Source: Alienimonas californiensis
Lineage (GTDB): Bacteria; Planctomycetota; Planctomycetia; Planctomycetales; Planctomycetaceae
DNA length: 64,000 nucleotides
Assembly (NCBI RefSeq): GCF_007743815.1
Contig: NZ_CP036265.1
Span: 1,514,501 to 1,578,500 of the forward strand
Reading direction: 5' to 3'
Within the stretch, counting starts at the first letter, position 1; the number at the start of each line of letters is the position of its first letter. Positions 1 through 64,000 of the stretch are shown here, piece by piece. A program made the translations under genes and the position numbers. Under the pieces are notes generated by a model that made no database searches, was not told where the DNA came from, and saw only the letters and a program-made list of their open reading frames with translations.

Positions 1-3000
1 GTGTCCCCGGAGCCGACCCGTTCGCCAGTTTCTCCCCGTCCGCGTCGGCCGAACCGGGGGCCGTCCCCCCGCCCCCCGCCGGCACGACCGGCAAACGCCG
101 GTCGCGTTCCTGCCCGACGCGTTCCTGCCCGGCCCGGCCCGACCGGGCCGGGTCCCGGGCGAGCATCTCCCGCACCACCGCGTCCCGCCGGCGGCGCCAG
201 CGGGCGGAGGCCCGGGAGGGCCCCGGCACGCCCCCGGCCGCCGCCGCGACCAGCGCGGCGGCCTCGTCCAGTTCAAGGTTCTCCAGATCGAACCCGGCTT
301 CGGTCTGCGGGGCGTCGAGCGCGGAGACGGGTTCGCCGGGGGCGCCCTCGGCCGCTTCGGGGGCGGCGTCGGGGGCGGCGTCGGCGCCGGGGGCCGAGGC
401 GGGGGCGTCGCTGGGGACGACCGCGGGGGGCGGGCCGACGGGGGCGGTGGGGGCGGCGTCCTCGAAGGTCGGCAGGGGGCCGCGGCGGAACAGCGGTTGT
501 TCCAGGCCGCCGCTTTCGACGCGGAAGGTGCTTTCCACCTCCGGGTCCTGCCCGGGCCGCACGATTACGAACTGGAACACCGCCCCTTCCGCCCCGAGGT
601 TCTGGAAGTAGGGGTCGGACAGGTAGGCGCTGCGGAACGGATCGCCGATGAGGTAGTAGGCGAGGTCCGGCACGGTCAGGGCGGGCGCGCCGGGCTCGTC
701 GAGGCCTTCGGTCAGGCCCTGCTGATCCTGGTAGATCCAGAGCTGCAACTCCGGCAGGTCCGACGCCGGGGCGCCGGCGGCGGGGGCGGCCTCGTCCAGA
801 TCGGCGAAGGGCGGCGGGGCGACGAACGTCGGCGCAGCGACCACCGGCGGGGCGAGTTCCGGCGGGGCGACCGGCTCGGGCTCCGGGTCCGGCAGCGGAT
901 CGGAGGCGACCACGTCGCCGAACACGAACGTCAACGGGGCGTTCGCGCGGGTGAGGTTGGACGTGGCCGTGGCGAGGTTCCCGACGCCGACGAGCCGGAT
1001 CGACGGGTCGAAGCTCGCGATGAACGCCCCGGGGAGCGTCCCGCCGTTCGCCGCCGCCTGGTTCGCCAGGTCGATCAGTTCCGCCCCGATCGGCAGCGAC
1101 TGCGGGCCGAAGTTGTAGACAGTCCCGCCGGCGCCGGGGGGCAGTTGGTTCGGGGAGAGCTGGCCGTTGGGCAGGATCAGTTGGACGGTGAGGTTCTGGT
1201 CCGCGATCCCCCCCCGCCGCGTGCCGGCCTCGACGGCGAAGTCGACCGGGAGGCCGGTGTCGATCGAGAGCAGCTCGCCGGTCTGGCCGACGCGGAAGGT
1301 GCCCGGGGGGCTGCCGGTGACGGGGATCAGCGTGCCGGGCAGCGGGGCGACGGCCTGCCCGGTGCGAGTGGTCAGCCGGCCGTCGCCGGCGAAGTTGACG
1401 TCCCCGCCGGCGACCAGGGCGGCGCGGGTCACGCGGGACGTGCCGCCCCGGATTTCGTAGCGGACGGCCTCGCCGACGGCCCGGGTGACGAAGACCCCGC
1501 CGACGGCGAACACCGACGCCGTGCCGGAATCGGTCGTCACGCCGGCCACGACGCCGCCGTCCATGCCCAGCGCCGCGCCGATCGTCAGCGTTTGCCCGCC
1601 GCGCTGAGCGACGCCGACGCCGTTCCCGTCGGCCCGGGCGGCGACGACGGCGGCGTTCAGGTTGATCGCCCCGACGTTGCCGGGGTTGGCGAAGCTGGCG
1701 ACGCCGATGGAGCCGGACGCCTCCAGGGCGACGACGCCGGCGGTGATGCGGTCGGCGCCGGGCTGGACGATGTCCCCGCCGCGGGCGAGCACAGCGACGC
1801 TGCCGGTCGTCGGGTGGCTGCCGACGTCGGCGTTCAACCGCACGCCCTCGCCGGCGCCCAGTTCCGCCCGCACCCCGCCGTACACGTCCGCATTGACGAT
1901 CAGGTTGCCGAGCGGGGCGTCCGCCCGCACCGTCCCGCCGGCCTGCAGGCCGTTGGCGGCCAGGCCGACGACGGTCTGCCCGACGGCGACGACGTCCGGC
2001 ACGGCGACGGACTCGATGATCACGTCGCCGGTCCCCAACGGCCTGCCGAAGTTATCGATCCGCAGGTCGCCGGCGGTCGTCTCGGCGGCGAACGTGTCGA
2101 AGGCGACGTCGAGGGCGTTCAACGCCGTGCCCACGCCGGTTCCGGCGAGGGCGGCGAAGGCGGAGCCGCTCAGATTCGTCGCCCCGGCGCCGTCGCCGGT
2201 CAGGCCGTCGAGGATCGCCCCGCCGGCCTCGACGCCGACCCGCCCGGCGCCGGCGCTCACCTGGGTGAGGGTCACGTCGCCGGTCCGCGACCGCAGCACG
2301 ACGGTCCCGCCGGCGGCCCCGTCGACCGTCGAGATCGAGGCGAAGACCGCCCCGGCCTCCTGCATCGTCAGGGCGCCGAACGCCTCCAACCCGGCGTCGC
2401 CGCCGTCAGTGGTCAGCGTGGCGCCGGCGGCGAGGATCAGGGCGCCGCCGTTCGCCTTCAGCACGGCGTGGCCGCCGGTCGTGGCGACCGCGGCGCCGGC
2501 CTCGACGGCGATCCCGCCGCCGGCGATCGCGGCGAGGGCGCCGCCGCCCAGGTCCGTCGCCCCGGCGGTGTTCTGCACGGTGAGGGAGCCGGCGACGAGC
2601 AGGTCGACTTCGTCCGTGGCCCGCAGGCCGGCGGTGAGGGCGCCGACGCTGTCGGCGACCGTGCCGACGGTCAGGTTCCCGCCGACGTCCGCGAGCCGCA
2701 CCGAGCCGCCGACCGGGGCGCCGTCGAAGGCGCTGACGGCCAGCGTGGCGACGTCCACCTCCAGCCGGTCGCCGTCGGCGTCGGTCGCCCCGCCGACGCG
2801 GCCGTCGGCCCGGATCGCCAGGTTCGCGACCCCGGAAAGGTCCGCGGCGGCGTCGGCGCCGCTTTCGATCACCGATCCGCCGGTCCGCAGGACGAGGGCG
2901 TCGGCGATCGTGCCCAGGGTGAGTTCGCCCGCCGTCACGTCGCCGGCCTTGAAGGCGGCGTCGCCGTTGCCGATCTCCAGCACGGCGGCGGTCAGGCGGT

Positions 3001-6000
3001 CCGCCTCAGCGTCGGTCAGGTTGAAGTCCCCGGCCCCGCCGCCCAGGCCGATGGTGCGGCCGGCGGTGGAGTTGTGGAGGAGAATCGCGTCGGCGGCGGC
3101 GGCGATCGAGGCGGCGGCCCCAAGGTTCAGGTCCGCGGCGGTGACCCGCACGTTCCCGTTGCCGGCGACCGGGGCGGCGGTCCCGGCGACGACCGAGCCG
3201 GTCCCGAGGACGCTCAGCGTGCCGCGGGCGTCGGGCGTCGTGTCGCCGTTGTCGTTCAGCAGGAAGTCGGCGTCGAGCGTCACGTCGCCGTCGGCGGTGC
3301 GGATCGCGCCGTCGACGACCCGCACGCCGTCGGTCGAGGTCGCGCCGGTCACGTCGCCGCGGACGGTGACGGTCCCGGCGGCCGTGTTCTCGATCAGGGC
3401 GTTCGGCCCGACGTAGACGCCGTGGGAGTCCGTCCCGCCGCCGCCGACGCCCGTGACGAGCACCGGCCCGCCGGCGGAGTGAATCCGGGCCGGGGCGCCG
3501 GTGCCGTCCCCGTTCGTGTCCTGCAAGAGGTGGACGCCGTCGTTCTGAGTCGTGCCGGCGCCGCCGGTTCCGGTGACGGTCACCGGGCCGGTCGTGCCGC
3601 CGATCACGCCGCCCAGCGCCAGAGAGACGCCGCGGTTCTGCGCGCCCGTGCCGTCCCCGCCCGTGCCGGTGACGACCGCGGACGTGCCGGAGATCGCGGC
3701 GCCCCGCAGCACGTAGACCCCGACGGCCGCGTTCGTCCCCCCGTCGCCGCCGAAGCCGGTCACGGCGGCGACGTCGGCGGCGAGGATTTCGGCGTCGAAG
3801 TCCAAGAGCACGCCGACGTTCAACTGACCGCTGCCGGCCCCGCCGGTTCCGGTGACCGTCACGTTCCCGTCGGCGGCGGTCGAGGCGATCGCGGAGCCGG
3901 CGCCGCTGACGAACACGCCGTAGTTGAAGTCCACGCCGGCCCCGCCGGTCCCGGTCACCTCGACCGCCCCGCCGCCGGTCGCCGCGATCACGCCGCCGCC
4001 CGTCAGGAGCACGCCGCGGTTGCCCGAGGTCGTGCCGTCGCTGGCGCCCGTGCCGGTGACGGAGATGGCCCCGGTGCCGGTGGTGCGGATCGCGGCGCCG
4101 GCGAGGGTGACGGCGGTGAAGTTGCCGGCGTTCGCCCCGCCGTCGTTCGCCAGCAGGGTCACGTCGCCGTCCGCGGCGGAGACGGTCACGCCGGGGTTCA
4201 CCACGATCGTGCGGCAGGCGATCACGTCGATCGCGCCGGCGCCGGTCGCGGTCACGTTCGTGGCGAGGAGAACGTTGTTCGCAGAGAAACCGTAACTCCC
4301 GTCGGCGCCGGCGGTCACGGCGGCGTTGATCCGCAGGTCGCCGTCGCAGTCGCCGTCGCTGTCGGCGGCGAGGAACACACTGCCGTCGGCGGCGCTCACC
4401 GCCGCGTCGATCGTCAGGTCGAAGGTCGCGGCGAGGCGGATGTCGCCGGTCCCGGCGACGCTCACCCCGGTCAGCCCGTCGACGGCGCCGACCGTCAAGC
4501 TCTCCTCAGTGACGGGGCTCCCGTCGTCGGCGGAGAGGTGGATCGGCCCGTTCCCGGTCACCCGGGCGGCGACGACGGTCCCGTCGGCGAGGTCCAGGTC
4601 GGCGTCGTCGTTCCCGGCTCCGGCGTTCGCCCCGATGCCGGTCCCGGCCCGCAGGGCCACGAAGCCCGCCGTGATGTTGGGGGTCTCGCTCATGGTGGAG
4701 CCGTCCGTGATCGCCCCGCCGGCGGTCAGCGTGACGAGGCGGCCGACGTTCACGAGCGAGCCGACGGCGACGTCGTCGGACTCGACGAGCCGCACGTCGT
4801 GGGCGCCGGCGTTGGTCGCGGAGAGCGTGCCGACGTCGATCCGCAGGGCGTTGTCGGTCACGCCGTCGTCGCCGATGCCGTCGTAGGCGGACAGCGTCAG
4901 CCTCGGGGCGACGATCACGACGCCGGCGCCGGTCTGGCTGATCGAACCGCGGTTGCCGTCGGCGGAGCCTTCGGCGTCGGCGGTCACGGAGAGGGTCCCG
5001 CCGGTCGCGGTGACGGAGCCGCCGTCGAAGACGACGTCGTCGCCGGCGGTCAGGGCGAAGTCGGCGCCGACGGTGACGGCGTGGGCGACCGTCAGCGAGC
5101 CGTCCCCGGCCAAGTCCGTCGCGGTGACGGCCCCGCCGCCGCCGGCCCGGCTGGCGGTCAGCCCGCCGACGGTCCCGACCGTCAGCCCGCCGCTGACGTC
5201 GGTGAGGTAAACGGCGCCGTCGGCGTCGAAGGCCAGCGTATCGACGGCGAGTTCCAGCGGGGCGCCGGCGCCGGCGCCGATGAAGGAACCGGCGATCAGC
5301 GCGGCCGCGTCGGCGGTCACCTTCACGCCGCCGCCGAGGTTCTCGATGTACTGCGTGGCGGTCAGAGTCGCCGTGCCCCCCCCGCCGGCCGTGATCCCGC
5401 TCTGGAGGCGGAGGGCGTTCGCCTGCAGGGAGACGTCGCCGTCGGCAGCGGAGATCCCGCCGCTCTGCACGTTCACGAGACCGGCGCTGCGGAGGGCGAT
5501 GTTCCCGGTCCCCGTCGTTTGAATCGCGCCCGTGGAGCCCGCGAAGTCAAGGTCGACGCCCGTCTGGGCAGTGGCCTCGAGGAAGGTCGCGGTCACGTTC
5601 AGCGTGCCGGCCCCGTTTCCGTCGACGATTGCCCCGTCGCCGGCGCCGAGGAAGGCGTTGAACTGGGCGGCGACCGTACCGACCGTCAGGTCGCCGCCGA
5701 TCGCGACGATGTTGAGCGAGCCGCCGCCCGTCGCGGCGGCGTTCGTGACCGTCAGCCCGCCGCTGAGATCGCTCAGTCTGAGGTCGCCGGCCCCGGCGAC
5801 GGCCGTGACGGAATCGACTTGCAGCTCGATCGCGTCTCCGCCGCCGAGGTTGCCGCCGGCCTGCAGGTCGGCGGCGGTCGCGGTGACGTTCACGGCGGCG
5901 CCGTTGGCGTCGACGATCGCTCCGGTCGCCGTCAGCGTGACGTCCCCCGTGCCGGCGTCGACGGCGCCGAGGTTCAGGTCGCCGATGCCGTCGACGAACA

Positions 6001-9000
6001 TGTCGCCGTTGGCGGTGGAGGTGTCCACGTTCAGCGCGGTCGCGGCGAACAGGTCCAGCGACGTGGCCGCGGAGCCGACGCCGTTCGCGGTCAGGTCGAT
6101 CACGGCGGCGGTGAGGTCGGCGACGCCGTCGTCGGTCCCGCCGAGGATCGCCCCGGCGGCGGTCACGGTCGCGTTCCCGGTCACGGCCAGCGTGCCGGAG
6201 GCGAACGCGACGTTGCCGACGTCGGCGGCGACGGTCAGGTCGCCGTCGACGGAGCCGCCGTTGAAGGCGGCGGCGTCGGCGTTGACGATCAGGGAGTCGC
6301 CCGCCGCCCCGGTCACGGCGTTCTCGAACGTCACGGCGCCGTCGGTCGCCGTGAACGTCGTCGTCCCGGCCGCCGCATTGTCGGCGTTGAACGTGACGGC
6401 GTTGTTATAGGACTGCAACAACGCGGTGCGGACGGTGGTCGTGTCGACCTGAGTCGTGCCAGTCGTGTTCGTCTGAATGAACCGCAGCCGGTTCGTGGCC
6501 CCGACGGCGCCGGCGAACAGGATCGTCTCGCCGCCGCCGATCGTCAGACTCATCCCGGCGGCGGCGTCGCCGACCGATTCGAGCGTGCCGCCGAACAGGA
6601 TCGACCCGCCGACGGTGATGGCGAGGTCGGTCCCGAGGACGACGTCGTCGTCGAACTGCACCGTGCCGGTCGTGGCGACGGCCGGAGTCGCGGAACTGCC
6701 GCCGCCGGCCTCGTTGAGCCGGGTCGTGCCGCCGCCGTCGGTCGTCAGGCTGGCCAGCCGCACGTCGGCGGTATTGGCGGCGTTGCGGCCGACGAGGTCG
6801 TTGAAGGTCGTCGCGCCGCCGGCGGTCACCGTCAGGGCGCCGACGCCGTCCGCCTCGGCCCCCGCGGAGTAGCCGACGACGCGGCCGTTGAAGGTCGCGT
6901 CGGTCCCGGTCAGCGTGCCGGTTCCGCCGAGGCCCAGCGTGCCGCCGTAGGTCTGGACGGCTCCGGTGACGGTCAGATTGCCGCCGACCGTCAGGCTCTC
7001 GACGGCGACGGCGGCGGTCCCGGCGTTGATCGTCAGGGAGCGGTTGCCGGCGGCGTCGGTGACGGAGCCGGTGACGGTCACGGAGCCGTCGGCGTCGTTC
7101 GCGCCGTCGTCGGTCGTCGTGTCGACCGTCACGTTGCCGGTGAGGACGAAGTCGGCGTTGATCTGCACGTCGCCCGCGTCGGCGCCGATCGCCCGGGTGA
7201 CGATCCGGTCGCGGAGGTGGAAGGTCGCGGCGGTGACCGTGACATCGTTGAACGCGGTGGCGCCGCTGCCGATCTCGTTGGCGGTGACGGTCCCGGTCCC
7301 GGCGTCGATCACCAGATCCGCGGAGGTCGCCCCGGAGGCCTGGACGACGCTGTTGAAGACGACGTTCCCGTTGCCGGCCGAGACGTCGATCGTCCGTGCG
7401 GGCCCGGTGAGCAGCACCCCCTGGAACGCGACGCCGTTATCCGTCGTCTGGCTGCTGGTCGTGATGTCGCCGGAGAGCTGCGCGACGCCGGCCGTCACGG
7501 CGAACGAACGCACGTTGAGGACGTCGCCGAAGATGTTCGACCGGGCGGCGGAGAGCGTGACGGTCTCGTCGGCGGCGGCGTCCACGCCGCTGATCCCGTT
7601 CACCGTAATCGCGTCGCCCGCGCCCCCGGCCGTCTGGATGACGAGGTCGCTGCCGTCGGCGAGACGGAGGCTCGTGTTGCCGAAGAATCCGTCGAATTGA
7701 ATGACGTCGGCGCCGGCGGTCCCCGTGTTGCGGAAGGTGGTCAGGACGCCCGCGTCGATGTGGAAGTTCGCCCCGGCCGCGGCCAGGTAGTTCTGCGAAC
7801 CGGTCGTCGCGTAGTCGGCGCCGAGGAAGTTGATCGCGGCGGTGGCGTTGTTGCCGACCGCCAGCGAGTCGGCGCCGACGGCGGCATTCGTGCCGACGCG
7901 GCCGAGGGTGATCGCCCCCGAACCGGCCGTGTCGTTGATCGTCACGGCGCCGAGAGCCTGGATGGCGCCGACGTCGCCGAGGGCGACGGCCCCGGAGCCG
8001 GAGGAGATCGTCAGGGCCCGAGCGTTCGCGGCGTCGTCGGCGTCGAGGGCGCCGGTGACGGTCACGCTGCGGAAGACCCCGTCGCCGTTCGCGTCCGTGC
8101 CGGCGGTCGTGTCGATCGTGATCGCCCCGTCGAGGCTCACGGCCTCGACGTCGATCAGCAGGTTGCCGGTCGAGGTCGCCGACCCGAGGGTCAGGTTCGC
8201 GGCGAGGTTAACCGTGTCGACCCCGTCCCCGCCGAGGATCGACAGGGCGGCGGCGTAGGCGGCGTCCACGGAGGCGACCACCACGCTGTCGTCGCCGGTC
8301 CCGGCGTCGATCGTCAGGCTGGCGGTGGGGTTCAGGAACGTGACCGACTCGCCCAGCGTACTGTCGATCGTCATGTAGCCGGCCGCGGCGTCGTCGGAGA
8401 GCGTGATCGTCTCCGCCCCGCCGGTGAAGACGAACTGCCGGTCGGCGACGTTCAGGTTGTCGAGCACCGGCTCGAGGCCGACGTACTGGATCGAATGGGT
8501 TCCGACCCCGTCGAAGACCGCGACCGAGCCGTCGTTGGCGTTGACGAACGTGTGGACGACGGAGGCGAACGCCCCGCCGCCGGTCAGCACGAGGTCGTCG
8601 CCGACGCCGACCGTCTGGGTTCCGCCGTTCCACTCGATGGGGGTGGTGAAGAACCCGCCGGCGTAGTCCACGGTAAGGGTGTCGTTCCCGTCCAGGCCGT
8701 TGAGGACCAGCCCGCCGGCCGTCAGGGCGGCGGCGTCGCCGCGGAGGACCTCCACGACCGGCCCGCCGTCGGTGGAGCGGGTGACGACCAACTCCGTGCC
8801 GTCGAGAGCGACAGAGAAGGCGTCGGCGTCGGCGGTGCCGTCGATCGTGACCGGGACCGCGTCCAGCGCCGTGAGGGTCAGATCGTTGCCGTCCCCGCCC
8901 TGGTAGTCGGCCTGGAACCGCTGGGCGCCGAAGGCGAGAATGTCCCCGTCGGCGAGGTTGCTGAACTCCCCGACGAGGGCGTCGATCCCGTCGTTGTCGA

Positions 9001-11692
9001 TCAGGACGTGCACGTCCCCCTGGAGGGCGGCGGCGGAGCCGAGCTCCGTCAGGTCCAGCACCCCGCCGGAGAGCGTCAGCGCGCCGGTGAGCACGACCTG
9101 GCTGTAGTCCGTCCCGGCGAGCGGCGGAGCGGCGGAGTCGTCGCCGAGGCGCAGCCCGACCTCGGCGGCGGATTCGATCCGCACCGTCGCCCCGTCCAGC
9201 GTGATCGGGGCGAGGGTCGTAGAGACGACCCCGGCGCCGCCGGCGAGGAAGATGTCCGCCGCGCCGCCGACGCCCGTGCCGTCGATCGTCACGCCGGCGC
9301 CGGAGACGGCCGTTCCAGGGGCGCCGAAATAGTCGAGCCGGACGCCGGACGCGGCGCCGGCGCCCCGCGCGACGCCGGTGATGGAGACCGCTCCGGCGGC
9401 CGTGTCCTCGATCGTCCCGGCGGAGACGACGGACACGCCGTCATTCGCGTCGCCCGTCCCGTCGCCGCCGGTCCCCTCGACCGTCACGCCGCCGCCCGCG
9501 GAGCGGATCGCCGAGTTCGCCGCGACGGTCACCCCGTGGTTGTCGGAGACCCCGTCCCCGCCGGTCCCGGTGACGGAGACCGCCCCGGCGTAAGTTCCCG
9601 TGCCGTCGTCGCCGATCGCTCCGCCGAGGGTGACGAGGACGCCATGGTTGGCGCCGAACAAGCCGTCGCCGCCGAAGCCCACGACCGTCACCGCCCCGGC
9701 GGCGGAACGAATCGCCGAGTTCGTCCCCTGAATGCGCACCCCGAAGTTGTTGGAGACCCCGTCCCCGCCGGTCCCGGTCACGGAGACGGCCCCCGTGCCG
9801 GTCGCTTCGACCACGCCGCCGTTCGTCACGGACACGCCGGAGTTATCGCTGCTCAAATCGCCGCCCGTGCCCTCGATCGTGACGCCGCCGGCGCCTTCGG
9901 TGCGGAGCGTGGCGCCGTCGATCGCGACGCCGGCGAAGTTCGCCCCGGCGGACTGGGCCCCGTTCTCGTTGGCCCGCAGGCTGATCGAGCCGTCGCCGGT
10001 CGCGACGATCTGGGCGCCGCTGCTGACCACGATGCTGCGGCCGGCGAGCAGGGTGAAGGCGGTGGCGGCCGCCCACTCGATGACCACGCCGGCCTGCACG
10101 GTGATCACCTCCGGCTGGCCGTTCGTGCCGCTGGCCGTCTCGATGGTGAGGTTGCCGCTCTCCAGTTGGGCGGCGACCCAGGCGTCGTTGAAGGTGTCGA
10201 GGCCGGCGTCGACGTTCGGGCCGTCGACGACCTCCACGCTGCCCGGGTCGATCAGGAACGTGCCGTAGGCGCCCCCGTCCGGGCCGCCGGCGCTGCGGAG
10301 GTCGGCGTGGCCGCTGACCTGGACGTGCGCCTTGCCGCTGACCTCCGCGAAGCCGCCGTCGCCGCCGGCCCCCGCCCCGCGGGCGCTGATCGAACCGGCG
10401 AAGCGGGTCGTGTCGTTGGCCCAGACGATCACCGTGCCGCCGTCGCCGGCCACGGTCGCGCTGGCGTCCAGGCGGGCGCCCTCGGCGATCGTGGTGAACT
10501 CCGCGTTCGGCAGCGCCGGGTTCTCGCCGCGGGCGCCGCCGCCGACGAGAATCTCGCCCCCGCCGGTCGCGCCGGAGGCGTCGACCACGGCGGTGTCCGT
10601 CAGCGTGATCTCCCCGCCCAGCAGTGTCGCCGTGCCGCCCCGGCCTTCAGCGTTCGACACGTCCACCGTGCCGGAGACGACCAGCGAAGCCCCGCCGTCC
10701 AGCGTGAGGGCGCCGCCGGCGCTGGTCAGGGCGGCGTCGGTTTCGAGGCTCAGCGAATCCGTCGCCCGGAACGCGCCCTCGCCGCCGGCGAGGTCCAGGG
10801 CGCCGGTGATCGTCAGGGCGTCGGCCTGCACGTCGAGGTCGGCCGCGTCGGCTGCGAACGTGACGGTGGTCACGCCGTCCGTGAACACGCCTGCGGTTCC
10901 CGTGCCGTGCAGTTCGGCGGCGCCGTCGACGGTCAGGGTGCGGGCGGCGGCGTCGAAGCGGTCGGCGACCTGCTCCACGCCGGCGTGCGACAGGTTCAAC
11001 CCGTCCGCCGCGACCGAGTTCGCCGTCGGGCCGTCCGCCGCATCGGTCCCGTCGTCGGCCGAGCCTGCGCCGCCGCCGAGCAGGTGGTGGGCGACGGAGC
11101 CGACGGAGCCGCCCAGTTCGATCGAGTCCGCCCCGCCGGCGCCGTCGAACGACAGGTTCAGATCGCCGCCGGCCGTCTGGAACAGGTTCGGATCGAGGAA
11201 CAGCTGATCGGCGTCGGCGGAGCCGGCGAAGTGCAGCGTGTGCGAATCGGCGGCGTCGCCGGAGTAGGCGACGCGGCCGTTGACGGAGACGACCAGTCGG
11301 CCGTCGATCTCGGAGACTTCGAAGCGGTCCGCGACCCCGTCGCCCGCGTCGGCGCCGGCGTCGATCCGCACCGCCCCGTCCGTGGCGGCCGGGTCGGCGT
11401 CGAACGTGCCCGCGTCCTGCCCGCCGCCGGACTCGCCGTTGCCGTCGAACTGGGCGAAGTCCTGGGGGTCGGCGTCCGGCGGGGCGGCGTCGGCGTCCGG
11501 GCCGGGGACCAGCGCCAGGCCGTCCAGTGCCCGGATCGGCTCCAACCGTTGCAGGCGCAGCCGCACCGCGCGCGGGATCAGCGGTGCCGCGGCGGCCGGG
11601 CGGATCGTTCCCGTCGGGTCGGCGCCGCGCACGGGACCAGCCGGGCGGCCGGCGGGGGTCTCCGGACCGACGACGGAACGGGGGCGGGCCAT
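1..11692 (-). CDS. giant secreted beta-repeat/adhesin-like protein, C-terminus beyond window
   Basis: This minus-strand frame stays open from an ATG at 11692 to the left edge, giving at least 3,897 residues; the stop lies outside the window. Residues 50-58 read LEPIRALDG, which resembles the LEPR-x-LL type motif seen near the N-terminus of many giant planctomycete exported proteins; there is no classical signal peptide. Most of the protein is built of short Gly/Ala/Asp/Thr/Val-rich beta-strand repeats, with recurring phrases such as VTGTGGDG, NHGVTV, LTVDG and DGNDTLTV, as in filamentous-haemagglutinin or autotransporter passenger regions. The last visible 300 residues change to a Pro/Ala/Asp-rich region with an Arg-rich stretch (RWRRRRDAVV). 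The role is probably cell surface or adhesion; this is inferred from architecture only. Base composition matches the genome. Confidence 0.85.
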   Translation of the reverse strand, partial: MARPRSVVGPETPAGRPAGPVRGADPTGTIRPAAAAPLIPRAVRLRLQRLEPIRALDGLALVPGPDADAAPPDADPQDFAQFDGNGESGGGQDAGTFDADPAATDGAVRIDAGADAGDGVADRFEVSEIDGRLVVSVNGRVAYSGDAADSHTLHFAGSADADQLFLDPNLFQTAGGDLNLSFDGAGGADSIELGGSVGSVAHHLLGGGAGSADDGTDAADGPTANSVAADGLNLSHAGVEQVADRFDAAARTLTVDGAAELHGTGTAGVFTDGVTTVTFAADAADLDVQADALTITGALDLAGGEGAFRATDSLSLETDAALTSAGGALTLDGGASLVVSGTVDVSNAEGRGGTATLLGGEITLTDTAVVDASGATGGGEILVGGGARGENPALPNAEFTTIAEGARLDASATVAGDGGTVIVWANDTTRFAGSISARGAGAGGDGGFAEVSGKAHVQVSGHADLRSAGGPDGGAYGTFLIDPGSVEVVDGPNVDAGLDTFNDAWVAAQLESGNLTIETASGTNGQPEVITVQAGVVIEWAAATAFTLLAGRSIVVSSGAQIVATGDGSISLRANENGAQSAGANFAGVAIDGATLRTEGAGGVTIEGTGGDLSSDNSGVSVTNGGVVEATGTGAVSVTGTGGDGVSNNFGVRIQGTNSAIRSAAGAVTVVGFGGDGLFGANHGVLVTLGGAIGDDGTGTYAGAVSVTGTGGDGVSDNHGVTVAANSAIRSAGGGVTVEGTGGDGTGDANDGVSVVSAGTIEDTAAGAVSITGVARGAGAASGVRLDYFGAPGTAVSGAGVTIDGTGVGGAADIFLAGGAGVVSTTLAPITLDGATVRIESAAEVGLRLGDDSAAPPLAGTDYSQVVLTGALTLSGGVLDLTELGSAAALQGDVHVLIDNDGIDALVGEFSNLADGDILAFGAQRFQADYQGGDGNDLTLTALDAVPVTIDGTADADAFSVALDGTELVVTRSTDGGPVVEVLRGDAAALTAGGLVLNGLDGNDTLTVDYAGGFFTTPIEWNGGTQTVGVGDDLVLTGGGAFASVVHTFVNANDGSVAVFDGVGTHSIQYVGLEPVLDNLNVADRQFVFTGGAETITLSDDAAAGYMTIDSTLGESVTFLNPTASLTIDAGTGDDSVVVASVDAAYAAALSILGGDGVDTVNLAANLTLGSATSTGNLLIDVEAVSLDGAITIDTTAGTDANGDGVFRSVTVTGALDADDAANARALTISSGSGAVALGDVGAIQALGAVTINDTAGSGAITLGRVGTNAAVGADSLAVGNNATAAINFLGADYATTGSQNYLAAAGANFHIDAGVLTTFRNTGTAGADVIQFDGFFGNTSLRLADGSDLVIQTAGGAGDAITVNGISGVDAAADETVTLSAARSNIFGDVLNVRSFAVTAGVAQLSGDITTSSQTTDNGVAFQGVLLTGPARTIDVSAGNGNVVFNSVVQASGATSADLVIDAGTGTVTANEIGSGATAFNDVTVTAATFHLRDRIVTRAIGADAGDVQINADFVLTGNVTVDTTTDDGANDADGSVTVTGSVTDAAGNRSLTINAGTAAVAVESLTVGGNLTVTGAVQTYGGTLGLGGTGTLTGTDATFNGRVVGYSAGAEADGVGALTVTAGGATTFNDLVGRNAANTADVRLASLTTDGGGTTRLNEAGGGSSATPAVATTGTVQFDDDVVLGTDLAITVGGSILFGGTLESVGDAAAGMSLTIGGGETILFAGAVGATNRLRFIQTNTTGTTQVDTTTVRTALLQSYNNAVTFNADNAAAGTTTFTATDGAVTFENAVTGAAGDSLIVNADAAAFNGGSVDGDLTVAADVGNVAFASGTLAVTGNATVTAAGAILGGTDDGVADLTAAVIDLTANGVGSAATSLDLFAATALNVDTSTANGDMFVDGIGDLNLGAVDAGTGDVTLTATGAIVDANGAAVNVTATAADLQAGGNLGGGDAIELQVDSVTAVAGAGDLRLSDLSGGLTVTNAAATGGGSLNIVAIGGDLTVGTVAAQFNAFLGAGDGAIVDGNGAGTLNVTATFLEATAQTGVDLDFAGSTGAIQTTGTGNIALRSAGLVNVQSGGISAADGDVSLQANALRLQSGITAGGGGTATLTATQYIENLGGGVKVTADAAALIAGSFIGAGAGAPLELAVDTLAFDADGAVYLTDVSGGLTVGTVGGLTASRAGGGGAVTATDLAGDGSLTVAHAVTVGADFALTAGDDVVFDGGSVTATGGTLSVTADAEGSADGNRGSISQTGAGVVIVAPRLTLSAYDGIGDDGVTDNALRIDVGTLSATNAGAHDVRLVESDDVAVGSLVNVGRLVTLTAGGAITDGSTMSETPNITAGFVALRAGTGIGANAGAGNDDADLDLADGTVVAARVTGNGPIHLSADDGSPVTEESLTVGAVDGLTGVSVAGTGDIRLAATFDLTIDAAVSAADGSVFLAADSDGDCDGDLRINAAVTAGADGSYGFSANNVLLATNVTATGAGAIDVIACRTIVVNPGVTVSAADGDVTLLANDGGANAGNFTAVTLAGAAIRTTGTGAISVTGTGASDGTTSGNRGVLLTGGGVIAATGGGAVEVTGTGGAGVDFNYGVFVSGAGSAIASTAADGNVTVTGTGGAGSGQLNVGVLLDFDAEILAADVAAVTGFGGDGGTNAAVGVYVLRGAAISGTSAVVTGTGGDGTGAQNRGVSLALGGVIGGTTGPVTVTGTGGAGTTQNDGVHLLQDTNGDGTGAPARIHSAGGPVLVTGVGGGGTDSHGVYVGPNALIENTAAGTVTVRGDVTGATSTDGVRVVDGAIRTADGDVTLDADFLLNDNGDTTPDARGTLSVLGTGSVVAGTAAPVAGNGNVRVTAADLNLGAAASIAAAADAILLHNSTAGRTIGLGGGAGDFNLTDAEADRLTAAVLEIGNGDAAFKAGDVTAGELTLGTIADALVLRTGGSVIESGADAAADLSGVANLAIRADGRVGGATDADGDRLEVDVATLAVSAFDGAPVGGSVRLADVGGNLTVGTVADSVGALTAGLRATDEVDLLVAGSLTVQNTAGATDLGGGALAAIAGGGIAVEAGAAVATTGGHAVLKANGGALILAAGATLTTDGGDAGLEAFGALTMQEAGAVFASISTVDGAAGGTVVLRSRTGDVTLTQVSAGAGRVGVEAGGAILDGLTGDGAGATNLSGSAFAALAGTGVGTALNALDVAFDTFAAETTAGDLRIDNFGRPLGTGDVIIESVAVPDVVAVGQTVVGLAANGLQAGGTVRADAPLGNLIVNADVYGGVRAELGAGEGVRLNADVGSHPTTGSVAVLARGGDIVQPGADRITAGVVALEASGSIGVASFANPGNVGAINLNAAVVAARADGNGVGVAQRGGQTLTIGAALGMDGGVVAGVTTDSGTASVFAVGGVFVTRAVGEAVRYEIRGGTSRVTRAALVAGGDVNFAGDGRLTTRTGQAVAPLPGTLIPVTGSPPGTFRVGQTGELLSIDTGLPVDFAVEAGTRRGGIADQNLTVQLILPNGQLSPNQLPPGAGGTVYNFGPQSLPIGAELIDLANQAAANGGTLPGAFIASFDPSIRLVGVGNLATATSNLTRANAPLTFVFGDVVASDPLPDPEPEPVAPPELAPPVVAAPTFVAPPPFADLDEAAPAAGAPASDLPELQLWIYQDQQGLTEGLDEPGAPALTVPDLAYYLIGDPFRSAYLSDPYFQNLGAEGAVFQFVIVRPGQDPEVESTFRVESGGLEQPLFRRGPLPTFEDAAPTAPVGPPPAVVPSDAPASAPGADAAPDAAPEAAEGAPGEPVSALDAPQTEAGFDLENLELDEAAALVAAAAGGVPGPSRASARWRRRRDAVVREMLARDPARSGRAGQERVGQERDRRLPVVPAGGGGTAPGSADADGEKLANGSAPGT

Positions 11693-11801
11693 GAAAAGCC
11701 GGGGGTGAAAAAGGGCGTCGCTCCGGGGGCGGCGGAGAGACGCAGAACGCGGGGCGGGAACCGGGAGGCGCCGCGGGCGGGGGAGAGGGCGACGCACTTC
11801 T

Positions 11802-11831
11802 ATTATCCGCCCCCAAAGCGGGGCGGGTCAA
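11802..11831 (-). promoter_or_regulatory. predicted sigma70-like promoter of the giant gene
   Basis: On the minus strand TTGACC (11831-11826) is followed after 18 bases by GATAAT (11807-11802), about 110 bases upstream of the ATG at 11692. A second TTGACA hexamer lies a little further upstream (11863-11858) with a weaker partner. This AT-richer patch stands out in very GC-rich DNA. No transcript data support it. Confidence 0.45.
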
Positions 11832-11923
11832 ATTCTCCGTAACCCGAACCGTCAGATTGTCAAGCGGAGGTCCCCCCAGACGGCGCCCCGGCGATCTGCC
11901 TGACAGGCTGCCGCGATGTCCGT

Positions 11924-11966
11924 TCAGTTCCTTTCGGGAGCGAACTCAGTTCCTTTCGGGAGCGAA
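11924..11966 (+). repeat. 22-bp tandem duplication upstream of the ALAWW-repeat gene
   Basis: The unit beginning TCAGTTCCTTTCGGGAGCGA occurs twice head to tail (11924-11945 and 11946-11966, 21 bases identical). It lies between the divergent giant gene and the secreted-protein gene at 12099, so it could be a duplicated regulatory site or a slippage product. The rest of 11693-12098 shows no further gene. Confidence 0.7.
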
Positions 11967-12098
11967 ACGACGGCACAGGCCGTGGATCGGGATTTTCCCA
12001 ATCAACCCGAACCGCTGTCACCCCCCAAGCCGATACCCGAACCCGGGGGACCGGATTGCGCCGGTCCCGGTTCCGTTTCACCGTCCCCGGCCGCCCCC

Positions 12099-13631
12099 AT
12101 GTCCCGCCCCGCCGCCCGCCGCCCGCGGAACCGTGCCCGGGAGGCTCGGCGCCGGCTCGCGGCCCTGCTGCCCGACCGATTCAGCCTGAAAACGCTGGCC
12201 CCGGGGCTGCTGGCCGGGGCGACGGCGTGGGGCGGGGCGCTCGGCCCGGCGGCCGCGGCGACGATCGAGGAGGCCGACGGGCCGCAACGCTCCCTGGCGG
12301 CGGCGTTCGAACAGGCGGCGGCCACGCCGGAGCTGTTTGACGACCCCGGCGCCCTCGACGGCGCCGGCGCCTGGGTGACGGTTCGCGCCCCCCGCACCGC
12401 CGCGGAGCAGTCCGTCCTCGCCGAGGAGTTGGCCTGGTGGTCCGAGGAGACCGCCGACACCCCGGCCCCGGGTTCGCAGCGCGGCGCCCTCGCCTGGTGG
12501 CGGGGCGCCCCGGCCCCGCTGAAGTCCGCCGCCGCGGACGCCGACGCGCCCGCCGACGGCGCCGCCCTCGCCTGGTGGTCCGCCGGTCCGACCAGTCCGG
12601 CCGGTCCGACGGAGACGCTCGCCGCGATGCCGACCGCGGCGCCCGCCGATCCCGCCCCGCTCGTGGACGCCGCGGTGACGCCGGCGTCCACCCTTCACAC
12701 GGCCGTCGGCGCCGCGGCGTTGGCGTGGTGGTCCGAGGCGGAGCCGCTCCGGGCCGACGCCCAGGCCCCGCCCGAATCTGAGGCCGCCCCGGCGAAGCCG
12801 GCGCCGGAGCCCGTGCCGACGCTCACCGCCCTTGCCCCCGCCCCCGCCGACCTCGTCGCCGTCGCCCCGGCCCGGGAGTTCGCCCCGGCCCGGGAGTTCG
12901 CTTCTGCGGAGGAGTTCGCCTTCGAGGACTCGTTCACAGACCTCGGGGAGCCGGCGGCCGAGGCGGTCGCCGCGTCCGGATTCGTCCTGCAGGAAACGCC
13001 GTATGAAGGCCGGGAGTCGTACGAGGGCGACGGGCTGAACGACCCGGACGTCGCCGCCAAGGCCGCGGTCTTCGCGGACGACGCGAGCGTGTGCGACCGG
13101 CTCGAGTGCCTGTTCCCCCCGCTGCGGGAGATCGACGCCGGGTTGAACTCGCCGACGGCGGTGCTGGCGAAGACGGTGCGGCCCGTGCCGAACCGAACGG
13201 GGACCTGCGAACGGCTGGTGCCGACCGAATACCGGACCGTGGAGCGTCCGGAGGACGCGGTCGGCCCCTGCTTCGCGGCGGCCGGCGACGTGGACGCCAC
13301 CCCCTACGCGGCCCGGGCGCGGGTGCTGGCGATGCCCTTCTGCTTTTCCCACCGGCCGCTGTACTTCGAGGACCCGAATCTGGAGCGGTGCGGCGTCTCC
13401 TGCGGGCCGTGCGTGCAGCCGCTGGTCTCCGGGGCGCATTTCTTCGGCACGGTCCCGCTGCTGCCCTGGTGGGCGGCGACGCAACCCTTCTGCGTGCCGG
13501 TGCGGGCCACCCCCTACTGCCCGCCCTGCCGCCAGTACGACTTCGCCGACAACTACCTGCCGCCGCTCGAGGCGGAGGGGGCGATCGTGGAAGGCGCCGC
13601 CCTCGCGGCCTTCTTCCTGCTGTTGCCGTAA
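12099..13631 (+). CDS. secreted protein with four ALAWW repeats and Cys-rich C-terminal domain
   Basis: The 510-residue protein is read from ATG 12099. An upstream in-frame ATG (11916) would only add translated repeat DNA, so it was not used. Residues 1-55 form an Arg-rich n-region followed by a hydrophobic stretch ending AAAA, like a long signal peptide. The middle is Ala/Pro/Glu-rich and contains LAWW four times, at residues 111, 131, 157 and 208, spaced irregularly. The C-terminal third is Cys-rich (CDRLECLFPP, CERLVPTEYR, FCFSHRPLYFEDPNLERCG, LLPWW, CVPVRATPYCPPC) and looks like a conserved planctomycete exported domain of unknown function. It ends in a hydrophobic segment (ALAAFFLLLP). 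The giant gene is divergent from it. No function is assigned. Confidence 0.8.
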   Translation: MSRPAARRPRNRAREARRRLAALLPDRFSLKTLAPGLLAGATAWGGALGPAAAATIEEADGPQRSLAAAFEQAAATPELFDDPGALDGAGAWVTVRAPRTAAEQSVLAEELAWWSEETADTPAPGSQRGALAWWRGAPAPLKSAAADADAPADGAALAWWSAGPTSPAGPTETLAAMPTAAPADPAPLVDAAVTPASTLHTAVGAAALAWWSEAEPLRADAQAPPESEAAPAKPAPEPVPTLTALAPAPADLVAVAPAREFAPAREFASAEEFAFEDSFTDLGEPAAEAVAASGFVLQETPYEGRESYEGDGLNDPDVAAKAAVFADDASVCDRLECLFPPLREIDAGLNSPTAVLAKTVRPVPNRTGTCERLVPTEYRTVERPEDAVGPCFAAAGDVDATPYAARARVLAMPFCFSHRPLYFEDPNLERCGVSCGPCVQPLVSGAHFFGTVPLLPWWAATQPFCVPVRATPYCPPCRQYDFADNYLPPLEAEGAIVEGAALAAFFLLLP

Positions 13632-13646
13632 GGGCGGCCGTGTCCC

Positions 13647-13818
13647 CCCCTCTCCCTGGAGGGAGAGGGGCCGGGGGTGAGGGTGAACGTACGGTTCGCA
13701 CGCCTTCGCTCATGCCTTGACCGCCCAGCCGACGGGAGAGCGAACGGACCGCAAACGGGGCTCGTAGTCACAGCCCCCTCACCCCCGGCCCCTCTCCCCC
13801 AAAAGGGGGCGAGGGGGG
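13647..13818. repeat. MITE-like element copy A (hairpin-ended inverted repeats)
   Basis: The left end (13647-13685) is a hairpin of CCCCTCTCCCT and AGGGAGAGGGG followed by CCGGGGGTGAGGG. The right end (13774-13818) is CCCTCACCCCCGG followed by CCCCTCTCCCCC, AAAA and a GGGGG run. The two ends are inverted copies of about 40 bp and each can fold on itself. No ORF lies inside. This fills most of the gap between 13631 and 13916. Three further copies are in the window. Confidence 0.8.
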
Positions 13819-13915
13819 ACGAGCGGGGCCGTCGCTTGCGGTTTCGCGGGTGCCGGAGAGCCCTCAGCCCCCGCGAAACCGCAAGCGGACGGCGGAGCGG
13901 CGATGTGATGGGTTC

Positions 13916-15082
13916 TCACCGGCCCTCGATCACCCCCTCCCACACCGACGCCAGCCCCGCCGCGGAGCGCTCGACGGTGAAGCCGTCCGCCCGCCGCCGG
14001 GCGGCGTCGGCGAGGCGGGAGCGCTCCGCCGCGTCGTTCAGTAGGCGGTCGAGCGCCGCGGCCAGCGCCGCCGGGTCGTCGGGGGGCACGGCGGCGCAGG
14101 CGTCGCCCAGCATCTCCGGGGTGCCGCCGACGGCCGTGGCGACGATCGGCGTCCCCGCGGCGGCCGCTTCCAACAGCACCCGGCCGAACGGCTCCTGACG
14201 GGCCGGGTGCGCCAGCAGGTCCGCCGCCGCGAGCAGCCGCGACACGTCGGTCCGAGCGCCCAGCCGGTGCACGCGGCCGGGGGCGTTCTCGTTCCACGCG
14301 GCGAAGACGTCCGCCTCGAACCGCACGCTCTCGTCCTTGCGGCTCCAGCGCTCGCCCACTGCCAGGAAGTGCGGCGCCGGTTCGGAGCGGACGAGCCCCG
14401 CGGCCTCCGCCAGCACGTCCCAGCCCTTCCGCAGACCGATCTGACCGACGCTCAGAATCAGCGGGCCGTCCGCGGGGACGTTCAGTTCGTCGCGGACCGA
14501 GGAGCGCGCCCCCTCGCGGTTCACGCCCGCTAGGAACGCCCCCGAGTCGATGCCGTTGTGGACGACCGCGACCCGCTCCGCCGGCAGGCCGCGGGCGACG
14601 TGGTGGTCGCGGGTCGCGGCGCTGACGGCCACCAGCGCGTCGCACCGGCCGAGGTCCCGCGTGGCCCGGTTCGACAGGTTCAGGATGTCCCGCAGATGGG
14701 CCGTCACCGGGCACGGCGGCGGGGCCTCCGGGTCGTCCTTCATCCGTCCCAGAACCCGGCCGACGCTCAGGCTGTTGCCGTGCAACAGCGCCGGACGCAC
14801 TTCCGCGAGGGCGGCGTGCAGGGCCGGCGGGTCCTTCACGTCGCAACCGATGTGCGGCAGCCCCGCGGCGGCCAGCGCCCCCGCCAGCGGCCCGTCCGGC
14901 GGGGCGAGGGCGACGAGTTCGAACCGCTCCCGCAACCGCCCGCAGACCGCCAGAAACGAACGCTCCCCCCCGTGCAGCGAGGGGTACTCGAAAGCCACGG
15001 CGACGACGGGGAGCGACAAGGCGGAGGGGGGCAGGCGGAGGGCGGACGGGACGACGGACTGTAGAGTGGCGGGCCGTCCCAC
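13916..15082 (-). CDS. GT4-type (GT-B fold) glycosyltransferase
   Basis: Up to 388 residues. The N-terminal half has an acceptor-binding Rossmann start (VVAVAFEYPSLHGGERSF), as in WaaG/PimA-type enzymes. The C-terminal half carries ILSVGQIGLRKGWDVLAEA and the donor-binding stretch QEPFGRVLLEA with the E-x7-E pattern, then GTPIVATAVGGTPEML. It probably transfers a sugar from a nucleotide donor for cell-envelope or exopolysaccharide synthesis; the acceptor is unknown. The ATG at 15082 would translate a repetitive polypyrimidine-type tract (PSALRLPPSALSL), so the real start may be TTG 15019 or GTG 14998. It is divergent from the Rieske gene. Confidence 0.85.
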   Translation of the reverse strand: MGRPATLQSVVPSALRLPPSALSLPVVAVAFEYPSLHGGERSFLAVCGRLRERFELVALAPPDGPLAGALAAAGLPHIGCDVKDPPALHAALAEVRPALLHGNSLSVGRVLGRMKDDPEAPPPCPVTAHLRDILNLSNRATRDLGRCDALVAVSAATRDHHVARGLPAERVAVVHNGIDSGAFLAGVNREGARSSVRDELNVPADGPLILSVGQIGLRKGWDVLAEAAGLVRSEPAPHFLAVGERWSRKDESVRFEADVFAAWNENAPGRVHRLGARTDVSRLLAAADLLAHPARQEPFGRVLLEAAAAGTPIVATAVGGTPEMLGDACAAVPPDDPAALAAALDRLLNDAAERSRLADAARRRADGFTVERSAAGLASVWEGVIEGR

Positions 15083-15117
15083 GTTCGCCCTCCGCCTTCC
15101 CCCTTCGTCCTTCCGCC
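15020..15117. repeat. polypyrimidine/polypurine leader tracts between two divergent genes
   Basis: Runs of the type GCGGAGGGCGGA (15020-15055) and CCTCCGCCTTCCCCCTTCG (15088-15117) flank the divergent starts of the glycosyltransferase and Rieske genes. Very similar tracts occur before or after other genes at 18.55, 18.63, 20.36, 35.42, 48.7 and 59.0 kb, so this is a dispersed low-complexity family rather than a single site. Confidence 0.6.
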
Positions 15118-15495
15118 TTGAACTACGAAGACGTCTGCTCCGTCGAGGAGATCCCGCCGAACGAACTCCGCGCCTTCGAGGTGAACGGGGCCTTCGTCGC
15201 CGTCGCCCACCTCCCCGGGCCGAACGGCGACGCGGCCGGCGGGACGTTCACGGCGATGGAGGACAGTTGTCCGCACGCCGGGGCGCCGCTGTCGGACGGC
15301 CATCTCGAACCCGGCGGCTGCGGCGAGGACGGCGAACCGGACGTGCACGGGGCGACGGTCGTCTGCCCGCTACACGCCTGGCGGTTCGACTGCCGCACCG
15401 GCAAATGGTGCGACGCCCCCAAGGGCAAGGTCCGGGTGGAAACCTACCCGGTGAAGATCGAAGCCGGCCGCGTCCTGGTGCACGTCCCGGACTGA
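15118..15495 (+). CDS. Rieske-type [2Fe-2S] ferredoxin
   Basis: A 125-residue protein whose only fitting start is TTG 15118. The two Rieske cluster motifs are present: C51-P-H53-A-G and C83-P-L-H86-A-W, so two Cys and two His ligate a 2Fe-2S cluster. Length and form match small soluble Rieske ferredoxins (NirD or dioxygenase-ferredoxin type), which pass electrons to an oxygenase or reductase. No partner oxygenase is adjacent, so the redox partner is unknown. A loop between the motifs (GGCGEDGEPDVHG) is longer than usual. Confidence 0.88.
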   Translation: MNYEDVCSVEEIPPNELRAFEVNGAFVAVAHLPGPNGDAAGGTFTAMEDSCPHAGAPLSDGHLEPGGCGEDGEPDVHGATVVCPLHAWRFDCRTGKWCDAPKGKVRVETYPVKIEAGRVLVHVPD

Positions 15496-15516
15496 AACGG
15501 GCAGAGGCCGCGTTCT

Positions 15517-15687
15517 CCCCTCTCCCTCAGGGAGAGGGGCCGGGGGTGAGGGTGGGCACGGTTCCTGCGCCCCCGCTCTCTGCCGTGACGAACCGGGTGA
15601 CGGGAGAGTCAGCGGACGGTGAACGGTCCTCGGACGTCACTGCCCCCTCACCCCCGGCCCCTCTCCCCCAAAAGGGGGGAGAGGGGA
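15517..15687. repeat. MITE-like element copy B
   Basis: Same hairpin-ended inverted repeats as copy A: left end from 15517, right end 15643-15687. The interior resembles that of copy A (ACGGTTC..., GACGGGAGAG). It begins 22 bases after the Rieske stop and could serve as a bidirectional terminator. Confidence 0.8.
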
Positions 15688-15730
15688 GGACGGATCAGCC
15701 GAGCCTGAGACACGTTCGCCACGAGTTTCC

Positions 15731-15959
15731 CCCCTCTCCCTTGAGGGAGAGGGGCCGGGGGTGAGGGTGACGCACGGTTCGCACGCTGCCGCTCAGAGAG
15801 TGTGAGCCCGAAGCGCAAGCGAGGCCGGGTGATCCTGCCACGTGTGCACGCCTCGGCTGGCGCCTCGGGCTGCCAATCCTGAACACGGGACGGTGTACGG
15901 CATGCGGGCATCACTGCCCCCTCACCCCCGACCCCTCTCCCCCAAAAGGGGGCGAGGGG
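15731..15959. repeat. MITE-like element copy C
   Basis: About 229 bp with the same inverted ends (left 15731-15769, right 15917-15959). Its interior carries an AGCCCGAAGCGCAAGCGAGG hairpin and is almost identical to the interior of copy D at 35 kb. With copy B it occupies nearly all of the 480-base gap between 15495 and 15978, where no gene is seen. Confidence 0.85.
15805..15871. repeat. AGCCCGAAG-type hairpin inside MITE copy C
   Basis: AGCCCGAAGCGCAAGCGAGG is followed 47 bases later by an imperfect inverted copy ending GCGCCTCGGGCT. It belongs to the same hairpin family found at 24.6, 35.2, 38.2, 41.9, 45.3 and 60.4 kb. Confidence 0.75.
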
Positions 15960-15977
15960 AGCAGGGTGCCGACGCGC

Positions 15978-16727
15978 TTACTCGTCCGCCGGGCCGAGGG
16001 ACTTCAAGAAGGCAAGCACCTCCGCCTCGTCGTACTCGCTCTCCGGCAGGGTGAGTTGCACGACGTAGCTGGAGCTGCCCTCGCGGAACATCCCGAACGC
16101 ACGCCGCACCGGGCCGGCGGGGGTTCCCGGTTCGGAGGCGCCCGGTTCCGGGTCGCCGGGGCGGAGGTCGCCGTCGGCGGTCAGGGCGGCGGTCGATCCG
16201 AGGGCGACGGGGTACTCCCGGCCGTCCCGCGTCACGACGGTGCGGACTTCCGCCTCGCCCCCCGCGGAGCCGTTCAGGTCCGCGGCGGCCGCGGCGACGG
16301 CGACGGCCGGGTCGACGTCGTCGTTGGTGCGGCGGGAGAGGATCAGCCGCCCCCCGCCGGCGGTGGCGTAGTCCACCAGATCGGTCCGCCCCTCCTGAAA
16401 CCAGCCCACGATCGGCGGGGGCGGCACGCCGAGGGCCTGCTCCGGCTCGAACCGCTCCGGGATCTCCGCGGCGAACAGGGCGGCGGAGATCTCGCGGACC
16501 CGCTCCGGCCTGTCCGTCTTCTCCACCCCGTTCGCCCAAGTCAGCCCGCCGCCGCAGCACACCAGCACGCATAGCCCCGCCGCCCCGAACAGCCACGCGA
16601 ACGCCCGCGCCTGCGGGTCCGGCGTCGGCTCCGACGAGGACGCCGCCAGCGCCGCGTCCGGCGTGCGGGCCGCGGGCTGGGCGTTGGCGGGGGGCTCTCC
16701 GGCGGGCTGGGGCTCGGCGTCGGTCAC
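15978..16727 (-). CDS. single-span membrane protein, tandem paralogue of the next gene
   Basis: 249 residues from GTG 16727, whose GTGA overlaps the stop of the upstream gene, so the pair is translationally coupled. Residues 1-40 are Pro/Ala-rich and cytoplasmic-looking. A single transmembrane segment with a Cys pair (LFGAAGLCVLVCCGGGL) spans about 44-62. An exported or soluble domain of about 180 residues follows and ends SEYDEAEVLAFLKSL. Arrangement, CCGG membrane motif and the ending match the 296-residue upstream protein, so the two arose by duplication. Function is unknown. Confidence 0.75.
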   Translation of the reverse strand: MTDAEPQPAGEPPANAQPAARTPDAALAASSSEPTPDPQARAFAWLFGAAGLCVLVCCGGGLTWANGVEKTDRPERVREISAALFAAEIPERFEPEQALGVPPPPIVGWFQEGRTDLVDYATAGGGRLILSRRTNDDVDPAVAVAAAAADLNGSAGGEAEVRTVVTRDGREYPVALGSTAALTADGDLRPGDPEPGASEPGTPAGPVRRAFGMFREGSSSYVVQLTLPESEYDEAEVLAFLKSLGPADE

Positions 16728-17614
16728 TCGGCCGGCTCGTCACCGGACTCGGCGCCGGCGTTCACGGCTTCGATCTCGTCCGATTCGACCTCGGCCTCCT
16801 CCATCACGTCCTCGTTGCCGGGGGGGACGGGTTCGGTTTGCGGGTCGACCAGTTCGATACTTTCGAGCATCGAAACGATCTCGGCCTCGTCGTATTCGTC
16901 CTCGGCGATCATGAGGTTCAGAATGTAAACGTCCGTGCCGTCGACGAAGGTGCCTTTGACCTCGCGGAAGGCGCCCAGGTCGCCGCCGTCGGGGCCGCGG
17001 CCGGTCCCCTCGCTGAACTGCCAGTCGATCGACCGGCCGTCGGCGGTGACGAGGGTGCGGGTCTCGGTGCTCGTCACGTCCACCCGCACGTTCTGGTTGT
17101 TGCCGCTCTGGTTCATGCTCTGCTTGAGCTGGGCCTCCATCGCGGCCTGATCCTGGCCCGGCGGCACGCGGAGCTTCATCAACATCAGTTGGCCGCCGCC
17201 CGGCACGGCGTACGCGGCGACGTCCATCCGCATGTCGACGAACCACCGCATGACGGGGATCTCCCCGCCCAGACTGATCTCCGGATTGAAATCGTCCGGG
17301 ATGTCGATCGTGAGGATCTCGTCCGTCTTCGCCCGCACGCCGGCCGGGGTGGCGTCCGGGCTGGTGATCCCGCTGGCGCTGAACTCCCAGAAGCCCCCGC
17401 AACAGCAGAGCAGCGCCAGCAGGCCGCCGCCGATCAGCAGCGCCACGAGGATCTTCACCCCCGTGCCCATCGACTTCTGCGGGTTGGGCGCCTGCACCTC
17501 CCGGTCCGAGGCGTAGGTGCCCAGGTCGGCGTGCGGGCCGTCCTCAGGGTTGGGCGCGTCCCCGCCGTATTGATCGGGGTCGTGGGGGTCGTCGGCCCAG
17601 GGATCGTCGGCCAT
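16724..17614 (-). CDS. single-span membrane protein, first of a tandem paralogous pair
   Basis: 296 residues from ATG 17614. An acidic N-terminus (MADDPWADDPHDPDQYGGD) precedes one transmembrane helix at about 53-73 with CCCGG at its end, then a domain containing DEILTIDIPDDFNP, MRWFVDMRMDVAAYAVPGG, MLMKLRVPPGQ and DEYDEAEIVSMLESI. The tail is very acidic. It overlaps the next gene by four bases. The DIPDDFxPE...DEYDEAE pattern is shared with its neighbour. No named family is recognised; a membrane-anchored domain outside the cytoplasm is likely. Confidence 0.75.
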   Translation of the reverse strand: MADDPWADDPHDPDQYGGDAPNPEDGPHADLGTYASDREVQAPNPQKSMGTGVKILVALLIGGGLLALLCCCGGFWEFSASGITSPDATPAGVRAKTDEILTIDIPDDFNPEISLGGEIPVMRWFVDMRMDVAAYAVPGGGQLMLMKLRVPPGQDQAAMEAQLKQSMNQSGNNQNVRVDVTSTETRTLVTADGRSIDWQFSEGTGRGPDGGDLGAFREVKGTFVDGTDVYILNLMIAEDEYDEAEIVSMLESIELVDPQTEPVPPGNEDVMEEAEVESDEIEAVNAGAESGDEPAE

Positions 17615-17771
17615 CGGGAGCGTTGCGGAAAGAGACAGCGGGGCCGGGGGATTGTGGAGCCGCCGCCCCGAATCAGCAACGCCGCCGACGCCGCCCCCGC
17701 CCTCGGGAGAACGCGGGGCAGCCGCCGACCTCCAAACGACAGTCCAAAGACGACAGTCCAGAAACGCCCGC

Positions 17772-18542
17772 TCAGCGGCGGGGCCGGCCGGGGGCGTCCG
17801 GCGGGCGCAGCGGCCCCGGCAGGCGGCCCTCCGCCAGCGCCAGCAGGTCCAGGGCCAGTTCCGCCCCGATCGCTCGGCCCTTCGTCAGCCACGCCGCCGC
17901 GAAGGCCCACGCCGCGGTTCCCTCCAGCCAGAACAGCGCGTTCCACCGATCGCAGGCCTCCCGCCAGGCGTCCGGGAACAGAAATAAATAGGCCCCCATC
18001 GCCGGCGTCGCCAATAAAATCACGATCCCGCTGACCCGATACACCACGTTCCGCCACCAGCCCTTCGGATGGGCGGCGCCCGTCCCGGCCGGTTCGCCCC
18101 CCTCCTCGCCGTCGTCCTCGCCGCCGCGGGGGAAGTGCACCAGCGAATAACAGCCCAGCGTGAGGAAGAACAACCCGCCGGAGAGCGAATGAATTAAGCC
18201 CGGCAGGGTGCGGGTGTAGGGCGGGGCGCTGTCGGCGTCGATCGGGAAGAAGGCGGCGCCCAGCGCCGCGACGCAGCCGACGTTCGCCGTCCAGTTCTCC
18301 GCCCGCCCCTCGCCCTGATAGCAGAATAAAAACGCCGCCGCCCCGCACAGCGTGCCCACGAACACGTCCCGCAGCGGGGTGTGATAATAACTGCTGACGT
18401 CGTCCTGCACCGGCACGCCGACCAGCCAGCCGCCGACCACCAACACGACCGGAAACGCCAGCCCCGTCACCCCCACCGCCCGCCGCAGCGCCAGATAAGA
18501 CACCACCGGCGTCCGGGCCGGCACGGGGAACTCGGGCGACAT
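17772..18542 (-). CDS. polytopic membrane protein of unknown function (SYYHTPLRDVFVG type)
   Basis: 256 residues from ATG 18542. An ATG 135 bases upstream would only add translated purine-rich repeat and overlap the ThiF gene, so it is rejected. About six hydrophobic helices are visible: near LAFPVVLVVGGWLVG, DVFVGTLCGAAAFLF, NVGCVAALGAAFF, HSLSGGLFFLTLGCYSLV, VSGIVILLATPAMGAYLFLF and LEGTAAWAFAAAWL. The motif SYYHTPLRDVFVG and conserved Asp/His residues recall a family of small bacterial membrane proteins without assigned role. It lies downstream of the ThiF-like gene with a repeat tract between them. Confidence 0.7.
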   Translation of the reverse strand: MSPEFPVPARTPVVSYLALRRAVGVTGLAFPVVLVVGGWLVGVPVQDDVSSYYHTPLRDVFVGTLCGAAAFLFCYQGEGRAENWTANVGCVAALGAAFFPIDADSAPPYTRTLPGLIHSLSGGLFFLTLGCYSLVHFPRGGEDDGEEGGEPAGTGAAHPKGWWRNVVYRVSGIVILLATPAMGAYLFLFPDAWREACDRWNALFWLEGTAAWAFAAAWLTKGRAIGAELALDLLALAEGRLPGPLRPPDAPGRPRR

Positions 18543-18545
18543 CGG

Positions 18546-18660
18546 GAGAGTTAAAGGCGGAAGGGCGAAGGCGGACGGCGGAAGGCGACAGCGTACCGGT
18601 TCACCGCGATCGGCGACGGACTCCCCTCCGCCTTCCGCCTTCTCCCGTCCGCCATTCCCC
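18546..18660. repeat. purine/pyrimidine tracts in the gap between two genes
   Basis: AAGGCGGAAGGGCGAAGGC (from 18552) and CTCCGCCTTCCGCCTTCTCC (from 18625) form roughly complementary arms around a short unique centre. They are the same low-complexity family as the tracts at 15.0-15.1 kb. Confidence 0.55.
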
Positions 18661-18661
18661 C

Positions 18662-19846
18662 TCAGCCCCCCGCCCACTCGCTGGCGGCCTGGCGGGCGCG
18701 GGCGGGGTCGGTGGTGCCGGTGACGATCACGCGGCCGTCGGCGAAGATCGTCACCTCGCCGGGCGGGCCGTCGGCCTCCAGCGGGGGCGTCTGGACCGCG
18801 GCCAGAAAGCGATTTGCCCGCACCGCCCCCTCCCCCGCCGCCAGCCGCCAGCGGGTTGCGAGCGATTCCAAATCAATGCTCGCCCCGCCCGGGGGCGCGG
18901 CCAATTGCACCCCGCCCCGGCCGCACAGCGTGGCGCTGCCGGCCCCCCGCCCGCCCCGCAGCCACAGGCGTTCGCCCCCGTCGGCGCCAGGAACCCCGCC
19001 CGCCCGCCCGCCGCCGCACGCCGGGCACTCGCCGCTTTCAAACAGCGCCCGCGTGCCCACTTTGCGCACCGTCCCGGCCCAGGCGTCGATCATTAATAAA
19101 TGCGGGTCTGCCAAGAACCCAGCGCCGCCCTCGTTGAGTCCGCCGAGGATCTTCAGGGCGAACCCGGCGGCGAAGCTCGCCGCGATATTCACCGCCGGCA
19201 GGATCACGCCGGCGGTGTCGCAGGTCTCCGTCTCCCCCGGCGGCGGCGGGTCCGGCAGCACGCACCGCAGGCAGGCCGTCCGCCCCGGCAACACGGGCAT
19301 CGCCCGCCCCCCGCCGCCCACCGCCCCGCAATAGACCCACGGCACGCCGGTCTCTAAAGAGAGGTCGTTGAGCAGGTAGCGGGCCTCGAAATTATCGCTG
19401 CCGTCCAACAGCAGCGTCGCCCCCTCGGCGAGGCGTTCAATATTGCCCGCCGTCACGTCCTCCACCCGCGGGTCGAGGGCGACTTCGCTATTAATCCTCG
19501 CCAGCCGCTCCGCCGCGGCGATCGCCTTGGGCGTGCGGGCCGCGGCGTCCGCCTCCGTATAAAGCGTCTGCCGGGCCAGGTTGGAGAGTTCCACGAAATC
19601 CCGGTCGACCGGCCGCACCCAGCCGCCGAATTCTTTTAATCCCACGCCGGCCCGCACCAGCGTCTCGGCCAACGCCGAGCCCGTCGCCCCGCAGCCGACG
19701 ATCAACACCCGCCCCGCCGCCAACCGGGCCTGACCGGCCGCCCCCAGCGGGGCGAACCGGGCCTGCTTGCGGTAACGCCCGGCCAAGATCGCCCGCTCCG
19801 CCCCCGGCTCGAACGACGCGGCGGCGGGGTCGGGGGGAACGGGCAT
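18662..19846 (-). CDS. ThiF/MoeB/HesA-family E1-like adenylyltransferase
   Basis: 394 residues from ATG 19846. A longer frame exists upstream but has no conserved sequence. The nucleotide-binding Rossmann motif is V50-G-C-G-A-T-G56, followed by DRDFVELSNLARQ (81-93), the E1 signature that binds ATP and Mg. LLLDGSDNFEARYLLND is present, as is TCDTAGVILP at the position of the acceptor cysteine. Zinc-type Cys pairs appear at CLRC and CPAC. It adenylates the C-terminal Gly-Gly of a ubiquitin-like sulfur carrier (thiamine, molybdopterin or related). An extra 90 residues after the zinc site are an added domain common in planctomycete members. No ThiS/MoaD gene is adjacent. Confidence 0.85.
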   Translation of the reverse strand: MPVPPDPAAASFEPGAERAILAGRYRKQARFAPLGAAGQARLAAGRVLIVGCGATGSALAETLVRAGVGLKEFGGWVRPVDRDFVELSNLARQTLYTEADAAARTPKAIAAAERLARINSEVALDPRVEDVTAGNIERLAEGATLLLDGSDNFEARYLLNDLSLETGVPWVYCGAVGGGGRAMPVLPGRTACLRCVLPDPPPPGETETCDTAGVILPAVNIAASFAAGFALKILGGLNEGGAGFLADPHLLMIDAWAGTVRKVGTRALFESGECPACGGGRAGGVPGADGGERLWLRGGRGAGSATLCGRGGVQLAAPPGGASIDLESLATRWRLAAGEGAVRANRFLAAVQTPPLEADGPPGEVTIFADGRVIVTGTTDPARARQAASEWAGG

Positions 19847-20087
19847 GGGCGACGAAATCCGGGTTTTTCCGGCGGGCGGAACGGTTTCGGAGGTCCGGAA
19901 CGAAACGGGCGGAAACCCCGCCGGGCGGGGCGGACGGGCCATTCTCAAACATTTGCGGCGTTCGGCCACCGATCGGCCGGACCCGTCTTCCCGCCCGCCC
20001 GCCGCCGCCCCACAATGCCGCTGCACAGATTAGTGTACACGCAAACACTTAAGCCCTGCTGAACCCCTTCCCTGAAAGCCTTTGCCG

Positions 20088-20405
20088 ATGTCCGTCGTCA
20101 CGTCCCGCGGGACGAAAACCCTGTTGCCCCGCCGCGATCCCGAGCAGTTCTGGAACAGCGTGCGGGCCGAGTACGCCGCCGAGGACCGCCGCCGCTGGAA
20201 GAGCCTGGCGATGCTGGCCCTCACCGAGGCCGTCGGCTGGCCGCCGGACCGCGTCGCGTTGGCCTTCGGCCTGACCCGCCGCCAAGTGAACCGCGGCGTC
20301 GACTCCACCCGCCGCTCCCTCCAAACCCGCTTCCGCCCGGACTGGGACGGGGACGACGAAAGCGGAGGGGCGAAGGCGGAGGGCGGAAGGAACGAGCACG
20401 CATAG
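20088..20405 (+). CDS. small helix-turn-helix protein at head of phage-like block
   Basis: 105 residues from ATG 20088; a TTG two codons earlier is possible. Residues 41-80 (LALTEAVGWPPDRVALAFGLTRRQVNRGVDSTRRSL) form a predicted helix-turn-helix resembling sigma-region-4 or small phage DNA-binding domains. The last 15 residues (SGGAKAEGGRN) are translated from the dispersed purine-rich tract, so the original stop was probably lost to repeat insertion. It is the first gene of a plus-strand run with ParB-fold, ATPase, terminase and portal genes and could be their regulator or a DNA-recognition partner. Confidence 0.65.
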   Translation: MSVVTSRGTKTLLPRRDPEQFWNSVRAEYAAEDRRRWKSLAMLALTEAVGWPPDRVALAFGLTRRQVNRGVDSTRRSLQTRFRPDWDGDDESGGAKAEGGRNEHA

Positions 20406-20455
20406 CCCATCCCCCATCCCCAATCCCCAATCCCCAATCCCCAATCCCCAATCCG
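20355..20455. repeat. purine tract plus heptamer tandem repeat
   Basis: A GCGGAGGGGCGAAGGCGGAG-type tract (20360-20392) is followed from about 20416 by at least five head-to-tail copies of CCCCAAT. The array ends just before the ParB-fold gene at 20467. Simple heptamers like this change copy number by slippage. Confidence 0.8.
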
Positions 20456-20466
20456 CCTCACAAAAC

Positions 20467-21111
20467 ATGCTGCTCGAACATCTCCCGCTCTCCTCTCTCA
20501 AGCCCGCCCCGCACAACCCGCGGATCGCGTTGAAGCCCGGCGACGCCGGGTGGCGGAAGCTCGCCGCCAGCGTGCGGGCCTTCGGGCTCGTGCAGCCGCT
20601 CGTTTATAACCGCCGCAGCGGCCTGCTGGTGGGCGGTCATCAGCGGTTGGAAGTGCTGAAGCACGACGCCGCCGAGCACGGCGGCCCCGACACGGCCCCC
20701 TGCGTCGTCGTCGACCTGCCGGACGCCGAGGAAAAGGCCCTCTGCATCGCCCTGAACAACGCCGACGTCGGCGGGTCCTGGGACGGCCCCAGGCTGGTCG
20801 ACCTGCTGGGCGAACTCTCCGCCGAGGCCCTGAAGCCGGACGCCGACTTCGACGCCGCCCTCACCGGCTTCGACCCGAAGCAACTCGACGCCCTGCTGAT
20901 GACACCCGCCGGCCCGGGCGGATGTCTCCCGATTGACTCCAGCGTGACTTCTACTGACTCCCAGAAAGGGCACGCCGACGAGACCGGCCCGCGGCCGGTC
21001 GCCGTGGCGCTGGAGGTTCCGGCGGACCGCTGGCCGGCCGTGCGGCCGGACCTCGACGCCCTGGTCGGCGATCACGACCTGACGGTGCACGTCACCGGGG
21101 CACCGGACTGA
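20467..21111 (+). CDS. ParB/Srx-fold nuclease-like protein
   Basis: 214 residues. The N-terminal 120 residues show the ParB-like fold: LSSLKPAPHNPR, then FGLVQPLVYNRRSGLLVGGHQRLEVLK with the G-G-H-Q-R nucleotide-pocket motif, and EKALCIALNNADVGGSWD. The ALNN...GSWD sequence is usual in phage and mobile-element ParB-like proteins next to terminases. The C-terminal 65 residues are an unconserved linker and a small domain. Bases 20922-20972, coding GCLPIDSSVTSTDSQKGH, contain the cassette's inserted GGGAGTCA/GGGAGACA motif. It probably binds or nicks DNA during packaging or replication. A hairpin (GGCGGGC/GCCCGCC) at 21120-21137 follows. Confidence 0.8.
   Translation: MLLEHLPLSSLKPAPHNPRIALKPGDAGWRKLAASVRAFGLVQPLVYNRRSGLLVGGHQRLEVLKHDAAEHGGPDTAPCVVVDLPDAEEKALCIALNNADVGGSWDGPRLVDLLGELSAEALKPDADFDAALTGFDPKQLDALLMTPAGPGGCLPIDSSVTSTDSQKGHADETGPRPVAVALEVPADRWPAVRPDLDALVGDHDLTVHVTGAPD
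20922..20972. repeat. cassette motif site 1, in ParB-fold gene
   Basis: TGTCTCCCGATTGACTCC here is the reverse complement of GGAGTCAATCGGGAGACA. A further TGACTCCC follows 20 bases later. It lies in a poorly conserved linker of the protein. Confidence 0.7.
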
Positions 21112-21186
21112 ACACGCTCGGCGGGCTGACGCCCGCCGCTCGCCTCCTCCCCCATCACCCCTCTCTCCTCACCCCCACCGGACCCC

Positions 21187-22608
21187 ATGCGAATCACCGT
21201 TTCGCACCCGCTGCGCCCCCGTCGGCGGAGCCTGAACACCGCCCGGGTGGCGGCGTCGTTCGGGCTGGACGTCGACCCGACCGACCGCCTCACCGTCGCC
21301 GAGAACCTGCCCGTTGAGGCCGGCCCCGGCCGGATCACGCTGTTCACCGGGCCCAGCGGGTCCGGCAAGAGCACCCTGCTGCGGGCCGCCGCCGACCGCC
21401 TCGAAGCGGACGGCCGGCCCGTCGTGCGGGCCGACGACCTCGCCCTGCCGGACCGCCCGCTGGCGGACGCGTTGCCGCTCGGCTTCGACGCCGCCTGCGC
21501 CCTGCTTTCCAAGTGCGGACTGGCCGAACCCCGCCTGCTGCTCCGCACCCCGGCAGAGCTGAGCGAAGGCCAGCGCTTCCGCTTTCGCCTGGCCCTCGCC
21601 GTCTGCCTGGCCCGCCTGAGCGACGAACCGGGGGCGGTCGTCTGCGACGAGTTCGCCGCTGTGCTGGACCGCACCCTCGCCGCGGCGGTGGCCCACAACG
21701 TCCGCCGACTGTGCGCGGCGACCGGGGTGGGCTTCCTGCTGGCGACCACCCACGAGGACCTCGCCGCCGACCTCGCCCCGCACCACGCCGTCCGCTGCCG
21801 CTCCGCCGGTCCGCCGCGCTCCGACGCCGCCGAATTTGAGGAGCACGAACGCCCCCTCGCCGGCCGCCGGCGGCTGGGGCCGCTGTTTGCCGACGACGAT
21901 CTCGACGGCCGGATCTCCTTCGCCGGGGACCTGTTCCTCACGACCGCCTCCCGCGGCGACTGGCCGGCGTTCGCCGACTGGCACTACCGCGCCCACACCG
22001 TCGGCATCGTGCGATTCGGCGTGATGCTGTGGCACGGGAGTCAGCCGGGAGTCAGAAATGCGTCAGACGAGAGTCCGCATGAGGCGGAGCCGGTGGGGAT
22101 TGCGTTGTTCTGCTCGCCGCCGCTGTCGCTGCGAGGTCGCAACCAGTACTTCGGCTCTGGCGCGCGGTGGACTTCGGCGGGCCTCAAGGCGATGAACGCC
22201 CAACTGGTGACGCTCGCCCGGGTCGTGTTGCACCCGACGTATCGGGGGTGCTCGCTGGCGGCCCCGTTCGTCGCCGCCGCCTGCGACGCCTGCCCCTTTC
22301 CGTGGGTGGAGAGCCTCACCCAATTAGGCCAGACGCACCCGTTCCTGGAGCGGGCCGGGTTCGTCAAGGCGCCGGTCGATCCCCCTGCGAAACGGGGGAG
22401 CAGGCCGAACGACCTCCGCCAGCACAGCGCGATTTACGGGGCCGGCGGGCGGGGGAAGAAAAAGGGCACGCTCTCCGCCGCCTCGCACGCCAAAAGTCGC
22501 TACGCGGCCCCGGCGTATTTCATTCGCGACAACCGCTCCGCCCCCGCCGTGCTGGAGGCGAACCGCCGCGACCGCCGTCGGCAGGAACTGGAGGCGTGCG
22601 ATGACTGA
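21187..22608 (+). CDS. ABC-type ATPase fused to GNAT-like acetyltransferase domain (COG2401 type)
   Basis: 473 residues. Residues 1-210 are an ABC ATPase without membrane segments: Walker A GPSGSGKST (55-63), signature LSEGQ (125-129), Walker B VVCDEF (151-156) and an H-loop ATTHED. Residues 240-470 resemble an acetyltransferase fold (WHYRAHTVGIVRFG, LARVVLHPTYRGCSLAAPFV, VESLTQLGQTHPFLERAGF). Such fusions occur beside terminase and ParB genes in phages and mobile elements, but their reaction is not established. The gene overlaps the next by eight bases. The cassette motif is inserted at 22035-22054, in the linker after VGIVRFGVMLWHG. Confidence 0.8.
   Translation: MRITVSHPLRPRRRSLNTARVAASFGLDVDPTDRLTVAENLPVEAGPGRITLFTGPSGSGKSTLLRAAADRLEADGRPVVRADDLALPDRPLADALPLGFDAACALLSKCGLAEPRLLLRTPAELSEGQRFRFRLALAVCLARLSDEPGAVVCDEFAAVLDRTLAAAVAHNVRRLCAATGVGFLLATTHEDLAADLAPHHAVRCRSAGPPRSDAAEFEEHERPLAGRRRLGPLFADDDLDGRISFAGDLFLTTASRGDWPAFADWHYRAHTVGIVRFGVMLWHGSQPGVRNASDESPHEAEPVGIALFCSPPLSLRGRNQYFGSGARWTSAGLKAMNAQLVTLARVVLHPTYRGCSLAAPFVAAACDACPFPWVESLTQLGQTHPFLERAGFVKAPVDPPAKRGSRPNDLRQHSAIYGAGGRGKKKGTLSAASHAKSRYAAPAYFIRDNRSAPAVLEANRRDRRRQELEACDD
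22035..22054 (+). repeat. cassette motif site 2, in ATPase-GNAT gene
   Basis: GGGAGTCAGCCGGGAGTCA, a near-perfect direct copy of the motif found in the terminase and portal genes, coding GSQPGVR. Confidence 0.7.
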
Positions 22609-23011
22609 CCACAGCCCCCAAAGCCCCTTCGGCGCCGGCCTCGACGAGGAGCCGGAGGACCCGCTCGCCCCGACCTCGCTGACGGCGGAGCAACGGGCCG
22701 CGGTGGTGCGGGCACTGACCGCCGGCGCCGCCCCGCAGAAGGCCTGCGCCGACGCGGGGGTCGACCCGCTGTCCTTCTTCGCCGCCCTCGCCGAGGACGC
22801 CGAACTCGCCGTGCAGATCGGCCGCTTGGACGTCATGCGGAGCCTGAACGTGCTGGCGATCACCTATCAAAAGGCGTTGTCCGGCGCCTCCGCCGATCGC
22901 AGCCTCTATTTAAAGTTCCGCCCGCCCCCGCCGGCGGCGCCCGTGGACGAGGAGACCTGCGAACTGGACGGCCCGATGGGCGCCTCGGACGAGGAGCAGT
23001 GGAATGTCTGA
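22601..23011 (+). CDS. putative small terminase subunit
   Basis: 136 residues, overlapping the genes on both sides by eight bases (ATGACTGA and ATGTCTGA). Residues 25-60 (LTAEQRAAVVRALTAGAAPQKACADAGVDPLSFFAAL) read as a helix-turn-helix typical of small terminase subunits that recognise packaging sites. The central part is helical and the C-terminus acidic. The call rests on position directly before the large terminase, size and the HTH; sequence similarity to a named TerS family is not evident by eye. Confidence 0.6.
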   Translation: MTDHSPQSPFGAGLDEEPEDPLAPTSLTAEQRAAVVRALTAGAAPQKACADAGVDPLSFFAALAEDAELAVQIGRLDVMRSLNVLAITYQKALSGASADRSLYLKFRPPPPAAPVDEETCELDGPMGASDEEQWNV

Positions 23012-24560
23012 CCTCATCCTTTCCCAAAAAACTTCCCCGCCGCGTCGGTACGTTTATACAAAGTCCCGCCTGCGGCGGGAGCGGGCCCGCCGCCGGGCGG
23101 CGCGGACGGCGGCACAGTTAGAAGCCGCCGCGGCGGACCCGCGCGAGTTTCGGGCGGCGCTGCGGTTGGACGCCGGCGGGCCGACGCTCGGGGAGGCGGC
23201 GTTGCCATGGCAGCGCAGCGATTTCGTCGCGCTGGACCCGGCCTGGTGCCGGGTCGCGGGGACGCCGCTGCCGGCCGGTTATCATGCGCCCGATCCGCCG
23301 CTCGGCCGGGTGTGGCTGGAGCGGCCGCGGGGGCATAGCAAAACGGCGGATACCGCGGTCATGCTGGCCTGGGCGCTGCGGTTCGCCCGCCGCCCGATCC
23401 GCGGGGTCGTCGCGGCGGCCGATCGGGATCAGGCGGGGCTCGTGCGGTCGGCGCTGGCGGGGCTGGTGCGGGCGAACCCGCAGTTATTAGGCGAGTTAAA
23501 GATCGGGGCGACACGGATCGTCCACCCGGCGAGCGGCGCCCGGCTGGACGTGATCAGCGGGGACGTGGGCAGCAGTTACGGGCTGACGCCGGACTTCGTG
23601 ATCTGCGACGAACTCTGCCACTGGTCCGACGCCGGGCTGTGGCACTCGCTGCTGTCGAGCGCGGCGAAGACTCCCGGTTGTCTCCTGATTGTCCTCACGA
23701 ACGCCGGCTGGGGCCGCGACTGGCGGTGGACGGCTCGGGAGGCGGCGCGGACGCGGCCGGACTGGCTGTTCCGCCGGCTGCCCGGCCCGTCCGCCCCCTG
23801 GGTGACGCCCGCGGCGCTCGCGGAGCAGCGGGCCCTGCTGCCCGCGCCGGTGTTCGCCCGGCTGTGGCTGAACGAGTGGCAGGCGAACTCCGCGGCGGCG
23901 TTCTTCACGCCCGCGGAGGTCGCCGCCTGCGAGGTCGCCGGGCTGGAGGTGCACCCCGCCGGCCGCCCCGGCGTGCGGTACGCCGCGGGAGTGGATTACG
24001 GCGAGAAGCGCGACCGAACCGCCTGCTGCGTGGCCCATCGCTGCCCGCGGAGCGGGCGGATCGTCGTCGACCGGCTGGACGTCGCCGCCCCCGCCCCGGA
24101 CCGGCCGGTGCCGGTTGCGTGGGTGGAGCGCTGGATCACGGAGGTCGCCGCGAAGTACCCCGGCGTGCGGGTGGTGGCGGACGAATACCAGCTCGCCGGG
24201 CTGACCCAGCGGCTGGCGGGGCGGGTACGCGTCGAACGCTTCGCCTTCGCCGCCGGGCGCGGGAATGACGACCTCGCCCGCGCCCTGCGGACCGCGGTGT
24301 ACGGCGGCCGCCTCGCCTTCCGGCCGGGGGCCGGGTCCGTCGGGAGTCAACCGGGAGACACGCCGGAGACAACCGACGATCTCGCCGCCGAACTGCGGTC
24401 GCTGGAACTGGTCGAGCGGCCCGGCGGGCGGGTGCGGTTCGACCATCCCTCCGGCGGCCACGACGACCGGGCCTTCGCCCTCAGCCTGGCCGTCTGGGCG
24501 CTGTCCGACGACCGCCCGGCCGGCCCGGAGCCGCTGTTCGTGTCCTCCCCGGCGTTCTGA
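23004..24560 (+). CDS. phage-type terminase large subunit
   Basis: 518 residues. The ATPase half shows a terminase-style Walker A, RPRGHSKT (107-114), Walker B FVICDE (198-203) and coupling motif LTNAG (231-235). The nuclease half has the RNase H-like acidic residues D331 (AAGVDYGEKRDRT), D393 (VVADEYQ) and D487/488 (HDDRAFALSLAVWA). All catalytic positions look intact, so the motor should be functional. It would cut and pump DNA into a procapsid through the portal. Two cassette motif sites lie within it (23669-23693; 24341-24378, coding VGSQPGDT). G+C is host-like. Confidence 0.92.
   Translation: MSDLILSQKTSPPRRYVYTKSRLRRERARRRAARTAAQLEAAAADPREFRAALRLDAGGPTLGEAALPWQRSDFVALDPAWCRVAGTPLPAGYHAPDPPLGRVWLERPRGHSKTADTAVMLAWALRFARRPIRGVVAAADRDQAGLVRSALAGLVRANPQLLGELKIGATRIVHPASGARLDVISGDVGSSYGLTPDFVICDELCHWSDAGLWHSLLSSAAKTPGCLLIVLTNAGWGRDWRWTAREAARTRPDWLFRRLPGPSAPWVTPAALAEQRALLPAPVFARLWLNEWQANSAAAFFTPAEVAACEVAGLEVHPAGRPGVRYAAGVDYGEKRDRTACCVAHRCPRSGRIVVDRLDVAAPAPDRPVPVAWVERWITEVAAKYPGVRVVADEYQLAGLTQRLAGRVRVERFAFAAGRGNDDLARALRTAVYGGRLAFRPGAGSVGSQPGDTPETTDDLAAELRSLELVERPGGRVRFDHPSGGHDDRAFALSLAVWALSDDRPAGPEPLFVSSPAF
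23669..23693. repeat. cassette motif site 3, in large terminase gene
   Basis: ACTCCCGGTTGTCTCC, the reverse complement of GGAGACAACCGGGAGT, followed by TGATTGTC. It sits close to the conserved LIVLTNAG segment, so part of the match may be constrained by coding. Confidence 0.45.
24341..24378 (+). repeat. cassette motif site 4, in large terminase gene
   Basis: GGGAGTCAACCGGGAGACA followed by CCGGAGACAACC, in a variable loop between the nuclease motifs (coding VGSQPGDTPETT). Confidence 0.75.
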
Positions 24561-24563
24561 CCT

Positions 24564-24659
24564 CCACCAACCCGAAGTGCCCACGAGGGCGTCGGGCGCG
24601 GCCCGACATCCAAGTCCCGCGGCTGCGCCGCGGCCCTCGCTGACGCTTCGGGTTGGTGG
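24564..24659. repeat. AACCCGAAG-type hairpin between terminase and portal genes
   Basis: CCACCAACCCGAAGTGCC...CGAGGGC and GCCCTCGCTGACGCTTCGGG-TTGGTGG are imperfect inverted copies with a GC-rich centre. It is the only non-coding break in the plus-strand phage block and belongs to the hairpin family also at 60.4 kb. It may end or attenuate the terminase transcript. Confidence 0.7.
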
Positions 24660-24704
24660 CCTCCTGCTTCGTACTCCACACCTCCTTCCACGACTCGACA
24701 TCCC

Positions 24705-26126
24705 ATGTTCACCTTGTTCAAAGACGCTCTCGCCGCCGCGGCCCTCAAAGCGAAGGGGGATCGGCTGGCCCGAGAGCGGGCCGTCGCGCTGCTGGAAGGC
24801 GCCGGGCGACCGTCCGCCTATTCGCTGAACGACGCCGCCCCGTCCGCCGACGCCGGCTGGGCGGAGGTGGGAACGGCCCGCCCCTCCCGCAGCGCCCCGG
24901 GGCGGCTGTCGGCGGCGGAAACCCGCGTCGCCGCCCGGGAACTCGCCGCGGAGAACCCGTATGCCAAGAACGCCCTGCGGGTGTTGGAGGCGTACGTCGT
25001 CGGCCCCGGGGCAACGCTCTCCCACGCCCGCCGGCCGACTTCTGCGGGAGTCAACCGGGGAGACAATGACTCTCTGCCGGGAGACAAGGAGTTGCGAGCC
25101 CTGTGGCGTCGCTTCTGGGAGGCGAACGGGCCGCACGTCACGCTGGGAGAGTTGGCGGTGCGCGTCTGGCGGGACGGCGAGGCCTTCGTGCGGTTCTTCC
25201 CCCGTCACGGCCTGAACGGGGGAGCCGGGGACGTGCCGGCGGCGCGGTTCCTCGATCCGGAGGAGATCGGCCCGACGCGGGAGCGGCCGGACGGGCTGGG
25301 CGTGCTGACGGACCCGGCGGACGCCGTCACGCCGGTGGCGTACCTGCGGATTGACCCGACCAGCGCGGAGCACGTGGAGACGATCCCCGCCTCCGAAGTG
25401 CTGCACGTGAAGGCCGGGGCGGACGACGCGGAGGTCCGCGGCGTAAGCGTGCTGGCCCCGCTGATCGCCCCGCTGACGCGGCACGCCGAATGGCTCGAAA
25501 CGGAACTGACTGCCCGGCGGGTGCAGGCCTCGGTGGTGCTGTGGCGTAAGGTGCAGGGGAACGTGAGCGCCTACGGGGACACCGACGGTGCGGCCGGCGA
25601 TCTGGCCGGGGCGCGGGCGGACCGGGGGGTGTTCGCCCCCGGTTCGATCCTGACCACGCCGGACACCACGAACCTGGAGTTCCTCGCCCCGAAAAGTAGC
25701 TTTGCGGAAGCGAGTCAGATCGGCCGGGCGCTGCTGCTGGGGGCCGCGGCGGGGGTGGGGCTGCCGGAGTTCATGCTGACCGCCGACGCCTCCAACGCGA
25801 ACTACGCCAGCACGATGGCGGCGGAGGGCCCGGCGGTGAAGCGGTTCGCGGCGGAGCAACGCTTCTTCGCCGCCGCCCTGGCCCGGCTGTGGGCGCTGCT
25901 GGCCGCCGACGCGGTCGCCCGTGGGGTTCTGAGCGAAGCGGCCGTCGCCGGGTTGGCGCCGGAGTTCACCTTCGCCGAGCTGGCCCACCGCGACCGCCCG
26001 GCCGAACGCGGGGCCGACGTGCAGCTGGTCCGGGCCGGCGTGCTGAGCCGGGCGGAACTGGCCCGGCGGGAGGGCGTCGACCCGCAGCGGATGCGGCGGG
26101 AGCTTCAGGCGGAGGTCGGCGAGTAA
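24705..26126 (+). CDS. lambda-type phage portal protein
   Basis: 473 residues. It has the order of lambda gpB-type portals: a helical N-terminus, AETRVAARELAAENPYAKNALRVLEAYVVGPG, an LWRRFWEAN wing helix, ASEVLHVKAGADDAEVRGVSVLAPLI (the conserved H...RG.S...P core), then ASQIGRALLLGAAAGVGLPEFMLTADASNANYASTMAA, the highly conserved portal stretch. The C-terminus ends in RAELARREGVDP. The dodecameric portal would join terminase to the capsid vertex. The cassette motif (25045-25087) codes AGVNRGDNDSLPGDKE in a loop. No capsid gene follows here; the matching ones lie inverted at 48.8-51.6 kb. Confidence 0.88.
   Translation: MFTLFKDALAAAALKAKGDRLARERAVALLEGAGRPSAYSLNDAAPSADAGWAEVGTARPSRSAPGRLSAAETRVAARELAAENPYAKNALRVLEAYVVGPGATLSHARRPTSAGVNRGDNDSLPGDKELRALWRRFWEANGPHVTLGELAVRVWRDGEAFVRFFPRHGLNGGAGDVPAARFLDPEEIGPTRERPDGLGVLTDPADAVTPVAYLRIDPTSAEHVETIPASEVLHVKAGADDAEVRGVSVLAPLIAPLTRHAEWLETELTARRVQASVVLWRKVQGNVSAYGDTDGAAGDLAGARADRGVFAPGSILTTPDTTNLEFLAPKSSFAEASQIGRALLLGAAAGVGLPEFMLTADASNANYASTMAAEGPAVKRFAAEQRFFAAALARLWALLAADAVARGVLSEAAVAGLAPEFTFAELAHRDRPAERGADVQLVRAGVLSRAELARREGVDPQRMRRELQAEVGE
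25045..25087 (+). repeat. cassette motif site 5, in portal gene
   Basis: GGGAGTCAACCGGGGAGACA followed by ATGACTCTCTGCCGGGAGAC: two tandem imperfect units inside the reading frame. Confidence 0.75.
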
Positions 26127-26145
26127 GGCCGTGCGTCCGGCGGGC

Positions 26146-26439
26146 TCACCGCTCCCCCGTCTCGAGGACCCACAGAGTCTCCCCCGCAAAGTTAAAGGCG
26201 GCGACGAGGTCCGCATCGAGTTCGTCGTCGCAGTCTAATTCGAGCCGCAGTCGGGCTCCGACGGGCTCGACCGCGGCGATCGGGACCGTCAGGTTGAGCA
26301 GACAGTTCATCGGGATGTGCAGGAACATCCCGGGCCGGACCTCCCCGGCGTCGAGCGTCGCTTCGACCTCGAGCCAAGGCGGGTGCGACCGCGGCCGCAC
26401 CCGGTACACGGTGATGATCGCTTCTGCCGGGCCGTCCAT
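26146..26439 (-). CDS. small hypothetical beta-rich protein
   Basis: 97 residues from ATG 26439, convergent with the portal gene. It is predicted all-beta: AIITVYRVRPRSHPPWLEVEATLDAGEVRPGMFLHIPMNC...VPIAAVEPVGARLRLELDCDDE. The RPGMFLHI...I.AVEP pattern is like the small barrel of translation-factor domain 2, but the protein is too short to claim it. It lies at the point where the phage-like block stops. Confidence 0.6.
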   Translation of the reverse strand: MDGPAEAIITVYRVRPRSHPPWLEVEATLDAGEVRPGMFLHIPMNCLLNLTVPIAAVEPVGARLRLELDCDDELDADLVAAFNFAGETLWVLETGER

Positions 26440-26484
26440 TTTCTCATCCTAACGCCCTGACTTGCCCCCACGGTTCCCCCCGCC

Positions 26485-28452
26485 ATGCTCGCCGCTCTCG
26501 CTCTGCTGCTCGTCCCGGCCGCCGGTCCACCGGCCGCGGACGCCGGCGTCGTCGTCTACGGCGCCACGCCAGGCGGGTTGGCGGCGGCGGTCGCCGCGGC
26601 CCGGCGGAATCCGGATCGGCCGGTGACGGTCGTCACGCCCTACGGCTGGATCGGCGGGATGGCGACGAACGGCCTGACCCACCCGGACTTCCACGCGTTC
26701 GAGGCCCTGACCGGGTTCTTCCTCGACTTCACCCGGCGGACCGAACGGTATTACGCCGAGCAATACGGCCCGGATTCGCAGCAGGTGAAGGACAGCCTCC
26801 GCGGCACGCACGCCGGGCCGGGGGTGGCCCTGGAGGTGTTGCGGGCGATGCTCGCGGAGCATTCCAACATCGTCGTGCTCACGCGGCGGCGGGTCGTTTC
26901 GGTTCAGACGGAACCGACGGAGAACGGCGGGCGGCGGATCGTCTCGGCGACGTTCGAGCCGGTCGCGGACACCGCCACCGGCCCCTACGAACCGGCCGTG
27001 GGGCCGGCGGAGACGCTCTCCGGGGCCTATTTCGTCGACGGGACCTACGAGGGCGACCTCGCCGCGGCGGCCGGCGTGCCGTTCCGCGTGGGGCGGGAGG
27101 GGCGGGACGAATACGGCGAGTCCCTCGCCCCGGGAGAGCCGGACGACCGGGTGCAGGCCTATAACTTCCGCCTGACGGCCACCCGCACCGGCGAGGGCGC
27201 CTCCGCCGTCAAAATCACCCCCGGGGAGCAGCCGGCCGACGGGGCGAACGCCGCCCCCGTCGAGGCCCCCCCGGGCTACGACCGCAACGACTATCTGCCG
27301 CTGTTGGAGACCTTAAACGGCGGCCGGGTGAAGCGGGTGTTCTGCGACCCGAAGGGCGGCATCGGCGGGGGCTTTTATAAGGCGCAGAGCCCCGTGCTGC
27401 CGAACGGCAAGCGGGATCTGAACGACGTCGACGGGACGCCGATCCGGCTGTCGCTGCCCACGGTGAACGACGACTGGCCCACCGCCGACCCCGCCCGCCG
27501 CGGCGAGATTTATGCCGATCACGTCCGCCACAACGTCGGCATGCTCTATTTCCTCCAGAACGACCCCGCCGTGCCGGCCGAGTTCGCCGAAGACGCCCGC
27601 GCCTGGGGCTGGTGCAAGGACGAATACCCCACGAACGGCCACCTGCCCGAGCAGCTCTATGTGCGGGAGGCGCGGCGGATCGAGGGCGCCGCCGTCTTCA
27701 CCCAGAACGATTTCGAACCGGAACGCCCCGGCGACGCCCGGGCCCGGTTCCAGCCGGATTCGATCGCGGTGGGCGACTACGGCCCCAGCAGCCACGGCAC
27801 CGGCCGCACCGGCACGCGGTACGACGGGGAGCACACCGGGCAACTCGGCGGCGGGGCGGCGCCCTATCAGGTGCCGCTGGGAACCGTGCTGACGAACGAC
27901 GTGGCGAACCTGGCGGTCCCGGTGGCCTGCTCTGCGTCGCACGTGGGGTTCTGCGCCCTGCGGTTGGAGCCGATCTGGGCGGCGCTGGGCGAAGCGGCCG
28001 GCGAGACGATCGCCCTGGCCGAGGAGTTGAACGAGGGGAACGACGGACCCGGCGCCGCGTTGACGGCGATCCCCGCGGCGGCGGTGCGGGAGCGATTGCA
28101 CGCGGCGGGCTCGGCGACGATTTACGTCGCGGACGTCCCCCCGAGCGACCCGCTGTTCCCGGCGGTGCAGTGGTGGGGCAGCGCTGGCGGCCTGACGCCC
28201 CTCGACCGCGACCCCTCCCGCCCGCCGACCAAATACGGAACCCGCGGCCCCCGCATCGCCGGCCAATACCACGAGGCCTACCCCGCCCACAGCTTCAGTC
28301 CGGACGCCCCGCTGACCCCCTTCGTCCGCCAGGCCTGGACCGAACTGGCCGCCAAGTTCGCCCCCCATGCGGCGGGCCTGGACGAAGCGACGACCCGCGG
28401 GGAGTTCGTCCGCCGCTTATGGGGGAGCCGGGACGCGCCTGTCCGCAACTGA
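26485..28452 (+). CDS. secreted FAD-dependent oxidoreductase (FAD_oxidored type)
   Basis: 655 residues. A signal-peptide-like N-terminus (MLAALALLLVPAAGPPAADA) precedes the dinucleotide-binding start VVVYGATPGGLAAAVAAAR and TVVTPYGWIGGMATNGL. Further family stretches are YFVDGTYEGDLAAAAGVPFRVGRE, CKDEYPTNGHLPEQLYVREARRIEG and VGFCALRLEPIWAALGEAAG. These fit the large FAD-dependent oxidoreductase family common in Planctomycetota, often exported and linked to polysaccharide breakdown; the substrate is unknown. It is followed after 52 bases by another secreted protein, so the two may be co-transcribed. Confidence 0.85.
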   Translation: MLAALALLLVPAAGPPAADAGVVVYGATPGGLAAAVAAARRNPDRPVTVVTPYGWIGGMATNGLTHPDFHAFEALTGFFLDFTRRTERYYAEQYGPDSQQVKDSLRGTHAGPGVALEVLRAMLAEHSNIVVLTRRRVVSVQTEPTENGGRRIVSATFEPVADTATGPYEPAVGPAETLSGAYFVDGTYEGDLAAAAGVPFRVGREGRDEYGESLAPGEPDDRVQAYNFRLTATRTGEGASAVKITPGEQPADGANAAPVEAPPGYDRNDYLPLLETLNGGRVKRVFCDPKGGIGGGFYKAQSPVLPNGKRDLNDVDGTPIRLSLPTVNDDWPTADPARRGEIYADHVRHNVGMLYFLQNDPAVPAEFAEDARAWGWCKDEYPTNGHLPEQLYVREARRIEGAAVFTQNDFEPERPGDARARFQPDSIAVGDYGPSSHGTGRTGTRYDGEHTGQLGGGAAPYQVPLGTVLTNDVANLAVPVACSASHVGFCALRLEPIWAALGEAAGETIALAEELNEGNDGPGAALTAIPAAAVRERLHAAGSATIYVADVPPSDPLFPAVQWWGSAGGLTPLDRDPSRPPTKYGTRGPRIAGQYHEAYPAHSFSPDAPLTPFVRQAWTELAAKFAPHAAGLDEATTRGEFVRRLWGSRDAPVRN

Positions 28453-28504
28453 CTGCCGCTCGCGTGCGGCGGTTTCGTGTTTCGTTCCTCCGCGGGAGTC
28501 TCCC

Positions 28505-29632
28505 ATGTTCGACCTTCGTTTCGCTGCGACATGCGTCGCGGCGCTGTCGGCGGCGCCGCTTGCCGTGGCTCAAACGGCGACGCCGGGCACCGAGCCGCCG
28601 CCGATTTTGCACGCGATCCCCGCGGATGCCGTCGGGGGGGTGACGTTGGATGTGGAGCGGCTGCGGGGCGAGCCGGTGTTTGCGCGGACGGTCGCTCCGC
28701 TGTTGGGCGAGGGCGGGCCGTTCGCCGTGGCGTTGGGGGAACTGGGGCTCGCCTTCGAGGACGTGCGGGCCGTCGCCGCGTTCGTGCCGCCGGCGGATCC
28801 GGAGGAGCCGTATCCGTCCCGCGATCCGGTCGGGGAGCCGCTGTTTCTGGTGCGGGTGAACGGGCCGGTCGTCGTGCCGGAGGCGCTGGCCGAACGCGGG
28901 GTCGCCAAGGTCCTGCCGGACGGCCGCACGCTGGCGCTGGCGATCGGTCGCCGGGGCGGGGAGACGCTGGCGGCGCTGGGCGCACCGCAGGCCCCCGCGG
29001 CCGGCTCCGCCGCGGCCTTGGCGGAGGAACTGGCGCACGCCGCTCCCGCGGGGCTGCTGGCGTTCGGGGACGTGACGGCGGTGCGGAGCGCGCTGCTGAC
29101 CGAACTGGACTTCGCCGTCCGCCGGGAGGACGAGTGGATCCCGGCGTTCGGCTTCGCCCATCCCGCGATCACGAGCGCCGACGCCCTCGCCCTCGCCGTG
29201 GAGCTGCGGGAGGGGGTGCTGGCCGTCCGACTGGTCGCCGCCGCCCCGGACGCCGCGTCCGCCGACCGACTCCGCCGCACCGCGGAGGCGGCGGTGATCG
29301 TCGCGGGGAACGTGCTGAACGGCCTGCCCGGGGCGATGCTGCGCCGCGAGCCGGAGCAGGCGGCGCTCGTCGCCCTGGCCGCCAACGCCCTCCGCAGGAC
29401 GTTGGCGAGCGTCGCGGTGACCGGGGAGGGGCCCGTCGACGCCCCGCCCCGGGCGGCCGTCGCGGCGACGGTGGACGCGGAGACGACCGCCGCCGCCGCC
29501 GCCCTGCTGATCGCCGCCCTGCGGGAGGAGTTCGGCCCCCGCCCGGCCGGCCGGTCTCCGCGGGTGCGGGAGATCGGCGCGCCGGAGGCCCGCGACGCGT
29601 CGGAGAAATCTGCGGAACCGGGCGACCGCTGA
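28505..29632 (+). CDS. secreted protein related to the middle domain of the M56/DUF1559 protein
   Basis: 375 residues from ATG 28505, with a clear signal peptide (MFDLRFAATCVAALSAAPLAVAQ). The mature part begins ILHAIPADAVGGVTLDVERL, then VAPLLGEGG and LGLAFEDVRAVAAFVPP. The same pattern (YVPADAQLVGVLEAQ, IVALLRGEG, FGLKFADVERVAMYVP) occurs after the peptidase domain of the 960-residue M56 protein at 32171, so the two share a domain. The remainder is Ala-rich and helical. No catalytic motif is seen. A periplasmic sensing or structural role is a guess. Confidence 0.7.
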   Translation: MFDLRFAATCVAALSAAPLAVAQTATPGTEPPPILHAIPADAVGGVTLDVERLRGEPVFARTVAPLLGEGGPFAVALGELGLAFEDVRAVAAFVPPADPEEPYPSRDPVGEPLFLVRVNGPVVVPEALAERGVAKVLPDGRTLALAIGRRGGETLAALGAPQAPAAGSAAALAEELAHAAPAGLLAFGDVTAVRSALLTELDFAVRREDEWIPAFGFAHPAITSADALALAVELREGVLAVRLVAAAPDAASADRLRRTAEAAVIVAGNVLNGLPGAMLRREPEQAALVALAANALRRTLASVAVTGEGPVDAPPRAAVAATVDAETTAAAAALLIAALREEFGPRPAGRSPRVREIGAPEARDASEKSAEPGDR

Positions 29633-29782
29633 GGCGACCGGAGCGGGGTTGAGGCCCAGGTGGAGTCTCGCCAGAGTCGAAAACCCTCACCAAGACGGAC
29701 TGTTCAGTCCGACAAAGGTTCCCCCCGCGGTCTGTTAAGAACCGCTTCCGTTCCGTCCACAATTCCTCGCGTCGAATCCCCC

Positions 29783-30334
29783 ATGTCTCGCGCCCTTCTC
29801 GTGATCGACGTTCAGAACGAATACTTTCCCGGGGGGGCGTTTCCCGTCACCCATCCGACGGGGCATCTGGAGACGATCCTGAGCGCGATGGACGCCGCGG
29901 CCGACGCCGGCGTGCCGATCGCCGTGATCCGTCATCATCAGCCCGGGCCGGACGCACAGGTGTTCAAGCACGGTTCAGAGATGTGGGCGCTGCGGCCGGA
30001 GGTCGAGGAACGGCCGCGGGATCTCCTGATCGACAAGAGCCTGCCCGGCTCCTTCACGAACACCCCGCTGACCGATTGGCTGGAGGAACAGGGGGCGGAC
30101 ACCGTGACCGTCGCCGGCTACATGACGCAGGTCTGCTGCGACACGACCGCCCGGCAGGCCTTCCACCGCGGGTTGAAGGTGGAGTTCTTAAGCGACGCGA
30201 CCGGCACGCTGGACGTCTCCAACAAAGCCGGCTCCGTGGACGCCGCCAAGCTGCACGAAAGCATTCTGGTCGCCCAGCAGATGTTCTTCAGCGACGTGCT
30301 CGACACCGCCGCCTGGCGGGAACGCCTGGGCTGA
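29783..30334 (+). CDS. isochorismatase-family cysteine hydrolase
   Basis: 183 residues from ATG 29783. The catalytic triad of the family is visible: D9 in ALLVIDVQNEYF, K85 in LLIDKSLPGSF and C118 in AGYMTQVCCDTTARQA. The fold hydrolyses amide or vinyl-ether bonds in small molecules such as nicotinamide, ureidoacrylate or isochorismate, and the exact substrate cannot be read. The doubled Cys (118-119) is slightly unusual. Upstream (29696-29711) is a small perfect hairpin (CGGACTG/CAGTCCG), and a strong hairpin follows the stop. Confidence 0.87.
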   Translation: MSRALLVIDVQNEYFPGGAFPVTHPTGHLETILSAMDAAADAGVPIAVIRHHQPGPDAQVFKHGSEMWALRPEVEERPRDLLIDKSLPGSFTNTPLTDWLEEQGADTVTVAGYMTQVCCDTTARQAFHRGLKVEFLSDATGTLDVSNKAGSVDAAKLHESILVAQQMFFSDVLDTAAWRERLG

Positions 30335-30353
30335 GGCCGGGCGCGGCGTTCGG

Positions 30354-30379
30354 CGCCGCCCCGCCGCGGCGGGGCGGCG
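30354..30379 (+). terminator. perfect 26-bp GC hairpin with TTATT tail
   Basis: CGCCGCCCCGCCG and its exact reverse complement form a self-complementary 26-mer, followed by TTATTCT. It lies 20 bases after the isochorismatase-like stop and before the zinc-ribbon gene; a factor-independent terminator is likely. Confidence 0.6.
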
Positions 30380-30433
30380 TTATTCTGGGCGACGGCGCCC
30401 GCCCCGTTCCGAGCCGTCCGCCCCGCCGTCGTC

Positions 30434-31105
30434 ATGTCCGCGTCCCCCCCGCCCCCGCCCGACGGCGCCCCGGCGGGCGAGGGGGCGGCCGGCGGGGAGA
30501 CGGCGGTCGTCACGATGCTGGGCTGTCCGAAGTGCGCCGCCCCGCTGCCGGTGCCGGCGGGGCGGGTGCGGTTTCTCTCCTGCGATCACTGCGGCGCCAC
30601 GGTGCGGCTGCGGCGGTCGCACGGCCGGATCACCGCCAAACGGGTGCGGCGGCTGGGCCGCCGGGTCGAGGGCCTCAGCCGGGCCGTGCGGCGGATGCGG
30701 ATCGAGGAGAAACTCGCCGATCTGGACGACCGCTGGAACCGCCGCCGGGCCACGCTGATCGACGGCTGGGACGAACGCGGCAAGCCGCAGTTGCCCGATC
30801 GCAAACTGGCCGTCGCGCTGACCGCCGTCGGGGCGGCGGCGGCTCTATACGGAGCGGCGACCTCGCTGCTGGGGGGGCTGTTCCCGTTCTCCCTGACCTT
30901 CTGGGGCGGCCTAGTGGTGCTGGCGGTCGGCGTGCCGAAGTGGGTGCGGGCCGAACGCTTTCGCCGCGGCCGGGAGAACTATCGACAGGCACGCGCCGCC
31001 CTCGAACGCCGCCTCTCCGGCTCCCCCTCCGCCCGCGACGACACCCGCCACGACGCCCGCCACGACAAGGCCCGCGACGACGGCCCGACCGGGGCCTCCC
31101 GATGA
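30434..31105 (+). CDS. zinc-ribbon membrane protein, first of a pair
   Basis: 223 residues. An N-terminal Pro-rich stretch is followed by a zinc ribbon, C-P-K-C (residues 31-34) and C-D-H-C (50-53). A basic helical region is followed by two hydrophobic helices (LAVALTAVGAAAALYGA and FSLTFWGGLVVLAVGV). The tail is charged, with a repeated R-H-D pattern (DDTRHDARHDKARDD). It overlaps the next gene by ATGA. Both proteins carry CxxC pairs, basic coiled regions and two membrane helices, suggesting a paralogous or partner pair. Function is unknown. Confidence 0.75.
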   Translation: MSASPPPPPDGAPAGEGAAGGETAVVTMLGCPKCAAPLPVPAGRVRFLSCDHCGATVRLRRSHGRITAKRVRRLGRRVEGLSRAVRRMRIEEKLADLDDRWNRRRATLIDGWDERGKPQLPDRKLAVALTAVGAAAALYGAATSLLGGLFPFSLTFWGGLVVLAVGVPKWVRAERFRRGRENYRQARAALERRLSGSPSARDDTRHDARHDKARDDGPTGASR

Positions 31106-31662
31106 GTGCCCGCCGGGTCGACGGCCCCTCCGCCCCGTGCAACCACTGCGGCGGCCCCGTCCCGCTGAACGCCCCGGCGGCGGAGGAGGGAGAAGCGGGC
31201 GAACCCAGAACCGAAACCGCCGACGGCCGCATCGTGCGGTGCGGGTTCTGCGGCACGGCGCTGCTGATCCACGTGGAGAACGGCGTCCGCTGGACTGAGG
31301 AAGTGGCCCGGCTGGAGCGCCGCACGACCGGGGCGGAGCGCCGGCTGCAGGCGGTCGCCCGTCGGCGGCGGCAGCGGGCGGAGCGCCGCCGCAACGCCCC
31401 GATCCACACCGCGACCGATTGGAAGGGCGTGCGCGGCGGCTGCGGCGCCGCGGCGTTCGGGGCGCCGTTCCTGGCGGGCGGGCTGATCGGGATCGTGTTC
31501 CTCGGCAACGGCGGGCCGGCGTGGTTGCTGATTCACATCCTGGGGTTCGGCGGGTTCGGCGCCGCCGCGGTCGCCGTCGGTCTGCGGCGGGCCTGGCTGC
31601 ACCGCCGCGTCACCGTTCGGGCCGACGGCGCCCGCGATTCGCCCCCCGACCCGCTCGCCTGA
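31102..31662 (+). CDS. zinc-ribbon membrane protein, second of a pair
   Basis: 186 residues from ATG 31102, translationally coupled to the gene before. The zinc ribbon is C-N-H-C (13-16) and C-G-F-C. A basic helix (RLERRTTGAERRLQAVARRRRQRAERRR) precedes two membrane helices (FGAPFLAGGLIGIVFL and AWLLIHILGFGGFGAAAVAVGL). The order of parts mirrors its neighbour. No named family is recognised. Confidence 0.75.
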   Translation: MSARRVDGPSAPCNHCGGPVPLNAPAAEEGEAGEPRTETADGRIVRCGFCGTALLIHVENGVRWTEEVARLERRTTGAERRLQAVARRRRQRAERRRNAPIHTATDWKGVRGGCGAAAFGAPFLAGGLIGIVFLGNGGPAWLLIHILGFGGFGAAAVAVGLRRAWLHRRVTVRADGARDSPPDPLA

Positions 31663-31687
31663 TTCGGCCGTCTTTCACGTCAGCCTC

Positions 31688-31716
31688 TTGCGATGCGTTC
31701 CGTCCTTCGGTAAAAC
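31688..31716 (+). promoter_or_regulatory. possible promoter of the blaI/M56 pair
   Basis: TTGCGA and TAAAAC are separated by 17 bases, 40 bases upstream of the BlaI-type start in an AT-richer gap. No BlaI-type palindromic operator (TACA...TGTA) could be recognised near it. Confidence 0.3.
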
Positions 31717-31755
31717 CAAATCTAAGGAACCCGAACACGAATCGCACTGCCCCTC

Positions 31756-32178
31756 ATGGCCCGTCCGCCCGCCGAGGAACTAACCGACCGGGAACTGGAG
31801 GTGATGCACGCCGTCTGGGACCGGCCGGCCGAGGGGGCGGCCGACGCGGGGGAGGTGACGGTCGCGGAACTGCGGGACGCCCTCGCCGCCGACGGCCGCG
31901 ATCTGGCGCACACCACCGTCGCCACGCTGGTCTCGATTCTGCATCGCAAAGGATTTCTGCACCGCACCGACGATCGCCGCCCGCACCGCTACCGGGCCGC
32001 CCGGGGGTTCGAGGAGGTCAGCCGCAACCTGGTCGGCGAGTTGGTGCGAAAGGTGTTCGGCGGCTCGCGGGAGGCCCTGCTGGCCCGGCTGGTGGACGAC
32101 CGCCTGACCGCCGCCGAACGCGACCTGCTCGAAGGGGTGCTCCGCGACAACCGCGACGGGACGACCGACGATGCCTGA
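31756..32178 (+). CDS. BlaI/MecI-family transcriptional repressor
   Basis: 140 residues. The winged helix of the family is clear: LTDRELEVMHAVWD, VTVAELRDALAADGRDLAHTTVATLVSILHRKGFLHR, then RYRAARGFEEVSRNLVGELVRKVFGGS and the dimerising C-terminus LVDDRLTAAERDLLEGVL. Family members repress the operon that they share with a BlaR1/MecR1 membrane peptidase, and cleavage of the repressor releases transcription. Here the gene overlaps the M56 peptidase gene by eight bases, the usual arrangement. The target genes and signal are unknown. Confidence 0.93.
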   Translation: MARPPAEELTDRELEVMHAVWDRPAEGAADAGEVTVAELRDALAADGRDLAHTTVATLVSILHRKGFLHRTDDRRPHRYRAARGFEEVSRNLVGELVRKVFGGSREALLARLVDDRLTAAERDLLEGVLRDNRDGTTDDA

Positions 32179-35053
32179 CCTCGCCCCCGCCCCACTCCTT
32201 GCCCCCCTGCTCGCCCCGCTGCTGTGGGCCGCGGTGCAGGTGACCGCGGTCACGCTCGCCGCGGCCGGTCTGCACGCGGCCGTCTCCCGGGTCGGGCCGC
32301 GGAGCGGCGGCCGCGTCGCCCTGCTGGGCTTGTGCGCCGCGGCGGCGCTGTCGCTGGCGGCGCTGAGCCCCTGGCCGCGGTGGGACGGCGGGGAGACCGT
32401 GGCGGTCGAGGCCGCGAACGCCCCCGCGCCCGCCGCGAAACCGCAAGCGACCGCCGGGCCCGGAGAGAGACCCGACGAAACATGGGACGTCTCCTTGGCG
32501 GCGGGGCGGGCGTTCGTCGCGGCGCTGCTCGACCCGCCGGAGACGTTCGCCCCCGTCGGCGGCCCCGCGGCCCCGCGGGAGGTCCGCCGGCCGGTGCGGT
32601 GGGGGATGGTCCTCGCCGGCGGGTTGACGCTGTTGGGGCTGGGACGGTTCGTCGTCGGCTGGGTGATGGTCGCCCGGTTACGGCGTGGGTCCGAAACGAT
32701 CTGCGACACAGAGATTCTGAACGAGTTCGACGCCCTCCGCCGGGCCGCCGGGGCGCCGGGAGCGACGGAACTGCGGGAGACGGACGCCCTCTCGACCGCC
32801 GCGGCGATCGGCTGGCGGCGTCCCGCCGTGCTGCTGCCGGCCGGCTGGCGCCGCTGGGCCGCCGCAGATCGCACCGCCGTGCTGGCCCACGAGTTGGCTC
32901 ATGTGGCCCGCCGCGACGCCGCGGCGAACCTGCTGGCCCAGTCCGCCTTGCTGACGCAGTTCTATCACCCGCTGTCGCACTGGCTGGCCGGGCGGGTGCG
33001 GCTGGATCAGGAGCTCGCCGCCGACGCCCTCGCCGCGGAGCTGTGCGGCGGGCGGGCGGCGTATCTGCGGAGCCTCGCCGCGGTCGCCCTCACGGCGGAC
33101 CCCGGCCCGGTTCGTCCCCGTTCCCCCGCCTCGGTCGCGTGGCCGGCGCGGGCGTTTCTCCCCTCCCGTCGAACCCTGCACCAGAGAGTCGAAATGCTCC
33201 GCCGAACCCCCGTCCCCCGTCCCCGCTGGGCGGCCCGCACCGCCGGCCCCCTGGCCGCCGCCGGCGTGCTGGCCGTCGCCCTGCTGGCGAGCGGTTTCCG
33301 CCCCGCCCCGGCCGCCGCCCAGGCGCCGGCCGGCCTGCAACCCCCGGCCGAACTGCAACCGCCGGCCAGTCTCCAACCGCCGGGCGTCCTGCCGCCGGCC
33401 CGCCGGCCGGTGGTGCGGCCGCCCGTAACGACCGACGGCGCCGCGCCGCGACGGACGACGCCCGCCGCCGCGGATGTTTCCGACGTGCTGTCCTACGTCC
33501 CCGCCGACGCCCAACTGGTCGGCGTGCTGGAGGCGCAGGCCCTGCTGACCGACCCGGCGCTGGCCCCGATCGTGGCGCTGCTGCGGGGCGAGGGGACGTC
33601 GGACGGACTGGAGGCCCAACTGCAATGGGCTTTCGGGCTGAAGTTCGCGGACGTCGAACGGGTGGCAATGTACGTGCCTCGGCTCATCGCGACGCCGGAC
33701 CGGCCGGACGTTCGGCTGACGTTCGTCATCCGCACCGTCGGCGAGGCGCCGGAGTTCCCGGAGTACACCGGGATCGCCCCGCCGCACGAGGTCGGCCAGC
33801 CGATGCCGCCCAGCCCCAAGCCGGTGAAGAAAATCGACGCCCGCACGCTGCTGTTTTCCCCCGGCGGGATCCTGCCGGACGCGGCGAAGCCGACGCGGTC
33901 CTTCGCCGACAATCCCCTGCTGACCGCGGCGCTGGCGGACGGGGCCGGGGCGGCGCTGTACGTGGAACTCGCCGCGATCCGGCCGAAGATTCTGGCGGAC
34001 CTGAACGCCGCCGCGACCCGTCCCCGGGCCGACGCCGGCGTGCAGGCGTTGGTCTTCGGGCTGGCCCGCCCGCTGGCGGCGAACGCGGATCAGGTCGCGG
34101 TGTCGCTCGCTCTGTCGAAGGACGGCACAGTGCGGGCGACGGCGCTCGCCGAATCCGCCGACGAAGCCGCCGCCGCCACGGTGAAAGCCACCCTCGACGC
34201 CGCCCTGACGATGGCCGGCAACGCCCTGGACGCCGCCCCGGCGCTGGCCGGCGACGACCCGCAGCAACAGATGGGCGTGGCGATGGCCGTGGGCATGGCC
34301 CGCAAGATCCTGAAGCAGACGACCGTCTCCACCGACGCAACCCGGGTGACGCTCGCCACGCGGACCGACAACTCCGCCCCGATGCTCGTCGCCCTGATCC
34401 TGCCCGCGATCCAACAGGCCCGCGCCGCCGCCCGCCGCTCCATGAGCCAGGGGCATCTCAAACAGATCGCCTTGGCGATGCACAATTATCATGAGGCCCA
34501 CGGCCACTTCCCCCCGGCCGTCGTCGTGGAGAACGGGGTAAAGCGCAGCTGGCGGGTCGAACTGTTGCCGTTCCTCGAGAACGCCGCGTTATACGAGGCC
34601 TACGACAAATCGAAGCCGTGGGACGACCCGGCCAACGCCGCCCTGCTGGCCCGAATGCCGGAGGTCTATCGCCATCCCTCCGACGACCGGGGGAAGCCGA
34701 TCACCTCCTACGTCGCCCCGATCGGCGCCGCGGGCGGTCCCACCGCCAGCCTGTGGACCGCCGAGGCGGACCCGCAGACCGGCGGCACGAGGATTCAGGA
34801 CGTGACCGACGGCACCGCCAACACATTGATGGTCGTGGAAACACAGACCGAAATCCCCTGGACGAAGCCGGAGGACCTGTCCGTGGACCTCTCGAAGCCG
34901 GTCGATCCGGCCGCGTTCGGCGGCTGGAGCCCCGAAGGATTCAGCGCGGCGTTCACCGACGGGGCGGTGCATTTCCTCGCGTCCACGATTGACCGCGACG
35001 TATTTCGCAACGTGCTGACCCGCAGCGGCGGGGAGAACGTCAACCTGCCCTGA
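32171..35053 (+). CDS. BlaR1-type M56 metallopeptidase fused to a DUF1559 domain
   Basis: 960 residues. Membrane helices at about 10-35, 48-66 and 148-169 precede the zinc peptidase motif H240-E-L-A-H244 (TAVLAHELAHVARRDA), followed by DQELAADALAAELCGG. A further helix (PLAAAGVLAVALLASGF) leads to a long exported part. Its first portion is Pro-rich, then comes a domain with DVLSYVPADAQLVGVLEAQ that is shared with the 375-residue secreted protein at 28505. The last 220 residues are DUF1559-like (ILPAIQQARAAARRSM, GHLKQIALAMHNYHEAHGHFPP, WRVELLPFLENAALYEAYD, FTDGAVHF), a domain abundant in Planctomycetota. It probably senses an envelope signal and then triggers BlaI cleavage. Confidence 0.88.
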   Translation: MPDLAPAPLLAPLLAPLLWAAVQVTAVTLAAAGLHAAVSRVGPRSGGRVALLGLCAAAALSLAALSPWPRWDGGETVAVEAANAPAPAAKPQATAGPGERPDETWDVSLAAGRAFVAALLDPPETFAPVGGPAAPREVRRPVRWGMVLAGGLTLLGLGRFVVGWVMVARLRRGSETICDTEILNEFDALRRAAGAPGATELRETDALSTAAAIGWRRPAVLLPAGWRRWAAADRTAVLAHELAHVARRDAAANLLAQSALLTQFYHPLSHWLAGRVRLDQELAADALAAELCGGRAAYLRSLAAVALTADPGPVRPRSPASVAWPARAFLPSRRTLHQRVEMLRRTPVPRPRWAARTAGPLAAAGVLAVALLASGFRPAPAAAQAPAGLQPPAELQPPASLQPPGVLPPARRPVVRPPVTTDGAAPRRTTPAAADVSDVLSYVPADAQLVGVLEAQALLTDPALAPIVALLRGEGTSDGLEAQLQWAFGLKFADVERVAMYVPRLIATPDRPDVRLTFVIRTVGEAPEFPEYTGIAPPHEVGQPMPPSPKPVKKIDARTLLFSPGGILPDAAKPTRSFADNPLLTAALADGAGAALYVELAAIRPKILADLNAAATRPRADAGVQALVFGLARPLAANADQVAVSLALSKDGTVRATALAESADEAAAATVKATLDAALTMAGNALDAAPALAGDDPQQQMGVAMAVGMARKILKQTTVSTDATRVTLATRTDNSAPMLVALILPAIQQARAAARRSMSQGHLKQIALAMHNYHEAHGHFPPAVVVENGVKRSWRVELLPFLENAALYEAYDKSKPWDDPANAALLARMPEVYRHPSDDRGKPITSYVAPIGAAGGPTASLWTAEADPQTGGTRIQDVTDGTANTLMVVETQTEIPWTKPEDLSVDLSKPVDPAAFGGWSPEGFSAAFTDGAVHFLASTIDRDVFRNVLTRSGGENVNLP

Positions 35054-35094
35054 CCGCACCCCGTCCGCCCTTTTGAGGCTCGCCCCGCTCGTCC

Positions 35095-35323
35095 CCCCTC
35101 TCCCTCAGGGAGAGGGGCCGGGGGTGAGGGTGACGCACGGTTCACCCACGTCCGCTCAGAGATTGTGAGCCCGAAGCGCAAGCGAGGCCGGGTGATCCTG
35201 CCACGCGTGCACGCCTCGGCTCGCGCCTCGGGCTGCCAATCCTGAACGCCGAACCGGGAACGGCGTGCGGGAGTCACTGCCCCCTCACCCCCGACCCCTC
35301 TCCCCCAAAAGGGGGCGAGGGGG
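35095..35323. repeat. MITE-like element copy D
   Basis: About 229 bp, nearly the same length and interior as copy C at 15.7 kb, with the same hairpin ends (left 35095-35135, right 35280-35323). It fills most of the 400-base gap between the M56 gene and the isomerase gene, where no other gene is seen. Confidence 0.85.
35168..35234. repeat. AGCCCGAAG-type hairpin inside MITE copy D
   Basis: AGCCCGAAGCGCAAGCGAGG paired with a copy ending GCGCCTCGGGCT; almost identical to the hairpin in copy C. Confidence 0.75.
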
Positions 35324-35417
35324 GGACGCGGCTTTGAAGCGGCGGCCGCGGGCAGCCGTCGGCTGCGGGGGATCGGGCAGGGAGGAGAACCGTCGGCGAC
35401 CGCCGTACCCTGTGCGG

Positions 35418-35447
35418 TCGCCGTCCGCCTTCCGCCCTCCGTCTTTC
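35418..35447 (+). repeat. polypyrimidine leader before the isomerase start
   Basis: GTCGCCGTCCGCCTTCCGCC and CTCCGTCTTTC lie directly before the ATG at 35454, like the tracts before the Rieske and dcm genes. Confidence 0.5.
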
Positions 35448-35453
35448 AAAACC

Positions 35454-36371
35454 ATGCTCGGATTCGTCTCCGCGATCCTGCCGGATCACGACCTCGCCGG
35501 CGTGTTCGAAGTCGCCGCCCGGCTGAACTACGACTGCGTCGAATTGATGTGCTGGCCGCCCGCCGGCGGGGAGCGGCGCCGCTACGCCGGCACCGCCCAC
35601 GTGCAGGCCGAGGGGTTTTCGAAGGCCGACGCGGCGGAGGTGTTAAAACTCGCCGCGGACCACGGCGTGACGATCGGCGGGCTGGGCTATTATCCGAACC
35701 CGCTGGACCCCGACGCGGACGCCGCCCGAACCGCCGTCGCCCACTTGGAGCGGGTCATCGACGCGGCGGCGTTATTAGAAGTCTCCGTCGTCAATACGTT
35801 CGTCGGCCGCGACCCCGCCAAGCGGGTCGAGGAGAACTGGCCGCGGTTCCTGGAGGTCTTCGCCCCGCTGGTCGCCCGGGCGGCGGAGCGGGGGGTCAAT
35901 CTGGCGATCGAAAACTGCCCGATGAGCTTCGGCAAGGACGAGTGGCCCGGCGGCAAGAACCTCGCGTATAGCCCCGCGATCTGGCGGCGGATGTTTGAGG
36001 ACCTGCCGGACGACTGCTTCGGCCTCAATTACGACCCGTCGCACCTGATGTTCATGGGGCTGGACCCGTACGCCCCGATTCAACAGTTCGGCGACCGCAT
36101 TCATCACGCCCACGCCAAGGACGTGCGGATCGACCGGGCGGCCCGGCAGGAGTTCGCCCCGCTGGAGGACCCGGAACGCTACCACACCCCCAAACTGCCC
36201 GGCTTCGGCGAGATGAACTGGGGCCGCTTCGCCGGATTATTATATGAAGTCGGCTACCGCGGTCCGGTCGCCGTGGAGGTGGAGGACCGGGCCTTCGAGG
36301 GCAGCGACGCCGACGTGGAGTTGGCCTTGAAAATCAGCCGCGACGTCCTGCGGCCCTTCTGGCCGCGGTGA
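35454..36371 (+). CDS. sugar phosphate isomerase/epimerase (xylose isomerase-like TIM barrel)
   Basis: 305 residues from ATG 35454; the longer frame upstream only translates repeats. The xylose isomerase-like TIM barrel of the AP-endonuclease-2/IolE superfamily is recognisable: LNYDCVELMCWPP, ADHGVTIGGLGYYPNPLD, ERGVNLAIENCPM, FGLNYDPSHLMFMGLDP, IHHAHAKDVRID and GPVAVEVEDRAF. Metal ligands expected from the family are E in AIEN, D in NYDPSH, H in HAKD and E in VEVED. It is most likely an isomerase or epimerase of a sugar or inositol derivative. Confidence 0.88.
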   Translation: MLGFVSAILPDHDLAGVFEVAARLNYDCVELMCWPPAGGERRRYAGTAHVQAEGFSKADAAEVLKLAADHGVTIGGLGYYPNPLDPDADAARTAVAHLERVIDAAALLEVSVVNTFVGRDPAKRVEENWPRFLEVFAPLVARAAERGVNLAIENCPMSFGKDEWPGGKNLAYSPAIWRRMFEDLPDDCFGLNYDPSHLMFMGLDPYAPIQQFGDRIHHAHAKDVRIDRAARQEFAPLEDPERYHTPKLPGFGEMNWGRFAGLLYEVGYRGPVAVEVEDRAFEGSDADVELALKISRDVLRPFWPR

Positions 36372-36403
36372 CGCCGCCACGGGACTTCACGGTTTTTTTG
36401 TAC

Positions 36404-36418
36404 AGTGTACGCTTGACG
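36404..36418. promoter_or_regulatory. GTACA-GTGTAC imperfect palindrome after a T-run
   Basis: GTACAGTGTAC follows TTTTTTT in the gap between the isomerase and VOC genes. A related GTGTACAC palindrome lies at 20031-20038 upstream of the HTH gene. It might be an operator; support is weak. Confidence 0.2.
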
Positions 36419-36500
36419 GCCTGTTCTCGCACGGCAAGGTGATCGCTCCGCGCCCGGGCCGGCTTCGGACCGGGCTTTCCCGTTCACAAGAACCCCCACG

Positions 36501-36899
36501 ATGTCTGACGCCGTTGCGCCCAACCCGGTCGGCTGGTTTGAGATTTACGTCGACGACCTCGACCGGGCCGTCGCGTTCTATGAGACGACGTTCGGCGTGA
36601 CGCTGGAATCGCTGGACGCCCCGGACACAGGCGGCCCGCCGCTGGCGATGAAGACGTTCCCGATGTCGATGAAGGGCCGCGGCGCCGCCGGGGCGCTGGT
36701 CAAGATGGAGGGCGTCGGCCCCGGCCCCGGCGGCACGCTGATCTATTTCTCCTGCGAGGACTGCGCCGTGGAGGCCGCCCGTGCCGCCGACGCCGGCGGG
36801 GCGATCCAGCAGGAAAAGATGGCGATCGGCCCGTACGGCCACATCGCCGTGGTGAAGGACACCGAAGGCAACCTGATCGGGTTGCACTCGCAGCAGTAA
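36501..36899 (+). CDS. VOC-superfamily (glyoxalase-like) protein
   Basis: 132 residues. The vicinal-oxygen-chelate fold is seen as two beta-alpha-beta halves: GWFEIYVDDLDRAVAFYETTFGV and GTLIYFSCEDCAVEAARAADAGG, ending GHIAVVKDTEGNLIGLHSQ. This form (IPVxDxxRAxxFY, then the D-x-E-G-N-x-I-G ending) is typical of small VOC proteins whose substrate is unknown. The NADAR gene starts two bases after the stop, so the two are probably co-transcribed. Confidence 0.87.
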   Translation: MSDAVAPNPVGWFEIYVDDLDRAVAFYETTFGVTLESLDAPDTGGPPLAMKTFPMSMKGRGAAGALVKMEGVGPGPGGTLIYFSCEDCAVEAARAADAGGAIQQEKMAIGPYGHIAVVKDTEGNLIGLHSQQ

Positions 36900-36901
36900 C
36901 G

Positions 36902-37480
36902 ATGCCCGACGACGCCCCCGACCCGCTCGCCGCCCGGACCGCGGCCGCCCTGTGCGAGGCCGTCGCGGCCGGGGCGACGCCGAAGTATCTGTGCTTCTGG
37001 GGCCACACCGCCCCGGCGGGGGCCGCAGTCGGGTCGACCTGTTTGAGCCAGTGGTTCCCCGCCGCGTTCACGGTCGACGGCGTGAGCTACCCCACCGCCG
37101 AGCACTGGATGATGGCGGAGAAGGCCCGGCTGTTCGGCGACGACGCGGCGGTGGACCGCGTTCTCGCCGCGACGCATCCGGGCGCCGCGAAGCGGGTCGG
37201 ACGGGAGGTTCGCGGCTACGACGATGCGGCGTGGGCTGCGGCCCGGTTCGACGTGGTGGTGCGGGGCAACGCGGCGAAGTTCGCCCAGCACGCGGAACTT
37301 GCCACGTTCCTGCGGACGACCGCCGCCCGGGTCTTGGTCGAGGCGAGCCCGCGGGACCGCATCTGGGGCATCGGCCTGACGGCTGACGACGACCGCGCGG
37401 CCGACCCGTTTCTCTGGCGGGGCGAGAACCTGCTGGGGTTCGCCTTGATGGAGGTGCGGGACGGCTTGGCGGCCGATTGA
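36902..37480 (+). CDS. NADAR (YbiA/DUF1768) family N-glycosidase-like protein
   Basis: 192 residues. Family stretches: LSQWFPAAFTVDGVSYPTAEHWMMAEKARLFGD, ATHPGAAKRVGREVRGYDDAAWAAARF, VVRGNAAKFAQHAELATFLRTT and LVEASPRDRIWGIGLTADDDRAADPFLWRGENLLGFALMEVR. The E-H-W-M-M-A-E-K and D-x-I-W-G-I-G signatures match YbiA-like enzymes that hydrolyse N-glycosidic bonds of riboflavin intermediates or ADP-ribosylated substrates. It sits immediately after the VOC gene. Which substrate it uses here cannot be read. Confidence 0.9.
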   Translation: MPDDAPDPLAARTAAALCEAVAAGATPKYLCFWGHTAPAGAAVGSTCLSQWFPAAFTVDGVSYPTAEHWMMAEKARLFGDDAAVDRVLAATHPGAAKRVGREVRGYDDAAWAAARFDVVVRGNAAKFAQHAELATFLRTTAARVLVEASPRDRIWGIGLTADDDRAADPFLWRGENLLGFALMEVRDGLAAD

Positions 37481-37543
37481 ACGTCGTCGACGGCCGCCGG
37501 CCGCACGCATGCGGTGGGGCCGGGGCGTCGGTACGCTGCGGGC

Positions 37544-38194
37544 ATGTCCGATGCGCCCGCCCCGTCCCGGTCCGCTCCGCCGCAGTCGCAGGGAACCGCG
37601 AAGCCGAAGGGCTCGGCGCCGGCGGCGGTGCAGTTTCTGGCCCGGTTCGCCCGCAGTCCGCGGACCGTGGGGGCCGTGCTGCCCAGCAGTCGGTTCCTCG
37701 CGGAGGCGATGCTCGACAGCGTGAACTGGGATGCCGCCGAGTGCGTGCTGGAGTTCGGCCCCGGCACCGGGCCGTTCACCCGGTTCGTGCCGGACCGCCT
37801 CAAGCCGGACGCCCGCTTTCTGGCCGTCGAGCGCGATCCGGCCTTCGTGGCTCGGCTGCAACGCGAGTTGCCGCACGTCGACGTGGCCCACGCGGACGTC
37901 ACCGACGCGGCGGGCGAACTGAAACGCCGCGACCTCGGCCCCGCCGACGCGATCCTCTGCGGCCTGCCCTGGGCGGCGTTCCCGCCGGAGCTGCAGAACC
38001 GCCTGATGACCGCCACGCTGGACTGCCTCAAACCCGGCGGCTCCTTCGCCACCTTCGCCTACGTGCAGGGCGCCCTGCTGCCCGCCGGGCGGCGGTTCCG
38101 GGCGCTGCTGGACGAACGCTTCAGCCACGTCGGGGCCTCGCCGGTCGTCTGGCGCAACGCCCCGCCGGCGTTCGTGTATCGCTGCGTGAAGTAG
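37544..38194 (+). CDS. SAM-dependent methyltransferase, phospholipid N-methyltransferase-like
   Basis: 216 residues from ATG 37544. A low-complexity N-terminus of about 28 residues is followed by FLARFARSPRTVGAVLPSSRFLAEAML, the leader typical of PmtA-type phospholipid methyltransferases. SAM-binding motif I is VLEFGPGTGPFTRFV, with FLAVERDPAFVARLQREL and ADAILCGLPWAAFPPELQNRLM after it. It probably methylates phosphatidylethanolamine or a related lipid at the membrane face; an rRNA-adenine-type target cannot be excluded. Confidence 0.82.
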   Translation: MSDAPAPSRSAPPQSQGTAKPKGSAPAAVQFLARFARSPRTVGAVLPSSRFLAEAMLDSVNWDAAECVLEFGPGTGPFTRFVPDRLKPDARFLAVERDPAFVARLQRELPHVDVAHADVTDAAGELKRRDLGPADAILCGLPWAAFPPELQNRLMTATLDCLKPGGSFATFAYVQGALLPAGRRFRALLDERFSHVGASPVVWRNAPPAFVYRCVK

Positions 38195-38220
38195 GGCGAG
38201 CAGGCGGTCGCGTCGACGAT

Positions 38221-38306
38221 TGAGCCCGGAGCGCAAGCTCCGGCTGTGCGTCGTTCGACCTTTTCAGTCGGCTGCGCCGACGGCCGGAGTTCGCGCTCCG
38301 GGCTCA
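38221..38306. repeat. AGCCCGGAG-type hairpin
   Basis: TGAGCCCGGAGCGCAAGCTC and GCGCTCCGGGCTCA form a long imperfect stem at the shared end of the methyltransferase gene and the convergent small gene. It may act as a bidirectional terminator. Confidence 0.65.
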
Positions 38307-38316
38307 GCCACGGGAT

Positions 38317-38676
38317 CTAACCCCAGCCGTGGGGTTCGTCGGCGGCGAGGGCGGCGAGCAGTTCCTCCCGCGTCATCAGCGAGCGTCCGCGGATGCCGTG
38401 GCGGCGGGCCAGATCGTACAGCTCCCGCGTGGACAGCTCGGTGGGGTTCGGCGGGTCGGTCATGGGAGCCGGGGCCGGCGGGGGAGCGCCCATGCGGGAA
38501 GCCGTGGAGGACGTCGCCGGGGCGGGCGCAGCGGGGACGTCGTTGGAGCGGGGCGGAGCCGGCCGCGGGGACGTGGAACGGGGCGAAACCGGGCGGGCGG
38601 GGGCGATCGTCCGCGGACCGGACCGGCTGACGGCGGCGGGCGGGGCGACGGGCATCCTGTGACCGGGGCGGGGCAT
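38317..38676 (-). CDS. small protein with C-terminal SAP/Rho-N-like helix pair
   Basis: 119 residues from ATG 38676. Upstream starts extend into sequence without coding character, and a shorter 48-residue start (MTDPPNP) is also possible. The first 70 residues are Pro/Ala/Arg/Ser-rich and disordered. The last 40 (TELSTRELYDLARRHGIRGRSLMTREELLAAL) are a helix-turn-helix-like pair of the kind found in SAP and Rho N-terminal domains, which bind nucleic acid. No operon partner. Confidence 0.55.
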   Translation of the reverse strand: MPRPGHRMPVAPPAAVSRSGPRTIAPARPVSPRSTSPRPAPPRSNDVPAAPAPATSSTASRMGAPPPAPAPMTDPPNPTELSTRELYDLARRHGIRGRSLMTREELLAALAADEPHGWG

Positions 38677-39219
38677 GAACCCGGAGGATCGCCCCGCAGC
38701 GACGCCTCGGCGGAGGAAACCTCCTTGGCGGAGGGACCCTGAGAGGGCGTGCGCGAACTGCGGAGATCTCCGGGGAGAAGACCCAATGAATACTGCAAAT
38801 CTCAGGCCGTTCTTCCGGTTCCGCCGCGATGACGAGCCGCGAGGCCGCGAAACCCGCACGACGGGGTCAGGCAGGACAGGCGGCGCCGACGCTCAGGGAC
38901 CCCGGCCGCCCGCCGCCGAACGTTCGCCGCCCGGTCCGGTCGCTCGGCAACCAGCGCCCGCCGCCAGGGCAGGAGACGCCTCGCTGCTCAGCGCCCGTTT
39001 CCCAACGCCCGTTTCCGCACCCGTTCCCCCCGCATCCTGTCCCCCTGAACCGGACGGCGCTCAGAAACGGTCCGTCCCGGGGCCTTCCTGATGGAACGCT
39101 GGTGTATCCACGCTTTCTCCCGCCGCGGTCTCCCTTAGTCTGTCGTCAAACCTTCGTCGCCCGCTCCCCGCGACCGCGGCGGTCCCCTTCCCGCTCCCCG
39201 GCCCCCCCCGGCTCTCACA
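38677..39219. other. 543-base stretch without a supported gene
   Basis: This lies between divergent genes (38317 minus, 39220 plus). Open frames here are Pro/Arg-rich shadows without conserved sequence. It includes a C-rich run just before the response-regulator start at 39220. Nothing else is recognised. Confidence 0.6.
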
Positions 39220-39930
39220 ATGACTCCCCGAGCGTTTCACAGCGGCTCCTCGCCGGGGGCGTCCGGCGGCGCCTCCGGCACGGCTCGTTCGGTGATGATC
39301 GTGGACGATCACCCGGTCGTCCGGCAGGGCCTGCGTCTGTTGCTCGACCGCGAGCCGGACCTGCACGTCGTCGCCGAGGCCGACGGCGTCACCGAGGCCT
39401 TCACCCGCTTCAAGGAGGTCCGCCCGGACCTGGTCATCATCGACCTCTCCCTGAAGGACGGTAGCGGCATTGAGTTGATCAAGGAGATCCACGCCTCTGA
39501 GCCGGACACGCACATGCTGGTCAGCAGCATGCACGACGAGAGCCTGTTCGCCGAGCGCGTCCTCCGGGCCGGCGCCAAGGGGTTCATCTCCAAGCAGGAA
39601 GCGACCGGCAGCATCGTCGAGGCCGCCCGCCAGGTGCTCGGCGGCCGGGTCTACCTCAGCCCGGCGATGAGCGACCAGATGCTGCATCGCCTCGTCAGCA
39701 ACGACGACGACGCCGTCGACAAGAGCCCGATCGAAAGCCTCTCCGACCGGGAGTTGGAGGTCTTCGAGATGATCGGCCAGGGTCTGACGACCCGCCAGAT
39801 CGCCGCCAAGCTGGACCTCTCCCCCAAGACGGTCGAAACGTATCGGGAGAACATCAAGAGCAAGCTCTCCCTCGCCAACGGCACCGCCCTGACCCGGCAC
39901 GCCGTCCAGTGGTTGCTGGAAAACACCTGA
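39220..39930 (+). CDS. NarL/FixJ-type response regulator with LuxR HTH
   Basis: 236 residues. After a short Ser/Gly-rich leader the receiver domain starts at [20 protein letters not shown], with acidic residues D29 and D30, the phospho-acceptor D75 ([13 protein letters not shown]) and the conserved Lys in AKGFISK. Residues 170-236 are a LuxR HTH ([43 protein letters not shown]). It should bind DNA when phosphorylated. No cognate histidine kinase is adjacent, so it is an orphan here. Confidence 0.93.
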
Positions 39931-39955
39931 GCCGCGTTCGCGGAAGCGCCAAGGA

Positions 39956-40005
39956 CCAAGAGACAAGAACCAAAGCCGGCCGGCGAGCGGGGGGCGTCAG
40001 CCCCC
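39956..40005. repeat. dispersed intergenic repeat with GGGGGC/GCCCCC hairpin
   Basis: CCAAGAGACAAGAACCAAAG (39956-39975) occurs again in inverted orientation at 63760-63779, inside the end of dciA. It is followed by GCGAGCGGGGGGCGTCAGCC, with a six-base stem at 39990-40005. It lies just after the response-regulator stop. Confidence 0.7.
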
Positions 40006-40038
40006 TGAGCGTGGTTCGACTCGGGACGATGGGGCATC

Positions 40039-40497
40039 GTGCAGAAATCCGACCGCCTCGCCGCTGAGATCGTCGCCCTCTGCATGAGCGACGACGATGC
40101 GTGGCCTCTGGAGACCTTGCTGGCGGATCTGTGGGCGACGGGCGAGGCGGACCGGCACCGGGACGCCCTGTTCGACGTTCTCGAGCGGCGCCCGCTGGCC
40201 GACGACCATGCGAGCAACACGCTCAGGCGCTGGCTCGAAATCCTCCCCGGCGGGGGTCAAGCCCTCGTCGCGTCCGCTCGCCGTCGCCCGTCTCTCATGA
40301 CGACGCGGATGCTGAACCGCTTCCTCAACGGCGGGATCGCGTCGATCGAGGGGACGTCGCTCCTCGACCTGCTGGGAGAGGTGAGGGACGACCCGACTGT
40401 CCCCGGGGAGGTGCGTGAGGAAGCCGCCGACTGCTTGGCCTGGCAACAAGAGCGAACGGCGACGGGCGGGTCGGAGAGCGTCGTTGAAGTCGACTGA
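40039..40497 (+). CDS. hypothetical helical protein
   Basis: 152 residues from GTG 40039. It is mostly alpha-helical and acidic: RLAAEIVALCMSDDDAWPLETLLADLW, DALFDVLERRPLADDHASNTLRRWLEILPGGG, SLLDLLGEVRDDPTVPGEVREEAADCLAWQQ. The pattern of paired helices resembles HEAT-like repeats, as in some immunity proteins, but no family is recognised. No toxin-like partner is next to it. Confidence 0.6.
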   Translation: MQKSDRLAAEIVALCMSDDDAWPLETLLADLWATGEADRHRDALFDVLERRPLADDHASNTLRRWLEILPGGGQALVASARRRPSLMTTRMLNRFLNGGIASIEGTSLLDLLGEVRDDPTVPGEVREEAADCLAWQQERTATGGSESVVEVD

Positions 40498-40639
40498 GCC
40501 GCCCGAGCGTCCCGCCCGGCGACGAATGCCGGGGGCCGTCGCTCAAACGGCTCCCCCCGCGTTCCGGCTCCGTTTGCGGCGCTGAACTGCGTCGCCGTAG
40601 CGTCCGGCGTTCGCCCTCGCCCCGTACGGTTCCGCTCTG

Positions 40640-41872
40640 ATGACGATTCGCCCGCTCGTCGCCCTTCTCGTCGGCGCGACCTGGGGGGCGGTCGCGGCTC
40701 CCGGCGGGGAGCCGCTGAAGGTGTTCATCCTCGCCGGGCAGTCCAACATGCAGGGGCACGCCGCCGTCGAGACGTTCGACGGGATGGCCCTCAACCCGGA
40801 CGCCGCCCCGCTCTTGGAAAAACTCCGCGGGCCGGACGGGGAGCCCATCGTGCTGGAGGACGTGCGGATCTCCTCGGTCGGGGGGAACCGCGACGAAACC
40901 CTTGTCAGCGCCGGCCCGCTGACCGCCGGCTTCGGGGCGGAGGGCCGCGGGGCGAAGATCGGCCCGGAGTTGTCGTTCGGCGTCACTATGCACGAACTGC
41001 TGGGCGAGCCGATCCTGCTCATCAAAACCGCTTGGGGCGGCAAGAGCCTGCACACCGACTTCCGCCCGCCCTCCGCCGGCCCCCGCACCCTGACCGAGGG
41101 CGAACTCAAACGGGCCGAAGAGCGCAGCGAAGACCCCGCCGCCCTCCAGGCCGAACTGAACGACCGCAGCGGCGCCTACTACCGCAAGATGCTGTCCCAC
41201 GTGCACGCGGCGCTGGCCGACGTGGACGAGTTGCACCCCGCCCACGATCCGGCGGACGGGTACGAACTGGCCGGCTTCGTCTGGTTCCAGGGCTGGAACG
41301 ACATGGTCGCCGGCGACCAGTACCCCAGCCGCGGCGAGCCCGGCGGGTACGACGAGTACAGCCGGCTGCTGGCGACCTTCATCCGCGACGTGCGCAAGGA
41401 CCTGGGCGCCCCGGAGTTGCCGTTCGTGATCGGCGTGCTGGGCGTGGGCGGCCCGGTCGCGGACTACCGCTCGGACCAGCAGCGGTACGCGGCGACGCAC
41501 ACCCACTTCCGCGACGCGATGGCCGCCCCGGCCGCCCTCCTGGAGTTCCAAGGCAACGTGGCCGTCGTGCGGACCGAGGAGTACTGGGACGCCGCGGTCG
41601 CCGATCTGGTGCACCGCCGCAACCGCCTGAACGGCGAGCGAAACCGCATGGCCAAAGCCGTGAAGGCCGGCGACATGACCCCCGCCGAGGCCGACGCCGC
41701 CCAAGAGGCGCTGCCCGACGCCCTCACCCCGGCGGAGGAGGCCCGGCTGGAGGCCAGCGTCTCCAACGCGGAGTACCACTACCTCGGCTCCGCCACGATC
41801 CTCGGCCGCATCGGCGAAGCCTTCGCGAAGGCGAACGCGACCCTACTGAAGTCGGCAGGCGACGGCCGGTAA
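40640..41872 (+). CDS. exported sialate O-acetylesterase-like SGNH hydrolase
   Basis: 410 residues with a signal peptide (MTIRPLVALLVGATWGAVAA). The nucleophile motif is F-I-L-A-G-Q-S-N-M (GQSNM at 33-37, Ser35). Other family stretches are LLGEPILLIKTAWGGKSLHTDFRPPS, ELAGFVWFQGWNDMVAGDQYP and YHYLGSATILGRIGEAFAKA, the last supplying the catalytic His region (YHYLGSA). Such esterases deacetylate sugars of polysaccharides in the periplasm or outside the cell. An inserted helical segment (VHRRNRLNGERNRMAKAVKAGD) is usual in planctomycete members. Confidence 0.88.
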   Translation: MTIRPLVALLVGATWGAVAAPGGEPLKVFILAGQSNMQGHAAVETFDGMALNPDAAPLLEKLRGPDGEPIVLEDVRISSVGGNRDETLVSAGPLTAGFGAEGRGAKIGPELSFGVTMHELLGEPILLIKTAWGGKSLHTDFRPPSAGPRTLTEGELKRAEERSEDPAALQAELNDRSGAYYRKMLSHVHAALADVDELHPAHDPADGYELAGFVWFQGWNDMVAGDQYPSRGEPGGYDEYSRLLATFIRDVRKDLGAPELPFVIGVLGVGGPVADYRSDQQRYAATHTHFRDAMAAPAALLEFQGNVAVVRTEEYWDAAVADLVHRRNRLNGERNRMAKAVKAGDMTPAEADAAQEALPDALTPAEEARLEASVSNAEYHYLGSATILGRIGEAFAKANATLLKSAGDGR

Positions 41873-41904
41873 GGCGCTTCTCCGTAGGGCGTCACGCCCT
41901 CTGT

Positions 41905-41962
41905 GAGCCCGAAGCGCAAGCGAGGATCGGAGCCGTCTACCCTCGCTTGCGCTTCGGACTCA
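41905..41962. repeat. AGCCCGAAG-type hairpin, 22-bp stem with one mismatch
   Basis: AGCCCGAAGCGCAAGCGAGG is followed by CCTCGCTTGCGCTTCGGACT, with a loop of about 15 bases. It lies between the convergent esterase and outer-membrane genes and is the cleanest member of this hairpin family apart from the one at 60.4 kb. Confidence 0.85.
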
Positions 41963-41981
41963 TTGGGAAGGCCCGCCCGCC

Positions 41982-43445
41982 TCAGTACGTCCACTCCGAG
42001 ATCACCCCCGCGACGAAGCGGTCGGACTCGAACAGGGGGTTTTCCGAATCGAACCGCTGGTAGTTCGCCACCGCGGCGACGCTCAGCCGGGGGGTGAACC
42101 ACTTTCGGAGCTCGCCGCCGGCGCGATAGATCACCTCGTCGCGGCTGGGTTCGAACTCGAAGCGGTCGTAGTGGCGATAGCCCAGGCCGCCGCTGAGGGT
42201 CAGGTCCAGCGTGGGGACGATCGGGATCACCGCCTGCCCGGACAGGCCGCCGCCGAGGTAGGCGTAGTCGCTGCCGGTCGCGTCCAGACGGTCGAAATCC
42301 ACGGCCAGCCGCACGCCGGAGAGGTGCCGCATCCCGACGAGCCACTCCCGGGCGACGCCGGCGGCGTAGGTCACGCCGTCGGCGCTGGTGACTTCGGGGA
42401 GGATGCCGTCGGATTCGAAGTCGGCCTGGTCGACGGCCAGATAGCCGACGGCGGCGCCGCCGTCGTTCCGCAGGTGGGTCAGCCGGCCGACCAGGCCGTG
42501 CCGCTGCGAGAACGTCTCCCCGTCGAACTGGTCGAGGGTGAAGCGATATTCCAACCGCGGCACCAGGGCGCCGTCGGCCCAGGGGACGGCCCATTCGGAG
42601 TACAGCCCGGGCGTGAAGCTGCGGAGGTTCAGGGCGGAGAACTCCCCCTCGTTCAGCGTGAACCGGGTGGAGGAGAGCGCCCCGGCCGCCCAGCCGTCGC
42701 CCTTGGCGAGGGCGTATTCCGCATCCCCGCCGAGGAAGAATTGAAAACTCTCCCGGTCGCCGGGGGCGAGTTGCCGGGAGGTCGGCGCCAGGGCGACGTT
42801 GCTGTCGTACAGCAGGCCGGTTTCGAGCCGGAGCGACAGCGGCAGGCCGTCCGGCAGCAGGCTGGGGAAGAAGCCGTCGGCGATCGGTTCGTCGAGAAAC
42901 GGCGCCGGGGCGGGGGGGCCGGGGAACTCGCGGATCTCGAAGCCGGCGGGCGTCACGCCGGCGTCGGCGGAGCCGTTCGCGAACACGTCGGGAATCGGTG
43001 TGACGGCCGGTTCGGCGGCGACCTCGGGGGGCAGTTCGGCGAGGCGGGCCGCGGCGTCGGCGGCGTAGTCGCTGTCCGGGGCGAGGCGGATCGTTTCCCG
43101 CCAGTGGGACGCGGCGCCGGCGTCGTCGCCGAGGGCGTGCAGGGCCCGGCCGAGGTCAAACCGGGCCGCCCCGCCCAGCGGGTCCAGCGCCGCCGCCGCC
43201 CGCAGGCGCTCCGCGGCCTCCTCCGCCCGATCCGCGTCGAGCAGGGCCCGGCCGTAGAGGCGCTGGGCGGTGGCGTCCTGCGGCGCGGCGGCCGCCTTCT
43301 TCGCCAGGTAGTCCACCATCGCCGGCGGGGGCGGCGCCGCGACCGCCGCGGTCGGCGTCCCCGCCGCGAGCCCGCCCGCCGCCAGCCACGCCGCCGCCCA
43401 GACGAGCGGGGGGAAGACGGGCCGCGGGGCGGGACGACGGTGCAT
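41982..43445 (-). CDS. exported TPR protein with outer-membrane beta-barrel domain
   Basis: 487 residues from ATG 43445. A signal peptide ([26 protein letters not shown]) is followed by about three TPR units ([50 protein letters not shown]). After a linker, residues 190-487 show alternating hydrophobic/aromatic beta strands ([63 protein letters not shown]) ending in Y-Q-R-F...EWTY, an outer-membrane-type C-terminal aromatic. This resembles the surface-lipoprotein-assembly-modifier and other TPR-plus-barrel proteins. It is divergent from the GALGGS-repeat gene. Confidence 0.78.
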
Positions 43446-43708
43446 ACGGCTCGCCCCGGCTCTGCGGGCGTCGGGAGGGAATGGTCCCGGGAAGACGCCT
43501 CCGGAACGCATGACGACGGGCGCGGCAACGGCGGCCCGAGGCGGAACTAGATGCGAACGACGGATCGGTCAAGACCTGCCCGACGGCCCGAACCGGTCTG
43601 GACCGTCGGCCGCGACGCGTGTTATCGCCCCCGCGTTCGCCGCCGCTCCAGACGCCGCGCTTCCAGCGCCGTCTCGCGGCCTCAGCCCTTCTCACACGGA
43701 AGAACGCC

Positions 43709-45217
43709 ATGCGTTCCAAGTCCCTCCACGGCCTGATCGCGGCCGCCGTCATGGCCGCCGGCGCCGCCGAACTGTCGGCCGCCCCGCAGCTTGGCAGCTC
43801 GGTCGATCGGGCGCTCCAGAGCCGCGGCCGCCTGCTCGGCGCCGGCCGGGTCAACGCCACGGCAAGCGGCGCCGCCGGGGCGACCGCCGCCGGAACCGGC
43901 GCCGGGGCGGCCGCCTCCGGCGGGGCCGCGGCCGGCGGGGCCCTCGGCGGCAGCGGGGCCCTCGGCGGCAGCGGGGCCCTCGGCGGCAGCGGGGCCCTCG
44001 GCGGCAGCGGGGCCCTCGGCGGCAGCGGGGCCCTCGGCGGCAGCGGGGCCCTCGGCGGCAGCGGGGCCCTCGGCGGCAGCGGGGCCCTCGGCGGCAGCGG
44101 GGCCCTCGGCGGCAGCGGGGCCCTCGGCGGCAGCGGGGCCCTCGGCGGCGGCGGGGCCCTCGGCGGCGGCGGGGCCCTCGGCGGCGGCGGGGCCCTCGGC
44201 GGCGGCGGAGCCCTCGGCGGCGGCGTGCTGGGCGGCAGCGGGGCACTGGGCGGCGGGGCCGCCGGCCGCGTCACCCCGCAGACCGGCGCCGGACGCGTGG
44301 GACGCGACCTCCGCGGCGGGCTGGGCCTCGGCGTGCATAGCGGCGCCGAACTTGGCGGCGGCGCCGCCCTCGGCCGCGGCGGCGTGCTGGGCGATGCCGG
44401 CCTGCTGAGCCACGGCGCCGCGGGCCAAGGCGGCGCTGGCGCCGTGCTGGGCGCCGGCGCTGGGCTGGGCACTGGTGCCGGCGCTGGGCTGGGCGCCGGC
44501 GCCGGGCTGGGCGTGGGCGTCTCCGCCGACGCTTCCGCACAGGCCGGCGCCCGCGGGAGCCGCCAAGGCTCCGGCGCCGTGATCGGCAGCAACGGCGTGC
44601 TGAACGGCGGCGTGAATGGCGAGATGGCCGGCTCCCTTGAGGCCGGCTCCGTGGGCGTCGACGCCCGCCTCGGCCGCACCGGTGCCGACGCCGGCGCCCG
44701 GTTCGAACTCTCCCGGGCCGAACTCATCCTCTCCCACCGCCTCGCCCAGATCGACCGCGCCCGGGACCAGGCGATCGCCTCCGGCAAGACCGAGGTTCTG
44801 GTCCAGTGCGATCGGCTGGAAGCGATCGCCCGCGCCCAGTACGACCAGCGGACCCGCGTCGAGACGCAGGTCGAAGGCGCCGCCGAGGGCGCCGTCGGCG
44901 TCGGCGGGATGATCGGCGCCGCCGCGTCCGCGACCGCCGCGGGCTCCGCCCAGGGCGGGACCTCCCTGCCGGGCCGTCGCCTCCCGCAGCCCCGGCCGGA
45001 ACCGATGCCCTCCGTGATCGTGCCGGTCGGCGGCGTGCAGGGCGAACTGAGCGGCGAGGTCACGGCGGACGGTTCCCTCTCCGCCTTCCCCACGCGGCCG
45101 ACCGCTCCCGCCACGCCCGCTCCGGCTCCCGTCGAACCCCAGCCCGCCGTCTCCGGCGAGACGGCCGCCGCCGGCGAAGCCGCCGCGTCCGGCGAGACCG
45201 CCCCGATTAAGAACTGA
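43709..45217 (+). CDS. exported Gly/Ala-rich protein with GALGGS hexapeptide array
   Basis: 502 residues from ATG 43709, with a signal peptide ([17 protein letters not shown]). Residues 77-172 are 16 perfect hexapeptides, 11 GALGGS then 5 GALGGG, encoded by an 18-bp tandem repeat. A looser Gly/Ala/Leu region follows ([18 protein letters not shown]). Residues about 335-390 form a charged helix ([50 protein letters not shown]). The end is Pro/Ala/Glu-rich. It is probably a structural, surface or matrix protein. Overlapping frames on the other strand are shadows of the repeat. Confidence 0.75.
43937..44224 (+). repeat. 18-bp tandem array, 16 copies ([12 protein letters not shown])
   Basis: The unit GGGGCCCTCGGCGGCAGC is repeated 11 times without a change (43937-44134), then 5 times with GGC in place of AGC. 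Perfect nucleotide identity points to very recent expansion or ongoing homogenisation. Confidence 0.97.
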
Positions 45218-45261
45218 CGCCGCCGCGTCCCTCGTGACGCGTCTCCGTCGTTCGTCCCACC

Positions 45262-45301
45262 GCCGCCCCGGTCGCAGGGTTCCCCCCGCGGCCGGGGCGG
45301 C
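45262..45301 (+). terminator. hairpin after the GALGGS gene
   Basis: GCCGCCCCGG (45262-45271) pairs with CCGGGGCGGC (45292-45301), followed by ATTGCGTTT, 45 bases after the stop codon. Confidence 0.55.
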
Positions 45302-45320
45302 ATTGCGTTTGACGCTCTTT

Positions 45321-45407
45321 GGCAGCCCGAGGCGCACGCCGAGGCGCACGCCGAGGCGGGATGACGTTCGCCGCCTCACCCGGCCTCGGCTCGCGCCTCG
45401 GGCTGCC
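45321..45407. repeat. AGCCCGAGG-type hairpin with internal duplication
   Basis: GGCAGCCCGAGGCGCACGCC with GAGGCGCACGCC repeated is paired with CCTCGGCTCGCGCCTCGGGC. It is a variant of the hairpin family and lies between convergent genes. Confidence 0.7.
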
Positions 45408-45460
45408 GTCCTGGCTGAGCGGCCGGAGCCGATCTTCAGTTCTCCGACCGCGCACGCAAA

Positions 45461-45491
45461 CAGGGCGGCGGGACGTGGTCCCGCCGCCCTG
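45461..45491 (-). terminator. perfect 14-bp stem, 3-base loop, after the YXWGXW gene
   Basis: CAGGGCGGCGGGAC and GTCCCGCCGCCCTG enclose GTG. On the minus strand it is followed by TTTGCG, 32 bases beyond the stop of the YXWGXW gene. Confidence 0.7.
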
Positions 45492-45522
45492 CGGCACTGC
45501 GTCTGAAGACCAACCCGGAGGG

Positions 45523-48159
45523 TCAGTCGTCCTTGTCCTCGCCCGCCGGGACGGACGGCGTTTCCGGCGCCGCCGGGGCGGGGGTCTCCGGCGCCTCAGC
45601 CGCCGGCGGCGTCTCCGGAGCGGCCGGCGTCGACGGGGCGGCCGGCGTCGACGGGGCGGCCGGCGTCGACGGGGCGGACGGCGTTTCCGGGGCAGACGGG
45701 GTCTCCGGGGCGGAGGGCGTCGAGGGGGTGGACGGCGTCGAGGGGGCCTGCGGGGCGGCGCTCGGTCCGCCCCCGTTCCCCCGACCGCCGCCGCGGTTCC
45801 CCGGTCCGCCCGCATTGCCGCGGCCCGGATTGCCCGGGGCGCCGGCATTGCCGCGGCCCGGGGCGTCCGCGTTACCGCGGCCCGGGGCGTCCGCGTTACC
45901 GCGGCCCGGGGCGTCCGCGTTACCGCGGCCCGGGGCGTCCGCGTTACCGCGGCCCGGGGCGTCCGCGTTGCCGCGACCCGGGGCGTCGGGGGCGCCGGCG
46001 TTGCCGCGGTTCATCTCACCGCTGCGTCCGCCCGCGTCGCCGGGCCGGTCGGGCCGGCGATCGGCGCCGCGATTGCCGCGGCCGGGGTTCTCGGCGCCGG
46101 GTTGAGCGCCGGGCTGGCCGCCGGGTTGAGCGCCGGGTTGGCCGTCGGCGCCCAGGCCGGGGGGAGTGCGGTCGAACGGGCCGCGGCGACCTTGGCCGGC
46201 GTTCTCGTTGCCGGCGTCCGGTTGACCGGCGCGGAACGGCGGCGGCACGTCGCGGCCGCCGCGATCCTCGTTCATCCCCGGGCGGTCGCCGCGATCCCCG
46301 AGCCCCGGCGCGTCGTCGCCACGATCGCCGAGTCCCGGCGCGTCGTCGCCACGGTTGCCGAGCCCCGGCCGATCGTCGCCACGGTCGCCACGTCCCGGCG
46401 CGTCGTCGCCACGATTGCCGAGTCCCGGCCGATCGCCGCGTTCGCCGTCGCGGCCGAAGACGTCGCGGGGGTTGAACCCGCGGCCGGGTTCGCGGCGGTC
46501 CGCCCCGGCGTTCTCGCCGGGAGCGGCGTCGCCGGGGGCGGCGTCGCCGCCCGGCTGGGGCGGCTCGGGCAGATCCGGCCGGCCGTTGCCGCGGCCCGGT
46601 TGATTGTCGCCGCGGTTGCCGAAGTTGGGACGGGCGGTGACCCGATCGTCCGCGTCGGCGGCGTTCTCAGCGGCGTTCTCCGCGGCGTTCGCCAACTCGC
46701 CCAGATTCAGCTGACGGTCCCGGGCCTGTTCGGCGACGTTCTCCAGGCGTTCGCCCTGCGTGTCGACGGCGGCTTCGAGTCGCTCCAACTGGCTCCGCTG
46801 ACGGGTGAGGTCGCGGAAGACGTCGCGGCTCCGCACGGCGCGTTCAATCCGAGGTTGGTCCACGTTGACCAGTCGGCCGAAGCCGCCGAACCGAGCGTCG
46901 GCCCCCCGGGCGCCCACGTTGGCGCCGGCGTTGAGGTCGCTGAGGGTGACGGCGAAGTCCGCGAACGTGGAGGCCTGACCGCTGCCGGCGCCGACGTTCA
47001 CGGCGTTGGCGAAGGCGGCGTAGGTCCGCGGCGGGCGGGCCCGTTCGTTCCGCTGATAGAACGTGCTCCAGGTCTGCAACCGCTCGACGAGGTTCACGTC
47101 ACGCCGGGCGTAGTTCCAGCGGTAGTAGGTCAGCAGCGGATCGGAGTAGCCGTAGCCGTACTGCGGGGACGCCAGGGCGTACCAGGGCAGCAGCGTGGCG
47201 TTCCGGCGCCCGCCGTAGCCGAACCCGTCGAACTGCGCGGTGTTGTAGTAGTCGCCGTAGTAGTAGTGCTGATACCGCGGGGAGACGAACAGGGTGGTAA
47301 CCAGCAGTTCCGGGTTCACCACGACGCTCGGCACGTAGCGGGTGCGGCTCACGTAGGTGGGGCCGAAGGTCGCCGGGGCGAACAGCAGGCCGCGGCGCTC
47401 CAGCGGGAAGTCCCAGTAACCCGCGACGAACACGCAGCCGTAGGGGGTCCATTCGTAATGGTCGGGAATCCAGACGTACTCCTCCTGGGCCGGCGCCCAG
47501 AAGCCGGGCCGCCAGCGGTAGCCGCGGGCGGCGTCGTCAGCGGCCCAGACCCAGCAGCCGGGCACGTAGAAGTAGTCGCCCTCCGGGGCGGGGGCGCTGG
47601 GGCCGCGTTCGAGGGTTTCCGGCGGGTAGGGCAGGTAGCTAACGCTTTCCGTCCGGGTGTCCGCCCAGAAGCCGCTCACCCACTGGTAGCCGCCCTGGGA
47701 ACCGTCGCTCGCCTCGGCCCAGTAGCCGGGCACCCAGCTGCGGCCGGCGGGAACGTCCCGCCACATGCCGCTGATCCACAGGTAATCCTGCTCATCGACC
47801 TCCCAGCCCCAGTAGCCGGGAATCCATTCGACGTTGTCGCCTTCCGGCCGCTGATCCGGCGGGACCTCGTCGATCGGGCCGGGGGGTTGGCGTTCGACGA
47901 TCAGCCCGGGCTCCGGCTGCTCCGCGTAGGGCCGGGCGAACGCCTCGTGCAGCGGGCCGCGGGTAAGGATTTCCTCGGCGCCCTGCTGATCGAACCCCTG
48001 CTGCCCTGCTTGGCCGCCGTTCCCCGGCGCCGTGAGGTTCGGGGGGGTCTGCGGCAGGTCCGGGAGCAGCGGGTCCTGCCCGTGGGCGGACCCCGGCCCA
48101 TGAGCGGCCCAGGGGAGGAGCAGGAGCGCGGCGGCGCCCCAGGATCGGCGGATGTGCAT
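45523..48159 (-). CDS. exported YXWGXW-repeat protein with long disordered repeat tail
   Basis: 878 residues from ATG 48159, with a signal peptide (GAAALLLLPWAAHGPGSAHGQ). Residues about 85-290 contain six or more W-x-P-G-Y-W / W-V-x-G-x-W motifs (EWIPGYWGW, LWISGMW, SWVPGYW, QWVSGFW, RWRPGFW, VFVAGYWD), the YXWGXW repeat family typical of Planctomycetota. A Tyr-rich stretch and a coiled coil (RLEAAVDTQGERLENVAEQARD) follow. The C-terminal half is disordered and made of short tandem repeats: DRGDDAPGLG-like decapeptides, six DAPGRGNA octapeptides, and S-T-P / A-A-P-S-T-P repeats, ending in acid residues. It is a likely surface or outer-membrane-associated protein. It has its own terminator. 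Confidence 0.82.
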   Translation of the reverse strand: MHIRRSWGAAALLLLPWAAHGPGSAHGQDPLLPDLPQTPPNLTAPGNGGQAGQQGFDQQGAEEILTRGPLHEAFARPYAEQPEPGLIVERQPPGPIDEVPPDQRPEGDNVEWIPGYWGWEVDEQDYLWISGMWRDVPAGRSWVPGYWAEASDGSQGGYQWVSGFWADTRTESVSYLPYPPETLERGPSAPAPEGDYFYVPGCWVWAADDAARGYRWRPGFWAPAQEEYVWIPDHYEWTPYGCVFVAGYWDFPLERRGLLFAPATFGPTYVSRTRYVPSVVVNPELLVTTLFVSPRYQHYYYGDYYNTAQFDGFGYGGRRNATLLPWYALASPQYGYGYSDPLLTYYRWNYARRDVNLVERLQTWSTFYQRNERARPPRTYAAFANAVNVGAGSGQASTFADFAVTLSDLNAGANVGARGADARFGGFGRLVNVDQPRIERAVRSRDVFRDLTRQRSQLERLEAAVDTQGERLENVAEQARDRQLNLGELANAAENAAENAADADDRVTARPNFGNRGDNQPGRGNGRPDLPEPPQPGGDAAPGDAAPGENAGADRREPGRGFNPRDVFGRDGERGDRPGLGNRGDDAPGRGDRGDDRPGLGNRGDDAPGLGDRGDDAPGLGDRGDRPGMNEDRGGRDVPPPFRAGQPDAGNENAGQGRRGPFDRTPPGLGADGQPGAQPGGQPGAQPGAENPGRGNRGADRRPDRPGDAGGRSGEMNRGNAGAPDAPGRGNADAPGRGNADAPGRGNADAPGRGNADAPGRGNADAPGRGNAGAPGNPGRGNAGGPGNRGGGRGNGGGPSAAPQAPSTPSTPSTPSAPETPSAPETPSAPSTPAAPSTPAAPSTPAAPETPPAAEAPETPAPAAPETPSVPAGEDKDD
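45845..45988. repeat. 24-bp tandem array, 6 copies (DAPGRGNA)
   Basis: The unit GCGTTACCGCGGCCCGGGGC-GTCC is repeated six times; the central four are identical and the outer two carry one to three changes. It encodes DAPGRGNA on the minus strand. Confidence 0.95.
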
Positions 48160-48347
48160 GGTGAGCGTTCTGTGTCGAAGGAAGGGTTGCGAGATCGGCG
48201 AGAGCCGAGGCGCTGAAGTTAGAGCGCGTCCGCAGTCATCTGGCGGCGGACGCCCGCGCGGCGCGATCGGGAGAACTCGCACCACCGCCCCGGGGCGAAG
48301 AACCGGCCGCCGCCCCGCCGCCGACCGCCTCGCCTCGCGCACAGAAC

Positions 48348-48375
48348 GACCCGGCCGCGGGAACGCGGCCGGGTC
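48348..48375 (-). terminator. 12-bp stem hairpin after the capsid operon
   Basis: GACCCGGCCGCG and CGCGGCCGGGTC enclose GGAA. It lies 58 bases beyond the last gene of the minus-strand phage block; there is no T-run of note. Confidence 0.5.
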
Positions 48376-48432
48376 GCGGAGCAGTCAGGTCGTCGCCGTG
48401 ACGACGTCGGACTGGTTACAGGATCGGGCCGG

Positions 48433-48663
48433 TTACGGCGTCGGGCCGGTCAGCCATTTGCGGAGGGCGTTCAGGGCCGTGGCGGCGGCGGCGGCGAGGG
48501 CCCCGCCCAGGGCGGCGCCGGTCTCCAGGTTCGGCAGGACCTCCGTGCTGAGGTACGCCAGAATCGCCCCGCCGGCCGCCAGCGCGGCGCCGCGGAGGAT
48601 CTTCAGCCCGTCCGCCGCGTTCAGGCGGAAACGCGGGGAGGGGACGGTCGCTGTGGTGTTCAT
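48433..48663 (-). CDS. small membrane protein, holin-like, at end of capsid block
   Basis: 76 residues from ATG 48663. One or two hydrophobic helices (GAALAAGGAILAYLSTEV and GAALGGALAAAAATALNAL) are followed by a basic tail (RKWLTGPTP). Size and shape resemble phage holins or small capsid-associated membrane proteins, and it is the last gene of the capsid block. No endolysin gene is near. A different role in the envelope is equally possible. Confidence 0.5.
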   Translation of the reverse strand: MNTTATVPSPRFRLNAADGLKILRGAALAAGGAILAYLSTEVLPNLETGAALGGALAAAAATALNALRKWLTGPTP

Positions 48664-48674
48664 GGGATCGGTCG

Positions 48675-48790
48675 CTTTGGAAAGAAGGCGGAGGGGGGAG
48701 GGCGGAAGGCGGAAGGGGAGACGACGGTCGGGGGGCTGCGGGGCGACGCTTGCGCGTCCCCTCCGCCCTCCGCCATCCCCCTTCCGAAAT
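48675..48790. repeat. purine/pyrimidine tracts between holin-like and capsid genes
   Basis: AAGAAGGCGGAGGGGGGAGG (from 48683) and CCTCCGCCCTCCGCCATCCC (from 48759) are inverted with respect to each other, as at 18.55-18.66 kb, suggesting the tract family moves or arises as inverted pairs. Confidence 0.55.
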
Positions 48791-48794
48791 CGAT

Positions 48795-50027
48795 TCAGCC
48801 GCCGAGGACCTTGGTGACGAACGCGGTGTCCGTGGCGGAGACGCCGCCGAAGTAGCGGGCCTTCACCCGCAGGGCGACGTCCCGCTCGAACGCCGCCGGG
48901 CCGTCGCTGCGCTGCAGGAACGTCTGCACGGGCCAGACCTCCGTCCACACGAACTGCTTGCGGAAGTCGCCCAGGTACCAGTCCCGCCGGCCCTCGGCGC
49001 CCAGTTCGTCCAGGAAGGGGCTCGACAGCACCTCCAACCGCCGGTGCGGGTTGCCGGAGACGGTCGTGGTCCCGTCGACCGTGCGGCGGATCTCCGTGGC
49101 CTCGACGATGCCGCGGGCCGTGCCGGCTAGGCTCTCCGGCACGAGGACCTGCGTCGCCGGGGCGAGGATCGGGCGGCGCTGACCGTCGACTCTGTCGTCC
49201 AGAACTTCCGTCGCCCGGTAGCCGCGGGCGGCGTCCAGGGCGGCCCAGTCGTCCAGCGGCAGGGCGCTCGCGTGGGTCGGGCTGGTCGTGTTCGCGGGGC
49301 CGATCAGATTTCGGTTCGAGCCGTCCGCGGCGTACAGCGTTTCGCCCACGCCGCCGGGGCGATAGACCGGCTTGCCGGGCTCCGCGTCGGCGACGGCCCG
49401 CACGATCGTCCGCTCGCGCTCCTGCCGCAGCCCCTCGCCCAACCGGACGGCCCGGCGGAAGACTTCGCCGGTCTGGTCGAAGGCGATCAGCTCCTCTGTG
49501 ACGGAGAGAATGCGGCCCTGTTTGCTCTCCTCCGAGGTGACGAACTTCTCCGCGAAGGTGCTCTCCTCGTACTTGTGACCCTCGGGGATCGTCGTGGGGC
49601 TGGCGGTGGCGGTGAAGCCGGCGATCTTCGCCCCCCGCCCGGTCGCCTTCACGACCGTGACCAGCGCATCGCCGATCAGCCCCGCGGCCGCGTCGTAGCC
49701 CTCGGCCACCTTGCGGGCCAGCAGTTCGGCGGTGACGACGCGGAACAGATCCGTGCGGGCGCCGGGGGCGTGCTCGCTCAGCAGGGCGACCGGCGCCCGG
49801 TCCGGGCCGGCGGCGGCCTCGCGGAGCGCGGCGAGCCCGTCGCTCACGCCGCGATCGCCCGGTCCCCCGAACGACGGGCTGCCGAAGATCCCGCAGGCCT
49901 CGGCGAGGCGGCGGAGGCTGAAGTCGTCGGGGGTCAGCGTGCCGGCGGTCAGCAGGTCGCGGGTCTTCTCGTAGAAGGCGGCGGGGCCGAGGGAATCGAT
50001 CAACCCGGCCAGGTCGGTGCGTTGCAT
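48795..50027 (-). CDS. phage-like major capsid protein
   Basis: 410 residues from ATG 50027. HK97-fold major capsid features by reading: a helical N-terminus (TDLAGLIDSLGPAAFYEKTRDLL), the SPTTIPEGHKYEESTFAEKFVTSEESKQGRILSVTEELIAFDQ segment seen in Mu/lambda-like capsid proteins, and PVYRPGGVGETLYA before a long beta-rich C-terminus. The ending WYLGDFRKQFVWTEVWPVQTFLQRSDGPAAFERDVALRVKARYFGGVSATDTAFVTKV is typical of capsid subunits. It is intact and preceded by decoration and protease genes on the same strand. It encloses DNA in phage; here the shell may serve a domesticated particle. Confidence 0.85.
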   Translation of the reverse strand: MQRTDLAGLIDSLGPAAFYEKTRDLLTAGTLTPDDFSLRRLAEACGIFGSPSFGGPGDRGVSDGLAALREAAAGPDRAPVALLSEHAPGARTDLFRVVTAELLARKVAEGYDAAAGLIGDALVTVVKATGRGAKIAGFTATASPTTIPEGHKYEESTFAEKFVTSEESKQGRILSVTEELIAFDQTGEVFRRAVRLGEGLRQERERTIVRAVADAEPGKPVYRPGGVGETLYAADGSNRNLIGPANTTSPTHASALPLDDWAALDAARGYRATEVLDDRVDGQRRPILAPATQVLVPESLAGTARGIVEATEIRRTVDGTTTVSGNPHRRLEVLSSPFLDELGAEGRRDWYLGDFRKQFVWTEVWPVQTFLQRSDGPAAFERDVALRVKARYFGGVSATDTAFVTKVLGG

Positions 50028-50083
50028 GGAGAAACCTCTGTCTGAGAGATGAGAAGGGGGAACAGGACGGCGCCGCAGCGCGG

Positions 50084-50566
50084 TCAGCTGGGGCCGAGCG
50101 CCTTGGTGGTGTTGGCGGCGGGGCTGTAGACGGAGGCGAACGCGGCCCGGACGACGGGGGCGTCCGCGGCGGCGGTCTCCAGCGCCAGCCCCACCGCCGA
50201 GGCCCGGCTGCCCGTCGGGGCGAGCAGGTCGTCGGACAGCTCGCCACCGGCGTCGGCCGGCGCCAGCCCCGCGCCGAACGCGCACCCGCCCGCCTCCAGC
50301 GCGGGGGCGTAGACGGCCAGCGGGCTGAGATCCACGGAGACCATCTGGCTCACGCCGGCCTCCGCGGCGGAGTGGGCCACGCCCAGGAACACCTCCGCGA
50401 ACACGCTGCGGGTCGCGTCGACGTCGCCCGCCCAGGGCGTGCCGGAGGGCGGACGGATCGCCGACCCGAACAGCCCCACCAACATGCCGGGGCGGATCGT
50501 GAACGCGGGATCGCTCGGAACCCGCACCAACTGCGTCGGGCCGGTGCGGTAGGACAAAACGGACAT
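50084..50566 (-). CDS. putative capsid decoration/head-stabilising protein
   Basis: 160 residues from ATG 50566 (a TTG lies two codons earlier). It is beta-rich and Ala-rich: YRTGPTQLVRVPSDPAFTIRPGMLVGLFGSAIRPPS, TRSVFAEVFLGVAHSAAEAGV, DLSPLAVYAPALEAGGCAFGAGL, ending AFASVYSPAANTTKALGPS. Position between protease and capsid genes matches that of the lambda gpD-type decoration gene, and the start (small beta barrel with V-x-R-P-G-M-L) fits. The call depends mainly on gene order. Confidence 0.6.
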   Translation of the reverse strand: MSVLSYRTGPTQLVRVPSDPAFTIRPGMLVGLFGSAIRPPSGTPWAGDVDATRSVFAEVFLGVAHSAAEAGVSQMVSVDLSPLAVYAPALEAGGCAFGAGLAPADAGGELSDDLLAPTGSRASAVGLALETAAADAPVVRAAFASVYSPAANTTKALGPS

Positions 50567-50636
50567 GATCAAAACTCTTTCGTGGAGAGTAAAAGGCTGG
50601 GAAATGACGGGGGACGCCGGGAGAGGAGCCGCCGGA

Positions 50637-51611
50637 TCAGGCGCCGCGGACGGCCCGGACGAGTAGGGCGCCGCGGTCCGGTCCGGTCGCCGCGGGCCGC
50701 GACCGGCTCACGGGGCCGCGGGGCCAGACGTCGGCGGAGGGGTCGTCCGGCGGGCGGACGATGCGGAGCCGCTCCAGCACGGCGACGCGGTCCTCGGCGA
50801 GGGCGCGGCGCTCGGCGTCGGTCGCGGCGGCGGCCAGGGCCCGCCGGAACGTCGGCGTCGCCGCCCAGCCCGGCAGGCCGACCTCCTCGATTGCCGCGTC
50901 CGCCGCCGCCTGCGCCGTGCGTTCCCGCCGCAAACGGGCGACCTCGGCCTGAGCTTCCGCCAGTTCCTCGCGGAGTTGCTGCGAGTCCGTGTCTCCCGTG
51001 TTGTCTCCCGATTTGGGAGACAGTGACTCCCGCAGCCGGGAGACGGTCGCGGGGAAGGCGACGGCGTCGACGGAGAGCACCTCGCGGATCGCGGTCACGG
51101 CGGAGCCGTCGGCGGTGCGTTCGGCGAGCACCACGTGGCTCATCCCCACCCGCGGGGCGGCGCCGGCGGCGTCGCCGGCCGCCAGGGCGAGGAAGGTGCG
51201 GCCGGCGTCGGTGTCCAACGCGGCCACGTCGCCCCGCAGTCGGCCCTCCTCGAACCGCACGGCCCTCACGCTGCCGACGTAGTCCCGGGCGCTGCGGCCG
51301 CGGTCCGCGGGGCGGCCGGTCGGGGCGGCCGGGGCGTGGTCGAGGAAGACCGGCGCCCCCTCGTACAGCGGGGCGGCGGCCCGCAGGACCGCTTCGGGGT
51401 AGGCGTAGCCGTTGCGGGAGGTCGTCCCGCACAGGGCCACGCCGCGGACCACGCGGGCGGCGGCGTCGATCGCCTCGCCGGTCGGGCGCCAGTCGGCGAT
51501 CCGTTCGGTCAGCGGTTCGGGACTCCGATCGGAATCGGGCGGTTTGGATTCGGTCGCAGGTTCGATCACGGGTTTGCTCGGTCGGATTCGCTCGGGGGCG
51601 GGCCGCTTCAA
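50637..51611 (-). CDS. prohead protease with C-terminal scaffold
   Basis: 324 residues from TTG 51611; GTG 51569 is an alternative start. Residues 55-190 have the pattern of herpes-assemblin-fold phage maturation proteases: GVALCGTTSRNGYAYPEAVL, YEGAPVFLDHAP with H92, VGSVRAVRFEEGRLRGDVA and VGMSHVV with S158, then VLSVDAVAFPATV. Residues 211-245 are a coiled coil (QQLREELAEAQAEVARLRRERTAQAAADA) typical of a fused scaffold. The catalytic His and Ser seem present. It would cut the scaffold and capsid delta domains during maturation. The linker between the parts holds the cassette motif (SPKSGDNTGDTDSQ). Confidence 0.75.
   Translation of the reverse strand: MKRPAPERIRPSKPVIEPATESKPPDSDRSPEPLTERIADWRPTGEAIDAAARVVRGVALCGTTSRNGYAYPEAVLRAAAPLYEGAPVFLDHAPAAPTGRPADRGRSARDYVGSVRAVRFEEGRLRGDVAALDTDAGRTFLALAAGDAAGAAPRVGMSHVVLAERTADGSAVTAIREVLSVDAVAFPATVSRLRESLSPKSGDNTGDTDSQQLREELAEAQAEVARLRRERTAQAAADAAIEEVGLPGWAATPTFRRALAAAATDAERRALAEDRVAVLERLRIVRPPDDPSADVWPRGPVSRSRPAATGPDRGALLVRAVRGA
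50990..51045. repeat. cassette motif site 6, in prohead protease gene
   Basis: TGTCTCCCGTGTTGTCTCCC, then GGGAGACAGTGACTCCC and GGGAGAC: at least four units in alternating orientation between the protease and scaffold parts. Confidence 0.75.
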
Positions 51612-51820
51612 GATGCGACCTCTACCTAAGGCGGCCCCGGGACCTGTTTTGTCCGAAGCGGCTGCACCTCAATGGGTTACGGCTCCCAATCCGCCCGCCC
51701 CCGCCGGACGCAGGCGTCCGGCCGGGCGCGGTTCGGTTGCGGGGCGAAGCGCGGTTCACGCAGAGTCCGGGGTCCCGCGTCGCCGTTCGTCGCCGCTTCC
51801 CCCCAAGCCCGAGGCCTCCC

Positions 51821-52573
51821 GTGCGCCCTCCGCTCTGCTCCGCCCTGGCCGCCCTCGCCCTGCTGACGGGAGGCCTCTCCGTCGGCTGTTCCCCAGCCCC
51901 GGACGCCGCGACGACGGACGACGAGGCGTTCGAGGACGAGGACGCCCCGTACGCTCCGCCGGAAGAGTTCAGCGCCTTCGTGGGCGACTTCGGGGATTAC
52001 TCCTGGGTCGTGCTGTTCGCGCAGGCCCCGATGGACGCGGTCTCCGAGGCGTACGGCAAAACCGTCGGGCAAAGCGTGACCGAGAACGTGCCGGTGACGG
52101 CGACGGACGAGGCGATGTACGGCCCCTCCGGCACGATCGCCCAGGTGAAGGGCAGCGACTGGGTGCAGGTCTGCCACCGCGTCGGGGTGTGGGAGGACTT
52201 CGACGCGGCGGCGTTCGCCGAGACGTTGAACGCCCCCGTGCTCATCTTTCAGGGGGAGGACACCAGCGGGTCGGTCTCCTTGGAGCGGCACGCCCCCGGC
52301 GAGCCGGTGCAGACGTTCCTGACCTCCGACGACCGCGACCTGACGCAGGAGCACGCCGACTCGATCGGCGCCGATCCCCCGCCGGCGGACGCGGAGATCG
52401 TGGAGGACTACGACGCGGCGCTGGCCTCGCTGGGCGTCGTGCCGGTGCGGCTGATGATCGGCGCCCCCGCCGCCGGGCAGGATTACCCGGACGGCACCGG
52501 CGGCGTGATTGCCCCCGAAGCCGAAGCGGCCAAGTTGGAACGCGTCGACGCGACGCCGGCCCCGCTGAACTAG
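51821..52573 (+). CDS. lipoprotein of unknown function
   Basis: 250 residues from GTG 51821. The N-terminus is a lipoprotein signal (LCSALAALALLTGGLSVGC) with the lipobox residues S-V-G-C. The mature protein is acidic (TTDDEAFEDEDAPY) with FVGDFGDYSWVVLFAQAPMDAVSEAYGKTV, SDWVQVCHRVGVWEDFDAAAFAETL, VLIFQGEDTSGSVSLERH and a C-terminus rich in Asp/Ala. A stretch of alternating beta and helix suggests a small alpha/beta domain. No family is recognised. It is divergent from the prohead protease gene. Confidence 0.72.
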   Translation: MRPPLCSALAALALLTGGLSVGCSPAPDAATTDDEAFEDEDAPYAPPEEFSAFVGDFGDYSWVVLFAQAPMDAVSEAYGKTVGQSVTENVPVTATDEAMYGPSGTIAQVKGSDWVQVCHRVGVWEDFDAAAFAETLNAPVLIFQGEDTSGSVSLERHAPGEPVQTFLTSDDRDLTQEHADSIGADPPPADAEIVEDYDAALASLGVVPVRLMIGAPAAGQDYPDGTGGVIAPEAEAAKLERVDATPAPLN

Positions 52574-52791
52574 GCGACGGGAGGGCGACGCGGCTTGCTC
52601 TTGATCGAGCCTCGCCCGCCCCGGGGGCGGCCCGGCCACGTCGCCTCGAAGACAAAGTCTCGAGCGAGCCGACCCCGGCCACCCGTCAGCAAAGAATCAC
52701 CGACCCGTCCCGTCACCCCGGCCACCCGCCCGCTCGCGGAACATTTGCGATAACCGGGCCGCCGCGGTTAGTCCTCCATCTGAAAACGTGA

Positions 52792-54039
52792 CTACGCTGC
52801 TCCGCGTTCACTGCTTGGTTCTGCAGTACTGTCAGACGGTGTAAACAGCCAAGTTGGCGAAAGCACTCTCTGGATGAGCGGCATGTCGGTTTTGTCTGTT
52901 GCATTTACAATTTCGAGCGTAACGGAGTGCCAATTGCCGTCGTCGATAATTGTGATCAAATCGCCGTAAGCATCCGAGTGTCGCCGGACGTATCCATAGA
53001 GACTTGCGTTTGTCTCAGTGCGAAGATCGACGCATTGAAACCGGTGCTGCTGATCAGCAAAGCCGTAGTTGTAGTAGTCACCAAGCTGCGCCTTGACGCG
53101 AGCGATTACGGGCCCGTCCGAACCGAGCGCAAGATAAGTTTTTACCGGCACACTCCAATAGCCCACTGTGGCTTCCCATTCAACCAAGACGCGGCGGTCG
53201 TGGATATACACATAGACCACGCACTGCTGCCGGTCTTCTCCTGCGGCCACTTCGACGAGGACTCGCCATTGGTCGTCGTCCATTTGATCCATCCCTAGAA
53301 CTTGCACCTTGTCTACATTGCGTCGCACCTGCTCACCGTAGTATTTTTGAATGGTCCTTTTGAGCCGATCGCCGCCCGTCGTGAGTGGAGCTCGATCCCG
53401 AAAGGGGGTATTGAAGTACGTATAGAGGACGCGTTCGACTTCGGGCACGCAGCTGGTGTACGGCAGGGTCGATATGTCGAGATGGGAGCCCGTCATGAAT
53501 ACGGGAACGTCAGAATCAGGCAACGAGTTGAGGTCGAGAGCGGTACAACCGAGAGCGAACGCCGTACGATAGTTAGTGCCCGCAAAAACAGCGTCGTAGA
53601 AAGCCACGGCAAATTTTGCCGCAGAGTGATCACCGACGGCGGATCGCATCCCAATTACGTAGTCGATTTCGTCGCGGATCGCATCGGCTTGGATCTTTGA
53701 ATAGCAGGCATTCAGCACGACACATTTCAGATCGTCTTTGAAATGGTGAAATAGTTTGGCGAGCGGCGCAGCATCTGCGAGATGTGTGTTGCCGTTTTCA
53801 TCTTCAAAGCAAAGGCCGCCCAAGCCGCTCCCGTGGCCAGAGAAATGAACGACAGAGGGGCGGTAATCCAACATTGCCCTTCGCAGATCATCTACTGTCG
53901 CGGCTTCATTACTTTCGATCGTCCAATTCTCTCGATTTCTCGAACGCTGGAGCGAGTGTCGAATGTCGCGGAACTCGGCCCCCAGCCGCAGGCGGTCCTG
54001 ATCCAATGGGCCGGCCGATAACATGAGTACGATAGGCAT
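52792..54039 (-). CDS. caspase-like CHAT-domain protease, probably horizontally acquired
   Basis: 415 residues from ATG 54039. Residues 1-190 are a caspase-HetF-TPR (CHAT) domain: MLSAGPLDQDRLRLGAEFRDI, then VVHFSGHG with catalytic H69 and CVVLNACYSK with catalytic C112, followed by VIGMRSAVGDHSAAKFAVAFYDAVFAG. The C-terminal 225 residues match nothing recognised and are rich in Tyr/Asp/Val beta strands; they might be a sensor or effector module. The base composition (about half G+C) and codon use differ sharply from every neighbour, which implies recent transfer. CHAT proteases often act in defence or programmed death. No partner gene is adjacent, but a perfect 50-bp palindrome lies 40 bases upstream of the start. 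Confidence 0.85.
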   Translation of the reverse strand: MPIVLMLSAGPLDQDRLRLGAEFRDIRHSLQRSRNRENWTIESNEAATVDDLRRAMLDYRPSVVHFSGHGSGLGGLCFEDENGNTHLADAAPLAKLFHHFKDDLKCVVLNACYSKIQADAIRDEIDYVIGMRSAVGDHSAAKFAVAFYDAVFAGTNYRTAFALGCTALDLNSLPDSDVPVFMTGSHLDISTLPYTSCVPEVERVLYTYFNTPFRDRAPLTTGGDRLKRTIQKYYGEQVRRNVDKVQVLGMDQMDDDQWRVLVEVAAGEDRQQCVVYVYIHDRRVLVEWEATVGYWSVPVKTYLALGSDGPVIARVKAQLGDYYNYGFADQQHRFQCVDLRTETNASLYGYVRRHSDAYGDLITIIDDGNWHSVTLEIVNATDKTDMPLIQRVLSPTWLFTPSDSTAEPSSERGAA

Positions 54040-54078
54040 CGTGTGAGTTCGTTTTCTTGCTGCAAGACGAATGTTTCC

Positions 54079-54128
54079 TCCGATCCGGCGCGTGAAAACG
54101 TGCGCACGTTTTCACGCGCCGGATCGGA
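54079..54128. repeat. perfect 50-bp palindrome upstream of the CHAT gene
   Basis: The half site TCCGATCCGGCGCGTGAAAA-CGTGC is followed directly by its exact reverse complement, centred at 54103/54104 with no loop. It marks the change from low to high G+C. TGAAAACGTG recurs at 52781-52790, just past the CHAT stop. It could be an operator, a recombination site or a hairpin terminator for the kinase gene. Confidence 0.95.
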
Positions 54129-54281
54129 CGCGGTTTACGTGGGGCGGGCCGCAGGAGGTGGGGGCAGGCCGGCTGGAGAACGCGCCGCGGGCCGGGGGGC
54201 GATTTGCCGGCGTTTCCATCTCATCCCGCCCCCGACGGCCGGTCAAGCGGCGGTCCGACCGCTCGGCAGGGCGGCCGCCTC

Positions 54282-57200
54282 TCACCGCGTGAGGAACGCC
54301 TCGGTGAGGGCGGTGGCGAGTTGGGTAACGGCGCTGGTCAAGGCGGCGCCGGCGGGGGGGAGGTCGGCGACGTCGGCGGGCGGCAGGGCGGCGGGGTCGC
54401 GGCCGGCGGCGAGGGCGTCGTCCACGTGGGCGCTGGCGGCCTGCTCCGCGGCACCGGCGGCGGCCTTCGCCCGGTCCCCGCCCACCGTGGCGCAGATCCC
54501 CTTGAGCGTGTGGGCCGCCACCCGGGCGGCCTCCGCGTCGCCGGTCTCGGCGGCCTCCTGGAAGGTGCGGCACAGCGGGGGGGCGTCCTCGGCGAACAGC
54601 CCGGCGACCTCCGCCAGCAGCCCGCTGTCCCCGCCCATCCGGGCCAGCGCCGCGGCCCGGTCGAAGATCGCCGGCGCGTCCTCGTCCTCGTCGAGAACGG
54701 CCATGTCCACGGTGGAGGTTCCCGCGCCGGGGTCGTTCAGAACTCCCAATGACGGGTCCGAGTCCGGCAGGTCGGCGGCGGCGGCGAGGGCGGCCCGATC
54801 CGTCTTGCCGTGCGCGGCGGCCGTGCGGCGGGCGCGGCGGGCGTGCCGTTCGAGGGTGCCGATCAGCTCGTGCACGTCGATCGGCTTGGAGAGGTAGCCG
54901 TCCATCCCCGCCGCCAGGCAGCGCTCCCGGTCGCCCTTGAGCGCGTGGGCGGTGAGGGCCAGCACGGGGGTGCGGGGCAGGTCGCGGGCCTCCTCGATCC
55001 GTCGCAGTTCCGAGGTGGCCCGCAGGCCGTCGAGCACCGGCATCTGCACGTCCATCAGGACCGCGTCGAACCCGCCCCGGCGGCCGCCGACGGCCCGGGC
55101 GTGCACGGGCGCCTTGCCGGCGGCGGTGCGGTCGGCGGCCTGATCCAGAGCCCGGGTGAAGGTCTCCACGCCGGCCCGGCCGTTCACCGCGACGGTCACC
55201 TTGTGGCCGCGTTTGGTCAGCACCGCGGTGATCACCTTGCGGTTGGCGGCGGTGTCCTCCACCAGCAGGATCCGCAGCCGGGCGGCCTGGGCGGCGGGGG
55301 TGACGGAGCGGGGGCGGTCGCCCTCGGATTCGTGAATCGGCTCCGCGCCCAGCGCCGCGACGATGGTGTCCAGCAGTTCGCTGCGGGCGATGGGCTTCTC
55401 CACCGTGCCGGCGACGCCGGGGGCGTCCAGTTCGGCGCGGCGGCGGCGGCGGCCGTCGGCGGTGACCAGCACCACGCCCGCCCCGCCCGCCGCCGCCGCC
55501 TCGGCCACCAGCCCCGGGTAAGCGTTCGCCTCGGCGTCCCAGTTCGCCGCGGCGGTTTTCGAGGCGCCCGTCTTCGAGGACCCCGGCTTGGCGTCGGTCG
55601 GGGCGCCGTTCGGTCGTCCGTTGGTCCGTCCGCTCGAACGGCCGCCGGCCCGGCGGGGGGCGGAGGGCAGGCCGGCGAGGGCGGCGTCGGCCAGCACCAG
55701 CGGGAAGGCGTGGCCCTCGGCGGCGGCGGCGGCGACCAGTTCGTGCGCCTCTTGCGCGGTGGCGGCGGTGACGGGCGCCATCTGCCAGCTTTCCAGCGCC
55801 TCGCAGAGCAGGCGGCGGTTCTCCGGGCTGGCGTCCACCACCAGCACCGGCAGGCCGCGCAGCCGGGGGGCGAGGTCCTGGGGCACGTCCGCGACGGTGC
55901 CCTCCCGCGACACCGAGCCCGGGTCCGCCGCCGGCAGCGTCAGGGCGACGTGAAACGTCGTGCCGGTCGCCGGCACGCCGTCGGCGGTCCGCCGGGCGCC
56001 CTCGGGCAGGTCGTCGTCGGAGACGCTTTCCAGCCAGACGGTGCCGCCCATCAACCGGACCAGCCGGTGCGTGATGGACAGCCCCAGCCCCGTCCCGCCG
56101 TGCTTGCGGGTGGAGGTGCTGTCCGCCTGGGCGAACGGCTGGAAGACGCGCTCCCGGTCGGCGGCGGCGATGCCGGGGCCGGTGTCCTGCACGGTGACGT
56201 GCAACCGCACCGGCTCCCCGAGCGCCGGCTCCCGGTCCGCGGACTCCGAGCCGTCGCGCCTCGAGCCGTCGGGAGCGTCCCGTTCGATCCGCACCGCGAC
56301 GCGGCCGCGGTCGGTGAACTTCACCGCGTTGCCAGTCAGGTTGGTGAGGATCTGCCGCAGGCGGACCGGGTCGCCGGTGAGAGCCTCCGGCACGCCCCGG
56401 CCGACCGAGCCGGTCAGTTCCAGCCCCTTGCGGTCGGCGACCGGGGCGAGGCTGCGGACCGTCTCCTCCACCACCTCCCGGGGGGAGAAGGGCGTGGGGT
56501 CCAGCTCGAACCGGCGGCTCTCGATCCGGGAGAAGTCCAGGATCTCGTTCAGCAGCGCCAGCAGGTGGTCGGCGCTCTCCCGCACCGTGCCCAGCCAGTC
56601 CAGCACGTGCGGGGGCAGCGGCTCGTCGGCGGCCAGCTCCGTGAACCCCAGGATCGCGCTCATGGGCGTGCGGAGTTCGTGCGAGACGTTCGCCAGGAAC
56701 TCCGTTTTCGCCCGGCTGGCCTGCTCCGCCCGGCTGGTGGCGCGTTCCAGCTCCTCGGCGGCCCGCTTCTGCTCCGTGATGTCCCGGGCCACGAACGCCG
56801 CCCCCACTACTCGGCCGGCGGCGTCCCGCACCGGGCCCACGGTCAGGCTAACGTCGATCCGCACCCCGTCCGCCCGCACCCGCTTCGTCTGGAACTGCTC
56901 CACGCGGCGGCCCGCGGCGGCGGTGGCCATCAGGCGGCGATCCTCCTCGGCCAGCTCCGGCGGGACGATGCCCAGCTCCGGGGCGGACTTGCCCAGGGCC
57001 CGGTCGGCGGGGTGGCCGTACATGCGGACCGCCCCCTCGTTCCAGGTTTGCAGCACCCCGCGGAGGTCCTTGGAGGTGACGGCGTCCGGCGTGGCGCGAA
57101 CGATCTCCGCCAGGCGGTTGCGGTCCTGTTCGCGGCGGCGGCGGGCGGTCACGTCCCGGGTGAAGCACCGCAGCACCGGGCCGACGAACAGCCCGCCCCC

Positions 57201-58385
57201 GGTTTCGTCCGCCTCGTCGTCGCCGTTCCCCGAGTGCGTGGGGCGGTTGGGCGCCTCGCCGGGGCCGGGCGGGGCGGGGGGGCGGCGGGCGTCCGCGTCG
57301 ATCAGCAGGGTGCGGATCTCGCCCCCGGCTCGACCGCCCTCCTCGCCCGAGAGCCCCGGCGGCGACCCGGCGCCGGGGCCGGCGGTGAGGAAGTCCGCCT
57401 CATGTCCCAGCAGCGGCCGGCCGGAGCGGGCCGCCGCCAGCAGCGGGCCGCTGCCGCGGCCGTTCGGGGCGAACAACTCCGCGATCGGCCGTCCCGCCAG
57501 CGCCCCCGGGGAGCGGCCCAGCGAATGGGCGAAGGCCCGGTTCGAGCGGCGGATCGTGCCGTCCGGTTCCAGCAACACGATGCCGGCGGCGGCGGTCTCG
57601 AACAGGTCGTCCAGATCGTCCTCCCGGGCGGCCAACCGTGCCGCGGTACGGGTTTGCGTCAACGCGGCGGCGACCTGCCGCCCCACCGCCGCCGCGACCG
57701 CCCCGGACCGGGCCGCCTCGGCGACGCTCTCCTCAGTTCCCTCGCCGGTGCCCCCGTCGGCTCCGTCGGCCCTCTCGGCCGGCGCCTCCGGCGGGAGATG
57801 GACGGTGAAGAACTCACACACCGCCGCGACCGCCCCGTCGACGATCAGCGGCACCGCGTACGCCCCCCGCAGCCCCGCGTCCGCCAGCGCCGCCCGAATC
57901 GGCCCCGGCCCGTCGGCGTTCGCCCCCTTGGCGTTCGGCCCGGCTTCAGTCGCTCCCCCCGGCTCTCCCGCCAGCGCCCGCCAGACGGGGCGGGCGGCGG
58001 CGAAGGCGCGGCCGGCGGCGGTGGGGGCCTGCGGACCGCTCCCGCCCGGCAACGGACCGGGGCCCAGCGTGTCCAGCAACCCGGCCAGCGCCGGCCCCTC
58101 GTCCGTCCGGGCCGCCGCCGCCGCGAGGTGCCAGATGTTCGTGTCCCGCAGCCCCGGCCCCTGGCCGCCGCTCCCGCCGGGTTCCGGCAGGACGACGTGG
58201 CCCAGCGGCCAGCCGGTCAGTTCGCAGATCAGTTCGACGCCGGCCTCCAGCGCCGCCTCCGGGGAGTCGGCACAGGCGGCGAGGTCCGCGGCCCGGGCCA
58301 GCGCCGCGGCGAATCGGTCCCCCGGCCCGGCCGCCTCGGCGGGACGGCCGGGGAAACGGTCGGCGGGGGGCGCGGGATCGGTCAC
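54282..58385 (-). CDS. hybrid sensor histidine kinase with GAF, PAS, HisKA, two receivers and HPt
   Basis: 1,367 residues from GTG 58385. The open frame continues upstream to 59036 but runs through the vsr gene in another frame, so that part is rejected. Domains in order: a GAF-like domain (about 20-230), two PAS domains (about 245-400 and 415-540; MYGHPADRALGKS, FVARDITEQKRA), dimerisation/phospho-His box FLANVSHELRTPMSAILGF (about 570), ATPase domain (NLTGNAVKFTDRG, DTGPGIA, GGTGLGLSI), a degenerate receiver (LVVDASPENRR), a complete receiver (ILLVEDTAANRK; VLMDVQMPVLDG, Asp near 1,110) and an HPt domain (AAHTLKGICATVGG, His near 1,288). This is a BarA-like phosphorelay. No transmembrane segment is seen, so it is cytoplasmic. 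The cognate regulator is not adjacent. Confidence 0.92.
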   Translation of the reverse strand: MTDPAPPADRFPGRPAEAAGPGDRFAAALARAADLAACADSPEAALEAGVELICELTGWPLGHVVLPEPGGSGGQGPGLRDTNIWHLAAAAARTDEGPALAGLLDTLGPGPLPGGSGPQAPTAAGRAFAAARPVWRALAGEPGGATEAGPNAKGANADGPGPIRAALADAGLRGAYAVPLIVDGAVAAVCEFFTVHLPPEAPAERADGADGGTGEGTEESVAEAARSGAVAAAVGRQVAAALTQTRTAARLAAREDDLDDLFETAAAGIVLLEPDGTIRRSNRAFAHSLGRSPGALAGRPIAELFAPNGRGSGPLLAAARSGRPLLGHEADFLTAGPGAGSPPGLSGEEGGRAGGEIRTLLIDADARRPPAPPGPGEAPNRPTHSGNGDDEADETGGGLFVGPVLRCFTRDVTARRRREQDRNRLAEIVRATPDAVTSKDLRGVLQTWNEGAVRMYGHPADRALGKSAPELGIVPPELAEEDRRLMATAAAGRRVEQFQTKRVRADGVRIDVSLTVGPVRDAAGRVVGAAFVARDITEQKRAAEELERATSRAEQASRAKTEFLANVSHELRTPMSAILGFTELAADEPLPPHVLDWLGTVRESADHLLALLNEILDFSRIESRRFELDPTPFSPREVVEETVRSLAPVADRKGLELTGSVGRGVPEALTGDPVRLRQILTNLTGNAVKFTDRGRVAVRIERDAPDGSRRDGSESADREPALGEPVRLHVTVQDTGPGIAAADRERVFQPFAQADSTSTRKHGGTGLGLSITHRLVRLMGGTVWLESVSDDDLPEGARRTADGVPATGTTFHVALTLPAADPGSVSREGTVADVPQDLAPRLRGLPVLVVDASPENRRLLCEALESWQMAPVTAATAQEAHELVAAAAAEGHAFPLVLADAALAGLPSAPRRAGGRSSGRTNGRPNGAPTDAKPGSSKTGASKTAAANWDAEANAYPGLVAEAAAAGGAGVVLVTADGRRRRRAELDAPGVAGTVEKPIARSELLDTIVAALGAEPIHESEGDRPRSVTPAAQAARLRILLVEDTAANRKVITAVLTKRGHKVTVAVNGRAGVETFTRALDQAADRTAAGKAPVHARAVGGRRGGFDAVLMDVQMPVLDGLRATSELRRIEEARDLPRTPVLALTAHALKGDRERCLAAGMDGYLSKPIDVHELIGTLERHARRARRTAAAHGKTDRAALAAAADLPDSDPSLGVLNDPGAGTSTVDMAVLDEDEDAPAIFDRAAALARMGGDSGLLAEVAGLFAEDAPPLCRTFQEAAETGDAEAARVAAHTLKGICATVGGDRAKAAAGAAEQAASAHVDDALAAGRDPAALPPADVADLPPAGAALTSAVTQLATALTEAFLTR

Positions 58386-58555
58386 GAGCAGCGCGATTGT
58401 CTGCGCCTCGCCCGCCGAGAACAGCGTGCGAGGAGGTCCGGGGAAGTTCGCCCCGGGTTTCTCGCACGTTTCGATTGGAAATTCCCCGTCGGCGGCCTGA
58501 AAAAATCTCCCTCGGCCGCCGGGGGAGCCCCCGTCGGCCCGCCCAGGAACCGCCC

Positions 58556-58978
58556 TCAGCCCAGAAACCGCCGCAGCCGGCCGGCCAGCCGGTCCAGTTC
58601 CGCCGGCCGGGTCTGGCATTCCCACACGACCATCACCCCCCAGCCGGCGGCCCGCAGTTCCCGCTCGTTGCGGCGATCGCGGGTCACGTTGCGGGCGAAC
58701 TTCGCCTCCCAGTACTCCGTGCGGCTGGCCGGCGTGCTGCGACCGCGACGGCAATCGGGATGCGGGTGCCGATGCCAGAAGCAGCCGTGCACGAAGAGCG
58801 CCTTCCGCCGGCCGGGGAAGACCAGGTCCGGCGTGCCGGGCAGGTCGCGGCGGTGCAGTCGGAACCGATAGCCCAGTCGATGGGCCAGTTTTCGCACCAC
58901 GCGCTCCGGCCCGGTGTTCTCCGACCGCACCGCCCGCATGATGGCGCTCCGCACGGCAGGGTCGACGGAATCGGCCAC
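58556..58978 (-). CDS. vsr: very short patch repair endonuclease (Vsr)
   Basis: 140 residues from GTG 58978, chosen because VADSVDPAVRSAIMRAVRSENTGPE begins like known Vsr proteins; an ATG at 59062 would only translate a repeat tract. Catalytic D51 in LPGTPDLVF and the FVHGCFWH segment with H69 match the nuclease core, followed by TEYWEAKFARNVTRDRRNERELRAAGW. Vsr nicks at T:G mismatches made by deamination of 5-methylcytosine, protecting Dcm sites. It is divergent from the cytosine methyltransferase gene, its natural partner. Confidence 0.93.
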   Translation of the reverse strand: MADSVDPAVRSAIMRAVRSENTGPERVVRKLAHRLGYRFRLHRRDLPGTPDLVFPGRRKALFVHGCFWHRHPHPDCRRGRSTPASRTEYWEAKFARNVTRDRRNERELRAAGWGVMVVWECQTRPAELDRLAGRLRRFLG

Positions 58979-58998
58979 GGGCGGCGACGTGGAAGGGG

Positions 58999-59094
58999 AC
59001 AGGTTGAAGGCGGAAAGGGACGACGCCCGCCCCCACCTTCCCCCCCCGGCTCCAACCTTCAACCTTCGTCCTTCAACCTCCTGCCCCCCGCCCC
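58999..59094. repeat. purine/pyrimidine leader between vsr and dcm
   Basis: GAAGGCGGAAAGGGACGACG on one side and CCAACCTTCAACCTTCGTCC next to the dcm start: another inverted pair of the low-complexity tract family, here forming the divergent promoter region. Confidence 0.6.
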
Positions 59095-60342
59095 ATGACC
59101 CCGCGGTTCGCGACGATCGCCCCGACCGCCGCCGACCTCCGGGGCGGCGTGCTGCCGCTCGGCCCGCTGCGGGGCGGCCCCTGGCTGAGCGACGCCGAGA
59201 CGTTGCGGATCGAAGTCCCGACCGACGGCATTTCAGACGACGGGGCCGCCCGCCAGATCGACGCCGCCCTGTCCGGCGACGGGCCGCTGTTCGGGGAGTC
59301 GGCCCAGTCCCCGGAACTGGCTGCCTGGTATCAAGAGGCCGGCCTGACCGCCGGCGGCTCGCTGCTAATCCGGCGAATCGGCCGCGGGCGGGTGCGGGTC
59401 TCGCCGCTGGGGCCGCCGTTTCGGTTTATTGATCTGTTCGCGGGGATCGGGGGCTTCCGGCTGGGCTTTGAGGCGGCCGGGGGCGAATGCGTGTTCTCCT
59501 CGGAGATCGACGCCGACGCCTGCGACACCTACGAGGCGAACTTCGGCGACCGACCGCACGGCGACATCACCGCAATTGACGCCGCCGACGTGCCGGAGCA
59601 CGACCTGTTATTGGGCGGCTTCCCCTGTCAGGCCTTCAGCATCATCGGCAAGCGGCGGGGCTTCGAGGACACCCGCGGAACGCTGTTCTTCGACGTCGCC
59701 CGCATTCTCAAGGAACGCCGCCCCGCCGCCGCGGTCCTGGAGAACGTCAAACAATTCCGCACCCACGACGGCGGCCGCACCTGCGCCACCGTGGTGAACA
59801 CGCTGGAGGAGCTGGGTTATACGACCCACGTGACGGTGCTGAACGCCCTGAACTACGGCGTCGCCCAGCGGCGGGAACGCACCTTCATCGTCGCCCTGCG
59901 GAACGATTTAGAGACCGCCCCCTTCCGTTGGCCGGAGCCCTACCCGGAGCGGGCCGACCTGGCGGAGATCCTCGAACCGGACGACGCCGTCGCCCCGAAG
60001 CTGTGGGGCACCGAATATATCCGGGCGAAGCGTCTGGCCCGCCTACGGGAGCAGGGCAAACAGCCGATCCGCCCGTCGATCTGGCACGAGAACAAAGGCG
60101 GCCACATCGGCCAGCACCCGTATAGCTGCGCCCTGCGGGCGAACGCCAGCCACAGCTATTTATTAGTCAACGGCGAGCGCCGCCCCACCGGCCGGGAACT
60201 GCTGCGACTGCAGGGATTTCCCGACGATTTCCGCATTGCGGTGAGCCATCGGGCGCTGCGCAAACAATGCGGCAACAGCGTCGCCGTCCCGGTCATCGCC
60301 GAAGTCGCCGCCGCGGTGCGGCGGGCATTGAGGGACGCATGA
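59095..60342 (+). CDS. dcm: DNA (cytosine-5) methyltransferase with N-terminal extension
   Basis: 415 residues from ATG 59095. After about 108 extra N-terminal residues the enzyme shows motif I (FIDLFAGIGGFRLGFE, 111-126), motif IV LLLGGFPCQAFS with catalytic C178, motif VI (AAAVLENVK), motif VIII (GVAQRRERTFIVAL) and the final QCGNSVAVPVI. It makes 5-methylcytosine in a specific site, probably Dcm-like given the divergent vsr; the target cannot be read from sequence. The N-terminal part (LRIEVPTDGISDDGAARQIDAAL) may be an added recognition or EcoRII-like domain. No restriction enzyme is adjacent, so it is a solitary methyltransferase. Confidence 0.93.
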   Translation: MTPRFATIAPTAADLRGGVLPLGPLRGGPWLSDAETLRIEVPTDGISDDGAARQIDAALSGDGPLFGESAQSPELAAWYQEAGLTAGGSLLIRRIGRGRVRVSPLGPPFRFIDLFAGIGGFRLGFEAAGGECVFSSEIDADACDTYEANFGDRPHGDITAIDAADVPEHDLLLGGFPCQAFSIIGKRRGFEDTRGTLFFDVARILKERRPAAAVLENVKQFRTHDGGRTCATVVNTLEELGYTTHVTVLNALNYGVAQRRERTFIVALRNDLETAPFRWPEPYPERADLAEILEPDDAVAPKLWGTEYIRAKRLARLREQGKQPIRPSIWHENKGGHIGQHPYSCALRANASHSYLLVNGERRPTGRELLRLQGFPDDFRIAVSHRALRKQCGNSVAVPVIAEVAAAVRRALRDA

Positions 60343-60371
60343 GCCCGACGTGAGCGGTCTGGGTTTATAAG

Positions 60372-60495
60372 CTGTTTCAGGACCTGAGGAACACCAACCC
60401 GAAGCGTCAGCGAGGGCGTCGGCCGCAGCTCGACGAAAGGTCGCCTCCGCTGCGCAGAGGCCCTCGCTGACGCTTCGGGTTAGTATTGAAACAGT
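60372..60495. repeat. AACCCGAAG-type hairpin, 21-bp perfect stem plus outer stem
   Basis: AACCCGAAGCGTCAGCGAGG(G) at 60396-60416 is exactly inverted at 60461-60481. An outer pair, CTGTTTCA and TGAAACAG, brackets it. It lies between the convergent dcm and phosphatase genes and is likely a bidirectional terminator built from the dispersed repeat. Confidence 0.85.
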
Positions 60496-60498
60496 GAC

Positions 60499-60921
60499 TT
60501 AGCGCTGTGCCGTCGCCGCTCGCACGGAGGCCAGCAGCGCTGGCGAGACGTCCCGTGGCCCGCCGTCGGTCAGGTGGACGAGGCAATCCTCCAGCGATCC
60601 GCCAGTCAGCCGGGCCAGCGCCGCCGCGGTGATAACGGGGGACCGGCTCATCCCCCCCGAACAGCACACCAGCGTGCGGATTTGGCGGACGAAGAGCATA
60701 TGGACCGTTTCGACAGCAGTCGCGATCAACTCGGGCGAGTTCGACCCGTCGTCGTGCAGCGGGAAGCGGCAGTAGATGAGGTCGCGGCCGAGCGTGGCGG
60801 GCGGTTCTTCCACAGCGAGATCGACGACGGCTTGAATCCGTAGGTCATAGAGCCGCCGCAGATCCCGGGCGGACGCCGCATCGGCGAGAAACGCCAAGTC
60901 TTCATGGGCAGTTCGGATCAT
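60499..60921 (-). CDS. dual-specificity protein phosphatase-like protein
   Basis: 140 residues. The cysteine-phosphatase loop is V-C86-C87-S-G-G-M-S-R93-S, matching C-x5-R with C87 nucleophile and R93. The usual His before the Cys is replaced by Cys, which is unusual. An upstream general-acid region is FPLHDDGSNSP. The remainder is helical (IATAVETVHMLFV, PVITAAALARLTGGSLEDCL). Small bacterial DSPs dephosphorylate proteins or phospholipids. The gene is convergent with dcm and lies just after gyrB on the same strand, 40 bases beyond its stop. Confidence 0.85.
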   Translation of the reverse strand: MIRTAHEDLAFLADAASARDLRRLYDLRIQAVVDLAVEEPPATLGRDLIYCRFPLHDDGSNSPELIATAVETVHMLFVRQIRTLVCCSGGMSRSPVITAAALARLTGGSLEDCLVHLTDGGPRDVSPALLASVRAATAQR

Positions 60922-60961
60922 GGCGTTCCAGCGTGGCGGCCGCCCGCGTTTCCTCCGGTCC

Positions 60962-63652
<2,691 letters not shown>

Positions 63653-63743
63653 TCACTATCCCGGGAGCGTCCTGAAGACGCGCGCCGCCTATCGGCGACG
63701 GCGAAGCGGGGGGCGTCTTGAGATGCGGGTCTGAAACCGCTTC

Positions 63744-64000
63744 TCAGCCTCCGAACGGCCTTTGGTTCTTGTCTCTTGGGCTCTGATCATTCCCCAAAGC
63801 CGGGTCGGGCGGTTGGGCGGGGTTCGGGCGCTCCGAGGGGGGCTTGCGGAGTTCGCCGTTGAGTTTGAACTTCAACGTCCGCAGCCGGGTTTCCGGCATG
63901 CGGCGCTGCATCTCCGCCAGCAGGCGGTCCTGATGGAAGGAGGCCAGCTCCCCCAGCAACGCGGAGTTCTGCACGCCCACGTGCAACGCCCCGTGCCGCA
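63744..64000 (-). CDS. dciA: DciA (DUF721) helicase-loading protein, C-terminal part only
   Basis: The frame is open to the right edge, so the N-terminus is missing; 85 codons are visible. HVGVQNSALLGELASFHQDRLLAEMQRR and the following TRLRTLKFKLNGEL match the DUF721/DciA core, the loader of the replicative helicase in bacteria lacking DnaC. The last 15 or so residues (SPRDKNQRPFGG) are translated from the dispersed repeat CCAAGAGACAAGAACCAAAG in inverted orientation, so the natural C-terminus has been replaced. gyrB is 180 bases downstream on the same strand. Confidence 0.82.
   Translation of the reverse strand, partial: RHGALHVGVQNSALLGELASFHQDRLLAEMQRRMPETRLRTLKFKLNGELRKPPSERPNPAQPPDPALGNDQSPRDKNQRPFGG

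Follow-up and report, generated by a model that had tools for sequence, protein, structure and literature searches.

A phage-derived packaging cassette of Alienimonas that looks like one locus of a dispersed gene-transfer-agent-like system of its planctomycete family

The ParB, ATPase-GNAT and terminase genes of Alienimonas form a cassette which, judging from its genes and their relatives, probably encodes the packaging part of a particle system that the planctomycete family holding this genus has domesticated from a phage, most likely as a gene transfer agent (GTA), a virus-like particle ferrying host DNA from cell to cell; we put the probability of this reading at about 0.65. The system looks like a previously undescribed GTA-like set, long inherited and scattered over the chromosomes of many planctomycetes. 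The initial annotation of this DNA had noticed neither the dispersed, apparently mostly vertically inherited system of which the cassette appears to be one locus nor the capsid locus, which lies in the same 64,000-nucleotide window (the whole stretch that was analysed).

Cassette and capsid genes in the window

The cassette occupies 20-26 kb of the window and the capsid genes (protease, MCP and holin-like) 48.4-51.6 kb, approximately 22 kb beyond it. The genes were assigned as follows (window coordinates, strand, assignment).

18662..20026 (likely start 19846), -, ThiF-family gene; PF00899 7.2e-56
20082..20405, +, small HTH protein, ~105 aa, first gene of the cassette; PF13384 HTH_23 E 8.7e-4, below cut-off
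20467..21111, +, ParB-fold protein, 214 aa; PHROG_620 ParB-like E 6.5e-31
21187..22608, +, fusion of ABC-type ATPase (~residues 1-222) and GNAT (~residues 237-463), 473 aa
22601..23011, +, TerS-like small terminase subunit, assigned by position and conservation beside TerL
23004..24560, +, TerL, large terminase subunit; PF03354 1.3e-6, PHROG_9 1.9e-31
24705..26126, +, portal protein, lambda family; PF05136 4.1e-28
48433..48663, -, small membrane protein, holin-like, immediately following MCP; weak PHROG_198 holin match (E 0.034)
48795..50027, -, major capsid protein (MCP), HK97-type, 410 aa; PF25209 Phage_capsid_4 1.9e-17, family HMM 1.6e-170
50084..50566, -, small head protein encoded between the protease and the MCP, decoration-like in position only; own HMM E 8.7e-33
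50637..51611, -, prohead-protease/scaffold-like protein; own family HMM E 3.4e-84, PHROG_29592 (unknown function) 6.8e-11

The two open reading frames described in the initial annotation were found where it had placed them, upstream of TerL and the portal gene, and the 8-base overlap with the terminase genes was recovered, the TerS-like frame beginning at 22601 and the fusion ending at 22608. Its ParB-like partner was borne out by the PHROG_620 match; the protein was equally close to PHROG_498, a family of ParB-containing DNA methyltransferases (E 1.3e-30), and Pfam ParB_N gave E 1.7e-4 (22 bits, under the 26.3 cut-off). The small HTH protein is probably DNA-binding or regulatory. The TerS-like protein matched none of the families searched at a meaningful E-value, and the small head protein had no match in the libraries searched. 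A relative of the protease/scaffold-like protein (L097) gave weak matches to head maturation protease and scaffold PHROGs, and holin-like homologues also follow the MCP in L106, L108, L125 and L132. A genome profile search placed the MCP at G000:C1:1563301-1564548, G000 being the window genome; the HK97 family PF05065 had no match in this genome, the MCP matching PF25209 instead.

The ThiF-family gene is a divergent host neighbour which marks the chromosomal site of the cassette; across the family it lay divergently at 97-1961 bases in 21 of 47 loci (in 18 if one counts only the 35 loci that show 4.5 kb or more of upstream sequence), and FtsH, an NtrC-type regulator and DUF1501 were among the other host neighbours. 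No integrase, repressor or replication gene was present among the matches of 20 flanking and intervening proteins scanned, two of which matched nothing.

Conservation, dispersal and inheritance in the family

The cassette was found in 47 of the 170 genomes of the family and in 29 of its 58 genera (49 matches at 1e-15, less those in G250 and G355, which were weak and covered the ATPase part only). The order HTH, ParB, ATPase, GNAT, TerS, TerL was kept in all 196 neighbouring pairs over the 47 loci with no violations, and a gene order shared by 47 genomes is more than chance. The tie between ATPase-GNAT and terminase genes that the initial annotation had pointed out held in this survey of homologues, TerS coming directly after GNAT in 43 of the 47 loci and TerL after TerS in 42; where TerS is missing (four loci) or TerL alone is missing (one more), the locus breaks off no more than 121 bases from the end of its contig. 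ParB was present in 34 loci (27 of the 35 that show 4.5 kb or more of upstream sequence) and an HTH homologue in 31, each time on the same strand and upstream of ParB. TerL residues K113, T114, D202, E203 and D331 were invariant in 42 aligned rows, D393 was kept in 40 and D487 and D488 in 39, all of which we take to be catalytic.

Portal homologues (E<1e-50) were present in 44 of the 47 cassette genomes and the MCP gene in 41. Over the 170 family genomes the portal occurred in 46 (55 matches, nine weak ones dropped and the partial G245 copy, E 1.9e-18, kept; the strict cut at 1e-50 excludes G245, giving 45 in all), the MCP in 46 (57 matches, 11 weak ones with E above 1e-60 dropped) and the tail gene f9 in 40. 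Fisher p values for co-occurrence with the cassette, uncorrected for kinship, were 1.5e-37 (portal), 2.7e-27 (MCP) and 1.8e-17 (f9). Among the 11 cassette assemblies of six contigs or fewer the gap between cassette and MCP exceeded 25 kb in nine; the distance was 7-462 kb in ten and 3.4 Mb in G024, which has a 6.36 Mb chromosome. In relatives of the window genome at large, the procapsid genes lie between 6 kb and about 3 Mb from the cassette. Collinear clusters running from packaging into tail genes were found at L059, L061, L070 and L073.

Over 14 aligned rows the MCP was 67-75% identical to the first row. A relative's MCP had no match among 50,697 phage records, and a pattern-based scan of IMG/VR gave one match, which was the same planctomycete element; such scans of viral contigs use short peptide patterns and can miss relatives. 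The MCP was not found in six cassette genomes, G087, G244 and G245 (97-99% complete) and G254, G286 and G349 (82-88%), which may reflect decay, gaps or a different use of the cassette. The portals of G244 and G245 are partial and the G245 copy carries a stop.

Phage-derived genes across the family comprise TerL, portal, MCP, neck and tape measure, but in Alienimonas only those for packaging, portal and head were found. Many carriers retain neck, tape-measure and tail genes, with f9 present in 33 of the 47 cassette genomes. The 14 in which f9 was not found include the window genome, G201, G246 and all five genomes of genus g178; f12 was also not found in g178, nor f8 in G246, where packaging and capsid genes are kept. 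Searches for f12, f8 and f4 found none in the Alienimonas genome or in G201, the f4 search having been run without a positive control. Alienimonas and a number of other carriers may therefore have a reduced system without a tail, none of the tail genes searched for having turned up there.

The genes are mostly under purifying selection. In most genome pairs dN/dS was about 0.01-0.3 at a dS close to that of rpoB, with several pairs saturated; in the pair G137-G194 the dS of the genes was 0.63-1.46 and that of rpoB 0.88. Between the window genome and G201 dN/dS was 0.16-0.24 for ATPase, GNAT, TerL, portal and MCP and was raised for TerS and the small head protein. It was also raised in G087-G105 (0.22-0.53), and the TerL pair G244-G245 gave 0.06.

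Gene trees partly follow rpoB, the one gene used as host reference, which suggests that the cassette and capsid genes have been mostly vertically inherited. The rpoB tree and the tree of concatenated TerL, portal and MCP were compared over those 28 of the 47 genomes with rpoB, TerL and portal stretches (26 for MCP); they agreed with r 0.73, a value reached in 0 of 2000 permutations, and had 11 of 25 splits in common (permuted mean 0.29). Three of 13 well-supported rpoB splits conflicted with splits that have support in the concatenated tree, which indicates some horizontal transfer or tree error. On the rpoB tree, for which 21 cassette-less genomes were hand-picked, mostly one per genus, the cassette label changed 11 times against a shuffled mean of 17.5, corresponding to many losses or some gains. 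An rpoB tree grouped G246, G341 and the window genome.

The ATPase-GNAT enzyme

The ATPase part gave an ABC_tran match above the cut-off (6.2e-7). Residues G55-S57-G58-G60-K61-S62, L125-S126-G128-Q129, D154-E155 and H189, the Walker A, signature, Walker B and H-loop motifs, were kept in 43-46 of 46 rows. ATPase and GNAT are fused in one open reading frame in 10 of the 47 family loci and elsewhere are mostly encoded in adjacent frames.

The GNAT part of the window copy taken by itself had no Pfam match, and its recognition is based on PF13673 matches of relatives (11 of 51 aligned GNAT homologues at E<=1) together with the predicted fold. The structure predicted for it (pLDDT 80.3, pTM 0.76) was a GNAT fold by fold comparison, in agreement with the GNAT-like domain proposed in the initial annotation. 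The acyl-CoA motif of GNATs follows the rule R/QxxGxG/A, and in the corresponding R117-x-x-G120-x-A122 the R was found in 46, the G in 44 and the A in 45 of 46 rows; the window copy deviates from RxxGxA, having S instead of G at 120. Phage Mu Mom headed the VIA-align list for the model (Z 12.0, rmsd 3.6, 151 residues), a ranking that covers the fold families listed in that comparison and in which Mom was tied within Z 1 with other GNATs; the other close rows were mostly protein or small-molecule acetyltransferases. The two sequences had no usable similarity (hhalign probability 3.1%), and direct Mom homology or Mom-family membership by sequence was ruled out.

As the model resembles Mom in fold, without sequence likeness, DNA-base acylation would be the likeliest role of the GNAT. 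Such acylation is predicted for ABC-ATPase-coupled GNATs in PMC7824862, which cites Iyer et al. 2013, NAR. Of the roles originally suggested, packaging has gained a strong linkage in GNAT followed by TerS at 43 of 47 loci, and DNA modification is compatible with the fold and the published prediction. Acylation of a protein instead, be it capsid, portal or host protein, is a contender to which we give a substantial minority chance: it would suit the protein and small-molecule acetyltransferases that surround Mom among the near fold rows, but it sits less easily with the constant company of a ParB-fold protein, itself as close to the DNA methyltransferases of PHROG_498 as to PHROG_620, and of a DNA-translocating terminase, or with the prediction in PMC7824862.

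Nature of the system and comparison with known systems

In the mechanism we propose, TerS, TerL and portal would pump DNA into an HK97-type procapsid built from the protease, the small head protein and the MCP. Because the genes are scattered and can hardly be packaged as a unit, the cargo would be mainly host DNA. The ParB-ATPase-GNAT genes are of a kind also present in phages and probably arrived with the phage from which the system descends. DNA would be bound by ParB and by the small HTH protein, the ABC ATPase may use ATP to act as a clamp or loader, and the GNAT would move an acyl group, most likely onto bases of DNA awaiting packaging, which might mark or protect them. A fuller version is tentative, and we would rather bet against it as a whole: a GTA lineage of independent origin inherited through the Planctomycetaceae, in which ParB-ABC ATPase-GNAT acylates the packaged DNA and marks or protects it against the restriction of recipients, with Alienimonas a tail-less derivative still packing DNA.

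GTAs and remnant prophages look alike, according to PMC11841831, and old prophage remnants, from an integrated phage broken by rearrangement and decaying lineage by lineage, could account for the 14 of 47 cassette genomes missing f9, for the MCP missing from G087, G244 and G245, for the damaged portals of the latter two and for the raised dN/dS of G087-G105. Neutral decay is unlike the data on gene order and TerL residues kept over 29 genera, low dN/dS at rpoB-like dS in most pairs and well-conserved MCP, however, and we consider this explanation unlikely. A second possibility is domestication for a use other than transfer, such as a capsid (with or without DNA inside), a device for defence, or a packaging motor handling or modifying chromosomal DNA. 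It would agree with Alienimonas and G246, which keep packaging and capsid genes without f9 and f8, with the five g178 genomes, which do so without f9 and f12, and with G087, G244 and G245, which keep the cassette without MCP, the G244-G245 TerL still at a dN/dS of 0.06; the neck, tape-measure and tail genes of many carriers, including f9 in 33 of 47, are in contrast what is expected if DNA is delivered, and this use appears improbable to us. We attach very little probability to a living temperate planctomycete phage family that is still horizontally mobile. ParB-ATPase-GNAT is common in phages (annotated phage genomes, and the best 80 of 237 viral loci, which were retained) and some tree conflict with rpoB exists, but the loci lie tens of kb to Mb apart, the gene trees partly follow rpoB, the relative's MCP is unmatched among the phage records and no integrase model was found among the matches of the 20 neighbouring proteins.

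If the GTA reading holds, planctomycetes have long been equipped with a dedicated DNA-exchange machine. New GTAs are described in the review PMC11841831 as hard to find, as they resemble remnant phages and similarity to known GTAs reaches only a short way. The comparative signature here, co-occurring, unlinked genes diverging at host rates, needs no likeness to known GTAs. Species with fuller gene sets are candidates for transfer tests, and the ABC-ATPase-GNAT enzyme is now set in a conserved chromosomal context, in which particle DNA could reveal a new base.

RcGTA and related alphaproteobacterial GTAs likewise have packaging, head and tail genes of phage origin that are spread over several loci, and they are vertically inherited, as the planctomycete set mostly appears to be (PMC11841831 and PMC7947584). 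Compared by description, they differ from the planctomycete set in host phylum, and the latter has HTH-ParB-ATPase-GNAT before TerS and a PF25209 MCP. Bartonella BaGTA and the GTAs of Brachyspira, Desulfovibrio and Methanococcus, which are not of the Rhodobacter type and are taken to come from other phages (PMC11841831), belong to other hosts, again by description. The same review gives known GTAs a TerS without detectable DNA-binding domain; in the planctomycete set the TerS-like protein has no family match, and it is preceded by genes for an HTH and a ParB protein of their own. The nearest literature report is a predicted planctomycete prophage TerL (Zavarzinella) in PMC7947584, and no report of a planctomycete GTA was found in the accessible PMC literature searched, subscription papers and preprints being outside that scope.

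Mu Mom has the GNAT fold in common with the cassette GNAT, with no usable sequence likeness; in Mu, com precedes mom and no ATPase or ParB gene was seen within 1.9 kb, unlike the cassette. Counterparts are found in Salmonella phage SSU5 and Stenotrophomonas phage BUCTxx99, whose ParB-ABC ATPase-GNAT modules have an order identical to that of the planctomycete cassette, and in BUCTxx99 the module also precedes the terminase. ParB-ATPase precedes the terminase in Gordonia phage BiggityBass as well, where the GNAT profile had no match in the stretch searched. The phage modules lie within whole phage genomes, whereas the planctomycete module belongs to a dispersed set that appears to be mostly vertically inherited; among the best 80 of 237 viral loci ParB was upstream of the ATPase in 59, and two ParB genes were present in 31.

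Packaging and capsid loci of the window

The initial annotation had placed a ParB-fold ORF and an ATPase-acetyltransferase fusion ORF before the terminase, and both were present at 20467-21111 and 21187-22608, respectively, within six tightly packed + strand genes spanning 20082-26126:

20082-20405, +, small HTH protein
20467-21111, +, ParB-fold protein
21187-22608, +, ABC ATPase-GNAT fusion
22601-23011, +, TerS-like protein
23004-24560, +, TerL
24705-26126, +, lambda-family portal

Host genes flank this cassette on either side, with a divergent ThiF gene on one flank and, after the portal, genes that include an FAD oxidoreductase and an isochorismatase. No tRNA was found in the window by ARAGORN. 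The fusion of A. chondri (Planctomycetaceae) was 86% identical to that of the window. Short head-to-tail repeats of CCCCAAT-like units were seen by eye between the HTH and ParB genes (approx. 20407-20456).

The capsid locus of the window was located at 48433-51611 on the - strand:

50637-51611, -, protease/scaffold
50084-50566, -, small head protein
48795-50027, -, major capsid protein (MCP)
48433-48663, -, holin-like protein

Searches for the tail gene families f9, f12 and f8 found none in the window's own genome (G000) or G201; they were positive in 40/170 (f9), 32/170 (f12) and 7/13 (f8) of the genomes searched. All three families were likewise not found in G246, which grouped with G000 and G341 in an rpoB tree; f9 and f12 were present in G341. 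A CHAT-domain protein, possibly a defence or protease gene, adjoins the capsid locus (52792-54039, - strand; PF12770, E 7.1e-11), and a C-5 cytosine DNA methyltransferase is encoded at 59095-60342 (+ strand; PF00145, E 6.1e-91).

Distribution of the system in the Planctomycetaceae

The fusion was matched in 49 of 170 family genomes at 1e-15. Weak matches in G250 and G355 were left out, giving 47 cassette genomes from 29 of 58 genera, and the stretches around all 47 loci were gene-mapped with profiles. GNAT was present at every locus, ATPase at 46, TerS at 43, TerL at 42, ParB at 34, HTH at 31, ThiF at 21 and an adjacent portal at 13. At the four loci without TerS and one further locus without TerL a contig end was at most 121 bases away. 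The order HTH-ParB-ATPase-GNAT-TerS-TerL showed no departures in 196 neighbouring gene pairs, ATPase and GNAT shared a single ORF at 10 of the 47 loci, and ThiF was divergent in all 21 cases; at one locus (L060) the portal was upstream of the cassette instead of downstream. Where at least 4.5 kb upstream was visible, ParB was found at 27/35 loci and ThiF at 18/35, so that both are frequent but inconstant companions of the cassette.

A portal homologue was detected at E<1e-50 in 44/47 cassette genomes, with a partial copy in G245, and portals not adjacent to the cassette were found elsewhere in the genome. Near part of these unlinked portals was a conserved head-tail cluster of protease/scaffold, small head protein, HK97-type MCP (PF25209, E 2.3e-19), neck protein (PHROG_5, 4e-6), a tape-measure-like protein of approx. 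250-270 aa and other tail-cluster genes. The MCP, 67%-75% identical to the first row in an alignment of 14 rows, was found in 41/47 cassette genomes and in five without a detected cassette (G307, 87% complete; the other four, 62%-71%). Collinear clusters running from cassette to tail were observed at L059, L061 (continuing in L134), L070 and L073 (continuing in L133). In other genomes the packaging, portal, capsid and tail parts of the set occupied distinct sites. Among 11 assemblies of six or fewer contigs, the cassette-MCP distance was 27.6 kb in G000, 3.4 Mb in G024, 108 kb in G105, 462 kb in G152, 71 kb in G281, 7.2 kb in G282, 40 kb in G284, 63 kb in G285, 7.3 kb in G341, 126 kb in G342 and 122 kb in G343.

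Tail gene f9 was present in 33/47 cassette genomes and was not found in G000, G087, G201, G233, G244, G245, G246, G256-G260, G264 or G272. It was also observed without a detected cassette in G247, G252 (99% complete), G288, G307, G344 (96%), G345 and G347, the remaining five being 62%-87% complete. The five genomes of genus g178 (G256-G260) had cassette, portal and MCP and gave no match to f9 or f12; they may be a second group of carriers without this tail. G087, G244 and G245 retained the cassette while a search for MCP found none; G244 and G245 each had a partial portal, that of G245 containing a stop. These natural losses could reveal what the cassette does alone. In two different genera, glycosyltransferase genes followed the last tail-cluster gene, f20 (L117:17820-19669 and L134:11384-13285), and may belong to the system, acting on surface or tail sugars.

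Selection, descent and proposed domestication

Pairwise dN/dS, calculated with our own Nei-Gojobori script, was approx. 0.01-0.3 for most element genes and pairs; several comparisons were saturated (dS infinite) and uninformative. Exceptions in G000-G201 were HTH (0.34), TerS (0.43) and the small head protein (0.49); values also reached 0.53 in G087-G105, G087 being a genome in which the search found no MCP. rpoB was more strongly constrained (0.01-0.09). Element dS was similar to rpoB dS (G137-G194, 0.63-1.46 vs 0.88; G284-G285, 0.15-0.27 vs 0.29; G000-G201, 0.30-0.57 vs 0.29).

The rpoB tree and a concatenated TerL-portal-MCP tree were correlated (r 0.73; 0/2000 permutations as high) and had 11/25 splits in common (permuted mean 0.29). 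The concatenated tree recovered 8 of 13 well-supported rpoB splits and contradicted three; the portal-only tree recovered 10 and contradicted one. On a 60-genome rpoB tree the carrier label, with G344 and G345 (other element genes, no cassette found) scored as carriers, required 11 changes vs 17.5 for shuffled labels (1/500 as low). This distribution fits early presence followed by many losses, and some transfer may also have occurred.

Our strongest claim is domestication, that is, a phage-derived packaging and capsid set, scattered and maintained by selection. A gene transfer agent (GTA) would be the simplest function for it; there is room for another because some carriers are without the tail genes searched for. 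GTAs are already known. New here would be the phylum, for which no GTA was recognised in the literature searched, and the extra DNA-handling enzyme module. The origin would apparently be independent of that of known GTAs.

Relation to phages and the role of the GNAT

The MCP of G281 (L097) had no match at E 0.01 among 50,697 phage records, and TerL and portal matched such records weakly (25%-30% identity over 32%-44% of the protein for the best matches listed). Among 392 phylum genomes, strong MCP matches (E<1e-150) were confined to this family (15 genomes), with seven distant matches outside it. Remoter portal and MCP relatives outside the family, L053 (G167) and L211 (G041), are candidates for an ancestral phage or a second lineage. 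A pattern-based MCP scan of 2.9 million IMG/VR contigs gave one locus, 74% identical. It carries the element's TerL, portal, protease and MCP and is therefore probably a misclassified host fragment; contig IMGVR_UViG_3300048836_001244 (L218/L297), listed as viral, bears these four as well as the element's ATPase, GNAT and TerS, with the same likely explanation.

ParB-ATPase-GNAT is a phage module too. The best 80 of 237 viral loci, one of which (L218) is the element itself, had ATPase in 80, GNAT in 77 and a same-strand upstream ParB in 59, only the ParB count being independent since the query included ATPase and GNAT. Stenotrophomonas phage BUCTxx99 has the module before the terminase, as in the element, whereas Gordonia phage BiggityBass has ParB and ATPase there, with no match to the GNAT profile.

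A GNAT model built from 51 sequences (pLDDT 80.3, pTM 0.76) matched GNATs structurally. Mu Mom ranked third by Foldseek (E 7.6e-4) and first by VIA-align (Z 12.0, rmsd 3.6, 151 residues; next Z 11.7), and no sequence relation of the GNAT to Mom was supported (probability 3.1%). According to a published survey (PMC7824862), acylation of a DNA base had been predicted for an ABC ATPase-coupled GNAT. We therefore put DNA acylation at about 0.45; a protein substrate is given a little over one chance in three. In the window GNAT, S replaces G in the acyl-CoA motif.
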